Shown here: positions 1 to 37,322 of the stretch, in pieces | Layout of the letters: each line of letters opens with the position of its first letter | How positions within the stretch are numbered: position 1 is the first letter of the stretch | IMG/VR virus record: IMGVR_UViG_3300028361_000020 | Location: 64,001-101,322 of that record | Source: a virus | Length of the DNA: 37,322 nucleotides | Strand: one strand, 5' to 3' | The notes under the pieces: model-generated | The model's database searches: none | Told to the model about the DNA's origin: nothing | What the model saw: only the letters and a program-made list of their open reading frames with translations | Position numbers and translations under genes: made by a program

Positions 1-18
1 CTTGGATAACCGCCTATC

Positions 19-273
19 TTAACTTTCATTGTTGTCTCCTTTTCTACGTGTATATGGCATAGGTGCCTGTGGCCTGATGCGTTTTTGGCGGCTTGCTGAT
101 ACAGCTTCGTACTCCGCAGTCATTCCAAATCTACATGATTCCATACGGCGACGCATGGGCGATTCCCGATAATTAAACCGACGGAAAAATATGGAGTAAC
201 CATCGTCTAATTTTGCACCGAAAAATGCAAAGCCTGTTTTCCAGCAATATCTATCTTTTGTTTTGCGTATCAT
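19..273 (-). CDS. hypothetical basic protein, 84 aa
   Basis: I do not recognise this protein. It is arginine-rich (for example PMRRRMESCRFG in the middle) with no membrane segment or signal peptide. Its ATG overlaps the stop of the 28-codon gene just upstream (ATGA overlap), so it looks like the last gene of a tightly packed set of phage reading frames and is probably translationally coupled. The start is preceded by GGA a few bases upstream. It could be a host-takeover protein, but nothing in the sequence shows a function. Confidence 0.6.
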   Translation of the reverse strand: MIRKTKDRYCWKTGFAFFGAKLDDGYSIFFRRFNYRESPMRRRMESCRFGMTAEYEAVSASRQKRIRPQAPMPYTRRKGDNNES

Positions 274-356
274 TTTATCCGTCCACTGTACCAGACAACG
301 TTGCCTAATATTTTACGTGCTTTGTCTTCGTTTTCTTGTGTACAAAGGTTATTCAT
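270..356 (-). CDS. very small hypothetical protein, 28 aa
   Basis: A 28-codon frame beginning MNNLCTQENEDKARK. Its ATG overlaps the stop of the gene upstream and its stop overlaps the ATG of the gene downstream, both as ATGA. AGAG lies just before the start. The double overlap is the main evidence that this short frame is translated. Function unknown. Confidence 0.5.
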   Translation of the reverse strand: MNNLCTQENEDKARKILGNVVWYSGRIK

Positions 357-528
357 TCTCTATCATTCCCAAAGGCCATTGCGACCATTGCATCTTCGCT
401 GCCAATATAGCGACTGTGTTTCATTGCTAGCTCGAGCATCTCTCCAGGGTATCCCTGAGCTAGTAGCCACAATGATAGTAGACTTGGGTTTTGTACAATG
501 CTTATCAACACTGTCTTGGGAAATCCAT
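353..528 (-). pseudogene. small conserved-looking gene with an apparent 1-nt deletion
   Basis: A strong Shine-Dalgarno (GGAGG, 8 nt spacing) precedes an ATG at 528, but that frame stops after seven codons. One frame away runs a good coding frame (FPKTVLISIVQNPS to AFGNDRE) that ends exactly in an ATGA overlap with the next gene. Adding one C to the CCC run near 517-520 joins the two into a 58-residue protein starting MDFPKTVLIS, and the span of 176 nt then becomes 177. This is either a real frameshift or a homopolymer sequencing error. Product unknown. Confidence 0.55.
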
Positions 529-547
529 ACTTCCAGCCTCCGGGGGA

Positions 548-916
548 TCAATTGTTATTGTTAGTTTTTGAGAGTCTTGCATTTCTAAATTTTCCAACAT
601 CTTGCACAGCAGATTCGAGAGTTGCAGCATAATTAAGAGCAGTCTGCTCTTCCATGTAAATTACAGCTTCTACGTCAACGTACCCTTTTGTGAGAATCTG
701 CCAAAGTTGTTTCCACCGATTCTTTTCTGACCAGCACGATGTTGCGCGCACGTATGTGGTAACGATAACAGCCATGTCGTCGGCTTCGATCGTAAGTTCA
801 TGCGCGCAATCCTGCTGTCCACAATCACATACAACTGTATAAAACATACTGTCGCCGTAATCAAGATTTTTGATAATACCAGTTGCTGGAGTTTGTGGTT
901 TTAGTTGGTTGGTCAT
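548..916 (-). CDS. hypothetical protein with CxC-x4-CxH metal-site-like motif, 122 aa
   Basis: The ATG at 916 is preferred over one at 931 because AAGGA sits 6 nt before it and the upstream gene ends between them. The central part reads VVCDCGQQDCAHELTIEA, a cluster of three cysteines and a histidine that could bind zinc; this is inference. The C-terminus ends in an asparagine run. Similar small proteins with this cluster occur, as I recall, in marine T4-like phages, but I cannot name a function. Confidence 0.65.
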   Translation of the reverse strand: MTNQLKPQTPATGIIKNLDYGDSMFYTVVCDCGQQDCAHELTIEADDMAVIVTTYVRATSCWSEKNRWKQLWQILTKGYVDVEAVIYMEEQTALNYAATLESAVQDVGKFRNARLSKTNNNN

Positions 917-924
917 AGTTTTCC

Positions 925-1131
925 TTACCATGTGCTTACATCAGTGATATCTTCGCGGCCTAATTCTTTTGGCGCAATTTGTTTAAACAGATTACCACGG
1001 TCCTGAAAGATAGCAATCTCATTAGGACCAAGTCCGCTGCCGTTCTCTTCATATTTAATTATAACCGTGTCAGCAGTTGGGTACTTGTCTAATGCAAGAT
1101 ACAGTAACATAATTTGTTCTCTGGTAATCAT
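925..1131 (-). CDS. hypothetical protein, 68 aa
   Basis: Begins MITREQIMLLYLALDKYP. A TTG nine codons upstream would extend it but has no better ribosome site, so I use the ATG at 1131. It contains KYEENGSGLGPNEIAIFQD, soluble and acidic. It ends inside the region just before the next gene's start. Function unknown. Confidence 0.6.
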   Translation of the reverse strand: MITREQIMLLYLALDKYPTADTVIIKYEENGSGLGPNEIAIFQDRGNLFKQIAPKELGREDITDVSTW

Positions 1132-1167
1132 GTGGGTAATTCTTTCTCTGCTGCCCAAGCTGGAGTA

Positions 1168-1386
1168 TTATGTCTCTCTGATTGCACTAAGTAGATTTTC
1201 AACACTACTGTAACACGGCCTTGATGCTACGTCAACTTCTAATTTGTCATGACTGTTTTCTATTGCTAAAACTCGCGGATCTTTTGTTTGCTGGGAAAAC
1301 TCAGCAAAGTATTGGTCTGTTGAAATGTACGATTTCATAGAGTTTATGAAGTCTACGAACTCTTCGTATTCAAAGTCTTTATCCAT
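1168..1386 (-). CDS. hypothetical acidic protein, 72 aa
   Basis: Starts MDKDFEYEEFVDFINSMKS and overlaps the end of the TilS-like gene by 8 nt, which suggests co-translation with it. It is acidic and probably helical, with no recognisable domain. Whether it has any link to tRNA modification is unknown; the only evidence would be its position. Confidence 0.6.
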   Translation of the reverse strand: MDKDFEYEEFVDFINSMKSYISTDQYFAEFSQQTKDPRVLAIENSHDKLEVDVASRPCYSSVENLLSAIRET

Positions 1387-1972
1387 CTTGTCTTACCTTT
1401 GTTGCAATTGTTTTATGAATGCCCGGATTAATCCGTAGCACATGAGGCATCATTGTGTGTCTAATATAGTTTCTACTATAGCATGTATCTTTGTTGCTGT
1501 CATCCTCGATGTGTGGCACATTGTGCATTGCTGCCCATAATTCTAGATCTCTCTTGCGATTGAGTCTAAATGGACGTAAGACATTTCCTCGTGTACGTGG
1601 AATAATTTTGCCTGTGCCGTGTATGCTGCTGAACAGCCAAGTTTCTACACAATCATCTAGGTGATGACATGTGATAATTGGCATATCAGTAAACCTGTCA
1701 AAAAACTTGTATCTTCGTGTTCTCCACTCTGCTTCCTTATTAGACACAGGCACATCTAATTCTTGTACACATGGATACCAATCAATGTCTCTTGTACGGC
1801 AATACTCGGATAAAAACCGATAAGCCGTATCTCCATGCGGGGTGCCGTGATGATAGTGCAACACTGTTACTTTGTGATTTCGACGCAGAAAGTCTAGTGC
1901 TGCCATACTATCAATTCCGCCAGAGCATGCTAGATAAATATCTCGAGGAAGTTTGCCTTGCAACTTGATCAT
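1379..1972 (-). CDS. tilS: tRNA(Ile)-lysidine synthetase-like PP-loop ATPase
   Basis: TilS converts the wobble C of tRNA-Ile(CAU) to lysidine using ATP and lysine, so the tRNA reads AUA as isoleucine. The N-terminus has the PP-loop LACSGGIDSMAA (about residues 15-26). HHLDDCVETWLF near residue 105 matches the family HxxDDxxET motif, and FRLNRKRDLELW and DDSNKDTCYSRNYIRH follow as in the TilS catalytic domain. At 197 residues it has only the catalytic core and lacks the C-terminal tRNA-binding domains of bacterial TilS (usually over 300). It overlaps genes on both sides. A phage copy could support reading of AUA codons late in infection; that role is inferred. Another PP-loop tRNA thiolase is possible but less likely. 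Confidence 0.85.
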   Translation of the reverse strand: MIKLQGKLPRDIYLACSGGIDSMAALDFLRRNHKVTVLHYHHGTPHGDTAYRFLSEYCRTRDIDWYPCVQELDVPVSNKEAEWRTRRYKFFDRFTDMPIITCHHLDDCVETWLFSSIHGTGKIIPRTRGNVLRPFRLNRKRDLELWAAMHNVPHIEDDSNKDTCYSRNYIRHTMMPHVLRINPGIHKTIATKVRQDG

Positions 1973-2262
1973 TTCTTTGCGGCCTTGTACTTCTTATAAT
2001 GATATATACTGTTGTATGGCACCGGTACTGATGTAAGTTGAATCTTTAAAAACTCGGCATTGCTAACGTCGCCGCTTTTGTATCTGTCCTTGATACAAAC
2101 TCGTCTGTCAGTTTTTGTATCAAATCTCCAAATTCTATCACTTCCGTAATCTATATTTATTTTGTCAACACACTCTTTGTTCACTGGCATGTAGTAATAC
2201 TGAATTGGACTAGTAATATAAGTGTTTTTGGTATACTCGTAATATTCAATGTACCTTGTCAT
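1969..2262 (-). CDS. hypothetical tyrosine-rich protein, 97 aa
   Basis: Rich in tyrosine and lysine (MTRYIEYYEYTKNTY at the start, YHYKKYKAAKK at the end). Its stop overlaps the TilS start as ATGA, and its own start overlaps the end of the gene upstream, so it sits inside the same translationally coupled series. No domain recognised. Confidence 0.6.
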   Translation of the reverse strand: MTRYIEYYEYTKNTYITSPIQYYYMPVNKECVDKINIDYGSDRIWRFDTKTDRRVCIKDRYKSGDVSNAEFLKIQLTSVPVPYNSIYHYKKYKAAKK

Positions 2263-2729
2263 TCTGGTACTACCTTATGTCCTTTTAACTCCAGCATGGT
2301 CACATGCTTGGGCTTGAGCCATTTTGTTTCAGAAATACTCATACAAGGAATAACAATGTCATTGTTATTGAAGAAATATGCTGCTAGTTGCCAACTCAAA
2401 TATGTAGACTTACCCGATAATCGCCCAGCAGCGTGTATACCAAGTTGGCCGTAGCTGTTGTTGGGCCGCAGTGCCCGTCCAATAGATTGTACACCATAGA
2501 GACTTGTACTATAGAGACTTGAACTAGTCGGTTTGGTCACCAATGTGCCACCTTGGATTGGCACGTTTGGAAACACATAATCAACAATCTTTGACTTTTC
2601 CGGAACAGGAAACACTAGGCATTTTGCATAGCCCAGTCTCGGCATGCGATATGCATCACACGCATCTTTTCGTTGTTTGAGTCGATGGTCAAGGCTTACT
2701 TCAAAACGTAGGGCGCGGCGCGTTTTCAT
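2259..2729 (-). CDS. hypothetical protein, 156 aa
   Basis: A good ribosome site (AAGGAG) precedes the ATG at 2729. The protein starts MKTRRALRFEVSLDHRLKQR and has a central GRLSGKSTYLSWQL that superficially resembles a P-loop (GxxSGKST). It lacks a clear Walker A GxxxxGK[ST] register and the rest of an ATPase fold, so I do not call it one. It overlaps the neighbouring genes at both ends. Function unknown. Confidence 0.6.
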   Translation of the reverse strand: MKTRRALRFEVSLDHRLKQRKDACDAYRMPRLGYAKCLVFPVPEKSKIVDYVFPNVPIQGGTLVTKPTSSSLYSTSLYGVQSIGRALRPNNSYGQLGIHAAGRLSGKSTYLSWQLAAYFFNNNDIVIPCMSISETKWLKPKHVTMLELKGHKVVPE

Positions 2730-3054
2730 CTTCTTCTCCTTTTAACACTCTCCATGTATACGCCTTCTCAGCAGCTAGGGCCCAGGCGGCCCGTCTGCCA
2801 TCTACATCTCTTACCCAATCCATCATAATTTGCTCATTTCCAAAACTGCCGTTTGGAAAGTTTTGAAATACTGAAAATGCAATATTAGCAAGTATTTCTC
2901 TGTTTTGATGATCTGCGTTGTTGGAAGCTCTAAACAAGTCGTTGCACAGCACCGCCTCTAGAAATCCTCCGGGCATGCATCCAAACATCAAATAGTCAGA
3001 GGCGCTTTGTGTTGTCCGCGATTGCCCTACTTCGAAGTCAATATACATAGTCAT
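2701..3054 (-). CDS. conserved phage protein, 117 aa
   Basis: The longer frame to 3204 is only a shadow of the upstream gene, so I start at ATG 3054, preceded by AAAGAG and overlapping the upstream stop. The segment YLMFGCMPGGFLEAVLCND followed by a tryptophan-containing tail resembles a family of small phage proteins with a GGFLxAxLxND motif that I have seen in many tailed phages without a known function. No signal peptide. Confidence 0.65.
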   Translation of the reverse strand: MTMYIDFEVGQSRTTQSASDYLMFGCMPGGFLEAVLCNDLFRASNNADHQNREILANIAFSVFQNFPNGSFGNEQIMMDWVRDVDGRRAAWALAAEKAYTWRVLKGEEDENAPRPTF

Positions 3055-3398
3055 ATTATCACTCTTTTTGTTGGTTGTGTTTGTTCTATTCTCCAAACAC
3101 AAGTACCGTGCTTCCGTATTAGATCTGCTAATCCCTGCGGTGAATCTGTTGCAAGCTCGAGTAGTATGCCTTCGTTGATCCCTGCTTTGGCCGTAAACGT
3201 CCAAATTTCTGGTGAGCGCTGTGGATTTGCCTGTGCTCGCATAACTAGGAGCCTTATATCAACCGGACTACGAACATGTTCATTTATGTCTCTGAGAGTT
3301 GCTAATAACACTTGGTTTTCGTATGTTGTTATATCAACAATGCACTCAAATCCAAGTGAATCAAACAACGTGACAAATTTGTGTGCTTTATCAGACAT
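3051..3398 (-). CDS. hypothetical protein, 115 aa
   Basis: Begins MSDKAHKFVTLFDSLGFEC. Mixed alpha/beta composition, no membrane segment or known motif. Its start overlaps the stop of the gene upstream by one base and its end overlaps the gene downstream, as in the rest of this operon. Function unknown. Confidence 0.65.
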   Translation of the reverse strand: MSDKAHKFVTLFDSLGFECIVDITTYENQVLLATLRDINEHVRSPVDIRLLVMRAQANPQRSPEIWTFTAKAGINEGILLELATDSPQGLADLIRKHGTCVWRIEQTQPTKRVII

Positions 3399-3658
3399 CA
3401 GGTATCACCTCCTAGGAAGTACTCGCTGTATTTCATAATAAGGAATGTTCTCTTCTTCTCGCTGTAAAAATCAAGCATGATGCATTTCTTATTGTAACGC
3501 GATTCATGTTGATTCCAGTCCGTGTGGTCTCTCCACGTAAACCCTAGTTTTTCTTTCATCCTGCGGCGCAACAAAAACACACTAGGCGGATGATCTTCTT
3601 TGAGCTTGGTTATGAACCTTTCAAAGTTTTGGTGGCTGACTTCAATGGGTTTTGTCAT
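3398..3658 (-). CDS. hypothetical protein, 86 aa
   Basis: Starts MTKPIEVSHQNFERFITK at the ATG at 3658; an in-frame TTG three codons upstream is less likely. Basic in the middle (LLRRRMKEKLGFTWRDHTD) and ends with MKYSEYFLGGD. It overlaps the membrane-protein gene upstream by 17 nt. No function can be given. Confidence 0.6.
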   Translation of the reverse strand: MTKPIEVSHQNFERFITKLKEDHPPSVFLLRRRMKEKLGFTWRDHTDWNQHESRYNKKCIMLDFYSEKKRTFLIMKYSEYFLGGDT

Positions 3659-3860
3659 ATTCTGCAATCGTGAGGATATCTTCTACTTTCCCATCGACCT
3701 TAGAGGTCGCTATGTACCCATCGTTGATTAGACTTTCAATGGTTGATGCAATAACAAACTTTCTTTGTGCGTCTGAGATCTTTTTAACACCATTTGAGAA
3801 TCCAACAATGGTGAAAATCACCGCTGTTATAAACAGATAGATGTATACTTCTGTGCTCAT
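3642..3860 (-). CDS. small single-pass membrane protein, 72 aa
   Basis: The N-terminus (VYIYLFITAVIFTIVGFSNG, about residues 5-24) is one hydrophobic segment, followed by a charged soluble tail. Such a layout suggests an inner-membrane anchor with a cytoplasmic tail. Its ATG overlaps the stop of the 237-aa gene upstream. It could be involved in superinfection exclusion or lysis control, but nothing specific supports either. Confidence 0.65.
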   Translation of the reverse strand: MSTEVYIYLFITAVIFTIVGFSNGVKKISDAQRKFVIASTIESLINDGYIATSKVDGKVEDILTIAEYDKTH

Positions 3861-4570
3861 GTGTTCTTCTCCAGTTTTTGTATTTTCGCATAGTTGACGG
3901 CTGTCATTGTCAACCCGGAATCTCTCTCGGTTTCACGTTTCTTAGACTTTGCTCTTAATCTAACAACTTCGCCTATATTGTACTTTTCGTCTTTAACAAA
4001 GCTAATAAGATCGCCGCCCAACCCTACAAAGTACAAATAAAGATCGTGATGTTTAAGGTAAATGCGCTTGAGTACTTCTACGTCCCCGTTGATCCATTTT
4101 CCTACTGCAATGTCTTGGCTGTTGTAATAGTTGTCTTTGAGATTCTGCTTGTATGCAATTGTGGCAGCTTCGTTTTCAATAAATGACGGAATGTATGCCA
4201 GCAGCCCGAGGTTTTGCGAAGTTACATCTTCTTGGAGGTATGCAGTATACATGTCTTTTTGAAATTCTGTAAGGCTGTCCCCAAGTATCAACATAGTAAA
4301 GCGCCGGAAGAATTTGTGTGTAGCCTGTGTCTGCAACCTGTCCTGCTCTGTAACAACAGCAGGCACAAAACCATTAGGCATTGCAGGCCGGTAGGCTTCG
4401 GTTGCAGCCGTAAGGGTTGCAGCCGCAGTAAGAGCTACAATATCTCTGTTGCTGTAACGATGTGCATCAGCCGCATAGTTACAAGAAATCTTTTCATACC
4501 CATTGTTTATGCGGTGTGCAGCAAATGAAATGTTAAGTATATCGTCAAATGCATAACTAAACTGGCCCAT
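3857..4570 (-). CDS. conserved hypothetical phage protein, 237 aa
   Basis: First gene after a clear sigma70-type promoter (4598-4626), with GGAGAG before the ATG. The sequence is alpha-helical, alanine-rich in the middle (ALTAAATLTAATEAYRP) and basic near the C-terminus (RLRAKSKKRETERDSG). No catalytic motif or membrane segment is visible. Being first behind a host-type promoter suggests early expression with the TilS-containing operon. Function unknown. Confidence 0.7.
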   Translation of the reverse strand: MGQFSYAFDDILNISFAAHRINNGYEKISCNYAADAHRYSNRDIVALTAAATLTAATEAYRPAMPNGFVPAVVTEQDRLQTQATHKFFRRFTMLILGDSLTEFQKDMYTAYLQEDVTSQNLGLLAYIPSFIENEAATIAYKQNLKDNYYNSQDIAVGKWINGDVEVLKRIYLKHHDLYLYFVGLGGDLISFVKDEKYNIGEVVRLRAKSKKRETERDSGLTMTAVNYAKIQKLEKNT

Positions 4571-4597
4571 GTAACTCTCCGTTGTTGCTTATGCATT

Positions 4598-4626
4598 ACT
4601 ATAACAATTACACGCAACAGAGTCAA
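4598..4626 (-). promoter_or_regulatory. sigma70-type promoter
   Basis: TTGACT (4621-4626), a 17-bp spacer and TATAGT (4598-4603), reading toward the 237-aa gene and the operon that runs down to position 19. Both boxes are one base from consensus. Confidence 0.75.
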
Positions 4627-4641
4627 CCTCTAATTGTTAAG

Positions 4642-4857
4642 CTACAATCTAAATGTTATCCGTCCTTTGGATAGGTCGTAAGGTGTCATGTCTAACTTGA
4701 CCCTGTCACCTTGTACTAGCCTAATTCTAAATTGTCTCATTTTTCCGCCAGTGTAACACGTAACATAATGTCCGTTGTCAAGTTCAACTTTAAATGTTTG
4801 ATTAGGGAGCACCTCTACAATGTTCCCTTCAATCTCGATTACTTCTTCTTTTGTCAT
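4642..4857 (-). CDS. infA: translation initiation factor IF-1
   Basis: IF-1 binds the 30S A site and helps IF-2 and IF-3 select the initiator tRNA. The 71-residue protein is full length for the family (71-72 aa). It follows the bacterial OB-fold closely: [19 protein letters not shown], then a [20 protein letters not shown] core, then [20 protein letters not shown], the family signature. AAAGG precedes the start. The gene has its own sigma70 promoter and a structured leader of about 140 nt (separate entries). A phage IF-1 may redirect initiation to phage mRNAs, in line with the phage bS21, TilS-like enzyme and tmRNA nearby; that is inference. The identification itself is firm. Confidence 0.96.
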
Positions 4858-4863
4858 TTTCTA

Positions 4864-4998
4864 CCTTTGGTGGACGCCCGTTAGCTACACAGGGTTGGAC
4901 TCCTGCTTGTAACCCCTAATGCATATTAATTAAATACATTAGGACTTAGTGTTTTAGCAGTAGACCGCGACGGGCGAAGCGCGGCACTCTACTACATA
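4864..4998 (-). ncRNA. structured leader RNA upstream of infA (possible pseudoknot)
   Basis: The region between the promoter and IF-1 has no gene but strong folding potential. Hairpin 1 pairs GUAGUAGA with UCUACUGC (one wobble) and, above a 3-nt bulge, CCGCG with CGCGG, leaving a 10-nt loop. Hairpin 2 pairs CCUAAUG with CAUUAGG around an AU-rich loop. The loop of hairpin 1 contains CGCCCGU (about 4969-4975). This is perfectly complementary to ACGGGCG (about 4874-4880), just upstream of the infA ribosome site, so a long-range pseudoknot or a switch is possible. I tested tRNA and tmRNA models and they do not fit. It may be a cis-regulator of IF-1 or an independent small RNA. Confidence 0.55.
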
Positions 4999-5004
4999 GT
5001 CTTT

Positions 5005-5033
5005 ATTGTATTACACAACTAACAAGTTGTCAA
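5005..5033 (-). promoter_or_regulatory. sigma70-type promoter for the infA leader
   Basis: Perfect -35 TTGACA (5028-5033), a 17-bp spacer and TACAAT (5005-5010). The expected start is near 4998, giving a leader of about 140 nt before IF-1. Confidence 0.85.
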
Positions 5034-5035
5034 TC

Positions 5036-5188
5036 TTATTTTATTATGTGTTTTGACGCAAAGTTTTTGCCATTCTTTTTTCGTTTTAGTGTTCGTTCTA
5101 ACAAATGTCTTTTAAGCTTTTCGGCTTTTTTAAGTTTTCCCTGCGCCAGCATTGAATACATCAACATTTTTTCTTCTAGGTATTTCAT
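5036..5188 (-). CDS. small very basic protein, 50 aa
   Basis: A frame too short for usual callers: MKYLEEKMLMYSMLAQG followed by a lysine/arginine-rich helix (KLKRHLLERTLKRKKNG). AAGGA lies 8 nt before the ATG. It begins shortly after the hydrolase stop and ends just before the infA promoter. The LAQGKLKKAE segment loosely recalls the basic microproteins at 34.0-34.3 kb. It may bind nucleic acid, as an inference from charge only. Confidence 0.6.
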   Translation of the reverse strand: MKYLEEKMLMYSMLAQGKLKKAEKLKRHLLERTLKRKKNGKNFASKHIIK

Positions 5189-5210
5189 ATCTCATTCCTT
5201 TAGCTAAATA

Positions 5211-5879
5211 CTATTGGAGCATGAGGGCTTCATATCGTGGTTGGATGATGTGGGCTACGTCATTAGAACACATAACTTCGTAGTGCGTGTTCTCAACATA
5301 GACGCATTCCATGTCATCCTTTCTTTGTTCCATACTTGCTATTGTTACAACACCGTCATTTGGCGCCTTTATGTATGGAACAGTTCCAGTGGTGCTTATT
5401 ATCTGGGTCCACGGAATATTAATTGGCATGCTATTAGCCTCTGTTATAGGACGACTCTTTGAACCAACGTCTCTAAACAGCGGATAGCTTGGAATAATAT
5501 ACTTGGCCCAATCGGCAATAACAGAACCATTAAATGGTGTACTAATACTTATTCCGCCCACTACGTTGCAATGTTGAGTTAGGTGCAATCCGTAAATTCC
5601 TCCTAAACTGTGACCTATTACAAATAGAGGCTCTTTGCTACAAACAGAGGAGTGTATAAGATCTAAATTATCATAGAAGCTGTTTTCACTGGAGTAGTCA
5701 ATAAGTGTTGCTGGCCAATCCGGTAGTACCAATCTTAGATAATTAAAACTTGTACTGGTTTGCCCAGCACCATGAAGCCAAACAATATTAGGGCCAACAT
5801 GTGCAGACTTCTGATGCAATTCCTTTGATTCTATCTTAGGAGTCTTTTTTAAAAAATTAAATGACCAATCCATATACAT
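5211..5879 (-). CDS. alpha/beta-hydrolase (lipase/esterase-like)
   Basis: A complete alpha/beta-hydrolase core. WLHGAG (about residue 34) is the oxyanion-hole HG motif. GHSLGG (about residues 89-94) is the nucleophile elbow with its serine. The aspartate in PNDGVV (about residue 172) and the histidine in ENTHYEVM (about residue 197) fit the catalytic acid and base. Length (220-222 aa) suits a small esterase; there is no signal peptide, so it should act in the cytoplasm. The start may be the ATG at 5879 or at 5873. It directly follows the bilin reductase gene, so its substrate might be a tetrapyrrole or lipid ester, but that is only positional inference. Confidence 0.8.
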   Translation of the reverse strand: MYMDWSFNFLKKTPKIESKELHQKSAHVGPNIVWLHGAGQTSTSFNYLRLVLPDWPATLIDYSSENSFYDNLDLIHSSVCSKEPLFVIGHSLGGIYGLHLTQHCNVVGGISISTPFNGSVIADWAKYIIPSYPLFRDVGSKSRPITEANSMPINIPWTQIISTTGTVPYIKAPNDGVVTIASMEQRKDDMECVYVENTHYEVMCSNDVAHIIQPRYEALMLQ

Positions 5880-5881
5880 AT

Positions 5882-6568
5882 TTATTTGACTTCAGGAAAT
5901 AGGCAATCTTGTACAAAAGCTGTAACATCATCCTCACTGAGTCCGAGACTTGTCATTGTTTTTGGAGTGTGGGGGTTTTGCTTTTGATAGTGTGCATATT
6001 TGTTTTGTGCAGATTTGATCTCGTCGTGGTCTCCGGCAAAGTTATAATCACCAATTAGGTCCAAATATGAAAAAATACTATCTGTACTTAATTGAACTAT
6101 TTGCTCAAGCTCTTCTGTCTTCTGTACGTTTCCTGCTGCAATCATATGTTCGCTGAAAATAGCTTCTGCCCACTTAGGAAGTGCTCTTTTCTTTTTCCAT
6201 TCTAGTGCTGCTGCTTCATCTCCAAACGCTTCTATCATGTCGTGTGCTGGATCAATGGTTGCAGAATAGTCATGAAAGAATCCTGTAATTTTATTCTTAC
6301 CTGCAATAACGTCTAGGCCAAAGATAGGCCCATTGTTGTGCAGGTGAGGAAAAATACAACAATGCATCATCCATAACCCTTTGGTTTCTCTTGCATCGAC
6401 TACATCTATGTGGGCACGGCGATATTTTTCTCCAGTCCACACTTGATTGATCCACCCTGGTTGATTGAACTTGGCCATGCCTGGTTCAAATATTTCTGTA
6501 CCGGATTGCTCAAAGCTTCTAGTCAGTTCTTGTTGTATTCCTAATAGTGCAGTCCATACCTTACTCAT
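5882..6568 (-). CDS. pcyX: ferredoxin-dependent bilin reductase, PcyA/PcyX-like
   Basis: This family reduces biliverdin to phycobilins with electrons from ferredoxin. The signature is clear around residues 68-95: MMHCCIFPHLH, then PIFGLDVIAG. These hold the histidine and aspartate that bind and protonate the bilin in PcyA (His88 and Asp105 there). At 228 residues it has the family's normal size. It overlaps the haem oxygenase gene by 8 nt, so the two would supply haem to biliverdin to phycobilin. From memory, a reductase named PcyX, paired with a haem oxygenase, was described from non-cyanobacterial marine phage metagenomes and makes phycoerythrobilin. This context fits PcyX better than cyanophage PebS or PcyA, but the product specificity cannot be read from sequence. 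Confidence 0.85.
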   Translation of the reverse strand: MSKVWTALLGIQQELTRSFEQSGTEIFEPGMAKFNQPGWINQVWTGEKYRRAHIDVVDARETKGLWMMHCCIFPHLHNNGPIFGLDVIAGKNKITGFFHDYSATIDPAHDMIEAFGDEAAALEWKKKRALPKWAEAIFSEHMIAAGNVQKTEELEQIVQLSTDSIFSYLDLIGDYNFAGDHDEIKSAQNKYAHYQKQNPHTPKTMTSLGLSEDDVTAFVQDCLFPEVK

Positions 6569-7091
6569 TGCTTAGTTCCATGAATAGTTGTATAGCAAAC
6601 TGAAAACACCGATTTGCTTCGTCTGCCATATCTTCAGACAACCTTGCGCGTACAGTTGTCTTTAGTTCTTCTACATTGTCGAACTTGTACATCTTACCAC
6701 TGCCTGGATTTCGCTTGGAGATTATCTGGCCTCCATACATGTCGCCAAAGTGGCGCACATAGATGTGGGCAAGAATGTCAATAGGGTTTGTTAGTGCTTC
6801 GACGTAGTTAATGTATTCGGCTACAACGTTACATACTACTGGCGCGCTGAGTTTATATAACTTATTAAGCTCTTCGATGTCATCATGAATACTGCTGCTT
6901 CTACAAATCTCTTCGATGCCGGTTAGTACCCCGCGTTTTGTGGCATAATATTCCAATGCAACGTAGATGTGATATTGGTTAAACAGGTATTTGTGATATT
7001 CATCAGGGGTCATGCCCGCAAGTAATTTGCGAGCATGTGCTGTACGTTCAGCATCTTGGTGGTATTTCCACGTAAGATCTTTTAGGCTCAT
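6561..7091 (-). CDS. ho1: haem oxygenase
   Basis: Opens haem to biliverdin IX-alpha with release of CO and iron, using ferredoxin electrons. The proximal haem ligand is probably the histidine in WKYHQDAERT (residue 11). The distal helix shows the family motif GDMYGGQIISKR (about residues 117-128). The 176-residue length is that of a compact bacterial or phage HmuO/HO1. Its stop overlaps the bilin reductase start, and its ATG overlaps the last codon of clpS, so all three are probably translated together. Besides pigment synthesis it could supply iron during infection. Confidence in the family is high. Confidence 0.92.
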   Translation of the reverse strand: MSLKDLTWKYHQDAERTAHARKLLAGMTPDEYHKYLFNQYHIYVALEYYATKRGVLTGIEEICRSSSIHDDIEELNKLYKLSAPVVCNVVAEYINYVEALTNPIDILAHIYVRHFGDMYGGQIISKRNPGSGKMYKFDNVEELKTTVRARLSEDMADEANRCFQFAIQLFMELSNE

Positions 7092-7390
7092 TAGTTTTCC
7101 TCTATCTTAACTCTTAGAGGAAAGCCGTTGTCTCGACACATGGATGTTGACTCGGCTGCTTTTTGTTCTGCAATTTCGTGACTGAATACACCAACAACTC
7201 CGCTGCCTTCTTCATGAATTTGCATGGTAAGATTGTGAGCTGTTTCTGGCGTGTGCTTGAACAATTCTACCATTAACATTACAACAAAATCCATCGGTGT
7301 TGAGTCGTCATTTAAGAAGACAACTTTGTATTGACTGGGTTCTTTAAACTTGGCTTTTACTTTTTCTTCAATTTTAATTTCTGTGCTCAT
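7091..7390 (-). CDS. clpS: ClpS-like adaptor for ClpAP protease
   Basis: ClpS hands proteins with destabilising N-terminal residues to ClpA and inhibits other ClpAP substrates. The 99-residue protein has the family layout: a flexible N-terminal extension, YKVVFLNDDSTPMDFVV (NDD and the binding pocket, about residues 22-38), the helix with TMQIHEEGSGVVG (binding histidine), and the C-terminal HEIAEQKA with an RDNGFPLRV ending. It lies between bS21 and haem oxygenase with 9 nt and 1 nt spacing. A phage copy could redirect host proteolysis, for example away from tmRNA-tagged proteins. That link with the tmRNA in this window is inference. Confidence 0.93.
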   Translation of the reverse strand: MSTEIKIEEKVKAKFKEPSQYKVVFLNDDSTPMDFVVMLMVELFKHTPETAHNLTMQIHEEGSGVVGVFSHEIAEQKAAESTSMCRDNGFPLRVKIEEN

Positions 7391-7399
7391 ATTACCCTC

Positions 7400-7627
7400 T
7401 TAGATATCTGATTTGAGTTGACTTTTTTTAAGTCTGCTGATGGCAGCCTTCTTTGCTTTGCGGTTTTTAGTACCGTTGCTTTCAAAACTCTCGCGCCGCC
7501 GGATCTCTTGGAATAATCCGTCATCAGCTAGCTTCTTCTTTAACTTGCGAAGTGCCTTTGGTACATCGTTTCCTCGAACTTCAACTGACATACCTTGATG
7601 TCTGTCGGACTTTTGGTGTTTACTCAT
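7400..7627 (-). CDS. rpsU: ribosomal protein bS21
   Basis: bS21 sits near the anti-Shine-Dalgarno end of 16S rRNA and helps mRNA recruitment. The protein (75 aa) has the family core: VEVRGNDVPKALRKLKKKLA, then GLFQEIRRRESFES, then a lysine-rich tail. A start at 7627 overlaps the 127-aa gene upstream. As I recall, phage copies of bS21 are known in marine myoviruses of alphaproteobacteria, where they may be exchanged into host ribosomes. Together with IF-1 it points to control of initiation. Confidence 0.92.
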   Translation of the reverse strand: MSKHQKSDRHQGMSVEVRGNDVPKALRKLKKKLADDGLFQEIRRRESFESNGTKNRKAKKAAISRLKKSQLKSDI

Positions 7628-8003
7628 TATTTCCTCTTAGGATATTTTCTAACCAAGATACATCAAAAATTCTGTTCTTGCTTATTATATTATACGGGGT
7701 TGACCCGTTGTTTGTCAAGTAAAAAGTAGATGGTTGCGCAATTATGTGTGACGTAAACGCCCGTGTTGCCGGGCAGGAGTTATCAACATCCATAATAGTT
7801 ATGTTAACTGTTTTTACTAATTGTAGAAGCCATTCTAAATTTTCTTCTAGTGCTTCGTATAAAAACACATTTACTGGCAAACCGGCGGTTGTTAATATTT
7901 GTTGTACCTGTGACTTTAGTATTGCACTCGGAAATATTAATAAAAGACCAAATGTGTCGTTTGGCAATACATCCGGAGGCGTAATTATTGTAATATCATT
8001 CAT
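7620..8003 (-). CDS. hypothetical protein, 127 aa
   Basis: Begins MNDITIITPPDVLPND and contains LLLIFPSAILKSQVQQIL and VNITIMDVDNSC. The alternation of hydrophobic strands and helices suggests an alpha/beta fold, but no motif is diagnostic. It overlaps bS21 downstream and the 61-aa gene upstream by 8 nt each, so it belongs to the takeover operon. Unknown function. Confidence 0.65.
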   Translation of the reverse strand: MNDITIITPPDVLPNDTFGLLLIFPSAILKSQVQQILTTAGLPVNVFLYEALEENLEWLLQLVKTVNITIMDVDNSCPATRAFTSHIIAQPSTFYLTNNGSTPYNIISKNRIFDVSWLENILRGNNE

Positions 8004-8181
8004 CAGGTGGTGTCTTACTAAAATGCCACACCTCTTCTAGAACTGGTGGCTCTAACGATCCTAACATTGCACATAGATATTCCGCAGTTATAGGAGTGTT
8101 TGGCATTTTTGGTTTTATTGCTACTGCTACTATTTCTGTTACCGGCTGTGCTCGGTTCATTATGTCTATTAGATGAGTCAT
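7996..8181 (-). CDS. hypothetical protein, 61 aa
   Basis: Start at ATG 8181 because AGGAGG lies 7 nt before it, one of the best ribosome sites in the window. MTHLIDIMNRAQPVTEIVA is followed by a proline-rich stretch (KPKMPNTPITAEYL). It is the first gene downstream of the late promoter at 8245-8252 and overlaps the next gene by 8 nt. Function unknown. Confidence 0.6.
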   Translation of the reverse strand: MTHLIDIMNRAQPVTEIVAVAIKPKMPNTPITAEYLCAMLGSLEPPVLEEVWHFSKTPPDE

Positions 8182-8244
8182 CACCTACCTCCTGTTGATA
8201 AAGCATCACTCTGCTTTTATAGTCTACTTTTTAACTTCGTTACG

Positions 8245-8252
8245 TATTTATC
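8245..8252 (-). promoter_or_regulatory. T4-type late promoter
   Basis: GATAAATA on the minus strand, about 64 nt upstream of the first gene of the bS21-ClpS-haem oxygenase operon. Matches the NATAAATA form used by T4-like marine phages. Confidence 0.6.
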
Positions 8253-8523
8253 TATTTTTTCCAGTGATGCGTTCATTTCCAAACCCGTAGGTGTCGTCGA
8301 ACGTTTTAATGACTTCTCGCAAGTGTTTGAAGTTCGGTGCTTCTGGATAATCCATCTCCGAAAAAGTAGTACCGTTGGGCTTATACACAATCCATCCCTA
8401 ACCGACTGCTAATACAAGTATGTAATCTTTGAGGAGTTTCTTTTCAACATACAGTTCAAGAATGTTGTATGCTGCAATTCTTGCATCATGATATGGCTGT
8501 TCTAAGTCACTGTGAATAGACAT
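8248..8523 (-). pseudogene. small gene interrupted by an in-frame amber codon
   Basis: From ATG 8523 the frame reads MSIHSDLEQPYHDARIAAYN and stops at TAG (8398-8400) after 41 codons. The same frame then continues open for 49 codons (GWIVYKPNGTTFSEMDYPEA onwards) to a TAA at 8248. Both halves look coding, and together they would make a 90-residue soluble protein. The stop may be a real nonsense mutation, a readthrough site, a sequencing error, or the border of two small genes, the second with a GTG start. The region otherwise has no gene. Confidence 0.5.
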
Positions 8524-8525
8524 TG

Positions 8526-8813
8526 TTATTGTTCTGTAGCATCGGTGCTGGTCGTATCTAACATTTGCAAAGATTTCTTGTCTGCAATGTTAGCAGACTT
8601 ACTGCCTTCTGCATATGATAATCCGCCATAGGCCGAAGTGCTGTATCCTATCAATTGGGCAAACTGCCGACGGTCAGCTTTTGAGAAGTTCTGAACAGCA
8701 ATGGCGTTCATGTCTGCATTGCCGGTTTCTAGTAGCCACTCTACAATTGCGTTGGCACGAAATCGCGGTGTACCGTTGGCGTCCATGATGATTTGTTGTA
8801 CTGGGTGCTTCAT
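8526..8813 (-). CDS. conserved small phage protein, 95 aa
   Basis: MKHPVQQIIMDANGTPRFRA, then IVEWLLETG and RRQFAQLIGYSTSAYGGLSY. I recall a widespread small phage/bacterial family with the same order (VQP-hDxxGxxRFxxNxIVxxLL ... FAQLIGYSxSG). It has no assigned function. An upstream GTG (8828) is an alternative start. The C-terminal 25 residues are low-complexity and polar. Confidence 0.7.
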   Translation of the reverse strand: MKHPVQQIIMDANGTPRFRANAIVEWLLETGNADMNAIAVQNFSKADRRQFAQLIGYSTSAYGGLSYAEGSKSANIADKKSLQMLDTTSTDATEQ

Positions 8814-8862
8814 GTTGTGTTTTTTCACTTTAATTTAAGTTGTTGTTTTCAAGAGTGTTTAC

Positions 8863-9228
8863 TCATCGTCGCATAGTTGCTGCGTCTGTTGCAGCGGTCT
8901 TGTTGTCGCGACGGATGGGCATGAGGTTTGATTTGTGTGTTGTAACAATTCCAGCAATCTCATTTCCAGTATACACTGATTGTTCTTTTGCTGGACCGTG
9001 CGCAGGAATAGTGTCACTGGTTACACGTTTGACTTTGTAATCTGGAATCTTGTTGATACCAACACGCTGTCCCCTGGCATTAGTAGGAAGCTTGACCTTA
9101 CCAACTCCGAGTCGAGCAAGTGTTGCTTCGTGCAGTGCTTCGGCAGCAATAAGACTTTGTGTCTTCTTTTTGCCTTTGCGTTTTTTTGTAGTAAGCGAGG
9201 ACATACCTCGTATAAGATGCATACTCAT
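8863..9228 (-). CDS. conserved hypothetical basic protein, 121 aa
   Basis: AAAGG precedes ATG 9228. The N-terminal part is strongly basic (TTKKRKGKKKTQS) and the middle carries IPDYKVKRVTSDTIPAHG. The ending is rich in N, K, A and R. Similar proteins occur in marine T4-like phages, as I recall, without known function. It lies just downstream of a terminator, so it depends on readthrough or an unseen promoter. Confidence 0.65.
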   Translation of the reverse strand: MSMHLIRGMSSLTTKKRKGKKKTQSLIAAEALHEATLARLGVGKVKLPTNARGQRVGINKIPDYKVKRVTSDTIPAHGPAKEQSVYTGNEIAGIVTTHKSNLMPIRRDNKTAATDAATMRR

Positions 9229-9250
9229 AAATTATACCTTTAATTAAAAT

Positions 9251-9273
9251 CAACGACAGCATCGCTGTCGTTG
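9251..9273 (-). terminator. rho-independent terminator
   Basis: CAACGACAGC/GCTGTCGTTG, a perfect 10-bp stem with a 3-nt loop, followed on the minus strand by ATTTTAATT. It lies just after the stop of the 83-aa gene at 9289. Confidence 0.75.
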
Positions 9274-9288
9274 ACAATGTCATGTGTA

Positions 9289-9540
9289 TTACTTCTTGGT
9301 CGCCGACTTCCAAATAGTCTTGGCATTTACCCGCAAGTACGGCTTATTAGTCTCACTGAAATTTGGGTTTGGAATAGTAACCATCACGTTTTTGCCTGCA
9401 TCAAACGCTGCGCGTTGATTAATCGTCCGATTGCCGCTGGCAAGATAACCTTCGCGAACTAATCGCATTGTAGAATTAGCAACATTGCTGTGAATGCCTT
9501 TTGAAACGTACGAAGTGGAGTTGCTCTTTTTCTTACCCAT
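9289..9540 (-). CDS. conserved hypothetical protein, 83 aa
   Basis: Start at ATG 9540 with GAGG 9 nt upstream; the longer frame to 9618 would run through the promoter and is rejected. MGKKKSNSTSYVSKGIHSN and TMRLVREGYLASGNRT mark a basic small protein found, as I recall, in several marine T4-like phages. It forms its own transcription unit between the promoter at 9590-9618 and the terminator at 9251-9273, so it is probably needed early and in quantity. Function unknown. Confidence 0.75.
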   Translation of the reverse strand: MGKKKSNSTSYVSKGIHSNVANSTMRLVREGYLASGNRTINQRAAFDAGKNVMVTIPNPNFSETNKPYLRVNAKTIWKSATKK

Positions 9541-9589
9541 GGTGTGTAGTCCTCTTATGTATTTGCGTGTTTGCATGTTTGCATACTTG

Positions 9590-9618
9590 TTTATACAACG
9601 TTTTTGTACTGCTGTCAA
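9590..9618 (-). promoter_or_regulatory. sigma70-type promoter
   Basis: TTGACA (9613-9618), 17-bp spacer, TATAAA (9590-9595). Near-perfect, reading into the 83-aa gene. Confidence 0.85.
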
Positions 9619-9620
9619 GA

Positions 9621-9649
9621 AAAAAGAGACAGGTTTCCCTGTCTCTTTT
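9621..9649 (-). terminator. rho-independent terminator after the porin gene
   Basis: A 10-bp stem (AAGAGACAGG/CCTGTCTCTT) followed by TTTTTTCTT on the minus strand. It lies 24 nt after the porin stop and abuts the next promoter. The plus side also ends in TTTT, so it could work both ways. Confidence 0.85.
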
Positions 9650-9672
9650 AGATGTTATAGTTGTTTTAACTA

Positions 9673-10488
9673 TTAGAAGTTAAAGCTTACACCTGCTGCA
9701 ATGTCCGAATCTGTGGAGTTGATGTTGTAAGCAACTTCGCTCCACAATTCAATAGTATTGAACATCATGCTTGCGCCTGCGCCTACATAATCCACCAAGT
9801 CGGTGTCAGATGATCCACCTGCAAACCCAGCAATATCAACGGTTGCCATGGACCATCCAATCATGGCTTCGTATCCAACCGCGTCTGTTGTGCTTGAATA
9901 AGTTGCAACTGCGCCTGTGTTCAGTTGGTTGAACGAGCCGTTAACTTCGGCGGCAATTGCAAAGTCGTTGCTTACGTTTTGATAGTCGAGTACAACAGCA
10001 ACGTTTTGTGCAAGCATTACAGCTGGTGTAAAGTATGCTGCAACCTGGATGTTGGTCCAATTGTCAGTCACATTGTCATATCCAACATATGCTGCGCCCG
10101 ATGATGCACTAGCAATCAACGAATATTCTCCACTAGTTGGATTCGCAAGCGCGTCTCCGCCGAGTTCGCGCATAAGTGAACCGGTGAACAAGTCTTTCTG
10201 CTTACCAGCAGTGGCAGCAACAGCACCAAAATCAACACCAATATACCATTTGGCTAGTTCAACTTCTTCCGAATCTGGAAAGTCTGTAAACAACAACTCG
10301 CCGCCTACTAGCATGTCAACTGTTGGTGTAATACCGAAGCTAAAGTCAGCAGTTGCGTCCATTGCAAATACTGTGTCTGCGTTTCCGGATTTTGTAGCAA
10401 ATGTGTCAAGTGTGGCGCTTGTTCCTTGAGCAGATGCCGATGTTCCGATGGCCATAGTGGCAATTGTAGTTAAGAGTAGTGTACGCAT
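9673..10488 (-). CDS. outer-membrane beta-barrel protein (porin-like)
   Basis: The real start is ATG 10488 (AAGGA upstream); the longer frame includes the leader hairpin. MRTLLLTTIATMAIGTSASA is a classic signal peptide with an AxA cleavage site, so the mature protein begins near QGTSATL. The rest alternates polar and hydrophobic residues in beta-strand fashion and ends in SFNF, the C-terminal phenylalanine that the BAM machinery recognises. At 271 residues it is the size of a small alphaproteobacterial porin. It is a single-gene unit with its own promoter, 5' stem-loop and terminator. A phage porin could change uptake or block adsorption of competing phages (compare the lambdoid Lc porin); the role is inferred. 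Confidence 0.85.
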   Translation of the reverse strand: MRTLLLTTIATMAIGTSASAQGTSATLDTFATKSGNADTVFAMDATADFSFGITPTVDMLVGGELLFTDFPDSEEVELAKWYIGVDFGAVAATAGKQKDLFTGSLMRELGGDALANPTSGEYSLIASASSGAAYVGYDNVTDNWTNIQVAAYFTPAVMLAQNVAVVLDYQNVSNDFAIAAEVNGSFNQLNTGAVATYSSTTDAVGYEAMIGWSMATVDIAGFAGGSSDTDLVDYVGAGASMMFNTIELWSEVAYNINSTDSDIAAGVSFNF

Positions 10489-10520
10489 ATTGAATTCCTT
10501 TTGGTTATGCATTGTAACGT

Positions 10521-10545
10521 AGGAGCAATACTGATTATTGCTCCT
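10521..10545 (-). promoter_or_regulatory. 5' stem-loop of the porin mRNA
   Basis: AGGAGCAATA pairs perfectly with TATTGCTCCT around a 5-nt loop, starting about 5 nt after the predicted transcription start. A stem at the extreme 5' end protects mRNAs such as ompA from decay. The stem also holds an AGGAG sequence, but the real ribosome site lies further downstream. Confidence 0.6.
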
Positions 10546-10556
10546 TAACAATACTA

Positions 10557-10585
10557 GTTATACAGCAAAAAGCGCACCCAGTCAA
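10557..10585 (-). promoter_or_regulatory. sigma70-type promoter of the porin gene
   Basis: TTGACT (10580-10585), 17-bp spacer, TATAAC (10557-10562). The -35 lies inside the loop and stem of the hairpin at 10569-10601. Confidence 0.8.
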
Positions 10586-10601
10586 GTACTGGATACGCTT
10601 T
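10569..10601 (-). terminator. terminator-like hairpin embedded in the porin promoter
   Basis: AAAGCG/CGCTTT and CCAGT/ACTGG stems separated by a 3x3 internal loop, followed by TTTTT on the minus strand. It ends transcripts of the 58-aa gene upstream and at the same time carries the porin -35 box. Confidence 0.6.
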
Positions 10602-10639
10602 GCTTAAATAATGTCAATGTTGTTGTAAATTTACAACAA

Positions 10640-10816
10640 CTACTTCTTTGCTGCTTTTTCGTCTTTGGTAAGTTTTTGATTCCAGCTGTTGTTGCTAATG
10701 CCTAATTCAGAGGCCATTGGCTTGGTTTTGCCTTTGGTAACTTTGCCTCCTCCTTTTAAAAACGCATCAATCAAACTTTGTTCTGTGTTTGGCTTAGGTG
10801 GGTTATTTAAAGACAT
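10640..10816 (-). CDS. small protein of the LIDAF-GG family, 58 aa
   Basis: Missed by simple ORF listing. MSLNNPPKPNTEQSLIDAFL is followed by KGGGKVTKGK and a lysine-rich tail (KDEKAAKK). The EQSLIDAFLKGGGKV segment matches SQELIDAFFKKGGEV of the gene at 14149-14313, so the two are paralogues. AGGGA precedes the ATG. A palindrome (TTGTTGTAAATTTACAACAA, about 10619-10638) directly follows the stop. The family looks like a short DNA- or RNA-binding helix, but this is not proven. Confidence 0.65.
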   Translation of the reverse strand: MSLNNPPKPNTEQSLIDAFLKGGGKVTKGKTKPMASELGISNNSWNQKLTKDEKAAKK

Positions 10817-10972
10817 TGCTTATCCCTGGGTTAAAAATTATATAACAGTTTCTGAGTGGTGCGTTTTGTATCCCACTATTTGCAATCTACTAGTACTAAA
10901 AGTTTAAGAAGTACATCATTATTTGCCCAGCGGCCCAGACTATGTCTCGAGGGCGTTTTACAGTCTGTTATT

Positions 10973-11009
10973 AAAAGCGTACAAGGTAAGAAATACCTAT
11001 CTTGTACGC
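10973..11009 (-). terminator. rho-independent terminator of the tmRNA gene
   Basis: GCGTACAAG/CTTGTACGC (9 bp) with an inner AGGTA/TACCT pairing, followed by TTTT on the minus strand. It lies about 100 nt after the tag stop codon, where the permuted tmRNA gene should end. Confidence 0.85.
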
Positions 11010-11390
11010 GAGCAACTTTTCTATTACTAGGTAAGTTGTCAACCCTAGTAGCCCAATTTAGGCTGCAAGTGAGGAGATTCTGTTGCTACGCTCTCCCCGG
11101 GCGCCAGTGAATTAAGCCGCTAGGGCCATTTCCACAGTGTTTGCATTATCGGTTGCATTTAGTAGTTTGATCGCATTAACCGAGCTTAAATCCGGGTATC
11201 CTAATAATTGTTTTTCCTGCACGTCGATCCTATTTATCGCCCGTAACGTTCATCATTTAGTTGTTTACAAGCACTACCTTGAAGATGTCAATCACCCGTC
11301 TAAACTTTTGGTGGACGATCTGGGTACCGCCCCCAGGTCCGTTTCATTTATTACAATCATCAATAATGCAACAACCGATTACTCTCTGCT
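11010..11390 (-). ncRNA. ssrA: circularly permuted two-piece tmRNA
   Basis: tmRNA rescues stalled ribosomes and tags the nascent peptide. On the minus strand the acceptor piece comes first. Its T-arm CTGGG/CCCAG with a 7-nt loop is at 11320-11336, then AUCGUCC (11313-11319), A, and CCA (11309-11311). After a 66-nt intervening segment the coding piece starts at 11242 with GGGCGAU, which pairs over all 7 bp with AUCGUCC to make the acceptor stem. GGAUCGACG (11222-11230) is the usual 5' motif. The tag frame GCA...TAA (11156-11112) encodes ATDNANTVEMALAA; an LAA-type end is the degradation signal. The order acceptor-then-coding is the permuted form known from alphaproteobacteria and some other groups. 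The gene has its own sigma70 promoter and terminator. The exact resume codon and processing sites are inferred. Confidence 0.92.
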
Positions 11391-11401
11391 GCATGTATAT
11401 A

Positions 11402-11430
11402 TTTATACACTATAACGTGCGAAGTGTCAA
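11402..11430 (-). promoter_or_regulatory. sigma70-type promoter of the tmRNA gene
   Basis: TTGACA (11425-11430), 17-bp spacer, TATAAA (11402-11407). The -10 region also reads TATAAATA, the T4 late motif, so the RNA might be made both early and late. Confidence 0.85.
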
Positions 11431-11438
11431 GTTTTATT

Positions 11439-11638
11439 TTAGACCCAGGGACGACCTGGTTGCAGTCCGCCAGCATTTTCATTGTCGACGACCTCGTTGC
11501 CTGCATATTTTGTAGGCAACAGTTCAATGTTGGATGTATCTCGAGGGTTGCCTGCTGCTGTACGGTCGTTTGCTGCAAGAGCAAGCTTTGCTTCTTGCTT
11601 TGCTTGTTTGTTAGTTGTGATATACCATTTGCGCTCAT
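11439..11638 (-). pseudogene. small conserved phage gene with an apparent 1-nt deletion
   Basis: From ATG 11638 the frame MSANGISQLTNKQ is soon out of step with the better coding frame, which reads QEAKLALAANDRTAAGNP, then LLPTKYAGNEVVDNENAG and GLQPGRPWV before its stop at 11439. One extra A in the repetitive AACAAACAAGCAAAGC stretch restores a single frame: 200 nt becomes 201, that is 66 residues. I recall a widespread marine-phage family with this pattern (QARQEAKLALA, then LPTxYxGNxVVDN, then GRPW). Real frameshift or homopolymer error cannot be told apart here. Confidence 0.65.
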
Positions 11639-11688
11639 ACTAATATTTATACAATGTTTGTAAATTAGTATTAAGCTCTGATTTCATT

Positions 11689-11907
11689 TTAATCATTGCC
11701 GTTAATTTCGTCAACTGTACGGTGCATAAATATTTCGTAACGTTTTTTAATATCGGCATTAACAACTTCCACACAATGGATGCGGCCTTTTATCGTTAGT
11801 AATAAAAGTTCTTGGTCTGTTAGCCATATTACAAGGCCTGACACGTTTGTCGTTCCGTGGCAGCTATGCTTTTTGTAATGCGTGGCATAACATTTCTTTT
11901 CACTCAT
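11689..11907 (-). CDS. small tandem paralogue with VIWLT motif, 72 aa
   Basis: SGLVIWLTDQELLLLTIKG and VVNADIKKRYEIFMH parallel the next gene upstream (IVWLTDNELLMHQL, VAIKKVNEVYMHQT). The start overlaps that gene's stop as ATGA. Function unknown, but tandem duplication is visible. Confidence 0.6.
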   Translation of the reverse strand: MSEKKCYATHYKKHSCHGTTNVSGLVIWLTDQELLLLTIKGRIHCVEVVNADIKKRYEIFMHRTVDEINGND

Positions 11908-12113
11908 CCGTCTACCGCCGGGCCTACAGTTTGATGCATGTAGACTTCGTTTACTTTTTTAATAGCAACGTTGGTTATTTCTACGAACAAATATTCGCCA
12001 TCTAATTGGTGCATCAACAGTTCGTTGTCGGTCAGCCAAACGATTTTTCCGCCAGCCTTAAAGCCCAGCCGGAAATCTGTCCACTGGGTGTAGCAACGCT
12101 TTTCACTGTTCAT
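11904..12113 (-). CDS. small tandem paralogue with VWLTDNEL motif, 69 aa
   Basis: Starts at ATG 12113 (MNSEKRCYTQWTDFRLGFK); the longer frame is a shadow of the gene upstream. It shares the core (I/V)(I/V)WLTDxELL and a following IKKxxEhxMH with its downstream neighbour. It overlaps both neighbours. No known domain. Confidence 0.6.
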   Translation of the reverse strand: MNSEKRCYTQWTDFRLGFKAGGKIVWLTDNELLMHQLDGEYLFVEITNVAIKKVNEVYMHQTVGPAVDG

Positions 12114-12360
12114 GAGGTTCAAGAATGTTGTTGTATGTTTGATCTGAAAGTTTTTCTCTAAAATATTGTAGGGCGTCGGATTCGAGTATTTTATCCGCAT
12201 GCTCATTTGGGTAACGTATACTAAACAATAAATATTGCTTGCTGGATAACCAGATTACACGGCTATATGGTCCAGTAAACAAATCAATTGTAGTTACAAA
12301 GCAGTGTATACAATTCTTAACTTTGGGAATGGTTGGTATTTGCGACTGCCATTTTTTCAT
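12103..12360 (-). CDS. small protein related to the VIWL paralogues, 85 aa
   Basis: SRVIWLSSKQYLLFSIRYP matches the core of the two downstream genes more weakly, so it is probably the third, most diverged member. MKKWQSQIPTIPKVKNCIHC begins the protein. It overlaps the next gene by 11 nt. Function unknown. Confidence 0.55.
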   Translation of the reverse strand: MKKWQSQIPTIPKVKNCIHCFVTTIDLFTGPYSRVIWLSSKQYLLFSIRYPNEHADKILESDALQYFREKLSDQTYNNILEPHEQ

Positions 12361-12369
12361 AATAATACC

Positions 12370-12597
12370 TTATGCATATATTAAATAAGTAATAACGCCG
12401 TGATTTACAATATAACAACAATTGTGTGCATCAACGTTAACTTTAAACTGAGGGCCATCTTTTACTAATGAAACTGAGGACATTCCATCGTCGCTCCAAC
12501 AGCATGTACTGTCTATGCTGTTTTCGAATTCACGGTTCGGCTCGCAATTATCAATGCACCACCAATCTATAAACTTATCAATTATTTGCATGAACAT
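12370..12597 (-). CDS. hypothetical protein, 75 aa
   Basis: MFMQIIDKFIDWWCIDNCEP, then several cysteines, and a C-terminus ITYLIYA. It overlaps the upstream gene by 20 nt. ATG 12597 or 12591 could be the start. Function unknown. Confidence 0.5.
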   Translation of the reverse strand: MFMQIIDKFIDWWCIDNCEPNREFENSIDSTCCWSDDGMSSVSLVKDGPQFKVNVDAHNCCYIVNHGVITYLIYA

Positions 12598-12805
12598 GAT
12601 AACAATCTTCTTTGTTTACTAGCTCTGGTTCAGAACCTAGACTTTCTGTGATGTCAAAGACCGGTACTCCTGAAATCCTCAGCAGTATAATATGTTTGGG
12701 TTCCATAAGCGCAACTGGCTTTGGCAATGCAATCTCGCAGCAGAGGTTTGTGTCTGCAACCCTGGCCGAGCCAATGCTGACCATGTGTGCTTTTACTTTG
12801 ATCAC
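12578..12805 (-). CDS. conserved hypothetical protein, 75 aa, GTG start
   Basis: GTG at 12805 has GAGG 6 nt upstream and no good ATG nearby. IKVKAHMVSIGSARVADTNL and KPVALMEPKHIILLRISGV suggest a compact beta-rich protein that I associate with other marine phages. It lies in an operon with the 132-aa gene upstream and overlaps the gene downstream. Confidence 0.6.
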   Translation of the reverse strand: MIKVKAHMVSIGSARVADTNLCCEIALPKPVALMEPKHIILLRISGVPVFDITESLGSEPELVNKEDCYHVHANN

Positions 12806-12816
12806 TGCTTACCTCA

Positions 12817-13215
12817 CTATACATCTGGTTCAGGGTTATGTGCCCAGTGTAACAATCCTTGACGTTGCCTAGGACGTTTGGTAATGTTACCAAACCCGCT
12901 TTTGCGTACCTGCGCACCGTGTCTTGCACCAAAGGAACTCCACCGCCCAATTTGCCAACGGTCCAGTGCTTCGATGCGTCTACCGTGATAATATCTAATA
13001 TACCATTGAAACCAGCCCAGGGGATCTTCGGGCGTGATCCATCCTTTCTCACCCCAACGTTGAGCCGACAGTCCGACATTGCTGGCATAAAAATTTACTG
13101 GTGCAATCTCAATGTCTTCAATTAAATCTTCAGGAGAACTATTAAAATAGCCCCCGTCAAATACTCCAATTTCCAGCATCTGGTATGGTGTATAAAATGG
13201 TGCAAACGCTCTCAT
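12817..13215 (-). CDS. conserved protein of unknown function, 132 aa
   Basis: ATG 13215 is chosen over 13230 because AGGA lies 8 nt before it. MRAFAPFYTPYQMLEIGVFD, GWITPEDPLGWFQWYIRYYH, GRRIEALDRWQIGRW and TKRPRQRQGLLHWAHNP form a pattern that I recall in proteins of cyanobacteria, algae and marine phages. No function is assigned there. The many W and R residues suggest a compact nucleic-acid or protein-binding fold. It is the first gene after a sigma70 promoter. Confidence 0.75.
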   Translation of the reverse strand: MRAFAPFYTPYQMLEIGVFDGGYFNSSPEDLIEDIEIAPVNFYASNVGLSAQRWGEKGWITPEDPLGWFQWYIRYYHGRRIEALDRWQIGRWSSFGARHGAQVRKSGFGNITKRPRQRQGLLHWAHNPEPDV

Positions 13216-13242
13216 TGTACAGTCCTGCATTGTTTATAGTTC

Positions 13243-13271
13243 ACAGTAGCACACACACCAACCACTGTCAA
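13243..13271 (-). promoter_or_regulatory. sigma70-type promoter
   Basis: TTGACA (13266-13271), 17-bp spacer, TACTGT (13243-13248), reading into the 132-aa gene. The -35 overlaps the end of the membrane-protein gene upstream. Confidence 0.7.
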
Positions 13272-13459
13272 GCGTCCAACACTCTACGTGCCCACTTTAT
13301 GTTGTGTTGTTTTTCAGCATCACCGAGTTTGTTTACTATCATGTATTCAACTTCTGCTTCTACAAAAGCAGTTAATACCCGTTTTAGTTGTGTGTTGCGT
13401 CCATGATAAGATATGTATACCAAAGAGGCGCCAAACACAACTCCTAGTAAAAATTCCAT
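13268..13459 (-). CDS. small membrane-anchored protein, 63 aa
   Basis: MEFLLGVVFGASLVYISYHG is one membrane segment, followed by a helical soluble tail (LKRVLTAFVEAEVEYMIVNK). AAGGA lies before the ATG. The layout is that of an N-in, single-pass phage membrane protein. The roughly 170 nt upstream (13460-13626) hold no convincing gene. Confidence 0.65.
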   Translation of the reverse strand: MEFLLGVVFGASLVYISYHGRNTQLKRVLTAFVEAEVEYMIVNKLGDAEKQHNIKWARRVLDA

Positions 13460-13626
13460 GTTACTTTCCTTTTGTCTATTGATTTGGTGTTAAAATGATT
13501 GTTGTTTTCCACAGCATGAACATCGTTGCCGCATTCGGGTAATCCTAGTGTAAGTGCCAGATGTCTTTGCCCACTTCCATTGGTGCCTATTTAACGCACA
13601 ATATAATTTTTGCAAAAAATAATCCA

Positions 13627-13860
13627 TTAGTCTGCTAAATCAAGTTCAATAAGGTTAAGCGTGCTAAGGCGCAAGCCGCTGTGTCGAATGCCACCCGCAG
13701 CTTCGCATTTTTGATCAAAGCCAGTGTAAGTTGTAACTCCGATGCCTGTTCCTAATTCGTCGGCGCAACTTTTTGTTGTAAATGCTACTATAAACAACAT
13801 AAAGCATATACAAAGGCACCGGCACCAGTGATTAATTTGTTCGATTGTAAATTTACTCAC
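13627..13860 (-). CDS. small secreted or membrane protein, 77 aa, GTG start
   Basis: WCRCLCICFMLFIVAFTTKS (about residues 12-31) is a hydrophobic segment with an SCA after it, resembling a signal peptide or lipobox-like region (TKSC). The rest, LGTGIGVTTYTGFDQKC, is soluble. The GTG start follows AGAGAT. It might be a lipoprotein; this is tentative. Confidence 0.5.
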   Translation of the reverse strand: MSKFTIEQINHWCRCLCICFMLFIVAFTTKSCADELGTGIGVTTYTGFDQKCEAAGGIRHSGLRLSTLNLIELDLAD

Positions 13861-13915
13861 GTTGTATCTCTCAGTCGGTTACACTTGTCTAAATCTTCAT
13901 GCATTAACTTCTCCT

Positions 13916-14110
13916 TTAATTTTTGTTATGCTGCATTCGTTCAGACTGATATGAATCAAGCAGATTAGATAAGTGGCGCAGTTGCTTTGCAGCACTTTCA
14001 ACGTGATGAAACTGAACACCAATTGCATGGCCAGCATCTATCATTTGGTCCAACGTTACTGCTAAATCTTCAATATCGACATGTGCTGCCGGTTTTCTCT
14101 TCATTACCAT
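13916..14110 (-). CDS. hypothetical helical protein, 64 aa
   Basis: VDIEDLAVTLDQMIDAGHAI and FHHVESAAKQLRHLSNLLD form two amphipathic helices without a signal or membrane segment. ATG 14110 or 14104 may start it. Function unknown. Confidence 0.55.
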   Translation of the reverse strand: MVMKRKPAAHVDIEDLAVTLDQMIDAGHAIGVQFHHVESAAKQLRHLSNLLDSYQSERMQHNKN

Positions 14111-14148
14111 TGGGCTCTTTTAATCCTTGTTTGGTTCGGTAACGTTGC

Positions 14149-14313
14149 TTATGTTTCGTCCTCTTTCTTCTTCTTTCGGCGTCCGTAAAAGCCACCAGTG
14201 TACACAATGTCTTCTGATCGAGCACCCGGCGGCAGTGTTTCAACTTCGCCGCCTTTTTTAAAGAACGCGTCAATAAGCTCTTGTGATGTATTATTTACTG
14301 TTCGGTCTGCCAT
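14149..14313 (-). CDS. small protein of the LIDAF-GG family, 54 aa
   Basis: MADRTVNNTSQELIDAFFKK, then GGEVETLPPGARSEDIVYTG and an arginine/lysine tail. It is the real gene in this stretch; the frame at 14070-14273 is a shadow. The LIDAF(F/L)KxGG core is shared with the gene at 10640-10816. Its ATG overlaps the stop of the 111-aa gene upstream (TAATG), so the two are coupled. Confidence 0.7.
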   Translation of the reverse strand: MADRTVNNTSQELIDAFFKKGGEVETLPPGARSEDIVYTGGFYGRRKKKKEDET

Positions 14314-14648
14314 TATTTAAAGCTTTCTACTGTTTGGTCAAATATTTCGTCTAGTGTGAGTTCAAAGTGAATAGGATTTAATTTTAAAACTTCGCTCTCC
14401 TCCATATCAAGTTCTGCTGTCTCCTCGGCTCTACTAAGTCCAAATAATATTAACAAGTCTTCTTCAGTTAAGAACTCGTTTCGTTGGTGAGAAGCCCACA
14501 CTGCGCTCATTAACACAAGATTAATACCCAACTCTGCGTTTTTAATATGGTTTTCCATAATGTATCGAATAGCTTTTTTTCTAATTGAATAATAGTATTC
14601 AACACGAGCAACGATGCCGTATAAGTAGTCTACGTTATTTTTGTCCAT
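14313..14648 (-). CDS. hypothetical helical protein, 111 aa
   Basis: MDKNNVDYLYGIVARVEYYY opens a helical protein with an acidic C-terminal half (EEDLLILFGLSRAEETAELD). GAGGAA precedes the ATG and a late-promoter motif lies 40 nt upstream. No function recognised. Confidence 0.65.
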   Translation of the reverse strand: MDKNNVDYLYGIVARVEYYYSIRKKAIRYIMENHIKNAELGINLVLMSAVWASHQRNEFLTEEDLLILFGLSRAEETAELDMEESEVLKLNPIHFELTLDEIFDQTVESFK

Positions 14649-14688
14649 TAATTCCTCGTTTCTGGGTTTAAATATTCATCCCGCACAG

Positions 14689-14696
14689 TATTTATT
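14689..14696 (-). promoter_or_regulatory. T4-type late promoter
   Basis: AATAAATA on the minus strand, about 41 nt before the 111-aa gene and overlapping the stop codon of the 59-aa gene. Confidence 0.45.
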
Positions 14697-14874
14697 ACTG
14701 ATCGATTTTCTTTTCTTGGATTTCTCGTCGGCGAATAACTAACAATTCTTTCATATCGTGTAGTGCTTGTCTTGCACGAACAGCACTAACCTTAACGCTA
14801 TCTTCGTCGAATTTTTCACTTTCTCGAAGATATATAGCCCAGGTTAATTTTAACTGTTCATGCGTGTCACTCAC
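14695..14874 (-). CDS. small helical basic protein, 59 aa, GTG start
   Basis: A gene absent from ordinary ATG-based calls. The GTG at 14874 overlaps the end of the nucleotidase gene, with GGAG 9 nt upstream and a stop just before it in frame. LTWAIYLRESEKFDEDSVKV, then VRARQALHDMKELLVIRRRE. Many phages, as I recall, carry similar small proteins with a helix-(K)FE-x-ARxALxEL...RRKEI pattern of histone-like charge. DNA binding is possible but unproven. Confidence 0.7.
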   Translation of the reverse strand: MSDTHEQLKLTWAIYLRESEKFDEDSVKVSAVRARQALHDMKELLVIRRREIQEKKIDQ

Positions 14875-15439
14875 TTAGTATTACTCCGCACAACTCTTCC
14901 CAGTTGGACACTCTAATTACATTATTGTTGTTATACCACTGATTAGTTGGATCGTCAATGAGAATTGGCCGCAATCCGTATTTTAACCCAGCATCACAGT
15001 TTTCGGGCTTGTCTTCGATCCACCAAAGCCCAGTACCTTCATACTTGACCAGTTCCTCGTCCTTATCGGCTCCGCAGGCTATTGAAATAAGTTGTTCAAC
15101 ACAATTAGTACCAAACACAGTATCGATATTTTGTTGTCGGAATTCTTTTGCCGACACCTGATCACTGAGACTGGTTATCATGTCAAACGTGTAGCCTGCT
15201 TCCAGCAACCGTTTGACTCCAGTAACTGCATCTCTAAATGCAGGCAATCGACTAATATTGTCGCTGTTATTGAAATCCAAAACTGCTTGTTGGATTTCTT
15301 CTCGTTGCAATTCCGGATAACTAACTTGCATGTCGTAAGAAGTACTGTTACTTCGACAATGGCCCAGGTTGTGCATGTGTTTGTGGAAAGGCCATATCCA
15401 ATTTAGCCACACTCCGTCACAATCTGTTAATATTTTCAT
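14867..15439 (-). CDS. HAD-superfamily phosphatase, 5'(3')-deoxyribonucleotidase-like
   Basis: A haloacid-dehalogenase-fold phosphatase. LTDCDGVWLNW (residues 4-14) is motif I with its two aspartates. DMITSLSDQVSAKEFR holds motif II (the serine/threonine) and a lysine. WWIEDKPENCDAG (about residues 140-152) is motif IV. The 190-residue length fits NT5C-like nucleotidases, which dephosphorylate deoxynucleoside monophosphates. In a phage with a ribonucleotide reductase next door it may tune nucleotide pools. Substrate cannot be read from sequence. It is first behind a strong sigma70 promoter. Confidence 0.8.
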   Translation of the reverse strand: MKILTDCDGVWLNWIWPFHKHMHNLGHCRSNSTSYDMQVSYPELQREEIQQAVLDFNNSDNISRLPAFRDAVTGVKRLLEAGYTFDMITSLSDQVSAKEFRQQNIDTVFGTNCVEQLISIACGADKDEELVKYEGTGLWWIEDKPENCDAGLKYGLRPILIDDPTNQWYNNNNVIRVSNWEELCGVILSE

Positions 15440-15460
15440 GATTTTTCCTCTCTATACTAA

Positions 15461-15489
15461 ACTATAGCATATAAGCAGCACAGTGTCAA
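15461..15489 (-). promoter_or_regulatory. sigma70-type promoter of the nucleotidase gene
   Basis: TTGACA (15484-15489), 17-bp spacer, TATAGT (15461-15466). It follows the stop of the 149-aa gene at once. Confidence 0.85.
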
Positions 15490-15939
15490 TTACTTATTAT
15501 CTTGAAAAAATGCAGAGTTTCGTAACTGTTGTAAAAGTGCTTCGAGTGCAGATATTGCAGAAGCTTCTCTGGTTGCATCTGTATTATTGATGGCGTTGTC
15601 CAAATCAAGAGCAGTAGCCGCTTTTACCAAAGACCCATGTAGCAATGCAGAATTTATTATACCATACGGTTGAGAGACTCTCAAACCAGTGCCGTGATTT
15701 TCGTCTCCGTTATCAACACTGTCAGGGTCAGAAAGATACCTAAGTCGTTCAACGTCGTCTTTTATTTGTACAAGATAGCTGTTGTGTAAATCAAATGCAT
15801 CAGCTAGTCGAGTAAGTTTAGCTGAATAATCAATTGCAATAGAACTGCTTTGCAGTGCTGCATCTTCGCCGATTACTACTACTAGCTCTTCGGATGAATT
15901 ATCGTTAGTAATTATTTGTGTTGTTAATACAGTTGCCAT
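15490..15939 (-). CDS. hypothetical, possibly structural protein, 149 aa
   Basis: MATVLTTQIITNDNSSEELV, an ALQSSSIAIDYSAKLTRLAD middle and a helical C-terminus ending FFQDNK. The polar, serine/asparagine-rich make-up is typical of small virion proteins, but no family is recognised. It starts one base after the stop of the 96-aa gene upstream. Confidence 0.6.
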   Translation of the reverse strand: MATVLTTQIITNDNSSEELVVVIGEDAALQSSSIAIDYSAKLTRLADAFDLHNSYLVQIKDDVERLRYLSDPDSVDNGDENHGTGLRVSQPYGIINSALLHGSLVKAATALDLDNAINNTDATREASAISALEALLQQLRNSAFFQDNK

Positions 15940-16230
15940 TTATATCGCCGCCAGCGAACTAGTGCTTCCGATGTAAGTTTTGGCTGTGTCGGGGTCTGTT
16001 TTGACACAAAACACAACAGTAGCTCGATTAATTGGTATCTTTGTTTCGGGACTGACTGTGAATGCAAATGGTCCAAGGCCCATGCCGTTTTCAGTTGCCA
16101 TCAATGCTTGCGGCTTGGCAACAATGTACTGTGTCTCGCTTACCTCTAATAAGCGAGCAATAATTTCGTCGCCTGTGGTCATCTTAATAGTAACAATATC
16201 GCCCGAAGATACTGGGATTTCAATAATCAT
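15940..16230 (-). CDS. LSm-like small beta protein, 96 aa
   Basis: SGDIVTIKMTTGDEIIARLL and TQYIVAKPQALMATENGMG, then GPFAFTV and PINRATVVFCV. The first part resembles the Sm-fold pattern (strand, TxxGxxhxAxL, strand) seen in a group of small phage proteins. AAGGAAA precedes the start. It could bind RNA in the manner of Hfq-like proteins, but this is a fold guess only. Confidence 0.6.
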   Translation of the reverse strand: MIIEIPVSSGDIVTIKMTTGDEIIARLLEVSETQYIVAKPQALMATENGMGLGPFAFTVSPETKIPINRATVVFCVKTDPDTAKTYIGSTSSLAAI

Positions 16231-16256
16231 TTATATTTCCTTTATAATTTATGTTG

Positions 16257-16514
16257 TTAAAGTTCGCAATCGCCTGTCCACATATTGTGGTCGTCAAAAT
16301 ACCTACATAGGTTGTCGTGGCCGCCTACGTACTTTCCGTAAAGCCATATTTGTGGCACTGTTTTTGCAGTAGGAGCAGCTTCTAATAGCTGCTCCTTATT
16401 CCATACATTGCTAGAAAGATTTCTCTCTTCGAACTCGATGCCTTTGCTTGTCAGCATAGATTTTGCTTTAACGCAAAAATCACAACTGTCTTTGGTCCAT
16501 ATAACAGTGTTCAC
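16257..16514 (-). CDS. nrdC: glutaredoxin
   Basis: Reduces the disulfide formed in the reductase during each turnover. Residues 9-15 SCDFCVK hold the CxxC active site, KTVPQIWLYG the cis-proline, and YVGGHDNL the glutathione-binding GG. Length 85 is normal for a phage glutaredoxin. Its start overlaps the nrdB stop (ATGA), so it is produced together with the reductase. The electron acceptor would be the C-terminal CESC of NrdA piece 4. Confidence 0.92.
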   Translation of the reverse strand: MNTVIWTKDSCDFCVKAKSMLTSKGIEFEERNLSSNVWNKEQLLEAAPTAKTVPQIWLYGKYVGGHDNLCRYFDDHNMWTGDCEL

Positions 16515-17641
16515 AAGCTCAGGCCTTTGAAAGTGTCACCGTCAACATCGCGCTTGGTGCCGCCGTTGACATAACTGGTAATTTGTGTTTCTTGTGGAGC
16601 CACTTGTACGTCTGCCCCACTGATCCACTTTTGTGTCCACGGTAATGGATTATCTCTCGGGGTTTTGTATGGACACGGCAAATATACGTTTTGCATACGC
16701 TTGGCACAAATCCACTCAATATAGTTGTCCAGCAGCTCTCTATTGATACCCAGCATTGATCCATCCTTGAACAGATAATCGGCCCATGCTTTTTCTTGAT
16801 CAACTGCATCAACAAACATTTGCACACATTCGTCTTCTGTTTCTTCTGCAATTTTTGCAAAGTCTGGATCGTCTTTCTTAAGGATTTTCAGCAACATCTG
16901 GGTCGAGGCAAGGTGCAAGTTTTCATCACGTGCAATAAGCTTGATGATTTGGGCATTGCCGTCCATCTTCTTGATTTCAGCAAATGCCCAGCTGCATGCA
17001 AAGCTAACGTAAAATCTTACGCCTTCGAGGATGTTCACACTCATTAGTGTTAGCCACAACAGCTTCTTAAGTTCGTACAAGTCCACAACAACTTTTTTGC
17101 CGTTGACTGTATGCGTGCCCACGCCTAGAAGATTGTAATACGAAGACATTTCAATCAAATTATCATAATACTTGGAGATGTCTTCTGCGCATTCGACAAT
17201 CTCTTTGATGTCCAGCAACTCGTCAAAGATCTTACTAGGATTTGTGTAGATATTGCGTATGATGTGCGTGTAGCTGCGGCTGTGAATTGTTTCAGAGAAC
17301 GTCCATGTGGTGATCCAGTTTTCAATCTCCGGCAAGCTTACAATTGGGCTAAATGCTTCCATAGGTGCGCGCCCTTGCACACTGTCCAAAAGAATTTGGC
17401 GCTTGAGATTGCTAGTAAAGATGTGCTGTTCGTGGTCAGTTAAATCTTTGAAGTCTTTTGAATCTTGTGTGACATCAATTTCTTCTGGTCTCCAAAAGAA
17501 TCCAAGCTGTTTTTCAGTTAACTGCTCAAATTGTTTGTATTTTAGTGTGTCGTATCGTTGTATAGTTGGGCCACCACTTGGGTCTAAAAATGCTGTTACT
17601 TTAGTGTGGTCGACTTTGTTGTTTATGTCAAAAACGCTCAT
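16511..17641 (-). CDS. nrdB: ribonucleotide reductase class Ia beta subunit
   Basis: Houses the diiron centre and tyrosyl radical. ATG 17641 (MSVFDINNKVDHTK, with GAGG 8 nt upstream) gives 376 residues, the length of E. coli NrdB. All expected residues are visible: the Asp in LLDSVQGR, Glu/His/Tyr in FSETIHSRSYTH, Glu in ILEGVRFYVSF, and Glu/His in ARDENLHL. The C-terminus (DTFKGLSL) is the alpha-docking tail. It has its own sigma70 promoter with a palindromic spacer, though it lies downstream of the four nrdA pieces and so may also be transcribed from them. Confidence 0.97.
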   Translation of the reverse strand: MSVFDINNKVDHTKVTAFLDPSGGPTIQRYDTLKYKQFEQLTEKQLGFFWRPEEIDVTQDSKDFKDLTDHEQHIFTSNLKRQILLDSVQGRAPMEAFSPIVSLPEIENWITTWTFSETIHSRSYTHIIRNIYTNPSKIFDELLDIKEIVECAEDISKYYDNLIEMSSYYNLLGVGTHTVNGKKVVVDLYELKKLLWLTLMSVNILEGVRFYVSFACSWAFAEIKKMDGNAQIIKLIARDENLHLASTQMLLKILKKDDPDFAKIAEETEDECVQMFVDAVDQEKAWADYLFKDGSMLGINRELLDNYIEWICAKRMQNVYLPCPYKTPRDNPLPWTQKWISGADVQVAPQETQITSYVNGGTKRDVDGDTFKGLSL

Positions 17642-17665
17642 TGAATATCCTCTGTTGTATCTACG

Positions 17666-17694
17666 AGTGTAACACGCCCCGTTGGGCGTGTCAA
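17666..17694 (-). promoter_or_regulatory. sigma70-type promoter of nrdB with operator-like palindrome
   Basis: TTGACA (17689-17694), 17-bp spacer, TACACT (17666-17671). A perfect inverted repeat ACACGCCC/GGGCGTGT (17672-17691) spans the spacer and touches the -35 box. It may be a repressor site or a hairpin. Confidence 0.75.
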
Positions 17695-17711
17695 TGGTTA
17701 TATAGTGTGGA

Positions 17712-18263
17712 TCAAAGCTTGCAGGATTCGCAATCTGAGTCGTCATCTGCATCAACTTGCTCGAGTTCTGGCAAGTCTTCTTCACCTAGCATCTTGTTAA
17801 CGTCAAGTTCTCCTTGACCATCGTTTGTTTGGAAATAATAAAGCTGCTTGCCGCCATATTTGTAGAACATCACCATGTGTTGCAGCATTACACTCATTGG
17901 AATCTTTTCATCTTCGTAAAACTCAGGATTGTAGCTGGTGTTAACACTGATGCCTTGGTCTATGTACTTTTGTAGCACAGACATAATTTTTAGATATCCT
18001 TCGGGCGACTTTTGTGTCCAGAGCAGATCGTACTTGTTTTTAAGGCGCTTGTATTCCGGTACTACTTGCTTTAGTACTCCGTGCTTGCTTTGCTTTACAC
18101 TAATAAATGCACGCGGCGGCTCGATGCCATTTGTTGCATTTGCAATTTGCGCACTAGTGTTATGACTAATGCATCCATTTGACAAGGTATAAGTTTCGTT
18201 GTCAGTTGAAACATCCCAAGTGTGTTCTGTTCCTGCGTCTCTTGTAATACGTTTAATTTTCAT
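17712..18263 (-). CDS. nrdA: NrdA piece 4: split-intein C-half plus reductase C-terminus
   Basis: ATG 18263 is used (GAGG 9 nt upstream; overlaps the endonuclease remnant's stop), 183 aa. Residues 1-35 are an intein C-terminal half: TWDVSTDNETYTLSNGCISH then the terminal Asn. The extein resumes with Thr36 in TSAQIANATNGIEPPR, matching E. coli TSSQISNATNGIEPPR. It holds the radical-transfer tyrosines (KQLYYFQT, equivalent to Tyr730-731) and the C-terminal shuttle cysteines CESCKL. The N-half of this intein is at the end of piece 3. Trans-splicing would join the two and restore the reductase C-terminal third. Confidence 0.93.
   Translation of the reverse strand: MKIKRITRDAGTEHTWDVSTDNETYTLSNGCISHNTSAQIANATNGIEPPRAFISVKQSKHGVLKQVVPEYKRLKNKYDLLWTQKSPEGYLKIMSVLQKYIDQGISVNTSYNPEFYEDEKIPMSVMLQHMVMFYKYGGKQLYYFQTNDGQGELDVNKMLGEEDLPELEQVDADDDSDCESCKL
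18159..18263 (-). mobile_element. split intein 3, C-terminal half (35 aa)
   Basis: Blocks F and G are clear: HTWDVSTDNETYTLSNG and CISHN. The last His-Asn and the following Thr (+1) are the residues needed for Asn cyclisation and transesterification. Confidence 0.88.
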
Positions 18264-18412
18264 TTTAATAATTCCTCTTTTGTAATTGAACATTTTCCTT
18301 GTTTTGACACGTTATCTTCCCAGGGAATAAATTCTAAATTTTGCAAGCTTCCTAATAGCGCAGGATTAATTCCTTCAATAAATCCTCGAGATATTGAAAA
18401 TTTATGATCTAG
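18260..18412 (-). pseudogene. homing-endonuclease C-terminal remnant between split-intein halves
   Basis: After the TGA that ends piece 3 the same frame stays open for 50 codons. LDHKFSISRGFIEGINPALL continues as GSLQNLEFIPWEDNVSKQGK and CSITKEELLK. The pattern DHxxSIxxGF...IxP...G...NLxxIPWxxNxSK...SIT matches, from memory, the C-terminal part of phage HNH/Vsr-like homing endonucleases, including those found between split-intein genes. There is no start codon and the catalytic N-terminal part is absent. Its stop overlaps the ATG of piece 4. It is probably what is left of the element that split the gene. Confidence 0.65.
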
Positions 18413-19366
18413 TCATTTATCATTAACGCTAACAATATCGTCATCTTCTAATAAATCTTTAACTTCAATCCATTCTTTTATGTTATTTCGTAATACAAGA
18501 AGTTTGTGATTATTAGTAAATTTATATACTGATCCGTCTTCTAATTCAATTTCTGTAACAGATTGAGGGCCATTATAATAACATTCATATGCTATACTAT
18601 CTGACAATTCAACTGGTTTAAGGAATGGAAATCTCTGACCTATCATGAATTTTTCGTGAACAGTGTTAATATCAATTTTTCCGTAATCTTGAATAACTTC
18701 GGCGAGCGTTACAACTGTTCCATCTTTTAGCCTCATTTCATTTGCCAAGCTTTGACATTCGGCGGGCATAAGGGCCATTAGTGTAGAGTTTCTTATGCCC
18801 GTGTCTTTAAGCTGCGTTCTCAGTCCTTGCCAGTCCATACGTTCAACATGTGGAATTAGTTGATCCAAATCTTTCTTGTATGTCTGGTTAGGGGTAATAC
18901 CGTGTCCGTACTTAGTTTCCATGTTTCCGGTAGGCGCGCCAAATTCTGTTGCTAGGTCTGCGCTGGCTTTGATGAGATAGAAACTCCAGGCTTCTGCCCA
19001 TTCGTCAATTAATGCAAGTCCGTCGCTGTCAATGTCTTGGTAATTGAGATTGTTTTTAGCAAGCCAATATGCAAAGTTGATAATACCAACTCCAAGTGGT
19101 CGACGCTTGTCGGTTGATAGTTGTGCAGCTAGAATTGGATAATGTTGATAGCTTAGTAGTGCGTCCAGTCCACGTACTGCAAGGCGACAAACTCTTTCAA
19201 AATCAGCAGGAGTCTTAATATTGCCCCAATTAATTGCTGAGAGCGTACACAAGCTGATAGCAGCACCGTCATAGTCTTCTACCATTTCGTCTACATATAT
19301 GTATTCTTCATCTTCTCGAATATTGTTTTCGTTTTCTACTACTTCATATAACCAATTATTTTCCAT
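18413..19366 (-). CDS. nrdA: NrdA piece 3: middle reductase segment plus split-intein N-half
   Basis: 317 aa, AGGA 7 nt before ATG 19366. Residues 1-34 are a strongly acidic extension (about 13 D/E against one R) absent from E. coli NrdA. Residues 35-203 align with E. coli NrdA from ISLCTLSAIN (the Cys equivalent to Cys462) through GIINFAYWLA to NSTLMALMPAE. From Cys204 the chain is an intein N-half with an unusual block A (CQSLANEMRLKDGTVV) and a normal block B (YKFTNNHKLL). The next codons after its TGA are an endonuclease remnant. Its start overlaps the end of piece 2 by 11 nt in another frame; there is no intein at that break. Confidence 0.9.
   Translation of the reverse strand: MENNWLYEVVENENNIREDEEYIYVDEMVEDYDGAAISLCTLSAINWGNIKTPADFERVCRLAVRGLDALLSYQHYPILAAQLSTDKRRPLGVGIINFAYWLAKNNLNYQDIDSDGLALIDEWAEAWSFYLIKASADLATEFGAPTGNMETKYGHGITPNQTYKKDLDQLIPHVERMDWQGLRTQLKDTGIRNSTLMALMPAECQSLANEMRLKDGTVVTLAEVIQDYGKIDINTVHEKFMIGQRFPFLKPVELSDSIAYECYYNGPQSVTEIELEDGSVYKFTNNHKLLVLRNNIKEWIEVKDLLEDDDIVSVNDK
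18416..18757 (-). mobile_element. split intein 3, N-terminal half (114 aa)
   Basis: Cys204 of piece 3 is the +1 splice nucleophile, right after MPAE of the extein. Block B carries TNNH. Block A lacks the common CLxxDTxV form, so it is an atypical sequence. Confidence 0.8.
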
Positions 19367-19655
19367 TGTTATTCCTTGCTACCTTATGTACTTTTTTGCC
19401 ATTAAATTTCTCTTTGTCTAATCGTAAAATGCCATCTACTGACTTTTTATATTCTAAATATTCATTATATTTGTTTTTGGGAATTCTTATTTTACGTCGG
19501 TGAGCGCCGTCATTGAGATCTTTCAGCGGCTTGGTGGGTAAAGTAATTTCGGCACAATTGTGTACTAGTATTCCGTTTGCAAAGAAATTTTCATTGCCCA
19601 ACACTGTGATATCGTACACTGCTTCTCTTTTATTTTGTCTTGTAATTTTTAGCAT
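19356..19655 (-). CDS. nrdA: NrdA piece 2: split-intein C-half plus catalytic-loop fragment
   Basis: 99 aa. Residues 1-33 are an intein C-half (YDITVLGNENFFANG, ILVHN). The extein begins at Cys34 with CAEITLPTKPLKDLNDG, aligning with E. coli CLEIALPTKPLNDVND. Cys34 thus corresponds to the thiyl-radical Cys439 and Glu36 to Glu441. After NDG the chain does not continue into the reductase but into a 49-residue basic tail (16 K/R, 5 D/E) and stops. A ribosome site (AAGGA) precedes the ATG, 64 nt after piece 1. Without splicing to piece 1 this fragment alone cannot be active. Confidence 0.9.
   Translation of the reverse strand: MLKITRQNKREAVYDITVLGNENFFANGILVHNCAEITLPTKPLKDLNDGAHRRKIRIPKNKYNEYLEYKKSVDGILRLDKEKFNGKKVHKVARNNNGK
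19557..19655 (-). mobile_element. split intein 2, C-terminal half (33 aa)
   Basis: MLKITRQNKREAVYDITVLG, then NENFFANGILVHN, followed by Cys+1. Closely resembles, from memory, the C-half of the NrdA-2 split intein reported from marine metagenomes. Confidence 0.9.
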
Positions 19656-19719
19656 TTATTTTTTTTCCTTGAGTATATTGGAGATTTTTTGTTTATATTC
19701 GATACGGAGATTAATTTAG

Positions 19720-21783
19720 TTACGATATTAAAAGTCTGTCAGTTTCCGTTAATTCTTGCGCTTCTACATACCCTCGGTTCAATGTATAAATTTTATGCTC
19801 AGGTGTGCATTCTATAGTCTTTCCGGAATCTTCGTCAAAGATACTAATAACTTCTGCATCCGGGTTGGTCTTTGCAAATGCTTCAACCTTTTTATACTCT
19901 GTTTTATTATCAAGTATATTGTAAGATTTAACTAACAGATCTTCGTCCTGAACCATTAACGTTCCGATTTCGTCGAGATTAATAATTAATTTTTCATTAT
20001 TGAATATTACTTCAATCTTAGTGTCGCCTGTTAGACATAAGTTACTCTGGCGGATAGGAGCAAACTCCGGAATAAAACTTCCATGGTCGTTTGCATTGTC
20101 AACATTCTGCAGATAGATTCTACCTGTGGACTTGCGCTCTTCCATAAACTTACTGAATAGTTCGCTTGCTTTAACAGTTTTCTTGCGTAGTTTTGTAGTG
20201 CGTTCTGCTTTTTCATATAGTTCGCGGAACTTGTCTTGGTCTGCAAAAAATGCTTCATACAACCCGGGTACGTCGCTGGGTGAGAATAGTGTTATGTTGC
20301 CGCCTGTGATTAATCTTTCGTACATCAGCTTGTTGAACTGTACTCCGTAGTCCATGTGACGGATACGGTTTTCTTCAGTTCCTTTGTTGTTTTTCAACAC
20401 CAGCAATTCTTCTGCTTCTAGATGCCATATTGGATAATAGATAGTAGCGGCGCCGCCGCGTACACCACCTTGACTGTTGTGAGTTAACACCATTGAGTCA
20501 GACATCAACGAACTTGCAAAAAACGTATTGGTGTCTTCCACTGTAATGTCAACGTATCCTGTTGGATTTTGTTGACCGACTGTAATCGAATATAGATATA
20601 CAGTGCCATTTTCTGAAATAATATTGTTGTATTCTGTAAGTTCCTGAGGATACTTTTGTGTTACGACATTGTTGTCTAGAATCATAATTGGATGATTTAT
20701 ACTACAATTTATCACTGTTCCGTTTGTAAATTCCAGCCTAACCTGCTGATCTTCTGTTACCAGCGTATCCCATTTGTTAATAACTTTTCGGTATACAATC
20801 TTGCCGTCTTCGTAGGATTTAATTTTCATTCCAGTAGTAAGATCTGCAATGCGGATTTTTTTTGTTTCTAGCCCGTCTTCGTTAATTATTTCAACAATTG
20901 TATCCGGAGTTAGACAACAACTTTTAACTGCTGACTGGAAATGCTTGTAGAATGGAATGATACCAGTGTGATATGCATCGCCTTTGCGTATTGGCGAGTT
21001 AATGGCGCGGATGTTCCCTGCGCCAATGCCGATGCCTGCTTTTTGACTCACATACTTGACAATCGACGCAGAAGTAGCGCTGATGCTGTCAAGGCTGTCA
21101 TCTGTTTCAATAAGCACACAACTACTGAATTGACGTTGTGGTGTGCGCACACCTGCCATAACTGGCGTAGGAAGACTGATGTCGTGGAGGCTGATTGCGT
21201 CGTAGTATTCTTTAATCCACGTTAATCGAGTTTCTTTTGGATACGACGAGAACAAGGTAGCAGCAATCAATGCATAACACATTTGTGGGGTTTCAAAGAT
21301 TTCTCCAGTGACTCTGTTCTGCACCAAGTACTTGCCTCTAAGCTGCTCCATTGCGACATAAGTTAACTGTTCGTCACGGTCGTGTTTGATAAAACTGTCT
21401 ATTTTATCCCATTCGTCGTTGGTGTAAGTATCTTTTAATTCTGGATCATAGTAGCCGCGGGCGGTGTTCAAGTCCACCAATTTCTTAATATGAAAAGGAT
21501 CAAACCCGCCGTATACTTCTTTTCGCAACCCGTAGTTGATGAGTCTTCCTCCAACATATTGATAGTTTGGCGTTTCTTCTGTGATCAGATCTGCTGCTGC
21601 TTTGATCAATGTTTCTTGTATTTCTTTGCTTTTGATGCCATTGAAAAACTCCAGCTTGCTTTTAATTTCAACTTCGCTTGGACTAACTCCTGTTATGCCT
21701 TCGCATGCGTAAAATGCAACTTTGTGCAACTTTTCGATGTCCAGTGGCTCCAACGAACCACTCCTCTTAGTGACTTGAATCAT
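19720..21783 (-). CDS. nrdA: NrdA piece 1: reductase N-terminal half with mini-intein and split-intein N-half
   Basis: ATG 21783 with AAGGA 6 nt upstream, 687 aa. Residues 1-289 match E. coli NrdA: KRSGSLEPLDIEKLHKVAFY (ATP cone), then TPQRQFSSCVLIE with Cys222, the equivalent of substrate-site Cys225. Residues 290-436 are a contiguous mini-intein after AVKSC. Residues 437-582 resume with SQGGVRGGAA and run to APIRQSNL. Residues 583-687 are an intein N-half starting CLTGDTKIEV and ending at the stop. A late-promoter motif (21827-21834) precedes the gene. The spliced product would lack the catalytic Cys/Glu pair until joined to piece 2. Confidence 0.95.
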   Translation of the reverse strand: MIQVTKRSGSLEPLDIEKLHKVAFYACEGITGVSPSEVEIKSKLEFFNGIKSKEIQETLIKAAADLITEETPNYQYVGGRLINYGLRKEVYGGFDPFHIKKLVDLNTARGYYDPELKDTYTNDEWDKIDSFIKHDRDEQLTYVAMEQLRGKYLVQNRVTGEIFETPQMCYALIAATLFSSYPKETRLTWIKEYYDAISLHDISLPTPVMAGVRTPQRQFSSCVLIETDDSLDSISATSASIVKYVSQKAGIGIGAGNIRAINSPIRKGDAYHTGIIPFYKHFQSAVKSCCLTPDTIVEIINEDGLETKKIRIADLTTGMKIKSYEDGKIVYRKVINKWDTLVTEDQQVRLEFTNGTVINCSINHPIMILDNNVVTQKYPQELTEYNNIISENGTVYLYSITVGQQNPTGYVDITVEDTNTFFASSLMSDSMVLTHNSQGGVRGGAATIYYPIWHLEAEELLVLKNNKGTEENRIRHMDYGVQFNKLMYERLITGGNITLFSPSDVPGLYEAFFADQDKFRELYEKAERTTKLRKKTVKASELFSKFMEERKSTGRIYLQNVDNANDHGSFIPEFAPIRQSNLCLTGDTKIEVIFNNEKLIINLDEIGTLMVQDEDLLVKSYNILDNKTEYKKVEAFAKTNPDAEVISIFDEDSGKTIECTPEHKIYTLNRGYVEAQELTETDRLLIS
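19723..20037 (-). mobile_element. split intein 2, N-terminal half (105 aa)
   Basis: Starts CLTGDTKIEV (block A) and carries KTIECTPEHKIYTLNRGY (block B with TPEH). It follows QSNL of the extein, so the break is exactly before the catalytic cysteine. Resembles, from memory, the NrdA-2 N-half. Confidence 0.92.
20476..20916 (-). mobile_element. contiguous mini-intein 1 (147 aa)
   Basis: Cys290 opens block A (CLTPDTIVEI). Block B has NCSINHPIMIL, and block F/G has GYVDITVEDTNTFFASS and MVLTHN before Ser+1. At 147 residues there is no endonuclease domain. It interrupts AVKSC/SQGGVRGG. Confidence 0.94.
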
Positions 21784-21826
21784 TCTTTTTCCTTTAAATG
21801 TGTACGGTAACTGTAAAACAGCTAGG

Positions 21827-21834
21827 TATTTATT
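21827..21834 (-). promoter_or_regulatory. T4-type late promoter upstream of nrdA
   Basis: AATAAATA on the minus strand, 44 nt before the nrdA piece 1 ATG, inside the end of the 141-aa gene. Confidence 0.5.
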
Positions 21835-22255
21835 GTAGTTTTTGTGGAGTAAATTGTTTTTCAACTGTGATATGCACAGGTATTTGTTGTCTGTCTACTG
21901 CACAATCTGCATGGTAACCAATTACCATGTCGTCAACATACAGTAGATATTTTATCTCCGACTTTGCTCTATCTGCACAGATATATATCTCAAAAACTGA
22001 TTCCGAAAAGCGATTAGTTAACTGCAAAGTGTAGCATATTCCCAGAATAATGGAAAACTCGCAGTATACATTTTCGTAAACCAGTTCCCATGCGTTTGGC
22101 CATAACTTGTCGGCATACGGATCACAAGATATGCCGACCAGCGGTGCAGTATTGTAGAAGTCAACGGCGTCCTGAATAGGATACGCCGATGTCTCCAGCG
22201 TACTTCTAAAAGCTGACCATTCACGAAGACGGTCAACGTAATCTTTTTCAAACAT
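21830..22255 (-). CDS. hypothetical protein downstream of the tailspike, 141 aa
   Basis: MFEKDYVDRLREWSAFRSTL, then TAPLVGISCDPYADKLWPNA and a beta-rich C-terminal half. Its ATG overlaps the tailspike stop by one base, so it may be a tail chaperone or accessory protein, by position only. No motif recognised. Confidence 0.65.
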   Translation of the reverse strand: MFEKDYVDRLREWSAFRSTLETSAYPIQDAVDFYNTAPLVGISCDPYADKLWPNAWELVYENVYCEFSIILGICYTLQLTNRFSESVFEIYICADRAKSEIKYLLYVDDMVIGYHADCAVDRQQIPVHITVEKQFTPQKLQ

Positions 22256-23847
22256 TAATTAGCTTTAACTCTTAAATTGTAAAGGAAACTGTCTGTGTCC
22301 ACAGTCCTGGTGTTCTTGGCCAATAGGTTAACTGTGACTATTGTGTTGTCAACAGTATACCCAGCATCAAAACTCAATGCATTCACTAACAATTCATCCC
22401 CAATGAAGTTGAATTCGTCGTTTATCATAATCTCTGGTGTATCTGCATCAGCAGCACATACAATTTCAATCGTGCCTTCTCTTAACACATTTACGGTGCT
22501 TCCGGTGCGTTCGGTGTAAACATAATCTATAAACATAGTGCCCTCAACAACTGGGAACTGTAATATTTCAGTATCGGTTGGCAAAGTTCCGATGCTGGTT
22601 GTGTTCAAGTAAGCCCCTTTGAAGAAGACTCTACCAGATACCTCTGGCACGTATGAAACACCAGTGTTGGTTGACAAGGCATCGGATCTTTCAAAATAAT
22701 CTCCATCCTCTACATTTGTATGAGAAGAGAAGTCAATGATTGCCACAGCATCTAGTCCTTCGGGTCCGCCAAAGTTGCCAACATTAAAGAACCTGTTTTG
22801 TCTGCTTGTATTGTAATCTCCGTAATCAAGACGTATTGCTTCCTTGTCAATTCTGTCAAAGTAAGAATTTTCAATGGTATTAAACTTTGGCCCAAACTTC
22901 ATAGCAATGGCACCAATGTTGGTATTCTTACCAAATCTAAATGCATTGCTTAATAGATAAAAACTACACAACGAAAAACTGTTGTGCATTGTGTCATAAT
23001 CACTGTACACTCCATAATAGAAACTGTCAATCTCTATATTATCAAATACATTGTTTTGACAAATGACTGTGTTATTTGAAGAATTCAACTCAATTGCACT
23101 GTGAGCGCCATAGATTGATTCAGCAGTGAGGAAGTTTTTGTTTTCAGGAAACACGCCGTTAATGCGTATATTTTTAAATACACTGTGTTTTACAGAATTT
23201 AGTACCATTGCTTTATGATCAACAGAGTTGACTACTAAACTCATTTCGGATATTTCAATGTATCTTGCTTGAGTATTTGAAGTAGGCGACGGTGCATTTG
23301 GATCAGATGGGTCGTAGTGCGTTGTTGTAAATAGATCACAATTATCTGCTAGTATCACGGTCTTGCCTTTGCCTGCGCCTCGGAGTGTGGTATACGGAGG
23401 AATTACAAGAGGTGAAGTAATGGTATAGTTGCCAGCAGGTATCCAAAGTATAACCCTGTTGGATACAGCAGCATTCTTATAAAGCTTATCAATTGCACTT
23501 TGAATGGCAGTTGTTTGATCTGTGCCGTCACCAGTTGCACCGAAATCAAAAATATTTGCCTTGTCATCTAGCTTGCTTTGTAGGCTTCTTGCAAATGGCA
23601 TACCATTCCAAAAATTACTCTGCGGCTTGTAAGTGTATTGCTCTGCTAGTTTAAATATGTCGGTACTTGCGGTAAGTATCCGTGTATTGCCAACAGCCGG
23701 AGCACCTTCGCTAACACTACCATTACCGATATATAGTTCTTGTGTATCGATTGCCCACCCAATTTCACCTGACGCAAGTTGTGGCAATGCTATACCCTCT
23801 GCTCTTCCGCGTCTGTGCTGAATCTTTGAGATCTGAATTATTGCCAT
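22255..23847 (-). CDS. tailspike / receptor-binding protein with pectate-lyase-like beta-helix
   Basis: 530 aa. The N-terminus (HRRGRAEGIALPQLASGEIG, then WAIDTQELYIGNG) is the virion-attachment motif common in marine T4-like tail proteins. NIFDFGATGDGTDQTTAIQS (about residues 98-117) is the start of a pectate-lyase-type right-handed beta-helix. It is followed by many short repeats rich in N, I and S up to about residue 400 and a beta-rich C-terminal domain. Such proteins bind or cut surface polysaccharide. Its own late promoter is 26 nt upstream and AGGAG lies before the start. Confidence 0.85.
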   Translation of the reverse strand: MAIIQISKIQHRRGRAEGIALPQLASGEIGWAIDTQELYIGNGSVSEGAPAVGNTRILTASTDIFKLAEQYTYKPQSNFWNGMPFARSLQSKLDDKANIFDFGATGDGTDQTTAIQSAIDKLYKNAAVSNRVILWIPAGNYTITSPLVIPPYTTLRGAGKGKTVILADNCDLFTTTHYDPSDPNAPSPTSNTQARYIEISEMSLVVNSVDHKAMVLNSVKHSVFKNIRINGVFPENKNFLTAESIYGAHSAIELNSSNNTVICQNNVFDNIEIDSFYYGVYSDYDTMHNSFSLCSFYLLSNAFRFGKNTNIGAIAMKFGPKFNTIENSYFDRIDKEAIRLDYGDYNTSRQNRFFNVGNFGGPEGLDAVAIIDFSSHTNVEDGDYFERSDALSTNTGVSYVPEVSGRVFFKGAYLNTTSIGTLPTDTEILQFPVVEGTMFIDYVYTERTGSTVNVLREGTIEIVCAADADTPEIMINDEFNFIGDELLVNALSFDAGYTVDNTIVTVNLLAKNTRTVDTDSFLYNLRVKAN

Positions 23848-23872
23848 TATGTTGCTCCTAGCTTACTAGAAG

Positions 23873-23880
23873 TATTTATC
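23873..23880 (-). promoter_or_regulatory. T4-type late promoter of the tailspike gene
   Basis: GATAAATA, 26 nt before the tailspike ATG, followed by AGGAG as ribosome site. The best late promoter in the window. Confidence 0.75.
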
Positions 23881-23937
23881 GCATTATAGAGCATCATTAA
23901 TTAATCAATCGAAGTCTGTTGATTACTATCTGTTGAA

Positions 23938-23971
23938 GCAATGGTAAATTTAAGCTAATTCTTACCATTGC
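23938..23971. repeat. inverted repeat after the duplicated nuclease fragment
   Basis: GCAATGGTAA and TTACCATTGC, a perfect 10-bp stem with a 14-nt loop. No T-run follows on either strand, so it is not a clear terminator. It lies 34 nt beyond the stop of the fragment at 24005. Confidence 0.6.
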
Positions 23972-24004
23972 AGGGTTCCTTGTTTGTTAAAAATGGTTAG
24001 TGCG

Positions 24005-24223
24005 TTACGTGTTCTCTTCATAATATTGCTGAACCCTCTTCCACCATTCTTGCGACCAATCATCAAACTCATGCGGCCATATATCAAACTGCTGATACTC
24101 CAAGGCGCGCGAGCACATAAAGACATGACCTTCGCGAATATCAGTGTTGTGAACTTCGTTATGTCCAATTGCATAAGCTGTAAGATTTACTTTCTTTTTG
24201 GCATTAATCTTCCTCGAACCCAT
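24005..24223 (-). pseudogene. diverged duplicate of the nuclease C-terminus
   Basis: 72 aa. From about residue 13 it reads LTAYAIGHNEVHNTDIREGH and ALEYQQFDIWPHEFDDW, almost the same as the last 60 residues of the nuclease upstream (GIAHNEVHGTDIREGH, ALEYQQFDVWPDEWEYW). At the DNA level the two copies differ at many positions, so it is not a recent duplication. The first dozen residues lie within the endonuclease gene. It probably is the original 3' end of the nuclease gene (or that of a relative), separated by the homing endonuclease. It could still be translated, but lacks the catalytic part. Confidence 0.8.
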
Positions 24224-25116
24224 CCTTTACTATTCCAATCCTGCAATTCGTCTATTTTTATTTTTTTGTTTTCTTGTCCATTATTAATCCATGCTGTATT
24301 TCTACGAGATTCTTTCATTTGTATGGATTTTTCAACTCCGTAAATTTCTTCGTAAGATTTTCCTTTTGTATCAAGAGTTAACCCTTTATTCCATGAAGAT
24401 TTGCCCTTCATTATGTTTGACATTTTTGCTAATCTCAAATCTGTTTCTTTTGTTTTGCCTGCATTCCATGGAGTTTTTCCTATCATATCAGGGCGAGGCT
24501 TTCCTTTTTTAGACTCTGCGTACTTTGCAACTTTTTCACAAGTTTCTTTTGTTTTGTCTTTATTCCATGCGGTCTTACCTTTTTTCTTTTCATTAGAATT
24601 CTTTCTAATTTCTTTTCCTTTTTCAGAATCATTAAATATTTTTATACCTTTTGAAATTGCTTCACAGCGTTCTTTGCTATAACTTCCTAATTTTTGTCCT
24701 TTTAAATGCGAAGGCTTACCTTTATGTGCCTCGCTTATTTTTATTTTTGTTTCCTCAGTTAGAATGCGTCCGCCTCGGCCGCCCGCGTCGATATTAGTTA
24801 ACCTTCCAGTCTTAATACATCTTCGTCCGTAAAACTCAATTAATTTTCTTTCTTTCTCACATGCTTCATTGTATGTTAAATTTTCATATGGAAATCGATA
24901 TTCTATATCGATTTCTTTTTCAACTAACTGTAATATTACATGTATCTTATACATGTTTAATTTTTTAATATTTTTTATTTGATTGTTTTTGTATTTTATC
25001 GCTTCTCGAATATGATCTTTATATCTAGGCTGTGTGGTTTTCCTGTTGTGTTTCCCGTATCCAACATAGATAGGCTCATTATCAATAGGATTCCATAATT
25101 CGTAAATGTAATACAT
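24187..25116 (-). CDS. GIY-YIG homing endonuclease
   Basis: Start at ATG 25116 (AAGGA upstream), 309 aa; the longer frame would run into the late promoter. MYYIYELWNPIDNEPIYVGY is the GIY-YIG N-terminus. The catalytic arginine and glutamate probably lie in YKDHIREAIKYK and YNEACEKERKLIEFYGRRC. The C-terminal half repeats NUMOD-type DNA-binding units: KISEAHKGKPSHLKGQ, KTAWNKDKTKET, KTPWNAGKTKET and KSSWNKGLTLDTKG. It is a free-standing mobile gene between a nuclease gene and a second copy of its 3' end, with its own late promoter. Its codon usage looks more A-rich than its neighbours. Confidence 0.93.
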   Translation of the reverse strand: MYYIYELWNPIDNEPIYVGYGKHNRKTTQPRYKDHIREAIKYKNNQIKNIKKLNMYKIHVILQLVEKEIDIEYRFPYENLTYNEACEKERKLIEFYGRRCIKTGRLTNIDAGGRGGRILTEETKIKISEAHKGKPSHLKGQKLGSYSKERCEAISKGIKIFNDSEKGKEIRKNSNEKKKGKTAWNKDKTKETCEKVAKYAESKKGKPRPDMIGKTPWNAGKTKETDLRLAKMSNIMKGKSSWNKGLTLDTKGKSYEEIYGVEKSIQMKESRRNTAWINNGQENKKIKIDELQDWNSKGWVRGRLMPKRK

Positions 25117-25154
25117 TTTTTTCCTTTTGCATACGCTGTTGCTCATAACAAAAG

Positions 25155-25162
25155 TATTTATC
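25155..25162 (-). promoter_or_regulatory. T4-type late promoter of the homing endonuclease
   Basis: GATAAATA, 38 nt before the endonuclease ATG and just after the nuclease stop codon. Confidence 0.65.
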
Positions 25163-25164
25163 AA

Positions 25165-25857
25165 TTATGCACAATTCTTATAATAATCGTATACTCTGTC
25201 CCATGCTTTTTTTGACCAGTATTCCCATTCATCCGGCCATACATCAAACTGTTGATATTCGAGAGCACGCGAGCACATAAAGATATGGCCTTCACGAATA
25301 TCGGTACCATGGACTTCATTATGTGCAATACCATAAAGAACAATTTGTAATCGATAGTCTTCTACCCATTCGAGCTTCTTAGGCTTGTTGGTTTGTTTGA
25401 AGTCGATTATCGAAGGGTTGCCTTTGAATGTTCCTACTAGGTCAGTTGTACCTGCATAGACATCAGGAACATATAATGCAACTTCGCTGCCCCATATTTG
25501 ATCTACATGTACCATAGCTTCGTTACGTATAACACATGCCATTTTATGAGCTTGCTGTGCATACGGATTGCTTCCGGCACTTGGCCATTCACCGGTTTCC
25601 ACATAAGTCTCGAGATACTTGTGCATTCTGGTACCAACACCGGCTGCTTCGACGGTAATCTCTTGCGCCTTTTGATGGCCTACTCTCTTGCGCCATTCGT
25701 GCAAGTGTGTCTGATCCTTGGTTGCGCCAAGGATGGTAGTAACACTAGGAACAGGAATGTTACCGGCGCCACTGTAGCGCCGTTTGCCATCTACTTCGAC
25801 TCTTGAAAGTTTTCTATAATCGTACTTGGGTTTAATTAATGTCAACTGTATCTCCAT
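25165..25857 (-). CDS. PD-(D/E)XK exonuclease, MGME1/RecB-like
   Basis: 230 aa. AGVGTRMHKYLETYV (about residues 73-87) is the alpha-helical entry of the fold, with GTRMH as in MGME1/Cas4-type nucleases. GTTDLVGTFKGNPSIIDFKQ (about residues 136-155) gives the Asp and the D-x-K of the active site. The later LQIVLYGIAHNEV is the QxxxY-like helix. Marine T4-like phages usually carry such a nuclease, probably acting in DNA processing or host-DNA breakdown. Its last 60 residues are present again at 24005. Transcribed from a perfect sigma70 promoter 9 nt upstream. Confidence 0.88.
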   Translation of the reverse strand: MEIQLTLIKPKYDYRKLSRVEVDGKRRYSGAGNIPVPSVTTILGATKDQTHLHEWRKRVGHQKAQEITVEAAGVGTRMHKYLETYVETGEWPSAGSNPYAQQAHKMACVIRNEAMVHVDQIWGSEVALYVPDVYAGTTDLVGTFKGNPSIIDFKQTNKPKKLEWVEDYRLQIVLYGIAHNEVHGTDIREGHIFMCSRALEYQQFDVWPDEWEYWSKKAWDRVYDYYKNCA

Positions 25858-25865
25858 TTAACTGT

Positions 25866-25894
25866 ATTATAGCAGTCTAATAGGATAAAGTCAA
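25866..25894 (-). promoter_or_regulatory. sigma70-type promoter of the nuclease gene
   Basis: TTGACT (25889-25894), 17-bp spacer, TATAAT (25866-25871). The transcript start would fall close to the ATG at 25857, so the mRNA may be nearly leaderless. Confidence 0.85.
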
Positions 25895-25897
25895 GTA

Positions 25898-26170
25898 TTA
25901 AAGATCGTTGTCGCTTAAATCGGTTGCATTTCTTGCCATTGTGGCCACAGTGTCGCCTCCGGACTGGTCTGCATCAACTTCGAGGTCGTCAGCTTCGCTG
26001 TCCTTTAATGTTACCTTTTGGTGATCAAAGTCTTTGATGATGTTTTGAATTTTAGGATCACTGTCAAAGGCAGCACGCAAAACTTCGTAGGTGAATTGCT
26101 GACTGCCCATGTTTGCCATATACTTGTTTAACTGCCTAATACTAAATTCCATGAATCCGTTATCTTTCAT
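25898..26170 (-). CDS. hypothetical protein, 84-90 aa
   Basis: Starts at ATG 26170 or, with GGA upstream, at ATG 26152 (MEFSIRQLNKYMANMGSQQF). The C-terminal half is acidic (DSEADDLEVDADQSGG). It follows the 268-aa gene and may be part of the same head-protein unit. No known motif. Confidence 0.6.
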   Translation of the reverse strand: MKDNGFMEFSIRQLNKYMANMGSQQFTYEVLRAAFDSDPKIQNIIKDFDHQKVTLKDSEADDLEVDADQSGGDTVATMARNATDLSDNDL

Positions 26171-26214
26171 TAGACTAAGAACTTGAAAAAGTTTTCTAGT
26201 ATCTATATTTTCAG

Positions 26215-27021
26215 TTACTTTTTTTTTGAAAGAGTGCTTGCTAGTCTACGCGATGCTTCTGATGTAACAGATCGCTTGCGTTCTACTGATTCACGACGCG
26301 GCCTGTCGGCCTGTTCGTCGCCGCCTGCTGCCGCCGCTGACGCTCCAAACTCGTCGCCGGACATGCCATCCATGTTGTCTAGATTTGGATCACCGTCAAC
26401 TGTTGGTTCCATGTCCATGTCGTCCATGCCGTCCATGTCGTCCATGCCGTCGTCTGCTCCCATTGGATTCATTGGATCTGATTCGCCTGTTAGTTGGCTT
26501 ACTCCGCCAATAAGAGCAACTCTAGTAGATTCCATTGCACCATAAAGACTGTCGAGTGCAGGCTTAACTAAATTAGTAAATGATTCAGCAGCTTCTTGGC
26601 CCATTTCGTCGCGTATAGCATCTGCAAGTTCTAGCATAGATTGTGATTGCATTTCAGCAGTGTCTTCCATCCAGCCTGTGAGTTTTTCGACCATTTCTTT
26701 AGAAGCCATTACTAACTCGGCTGTGCTTTCTGCACCTTCGTTAACAGTTGATTCCGCAATGTCATCGATGTCGCCGCGTTCTGAAATAGCAGCGTTGAGC
26801 ACATCCAGCATCATCTTTGATTTTTGATATGTTTCGTTGTGAACAGCATCAAAGCTTTCGTTTGTTTCTACTTGACTTAGCTTGGTGCGTAGTCTATTTC
26901 GAGCATCTTGTAGTTGCCCTAATGAAAAGTTCTCTAGCTGTAGTTTTTCGCCAAATCGTTCTGCAAGGCTTTCGTTCAGCGACTTTGATGTTACTGGTTT
27001 TCCAAATTCTCTAATATTCAT
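26215..27021 (-). CDS. conserved T4-like head-region protein with acidic repeat, 268 aa
   Basis: MNIREFGKPVTSKSLNESLA and LSQVETNESFDAVHNETYQK open a helical protein of a family conserved in marine T4-like phages, as I recall. Residues 185-215 are a low-complexity acidic run (GMDDMDGMDDMDMEP). The C-terminus is basic (RRESVERKRSVTSEASRRLA). Long helices, an acidic linker and a basic tail recall prohead scaffolding or internal proteins, but the exact role is not known to me. A late promoter lies 28 nt upstream. Confidence 0.7.
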   Translation of the reverse strand: MNIREFGKPVTSKSLNESLAERFGEKLQLENFSLGQLQDARNRLRTKLSQVETNESFDAVHNETYQKSKMMLDVLNAAISERGDIDDIAESTVNEGAESTAELVMASKEMVEKLTGWMEDTAEMQSQSMLELADAIRDEMGQEAAESFTNLVKPALDSLYGAMESTRVALIGGVSQLTGESDPMNPMGADDGMDDMDGMDDMDMEPTVDGDPNLDNMDGMSGDEFGASAAAAGGDEQADRPRRESVERKRSVTSEASRRLASTLSKKK

Positions 27022-27048
27022 GTTTATGTTTCCTGGACTTGTTTAATT

Positions 27049-27056
27049 TATTTATC
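27049..27056 (-). promoter_or_regulatory. T4-type late promoter
   Basis: GATAAATA, 28 nt before the 268-aa gene, overlapping the stop codon of the upstream gene. Confidence 0.65.
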
Positions 27057-27483
27057 TAATATCTTTCAAGACATAATCGTCTAGAAGTTCCTTGGTATAG
27101 TCAATTTGATTTTTTGATTCAGCTAGGCGATTTTGAATAGCAGCTTTGCGGCTTTCGTCTGAATTACCACTTAGGATATGTGAATAGAAATGTGCATCAT
27201 TGAAATGCTTTTCTAAAGTAGTATCGTACTCCTTGAGTGTAGTGTAAGGTTCGTTCTTTAAAAATGCTTGTGCAACTGCAACAGCGCCAGTCTTTGAAAA
27301 TGTATTAGTTATTGGCTTGTTTGTTCTAGTATTAAACACTACATACCCGTGTTTCTTACTTGCCCTGATAACGATGTTTTCGATACGTATGGTGTTTCCT
27401 CTTCTGTAAGGAATTACGTATTGAGTAAGATTTTGGTCTATGATTTGTTGAAGATCAGCAACAACTGATTCAAGAGTTTTCAT
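27052..27483 (-). CDS. conserved hypothetical protein, 143 aa
   Basis: ATG 27483, overlapping the upstream gene by 14 nt. MKTLESVVADLQQIIDQNLT, then TIRIENIVIRASKKHGYVVF (beta hairpin) and a helical C-terminus with DDAHFYSH-like residues. The family occurs, as I recall, in marine T4-like phages. No function known. Confidence 0.65.
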   Translation of the reverse strand: MKTLESVVADLQQIIDQNLTQYVIPYRRGNTIRIENIVIRASKKHGYVVFNTRTNKPITNTFSKTGAVAVAQAFLKNEPYTTLKEYDTTLEKHFNDAHFYSHILSGNSDESRKAAIQNRLAESKNQIDYTKELLDDYVLKDIR

Positions 27484-27676
27484 TTTGAATAACCACCACA
27501 TTACCATTGTAATTTACCTTAGAAATAAGACTTTTTCTAATTAAGTTCTCGGCCACAAACTGTTCTCGTTCAGTCAAGTTGTTAAAATAACATGGTTTTG
27601 ACATCCTGTCAAGCAATAGCTTTTCTTCATTGCTCATTTGAATGCGGAACTCGCCTATAAGGTCGTTAATCTTCAT
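27470..27676 (-). CDS. hypothetical protein, 68 aa
   Basis: MKINDLIGEFRIQMSNEEKL opens it; the first ten residues resemble other genes here (see the N-terminal-motif finding). MSKPCYFNNLTEREQFVAEN and NLIRKSLISKVNYNGN follow, perhaps a winged-helix-like fold. Overlaps both neighbours. Confidence 0.65.
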   Translation of the reverse strand: MKINDLIGEFRIQMSNEEKLLLDRMSKPCYFNNLTEREQFVAENLIRKSLISKVNYNGNVVVIQNENS

Positions 27677-28158
27677 ATGGTCAGTGATCGTTTAAGATCA
27701 TCTTTTTTGTAAACTACCTTTTTAGGTTGCGAAGGGTCTTTCATTGCAGCAGGGTTTTCGATCTCGACTTCGTTGCCTTGTATCTTGCTAACTTTGAAGT
27801 TTTGGCTGCCTTTTTCTGTTGGAAGAGGAATTGCTTTGCCCGGCTTGATCATGTTGTCTTTTGCAAGGTCAGCTGCTTGCTGTTGCTTTGCATCGGGCGG
27901 TTCCTGTTGATTCGGTTGTTGCTGTTGCTGGTTGGGCTGTTGTGGAGTGCTTGTTTGCGTAGCATTAGGGTTACCCTGAGTAGGAGTTGATCCCATAGGC
28001 TTGCCGACTCTGCCTACTGCTGTTTGTGTTGCGCCTTTGACTGCACCAATTTTAGCAAGAGTTTTTGCTCCAGTAGCAGCGGCGCGGCCACCTGCAACCA
28101 CAAGCGGAAGTAGCTCGTTTAATCTTTCTTCTTCTCTGATAAAATCACTGGCTCTCAT
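27673..28158 (-). CDS. glutamine-rich conserved protein, 161 aa
   Basis: MRASDFIREEERLNELLPLV, an alanine/glycine helix, a long low-complexity region (NQQQQQPNQQEPPDAKQQQA) and a C-terminal domain QNFKVSKIQGNEVEIENPAA. The C-terminal part looks like a small beta-barrel. A flexible linker with an N-terminal targeting-like peptide suits a head-internal protein; this is inference. ATGA overlaps on both sides. Confidence 0.65.
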   Translation of the reverse strand: MRASDFIREEERLNELLPLVVAGGRAAATGAKTLAKIGAVKGATQTAVGRVGKPMGSTPTQGNPNATQTSTPQQPNQQQQQPNQQEPPDAKQQQAADLAKDNMIKPGKAIPLPTEKGSQNFKVSKIQGNEVEIENPAAMKDPSQPKKVVYKKDDLKRSLTI

Positions 28159-28487
28159 CGCTTTTGCTTTCTATTCTTCTTGGGCGCTTTAATAGATCGC
28201 TTGCCAGTTGGACCACTTGATCCTTTGTTGATTGCTGCAATCCGTCTACTAGTAGGTCGTTTCATAGTGATGTTACGCTTAACGGATTGCGCTGCACCTT
28301 TGGTCCTTCTAGTCTTTTTCATAGTTTGGCTTTTTGTTTGCGAAACTGATGTGCCGCATGTACTCGGTTTGGCAACCACTCTGCCTTTTTTAGATCCGTC
28401 TGTGCAACGATAGCGTCTTACAACACCCTTCTTGCTTCTTCCCCAGACTTGCTTGTAACCTTCACCTATGATTTCATTTACTAACAT
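28155..28487 (-). CDS. highly basic WGRS-family protein, 110 aa
   Basis: MLVNEIIGEGYKQVWGRSKK, then VVRRYRCTDGSKKGRVVAKP, then a lysine/arginine-rich tail to the end. The core WGRSxxGVVRRYRCTxG...GRVV is shared with the next gene upstream, so the two are tandem paralogues. The extreme positive charge fits DNA binding, perhaps a packaged internal protein. IIGE/G near the start fits the T4 prohead protease rule (I-x-E/G). Confidence 0.7.
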   Translation of the reverse strand: MLVNEIIGEGYKQVWGRSKKGVVRRYRCTDGSKKGRVVAKPSTCGTSVSQTKSQTMKKTRRTKGAAQSVKRNITMKRPTSRRIAAINKGSSGPTGKRSIKAPKKNRKQKR

Positions 28488-28762
28488 TATTTGTTTAACG
28501 CCTGTACTCTTCTACTAGCAACATTTGTGCGTTTGGTCTTTTTTGATTTACGAGACATTTTGCCGCCGACTCTTAATTTTGTTCGTTTCATTTGGTTGCT
28601 TTTTTTAACATCCAGTGGAGCAAAACATTGTTGCATTTTGCTAACAATACGTCCGTGTCGTCTTCCTCCGCTGCATCGATACTTGCGAACAACCTTGACG
28701 CCACTGCGGCCCCAGGCCATTTTTTCTTCTATATCAGATTCAAATAAGTTTCTCAAAAGCAT
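28487..28762 (-). CDS. highly basic WGRS-family protein, 91 aa
   Basis: MLLRNLFESDIEEKMAWGRS, then VVRKYRCSGGRRHGRIVSKM and KMSRKSKKTKRTNVASRRVQ. Paralogue of the 110-aa gene next door, which starts at its stop. LFE/S near the N-terminus also fits the L-x-E prohead protease rule. Probably DNA-binding by charge. Confidence 0.7.
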   Translation of the reverse strand: MLLRNLFESDIEEKMAWGRSGVKVVRKYRCSGGRRHGRIVSKMQQCFAPLDVKKSNQMKRTKLRVGGKMSRKSKKTKRTNVASRRVQALNK

Positions 28763-28776
28763 GCTGTATTCGTTTC

Positions 28777-29016
28777 TTAAAATTTCATTAATATAACGAT
28801 TACTGTTGAAAGTAATCCTGCTACAATACTGCCTGCAGCGCCGACAATTATTTTAATTAACGCACTATTGGAGTTTTTCATATCCACTGCAATTACATCT
28901 AGTTTCTCTTCGACTTTGACAAGCCTGTTATCTAATTGTGCATATCGCACGGCACACAAATCGACATGTGCTTCTAAGTTTGTTCTCTCAAATGTGGTTG
29001 CTGCTGGCATAGTCAT
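28777..29016 (-). CDS. small membrane protein, holin-like layout, 79 aa
   Basis: AGGAG lies 9 nt before ATG 29016. The N-terminal half is a coiled-coil (LDNRLVKVEEKLDVIAVDMK) and the C-terminal half one hydrophobic segment (IIVGAAGSIVAGLLSTVIVI) with a short basic end. The layout resembles XhlA/small phage membrane proteins that work with holins, but could be another inner-membrane protein. Confidence 0.65.
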   Translation of the reverse strand: MTMPAATTFERTNLEAHVDLCAVRYAQLDNRLVKVEEKLDVIAVDMKNSNSALIKIIVGAAGSIVAGLLSTVIVILMKF

Positions 29017-29058
29017 CTTTTAAACTCCTGATTAGTTGCTGTTAGTGTATTTAGTTGT

Positions 29059-29457
29059 TTAATTAAAATCGTCTAACTTAACAAACACAGTATTGCGAGC
29101 AGGACTGCCTCCTGTTAAAAATACCTTGGCATCAGTTTTAATACTCTCGTTGAGGTTAATTATAACTGGTACTAGGTCAAAGTCTTCTCTTAGCCATTTA
29201 AGTGCATGAGAATTAGATTCAAAACCAAACCCTAACTGCCATACTCGATGCTGTCCCCTAAATATTTCTCCAAACCCTAACTTGTTAACATTGGTTTGTT
29301 CTGTACTTGGGTACAAGTTTATAGTAGGATTGGCTCGTAAACTAATAGTCTGCAGAACTGTTAGGTAATTTTGTTGTTGTTTTTGTTTATACAAATCGTC
29401 ACCTCGCCGAGCGTTGGTGCGTGTGATATCGATCAGTGTTATTAATTTAAAGCGCAT
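29059..29457 (-). CDS. conserved hypothetical phage protein, 132 aa
   Basis: Begins MRFKLITLIDITRTNARRGD at ATG 29457, then QKQQQNYLTVLQTISLRANP. I recall a conserved marine T4-like family starting (R/K)(F/Y)K(L/I)IT(L/I)xDIT(R/K)TNA. No good ribosome site is seen; AAATAAATA lies 5 nt upstream, so initiation could be unusual. Function unknown. Confidence 0.7.
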   Translation of the reverse strand: MRFKLITLIDITRTNARRGDDLYKQKQQQNYLTVLQTISLRANPTINLYPSTEQTNVNKLGFGEIFRGQHRVWQLGFGFESNSHALKWLREDFDLVPVIINLNESIKTDAKVFLTGGSPARNTVFVKLDDFN

Positions 29458-29479
29458 GCTATATTTATTTGTCACAAAA

Positions 29480-29505
29480 AAAGCGCCACTGTAAAGTGAC
29501 GCTTT
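29480..29505 (-). terminator. rho-independent terminator
   Basis: AAAGCGTCACT pairs with AGTGGCGCTTT (11 bp, one wobble, TTAC loop) and TTTTTT follows on the minus strand. It lies 20 nt after the stop of the 122-aa gene. Confidence 0.9.
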
Positions 29506-29525
29506 CTCTTTGATTGATAATTAAA

Positions 29526-29894
29526 TTATCTTGCTGGTGCAAATACTGCAACAACTGCAAGTGCTACATCACTGACTGTAGCAAGGTTAGGTGTGCCTGT
29601 ACCTTGTACACGGAAGAACACCACGTCAGTAGTTCCTGATACAAATGGTGTACCGTCAGCAGTACCAAATCCTGCAAAAGTAAATGCATCTGGTCCATTA
29701 GTGTCAGTTCCGGTGCCATCTCCGCCTGCCTGTGTTAGCTGGTGATAAACAGCCAATAGGTCTGCATCTGTCATGTTAGTTAGTGTTGCACTAACTATAA
29801 GTTCGCGGCCTGCATCGGATGTGTTAATTACAAATTTGTTGTAGTTTGCGCCAACTGTTGTTGCGCCTACTGCTAATCCTGTTACGTCTGCCAT
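29526..29894 (-). CDS. small beta-rich, probably virion protein, 122 aa
   Basis: MADVTGLAVGATTVGANYNK and TLTNMTDADLLAVYHQLTQA are followed by a glycine/threonine-rich half ending AVVAVFAPAR. AGGAG lies before the ATG, and it has a late promoter and a strong terminator of its own. Composition and expression fit an abundant structural protein (for example a head decoration protein); the exact role is not identified. Confidence 0.7.
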   Translation of the reverse strand: MADVTGLAVGATTVGANYNKFVINTSDAGRELIVSATLTNMTDADLLAVYHQLTQAGGDGTGTDTNGPDAFTFAGFGTADGTPFVSGTTDVVFFRVQGTGTPNLATVSDVALAVVAVFAPAR

Positions 29895-29953
29895 TTTATT
29901 TCTCCTAGATTCTCTATGGCAACAATCTTACGCTCCGTAAGTGTTGTTAAAAG

Positions 29954-29961
29954 TATTTATC
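29954..29961 (-). promoter_or_regulatory. T4-type late promoter
   Basis: GATAAATA, about 60 nt before the 122-aa gene. A small hairpin (CTTACG/CGTAAG) lies between them. Confidence 0.65.
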
Positions 29962-30003
29962 TCTTTTAGAAAAATCTCAATTAAAAGGCATCAAAACAGA
30001 GAA

Positions 30004-31077
30004 TCAATGAGGTTTCCATCTGTGTCTAGGAACAAGCTTGACTTTCTCGTCCAGCATAATGTATCCTTCGCCGCCGGCTTCGTTGAGTGTGTATGCAGAT
30101 ATGTTTATTGTGGTTTGGTCCAGTTGCATAATAATACTGTTCTTAATTGACATTATTTCTGTAACCATTCCGAGTATTACATCTAGGCTGCGCGGGTTGT
30201 TGTTGGACAGTTCTACTATTCTTGCTTGTTTGGGTGTGCTTACTTTGGACACAGCTAACCAATCAAAGAATGATTCTTTAATTTCGCCAAGTCGATCGGC
30301 CTTGCTCATTTGATTAACATATGTGTAAATAATTTTGCTCATGTCACTGAGTCCGTAAAACGGTTTTAGGAACGTGTCTATAATTACAGTGTTTTCTGCA
30401 AGAGTTTCTTTGAGTGTAGACAATTGATTGTGTTCTAGCACCACTTTACCGGACGATCTAGTTTGTGCAAATACAATCAAGTTCTTGCTTTCAATTTGTT
30501 CTGTGACAGGACTACCATGTGCATCTCCAAACGAAGTGTATAGACTGTGTGCTGCAATCCCTACCTTGGCTTCTGCAACTTTTCTACCAAGCACAGAAGA
30601 ACTGTTGATGCGATATGTTACCTTGTTAGGAGTAAACTCTACAGCTTCATTTGTCTTGCTAACAGGTATACTAGGCGAGAACAACAAATCACCAAACATG
30701 TAACCTCTAAAGTCTGCAGGAGTTTCGTCTTTGAGAATATCCCAAATTGCAGTTAGTCCTTGTGCAAAATCCGCTCTCCATGATTCGTTGCATCCTGTAC
30801 CAAGAATAAAAGATTCTAACATTGCAGGCGATGTGCATTCTTTCTTGCCCCATGCATTTTTGTTGACCAGTACAAACTCGCCAAGCATGTTCCTGCCCCA
30901 GTAGATGGTAGGTATGCCATCCCACTTGACCATTACATTACTGGTGTCTATTGCCAGATTTTCAAGAACGCCGATTGCAAATTGTGCACCGCGTGATCCG
31001 TTGATAAACACCAAGTCTTCTAAATGCTGAAATTCTCGGCCGACTTTTGAGGTAGTCTTAATATCCTGGTATCTCAT
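30004..31077 (-). CDS. ligase/nucleotidyltransferase-like protein with KxDG motif, 357 aa
   Basis: VMVKWDGIPTIYWGR (about residues 48-62) matches the covalent-lysine motif I (KxDG) of ATP-dependent ligases and capping enzymes. RGYMFGDLLFSPS may be motif III/IIIa. GEGYIMLDEKVKLVPRHRW near the C-terminus resembles motifs IV-V (EG...VKL). Cyanophage relatives are, as I recall, annotated as unknown. If active, it could seal or cap nucleic acids. It overlaps the 407-aa gene upstream by one base and shares its MRYQ(D/E)IK start. Confidence 0.6.
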   Translation of the reverse strand: MRYQDIKTTSKVGREFQHLEDLVFINGSRGAQFAIGVLENLAIDTSNVMVKWDGIPTIYWGRNMLGEFVLVNKNAWGKKECTSPAMLESFILGTGCNESWRADFAQGLTAIWDILKDETPADFRGYMFGDLLFSPSIPVSKTNEAVEFTPNKVTYRINSSSVLGRKVAEAKVGIAAHSLYTSFGDAHGSPVTEQIESKNLIVFAQTRSSGKVVLEHNQLSTLKETLAENTVIIDTFLKPFYGLSDMSKIIYTYVNQMSKADRLGEIKESFFDWLAVSKVSTPKQARIVELSNNNPRSLDVILGMVTEIMSIKNSIIMQLDQTTINISAYTLNEAGGEGYIMLDEKVKLVPRHRWKPH

Positions 31078-32300
31078 TAACTGATTCCAAATCTTTGTTT
31101 ATATGCATCCCATGTTTTGCTGTCTGCTTGTATTTCTTTTTCTAACTCTGGAATACGCTGGTTTGCGCGTATAGATAATCGATTACTCCAAAAGGGCAAG
31201 AGGTGATTACTTGTCATCTCTGCGCTTTGAAGGTATTTGATTGCATTTTCAATTGTTCCGTCTTTTATTACATACGACGTGTATTCTCGTTCTAAGCCTC
31301 TGTGTTTTTTCAATGCCTGTGTACGGAGATCTAGATCTCCGTCAAACCTTTGCAGTAGCAGGGGAAGCAGTTGCTCTTTCCCTCTTTCACTTATCATAGC
31401 AGTATATGCTGCGTCAATCAAGACCTCGTTGCTTAAATTATCTAGCATTACTGGCATTAGTGTGGCATCTAGTATTTCGTCGTTGTCTTGATTAGTGGAT
31501 CCGTCGGGGTCGGCAATTTCTGCTTTAAGAAATTTAACATATGCGTTTATTACAGTCGGTCCTTCTTTCTTAAACAGCTTTGACGTAACTGGATTTTCCA
31601 CAGAAAGATACTGAATTGCTTTGTCGTCAAGCGGTACGTCCTGGGCATCCATAAATTGCGCTGTTTCAAAATGAAATTGAAATTTAGTTTTTAGTTTTTT
31701 ATCTTGCCAAACGTAAAGAGACCCTTTGTCATTGTAATAATCGAACATATTGTTATTTTCGTCGCCTGTTGACGAAGTACACCACTTGGTGCCTTTGCCT
31801 AATTCGCAACTGGCTGCTTCTGTACCGGGTATACTTAATATGCCAAGCGGTCCGTTGTACAATACTTTAGCATCAGCAACCGGTCCGTCTCCCTGTGTAG
31901 AATCTGTAGGTTCTACAAGATCTGTGTTGTCTAACTTTTGCGCAGTAGCAGCTAATGTCTTCCAGTTGTATGAATTAATGTCGCTGTTAATGCCCAGTCG
32001 CTTGTGCTGACCTTTTGTACTAGCAAAGACTGCAAGGTCCGCTTTGAGCTTGTACATGTCTTCATACTTCATACCTTGCTTGATAAACTGCTTTATGATC
32101 CATTGCACGTTTTGTTTGTTGGCCGTTGGATCAGCAGCTTCTGCTTGCTTGACAACTGCATCAATTATGCCCTCTGGTGGCAATTGCTTGCTGATTAGAT
32201 AGCTGTCTCCTTTGGCAGCGCCAACTATGCCATTGCCCAGTGCTTGTTGAGTCTTTGTTCTGTCATATTCCAACAGATACTTTATTTCTTGATATCTCAT
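31077..32300 (-). CDS. conserved T4-like phage protein with GTKWCTS motif, 407 aa
   Basis: MRYQEIKYLLEYDRTKTQQA, then ELGKGTKWCTSSTGDENNNM and YYNDKGSLYVWQDKKLKTKF (about residues 165-205). The GxxWCT...Y...GxLYV pattern is a recurrent module of unknown function in marine phages and some bacterial proteins. The rest is helical with possible HEAT-like repeats. The early LLE/Y would suit prohead-protease cleavage. Confidence 0.65.
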   Translation of the reverse strand: MRYQEIKYLLEYDRTKTQQALGNGIVGAAKGDSYLISKQLPPEGIIDAVVKQAEAADPTANKQNVQWIIKQFIKQGMKYEDMYKLKADLAVFASTKGQHKRLGINSDINSYNWKTLAATAQKLDNTDLVEPTDSTQGDGPVADAKVLYNGPLGILSIPGTEAASCELGKGTKWCTSSTGDENNNMFDYYNDKGSLYVWQDKKLKTKFQFHFETAQFMDAQDVPLDDKAIQYLSVENPVTSKLFKKEGPTVINAYVKFLKAEIADPDGSTNQDNDEILDATLMPVMLDNLSNEVLIDAAYTAMISERGKEQLLPLLLQRFDGDLDLRTQALKKHRGLEREYTSYVIKDGTIENAIKYLQSAEMTSNHLLPFWSNRLSIRANQRIPELEKEIQADSKTWDAYKQRFGIS

Positions 32301-32531
32301 TTACATTATCCTTCTCACATCAAACGCACCCTTGATATAACTATGCCAAAACTTTCCCTTGGACGCCGATTTCAGCCAAGCTGCAAAGTTTTGCTCACCT
32401 ATATTATTAACGACATACCGCGTGCCATTGCCCAATGTCATTGTAACATCTCTTTTATTTTGTTGTAGTGTAACGTCACTGATCCAGCTGGACATCACTG
32501 GATCTTCAGTTAATGCTTCATGTATTTTCAT
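32301..32531 (-). CDS. small KTSC-like domain protein, 76 aa
   Basis: ATG 32531 with AAGGA 7 nt upstream. MKIHEALTEDPVMSSWISDV precedes NNIGEQNFAAWLKSASKGKF and WHSYIKGAFDVRRIM, which fits the KTSC domain ending (AxSKGxxxhxxIKxxxxxxRI). KTSC modules often flank nucleases or RNA-binding proteins. It is overlapped by the nucleotidyltransferase gene upstream. Confidence 0.6.
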   Translation of the reverse strand: MKIHEALTEDPVMSSWISDVTLQQNKRDVTMTLGNGTRYVVNNIGEQNFAAWLKSASKGKFWHSYIKGAFDVRRIM

Positions 32532-33208
32532 GCAAATTCCTTCCAACTAGGATCGCGTAAAAGGGAATCCATTAGTTCTGTTGCTTCGTCTTCTTCGAGT
32601 ACTGCCAACATAGATTCCAAGCACTCCATGCTTGCACTTGTGCTGTTGGCTCCTAATAATATGTATGACACTTGGTCTATGTAGCAAGTGACTAGCTCGC
32701 CGCGCTTTCCATTGTCGGTTCTTCTGTACAGTCCCTGGAACGCACTCCACACAAGATTTTGCTTTTTTGCAAGTTTCATTAATGCAAGATGCTTGTTCAT
32801 ACCTTTGTACAAACTTCCATCTGGTATATTGTGAATGTGAAAATCTTTGATTTGTCTTGCATTTGGTACAACCGATATATCAACTTGATAAAATGCATCA
32901 CCGTCTGGCACTCTGATGTGTACTGATATGCCGTTGAGTTTGGTAGTAAACCCTGCATCTTTGAATACATCTCTCAAGTGTTTGCGAATCTTTGTAGGAT
33001 TGGTTTCCTTGAATCTCGAAGAGCAAAGCAACTCATCAACTATGATGTCAAAGTCACCGCTGAGTTTACCAGGTGTCGGTGTAGCTGTACTGCCAACTGG
33101 AAATGCGCCAATGCGTAGCTTATCCAATACGGGATATATCTGCGAAGTTATGTGGTCAATTCTACTGTGATCAAATGGTTGAGTGCCTGTGAAAACGTTT
33201 CCGCCCAT
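32528..33208 (-). CDS. Pol-beta-type nucleotidyltransferase, 226 aa
   Basis: FPVGSTATPTPGKLSGDFDI then IVDE (about residues 36-58) gives the GS and DxD of the nucleotidyltransferase active site. YQVDISVV (about residue 105) gives the third carboxylate. A helical C-terminal domain (GLYRRTDNGKRGE) follows. The group adds nucleotides to RNA, proteins or small molecules; the target here is unknown. It is adjacent to the KTSC and KxDG genes, which may be a functional set. Confidence 0.75.
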   Translation of the reverse strand: MGGNVFTGTQPFDHSRIDHITSQIYPVLDKLRIGAFPVGSTATPTPGKLSGDFDIIVDELLCSSRFKETNPTKIRKHLRDVFKDAGFTTKLNGISVHIRVPDGDAFYQVDISVVPNARQIKDFHIHNIPDGSLYKGMNKHLALMKLAKKQNLVWSAFQGLYRRTDNGKRGELVTCYIDQVSYILLGANSTSASMECLESMLAVLEEDEATELMDSLLRDPSWKEFA

Positions 33209-33209
33209 G

Positions 33210-33464
33210 TTACTTCTTCTTTGTTTCTATGATTTTGTCTAAGCCTGTTTTGAACTTGCGAGGGTTGTTTGCTCTTATGCTATTAACGAATCGTCGCTCC
33301 AATTCAATAGCTGTGCGGTCGTCATATGTTTCATGTATCTTTGACAACAGGTTAATTGCACTTTCAATAATGTTGTGCCCAGTTGACTGAATGAACTCAT
33401 CTGTGTGAGATGTTCTCCCAACGGATGATAACTCTTCTAAGATGCTTCGTGTTCTTTTTTTCAT
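33210..33464 (-). CDS. hypothetical basic helical protein, 84 aa
   Basis: ATG 33464 with GAGGAA upstream; the longer frame to 33596 would cover the promoter. MKKRTRSILEELSSVGRTSH, then IIESAINLLSKIHETYDDRT, then FKTGLDKIIETKKK. It is the first minus-strand gene after the divergent promoter region. Function unknown. Confidence 0.65.
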   Translation of the reverse strand: MKKRTRSILEELSSVGRTSHTDEFIQSTGHNIIESAINLLSKIHETYDDRTAIELERRFVNSIRANNPRKFKTGLDKIIETKKK

Positions 33465-33503
33465 TATATCTTCCTCACTAATATTTAGTAAGATTATTCG
33501 CAT

Positions 33504-33532
33504 AATGTAACAGAAGTGTCTGCCTTTGTAAA
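33504..33532 (-). promoter_or_regulatory. sigma70-type promoter, minus strand of the divergent region
   Basis: TTTACA (33527-33532), 17-bp spacer, TACATT (33504-33509). Reads into the 84-aa gene and the head-protein operon. Confidence 0.6.
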
Positions 33533-33581
33533 GCACAATCTGCCATGCGCTAAACACATAACGACTTTGCTTAAAATGCAA

Positions 33582-33610
33582 TTGATTTTGTGCCAACAGC
33601 GTGTTAAATA
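33582..33610 (+). promoter_or_regulatory. possible sigma70 promoter for the microprotein cluster
   Basis: TTGATT (33582-33587), 17-bp spacer, TAAATA (33605-33610). Weaker than the others in the window, but rightly placed for the DUF1127 series beginning at 33661. Confidence 0.4.
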
Positions 33611-33660
33611 TAGTTGTACAGTTTAAAAACTACACACACATACATATATGAAAGAACCTT

Positions 33661-33828
33661 ATGTTAATTACAAGAATATACACAAATTTAAAAACATGTA
33701 TTGCAACACGCATAGACAATCAACGCACAATGAGAGAACTTGACCACCTAACTGACAGACAATTGTCGGACATTGGACTTAGCCGTTGGATGATAGGCAA
33801 TATCCCATTTGGAGATCGCAATGTTTGA
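33661..33828 (+). CDS. DUF1127-type microprotein, 55 aa
   Basis: MLITRIYTNLKTCIATRIDN followed by RELDHLTDRQLSDIGLSRWM. The RELxxLTDRQLxDIGLSR motif is the DUF1127 (YjiS-like) signature. In alphaproteobacteria some of these short arginine-rich proteins bind RNA and affect phosphate and carbon metabolism. It overlaps the next frame by 8 nt. A phage copy could imitate the host regulators; this is inference. Confidence 0.85.
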   Translation: MLITRIYTNLKTCIATRIDNQRTMRELDHLTDRQLSDIGLSRWMIGNIPFGDRNV

Positions 33829-33982
33829 ATTATTCGCAACATTTTTGGGCGTAAGGAACGCAACTAACCTTCCTTACAAGCTCACTCGTCGTCAACAAGA
33901 AATGGAAGACTATTTGTCCAAATCTATTGACCGGTATGACCTGGAACGTCGTGAACGAGAACTTGATCGCAGAGGATATTAG
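33821..33982 (+). CDS. DUF3563-type microprotein, 53 aa
   Basis: GGAG lies 7 nt before the ATG. MFELFATFLGVRNATNLPYK, then MEDYLSKSIDRYDLERRERE. The YLxxSxDxxDLExRxRELDR ending matches DUF3563, a short family related to DUF1127 in proteobacteria. Overlaps the DUF1127 gene before it. Confidence 0.8.
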   Translation: MFELFATFLGVRNATNLPYKLTRRQQEMEDYLSKSIDRYDLERRERELDRRGY

Positions 33983-33984
33983 AT

Positions 33985-34122
33985 TTGACCCTAAGAAAAT
34001 CAATTACTAGGTGGATAAACTTGGTTACCCAGGCAAGACTATTTGATACGTTGTGCGAGCAAGGCCGCTACGAAGAGGCGCAGTCTCTTATTACTAACGG
34101 CAATTTAAAAGGATGGAGTTAA
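33985..34122 (+). CDS. microprotein, 45 aa, TTG start
   Basis: A TTG at 33985 has GAGGA 8 nt upstream, within the end of the DUF3563 gene. A TTG at 34021 with AGGTGG is the alternative. The longer version (TLRKSITRWINLVTQARLFD, then LCEQGRYEEAQSLITNG) aligns along its length with the next protein (SLLKRVGARLMQ, then LRAQGYLKEAEDCFKK). I therefore prefer it. Repeats of this helix look like a single TPR-like hairpin. Confidence 0.6.
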   Translation: MTLRKSITRWINLVTQARLFDTLCEQGRYEEAQSLITNGNLKGWS

Positions 34123-34277
34123 TGTCCTTATTAAAACGTGTTGGCGCGCGACTCATGCAGGGTTTTGAAATCTCTGGATACACACGAGCCGGTAGATGCT
34201 TGCGAGCACAAGGTTATCTCAAAGAAGCAGAAGACTGTTTTAAAAAGCAAGCGAAATTAGAGGAAACTAGATGCTAA
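34122..34277 (+). CDS. microprotein, 51 aa
   Basis: GGAG before ATG 34122, whose first base is the last base of the preceding stop. MSLLKRVGARLMQGFEISGY and AGRCLRAQGYLKEAEDCFKK resemble the preceding microprotein. Arginine-rich and helical like the DUF1127 group, but without the full signature. Confidence 0.65.
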   Translation: MSLLKRVGARLMQGFEISGYTRAGRCLRAQGYLKEAEDCFKKQAKLEETRC

Positions 34278-34441
34278 TGTTACTTAAATCTGTTGCATCA
34301 AGATTGATGTACAACAGCACTGTGCAACGATTGCGTATGATGACCGACTCCCAATTAAACGATATTGGTATTAGTCGTAAAGACATTGCTCGTGCAGTAA
34401 GCGGTGCAATGTCTCAAAAAGAAATAATGTCGAGAAATTAA
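34271..34441 (+). CDS. second DUF1127-type microprotein, 56 aa
   Basis: GAGGA 7 nt before ATG 34271. MLMLLKSVASRLMYNSTVQR, then RMMTDSQLNDIGISRKDIAR, the DUF1127 core again, with an added tail ending MSQKEIMSRN. It overlaps the preceding gene by 7 nt. Last of the five microproteins before the next promoter. Confidence 0.85.
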   Translation: MLMLLKSVASRLMYNSTVQRLRMMTDSQLNDIGISRKDIARAVSGAMSQKEIMSRN

Positions 34442-34446
34442 ACCCC

Positions 34447-34474
34447 TTGACATTATTGTATAACGTGCTATATT
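34447..34474 (+). promoter_or_regulatory. sigma70-type promoter
   Basis: Perfect TTGACA (34447-34452), 16-bp spacer, TATATT (34469-34474), right after the last microprotein and reading into the 94-aa gene. Confidence 0.8.
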
Positions 34475-34525
34475 GGTACTACGTTACACAATTAGATAAT
34501 ATTATACACACACAGGAGAACTACA

Positions 34526-34810
34526 ATGACAGATCTAAAAGAAATGGCCAACGAATGGAAAAAGCTCGTGCCAACAGTAAGCTTCAACAAGAACGGCTAT
34601 GAAATCCGTTCTAACGTGCTAGAAATGGCCAAGCATCAGGTATGGCAGGATTACGAAGCCACAGTCGGCATGGTTGGTATGAAAGTGAAAAAAGAAGGCG
34701 ACGAAGTTGTTACCGTCATCACTATGCCAGACGTTCCTGGCACAGAAAAGATTCTCGAAACTGCGCAAGCATTTTACGACTTTGTAAATAACAGTAAACC
34801 AAAAGCCTAA
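34526..34810 (+). CDS. conserved hypothetical protein, 94 aa
   Basis: AGGAG 8-9 nt before the ATG and a strong promoter suggest high expression. MTDLKEMANEWKKLVPTVSF, then LEMAKHQVWQDYEATVGMVG, then a helix to the end. It is soluble with no catalytic motif. The only gene of its strand with this promoter, so it probably acts early. I do not know a named family. Confidence 0.75.
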   Translation: MTDLKEMANEWKKLVPTVSFNKNGYEIRSNVLEMAKHQVWQDYEATVGMVGMKVKKEGDEVVTVITMPDVPGTEKILETAQAFYDFVNNSKPKA

Positions 34811-34862
34811 TTATATTAATTAGATTCGGAGCATAGCTCTTAGTATATTAAAAATGAATAAA

Positions 34863-34892
34863 AGCCCTTGTTACTTAATTGTAGCAGGGGCT
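34863..34892 (-). terminator. rho-independent terminator of the tail-protein gene
   Basis: AGCCCCTGCTAC pairs with GTAACAAGGGCT over 12 bp (two wobbles) with a 6-nt loop. On the minus strand TTTTATTCATTTTT follows; the plus side lacks a T-run. It insulates the convergent 94-aa gene. Confidence 0.8.
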
Positions 34893-34911
34893 AACCTATT
34901 TAAAACTGTAA

Positions 34912-37001
34912 TTAATTTAACTTAATAGCAAATATCGAACGATTGTTGGCAGTCATTGTGCCTACTATCACTCTTCCAAACAACTCAATGTCTTCGCCTG
35001 CGCCCACAGTAGCAGTACCTACTATAACCGCATGCTGACTGCGGCTGAATATTTGTGTTTTTGAACTGAAAAATGAAGATGCAATGCGGCTGCCGTTCTG
35101 ATACAATTCAAATTCAACTTCGGATATAGTGCCTGTTGCAAGATATACATTGCCTTCAATTTCAGAAAACCCGGTAATTAATCCGTTGCCCGAATTAATG
35201 TCACCAATTCCACCCGGAATAATAGTGTTACTAATAGTACCTGCAGGTGTAAAGAAGGCAAATTCTTCTAGCAGACCTAGTGTCAATGATGTTGATCCCA
35301 CTGGTACAGCAAATGTAGCTTCGCCCATAGTGAGTGCACCTGTTTTTGTAAACAGCCTGCCTTCTAATGAAAATGGTATTCCTGGTGCAATAGCGCCTGA
35401 TCCAATATACGTACCTTGTATATTACAACTTGCTCCTATGGATAGCGCGCCCACTACATACCAAAAAATATTACATGCCTTTGCACCGTTAACAAGAGAC
35501 GTGGTCGCACCAACAGACAATGCATGCCCTGCCCCGCATTTGAAAATAAATGTTGCATTTGGATCACCTTCGGCATCGAATATAATATTGCCGCCGTGTG
35601 TTGTTGCGCCCGTAACAGTGTAAAATCCTGCGGTAATAGTTTCGCCTGCGCCGTATGAATCAGCGTGTGCAATAGCAGAAGGTTGTCCTTCTATTTCAGC
35701 TATCAATGCAGTTAAGTCACTGCCCAGTTTACTGGAAACAACAGCTGGCTTAACGGTATATTGTATATTTGATTCAACTCGATATACACCAGCGATTGCA
35801 GTAAGTGTCATTCCGTCAACTAATGCCATGGGATTCGGCGTAAAGTCTGCGCCTGTGACAGTGTCGGCTTCGTAATATGTAGTATTAGCTGTAGGTAGTG
35901 TCCACGATAAGCTTCCGGCGCCATCAGTGGTCAGATACTGCCCAGGTGCGCCGCCTGTTATAGTAATAGCGGCAACGGCACCCAGGTTGGTGTTTCCTGA
36001 GAAGGATTTGTTGCCAGCTATGCTTTGGTTACCAGTCGTATACACACCATTTGTTACTGTGTCAGCATTTCCAGTTAGATCACCAGTTACCCCCAGTGGT
36101 GCTAGAATACCTGTCTCTGTAAATTCGGCGGCAATTGTGTTTGTTGCCGCAGCCGCTGATCCATTTGGAGTTATACGGATGTTAATTTTACCGCCTTGAT
36201 TACCAGTGCTTTGATCTTCAGTTGCGATCCAACTGATAGCACCTGAGCCAAAATCTTCAAAATCGGCGCCTGTGCTGGCCTGTCCTGCAATTCTAAAAAT
36301 TATCTCGCCGTTTAATACTTGTGTAAGCGACCCAACTGTTCCGTTGTATCTGCGTCCTACAAATAACGGATAATTATTATTTGCATCCATATATTTTCGT
36401 GTTATTAATCTATCATGGCCAGTGGTATGAATTATTACACCACTTTGATTAGGTGGATGAAAAGCACCTGTAGAGTTGCCCGATATTTCAACTGCGCCAG
36501 CAAGTCCGTCAGTGTTTGGTGTTAAAATACGAACCTTGCCCAAATTGTCAACTTTAAAAATTGGCTCATTGCTGGTTGTTGTATTTAAGTCTGTGTCCCA
36601 ACGATGCACATGGAACATTCCAACTATATTAATGATCCCGGCACCACTAGTTGAAATAGTAATAGGCTGGGAAGAATTTGCAGATGATAGCACCGCTACT
36701 GATTCGCCCTGCAAAGTTTGTGTAGTTGATTCAAAGTCACCAAATTTAAAATTTAAATCAGCTTGATTAACAATGATTTGGCCGTTAGCATTTGTAGTAA
36801 CACCTGGTCCTAATCTAACACTGCCAAAGGTAGTTGTTGTTGCTACTGCTACTGCAATTGCTGTGCCGCCCGAGTGACGCCGTCACTTAGTCGAATCTCA
36901 CCTGTGTCGTCGTCGTAGAACAGGCGGCCCTTATTGCCAACATAATTTGCTCGGGTAACCGGCGCGCCGTTTCTACTTAGAAAGAAATCATAAATTGCCA
37001 T
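34912..37001 (-). CDS. tail fibre with DUF3494 ice-binding-like domain (one apparent frameshift)
   Basis: ATG 37001 with GAGG upstream begins MAIYDFFLSRNGAPVTRANY, the usual N-terminus of marine T4-like tail proteins. After GVTR the frame breaks at a CCC run on the plus strand (36869-36871); one extra base there restores a single frame of 2091 nt (696 aa). About residues 95-390 are threonine/glycine-rich beta structure. About 396-560 match DUF3494 of ice-binding proteins: YGAGETITAGFYTVTG, IIFDAEGDPNATFIFK, GAKACNIFWYVVG and a GRLFTKTGALT ending. The remainder is a beta-rich C-terminal head. The domain is probably used as a beta-solenoid spacer or receptor-binding part; ice binding is not proven. 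Confidence 0.82.
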
Positions 37002-37004
37002 GGA

Positions 37005-37310
37005 TTATTCCTCAAATGGGCCGTCGTCGTCGGCTGCATTATGAAATCTTGAACGCGGCTTCATTCCTGCATTTTTTCTAATGATGTTAATTGCTTCGTT
37101 GTCTTCTTGATCATCATACACGCTCGGCACGTCTTCTGACTTCTTCAATAGTTCTAATTTAGCTTGTAACGGCGGCAAAAACTTCGATCCTTCGTCTGCA
37201 GGATCATCTTCGACACTGTCGATATGCTGAATTGCTTTTCCGATAACAGGGTCTGATTGTGCTCCGTCAACTTGATCTGCTAATGCTCTTAAAAGATCTG
37301 ATATTTTCAT
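37005..37310 (-). CDS. conserved hypothetical protein, 101 aa
   Basis: AGGAG lies before ATG 37310. MKISDLLRALADQVDGAQSD, then PPLQAKLELLKKSEDV and an acidic end (DDDGPFEE). It ends 3 nt before the tail-fibre start, so the two are co-transcribed. As I recall it belongs to a small marine T4-like family adjacent to tail genes. Function unknown. Confidence 0.65.
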   Translation of the reverse strand: MKISDLLRALADQVDGAQSDPVIGKAIQHIDSVEDDPADEGSKFLPPLQAKLELLKKSEDVPSVYDDQEDNEAINIIRKNAGMKPRSRFHNAADDDGPFEE

Positions 37311-37322
37311 GGGTATACTCCT

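Follow-up and report, generated by a model that had tools for sequence, protein, structure and literature searches.

Phage-encoded two-piece tmRNAs have been known since 2022, when Buchholz et al. described one in the OM43 phage Melnitz and named Mosig as another carrier (PMC9004378). The same work counted 53 two-piece structures in phage genomes, mostly marine or aquatic, and reported a glutamine riboswitch with the Melnitz-type tmRNA (PMC9004378). The tmRNA database holds 79 phage sequences (PMC11915505), and huge phages have been reported to carry tmRNA, SmpB and S21 (PMC7162821). Hence, the viral tmRNA gene that we describe here is a further case and not categorically new.

The gene lies in a stretch of 37,322 nucleotides (the window) that comprises bases 64001 to 101322 of a 101,322-base IMG/VR virus record. 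The record is viral, and the window proteins include phage-like NrdA and NrdB subunits of ribonucleotide reductase (RNR), a tail-spike-like protein and a virion protein. Identical stretches occur on other IMG/VR contigs, among them a contig of the same virus (G001) with 251,140 bases.

On its minus strand, at about 11405 to 11013, the window carries an alpha-type tmRNA gene that is complete and circularly permuted; from promoter to terminator it covers about 11430 to 10973. A sequence-only reading had proposed a permuted, phage-encoded tmRNA at this place, and each part that it named is present on this strand. Rfam model RF01849 (alpha_tmRNA) aligns over its full length (model positions 1 to 355) with 111.1 bits (cut-off 50, E = 1.1e-29), and RF04321 (tmRNA_permuted) reaches 93.6 bits (cut-off 47, E = 4.8e-17). 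The covariance-model check suggested with that reading thus returned about twice the curated cut-offs, and the two E-values exclude a chance match. ARAGORN calls the tmRNA as well, with the tag ATDNANTVEMALAA, and finds no further tRNA or tmRNA in the window. The gene and its signals consist of the following parts, in the direction of transcription.

11401 to 11430, minus strand: sigma-70-like promoter, TTGACA-N17-TATAAAT, recurring in relatives
11320 to 11336, minus strand: T-arm, CUGGG-GGCGGUA-CCCAG (RF01849 alignment)
11319 to 11313, minus strand: 3' strand of the acceptor stem, AUCGUCC (covariance models, relatives)
11312, minus strand: discriminator A
11311 to 11309, minus strand: encoded CCA, with the predicted mature 3' end at 11309
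11243 to 11308, minus strand: intervening segment (spacer) of 66 nt, expected to be excised
11236 to 11242, minus strand: 5' strand of the acceptor stem, GGGCGAU, with the predicted mature 5' end at 11242
11222 to 11235, minus strand: conserved AAAUAGGAUCGACG of the tRNA-like domain (RF01849 alignment)
11112 to 11156, minus strand: tag frame ATDNANTVEMALAA and UAA stop (ARAGORN, relatives)
11071 to 11104, minus strand: 3' pseudoknot A, with S1 GCGC/GCGU, S2 GGGGAGA/UCUCCUC and linker AGCAACAGAA
11013 to 11045, minus strand: 3' pseudoknot B, with S1 GGGU/ACCU, S2 CAACUU/AAGUUG and linker AGUAAUAGAA
10973 to 11009, minus strand: terminator-like hairpin GCGUACAAG...CUUGUACGC followed by UUUU (fold)

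The T-arm, the CCA within the gene and the tag followed by a stop were all found as claimed, AGGAUCGACG stands between the 5' acceptor strand and the tag, and the RNA ends predicted earlier at 11309 and 11242 were derived again from the sequence. The consensus promoter also held up, its -35 and -10 elements recurring with the same 17-nt spacing in three related phage sequences (L066, L245 and L041); a scanner with a stricter consensus misses it, owing to the A at position 6 of the -10 element. As a separate candidate, TATAAATA was considered as a T4-like late promoter and is not supported, since the minus strand of the window has 2 copies where 1.35 would be expected. The terminator claim needed revision: a terminator is present, but beyond 11010 (hairpin 11009 to 10977, then UUUU), and the element at about 11045 to 11013 is the second pseudoknot instead. 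The hairpin is absent from the list of a terminator scanner that requires five T. The window thus has two tandem pseudoknots 3' of the tag, compared with one in the nearest syntenic relative (contig G003, L075/L245), whose sole pseudoknot is the counterpart of pseudoknot B. Against 500 mononucleotide shuffles, the best pseudoknot score was reached by 13 and the second-best by none.

The acceptor stem is formed by two segments in permuted order, and all seven positions of GGGCGAU/AUCGUCC pair, including G3.U70. Among related phage contigs there are nine distinct acceptor stems, in which standard pairs occupy 63 of 63 cells and four of the seven pairs have changes on both sides; these stems were found by complementarity, which is itself a bias toward pairing, and three mis-assigned stems from the pattern search (L224, L239 and L246) were excluded from the count. 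The covariation score is 0.595; shuffling gives 0.107 on average, and sliding the partners gives no more than 0.097. L066 provides an independent check because there both stem halves are placed by the sequence around them. Its coding piece shares 88% identity with that of the window, yet its stem is GGGGAUG/CAUCUCC, with both bases exchanged in four of seven pairs, and these two halves are also the ones that the Rfam models align. The permuted pairing that the sequence-only reading expected in relatives is therefore kept through compensatory changes and, with both model scores above their cut-offs, the assignment as a permuted tmRNA stands. A G.U at the third acceptor pair is an identity element for alanine. 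G3.U70 is invariant in all nine distinct stems, and the window tmRNA combines it with the discriminator A and a CCA end.

The window tag has a stop and an ALAA-type end, and degron-like tag ends are kept in relatives, such as AANANNVEMALAA, ANTNASIESFALAA, ANNNYAPEMALAA and others. ARAGORN assigns unusually long tags of up to 28 residues to L244 and to several beta-type relatives (L223 to L232), for example AKANTFEYFQVPVTLATANDAEFAIAA; either the tags are truly this long or the resume codons are misplaced. The gene thus has its full anatomy, a covarying permuted acceptor stem, a conserved alanine pair and a conserved tag ending of the ALAA degron type, and it persists within a phage group. On this basis, we consider it very probable that it encodes a functional two-piece tmRNA of the alphaproteobacterial class.

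Between some phages the spacer is better conserved than the RNA pieces on either side. It is identical to that of the window at 65 of 66 positions in L066 and at 61 of 66 in L245, compared with 118/134 and 96/134 for the coding piece and 88/102 and 82/103 for the acceptor piece. Hence, spacers are 92 to 98% identical between phages whose coding pieces are 72 to 88% identical; in the bilin reductase gene, DNA identity between the window and G003 is 66.7%. Fisher p values for spacer versus coding piece (0.013 for L066 and 0.0005 for L245) are descriptive only, because the pairs were picked after the alignment had been seen. L241 and L243 show the same tendency with a different spacer sequence, and L234 and L243 show the reverse pattern (coding piece 94%, spacer 43%). 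Block-wise recombination of the gene could produce the same picture. The spacer together with the acceptor strand and T-arm folds no better than shuffled sequences (z = -0.24). A search of 257 billion bases from bacterial and archaeal genomes for a 19-mer taken from the spacer gave two matches, each in flavobacteria, and ARAGORN found no tmRNA in the stretches fetched around these two sites; since about 1.9 occurrences are expected by chance, the 19-mer names no host.

The tmRNA is followed on its strand by genes for bS21, ClpS, heme oxygenase, a ferredoxin-dependent bilin reductase and an alpha/beta hydrolase, and at a greater distance by one for a PP-loop protein resembling TilS. Two of these genes may bear on the function of the tmRNA.

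7400 to 7627, minus strand: ribosomal protein bS21 gene (PF01165, 49.7 bits)
7091 to 7390, minus strand: ClpS adaptor gene (PF02617, 95.5 bits), about 4 kb downstream of the tmRNA, with a family match over the whole domain

The genes for ClpS, heme oxygenase and bilin reductase adjoin or overlap one another (5882 to 7390, minus strand), and the closest match of the bilin reductase in the phage collection is from pelagiphage Mosig (45% identical). The TilS-like gene is at 1379 to 1972 on the minus strand; the same phage has CAU-anticodon tRNAs (L124:512-588), which could include a tRNA-Ile2 that needs lysidine. The initial 64 kb of the record contain 28 tRNAs according to ARAGORN. A GOLLD RNA (RF02032, 179.4 bits; L121:2500-2960, record bases 2500 to 2960, minus strand) with a tRNA-like match inside lies in a tRNA-rich stretch of the record and occurs on the 251-kb contig G001 too. 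Elsewhere in the window, the gene for the large RNR subunit is split over several ORFs (17712 to 21864, minus strand); the ORF at 19720 to 21864 contains an intein-like stretch (CLTPDTIVEI ... VLTHNS), and the RNR ORFs at 19356 to 19655 and 17712 to 18293 have similar HN junctions. A repeat-rich ORF resembling GIY-YIG endonucleases (24187 to 25164, within 24005 to 25857, minus strand) is flanked by a gene at 25165 to 25857 and by a second, partial copy of the end of that gene at 24005 to 24223.

Related bilin reductases led us to 79 viral loci, and 50 of the contigs that carry them were searched over their full length. Common to this phage group is a region with ClpS, heme oxygenase and bilin reductase; 44 of the 50 contigs have ClpS and 30 have a permuted tmRNA above cut-off. 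Where both occur, they share a strand, and their coordinates place them about 4 to 20 kb from each other; this co-occurrence holds for one phage group, sampled via bilin reductase. Two cultured phages with ClpS, PA5oct and Vibrio 2.275, gave no permuted tmRNA match. No tmRNA was found in G060 (245 kb) and some other long relatives, many of the other negative contigs being fragments, so the gene is common in the group but neither universal nor essential to it. Rfam assigns these tmRNAs to the alpha or beta class only, a few unscanned loci being given the class of a scanned contig that shares their tag or tRNA-like domain. The deepest split of the bilin reductase tree (support 100/100), a stand-in for the phage tree that includes several near-copies, cleanly separates 15 alpha-type from 15 beta-type contigs. 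This congruence suggests that tmRNA class tracks host group, and the host of the window phage is therefore probably an alphaproteobacterium.

What does the phage gain from its own tmRNA? We hypothesize that host tRNA-processing nucleases would cut the precursor into an acceptor and a coding piece that stay base-paired together, that host AlaRS would charge the product, and that, during infection, host SmpB would deliver it to ribosomes that are stuck on broken mRNAs. The viral records searched, including the 251-kb G001, encode no SmpB, which would make the tmRNA dependent on that of the host. Tagged proteins would then pass to host Clp proteases, and the phage would benefit in that free ribosomes stay available to it, which agrees with the bS21 gene and the large tRNA set that it carries itself. 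The likely role is thus ordinary trans-translation that keeps ribosomes free with the help of host AlaRS, SmpB and proteases. Like the sequence-only reading, we infer that the phage tmRNA would alter ribosome rescue and tag fate. In E. coli, ClpS inhibits ClpAP in degrading SsrA-tagged proteins; a phage encoding both tmRNA and ClpS could therefore steer the fate of the tag. The ClpS of this phage could redirect Clp protease between substrates with an SsrA tag and those without, and the question arises why a phage supplies both the tag and the Clp adaptor. A bolder proposal, that either the discarded spacer is a functional phage RNA or processing signal or that tmRNA and ClpS act as one module, attaching a degradation tag and also governing whether Clp protease acts on it, appears quite doubtful to us.

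A working tmRNA might mainly serve to counter host defences that cut mRNAs or tRNAs, together with the phage tRNA set. This would be a special case of the ribosome-supply role, in which ribosomes stalled on cut messages are cleared. tmRNA is known to clear ribosomes from cut mRNAs, and 28 tRNAs in 64 kb would suit such a purpose; however, sequence does not tell this role from general ribosome maintenance, and PADLOC matched no defence-related gene among nine neighbours of the tmRNA, so that counter-defence as the main benefit seems unlikely. Much less credible is a functionless remnant recently taken from a host, for example by imprecise excision. The flanks of the L066 tmRNA are unrelated to those of the window, and the gene thus seems to move as a unit, as such an origin would allow, but all parts are intact, the double compensatory changes in the stem and the conserved degron indicate selection, and the tmRNA class follows the bilin reductase tree of the phages. 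We give even less credence to a role as inhibitor or decoy, in which the RNA would titrate away SmpB or ribosomes in the manner of the tRNA-domain-only RNA of phage DS6A. RNAs with a tRNA-like domain have been reported to inhibit tmRNA (PMC4131195; PMC11915505), and the phage has no SmpB of its own; yet a decoy has no need of a tag frame, a stop codon, an ALAA end or pseudoknots, all of which the window tmRNA keeps. Ordinary trans-translation thus remains our preferred reading.

How does the window tmRNA relate to known tmRNAs? It shares with the Caulobacter-type alpha_tmRNA (RF01849) the permuted order, GGAUCGACG, the tag and a 3' pseudoknot, and differs in its viral location, its second tandem pseudoknot and its unusually conserved spacer. 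Mycobacteriophage DS6A likewise carries a tmRNA-related gene, which has little beyond the tRNA-like domain and lacks a tag (PMC4131195). With a tag frame whose end is conserved, the window gene does not belong to this class. Sinorhizobium jumbo phage Phosso, like the window, combines ClpS with a permuted alpha-class tmRNA (113.3 bits), although its match spans about 600 nt, unlike that of the window; AP-J-162 is reported to have a tmRNA, 66 tRNAs and Clp genes (PMC11242549). Both genomes are much larger than that of the window phage.

INPHARED contains no close DNA relative of the window tmRNA, only two chance-level matches. Among the nearest counterparts by type are the tmRNAs of Melnitz and Mosig, which, like that of the window, are phage-encoded, circularly permuted and of the alpha class; we found the Mosig tmRNA again at 111558 to 111772 (RF04321, 93.6 bits; RF01849, 67.6 bits). 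The Melnitz-type tmRNA is accompanied by a glutamine riboswitch, whereas a search for the glutamine (glnA) riboswitch in window positions 9600 to 12300 gave no match up to E = 1, and the phage groups differ. A whole group of large aquatic phages thus carries its own ribosome-rescue RNA, whose alpha or beta class separates with phage lineage and is a candidate host-group marker for uncultivated phages. In summary, the window tmRNA is a well-supported further example of the published phage two-piece tmRNAs.
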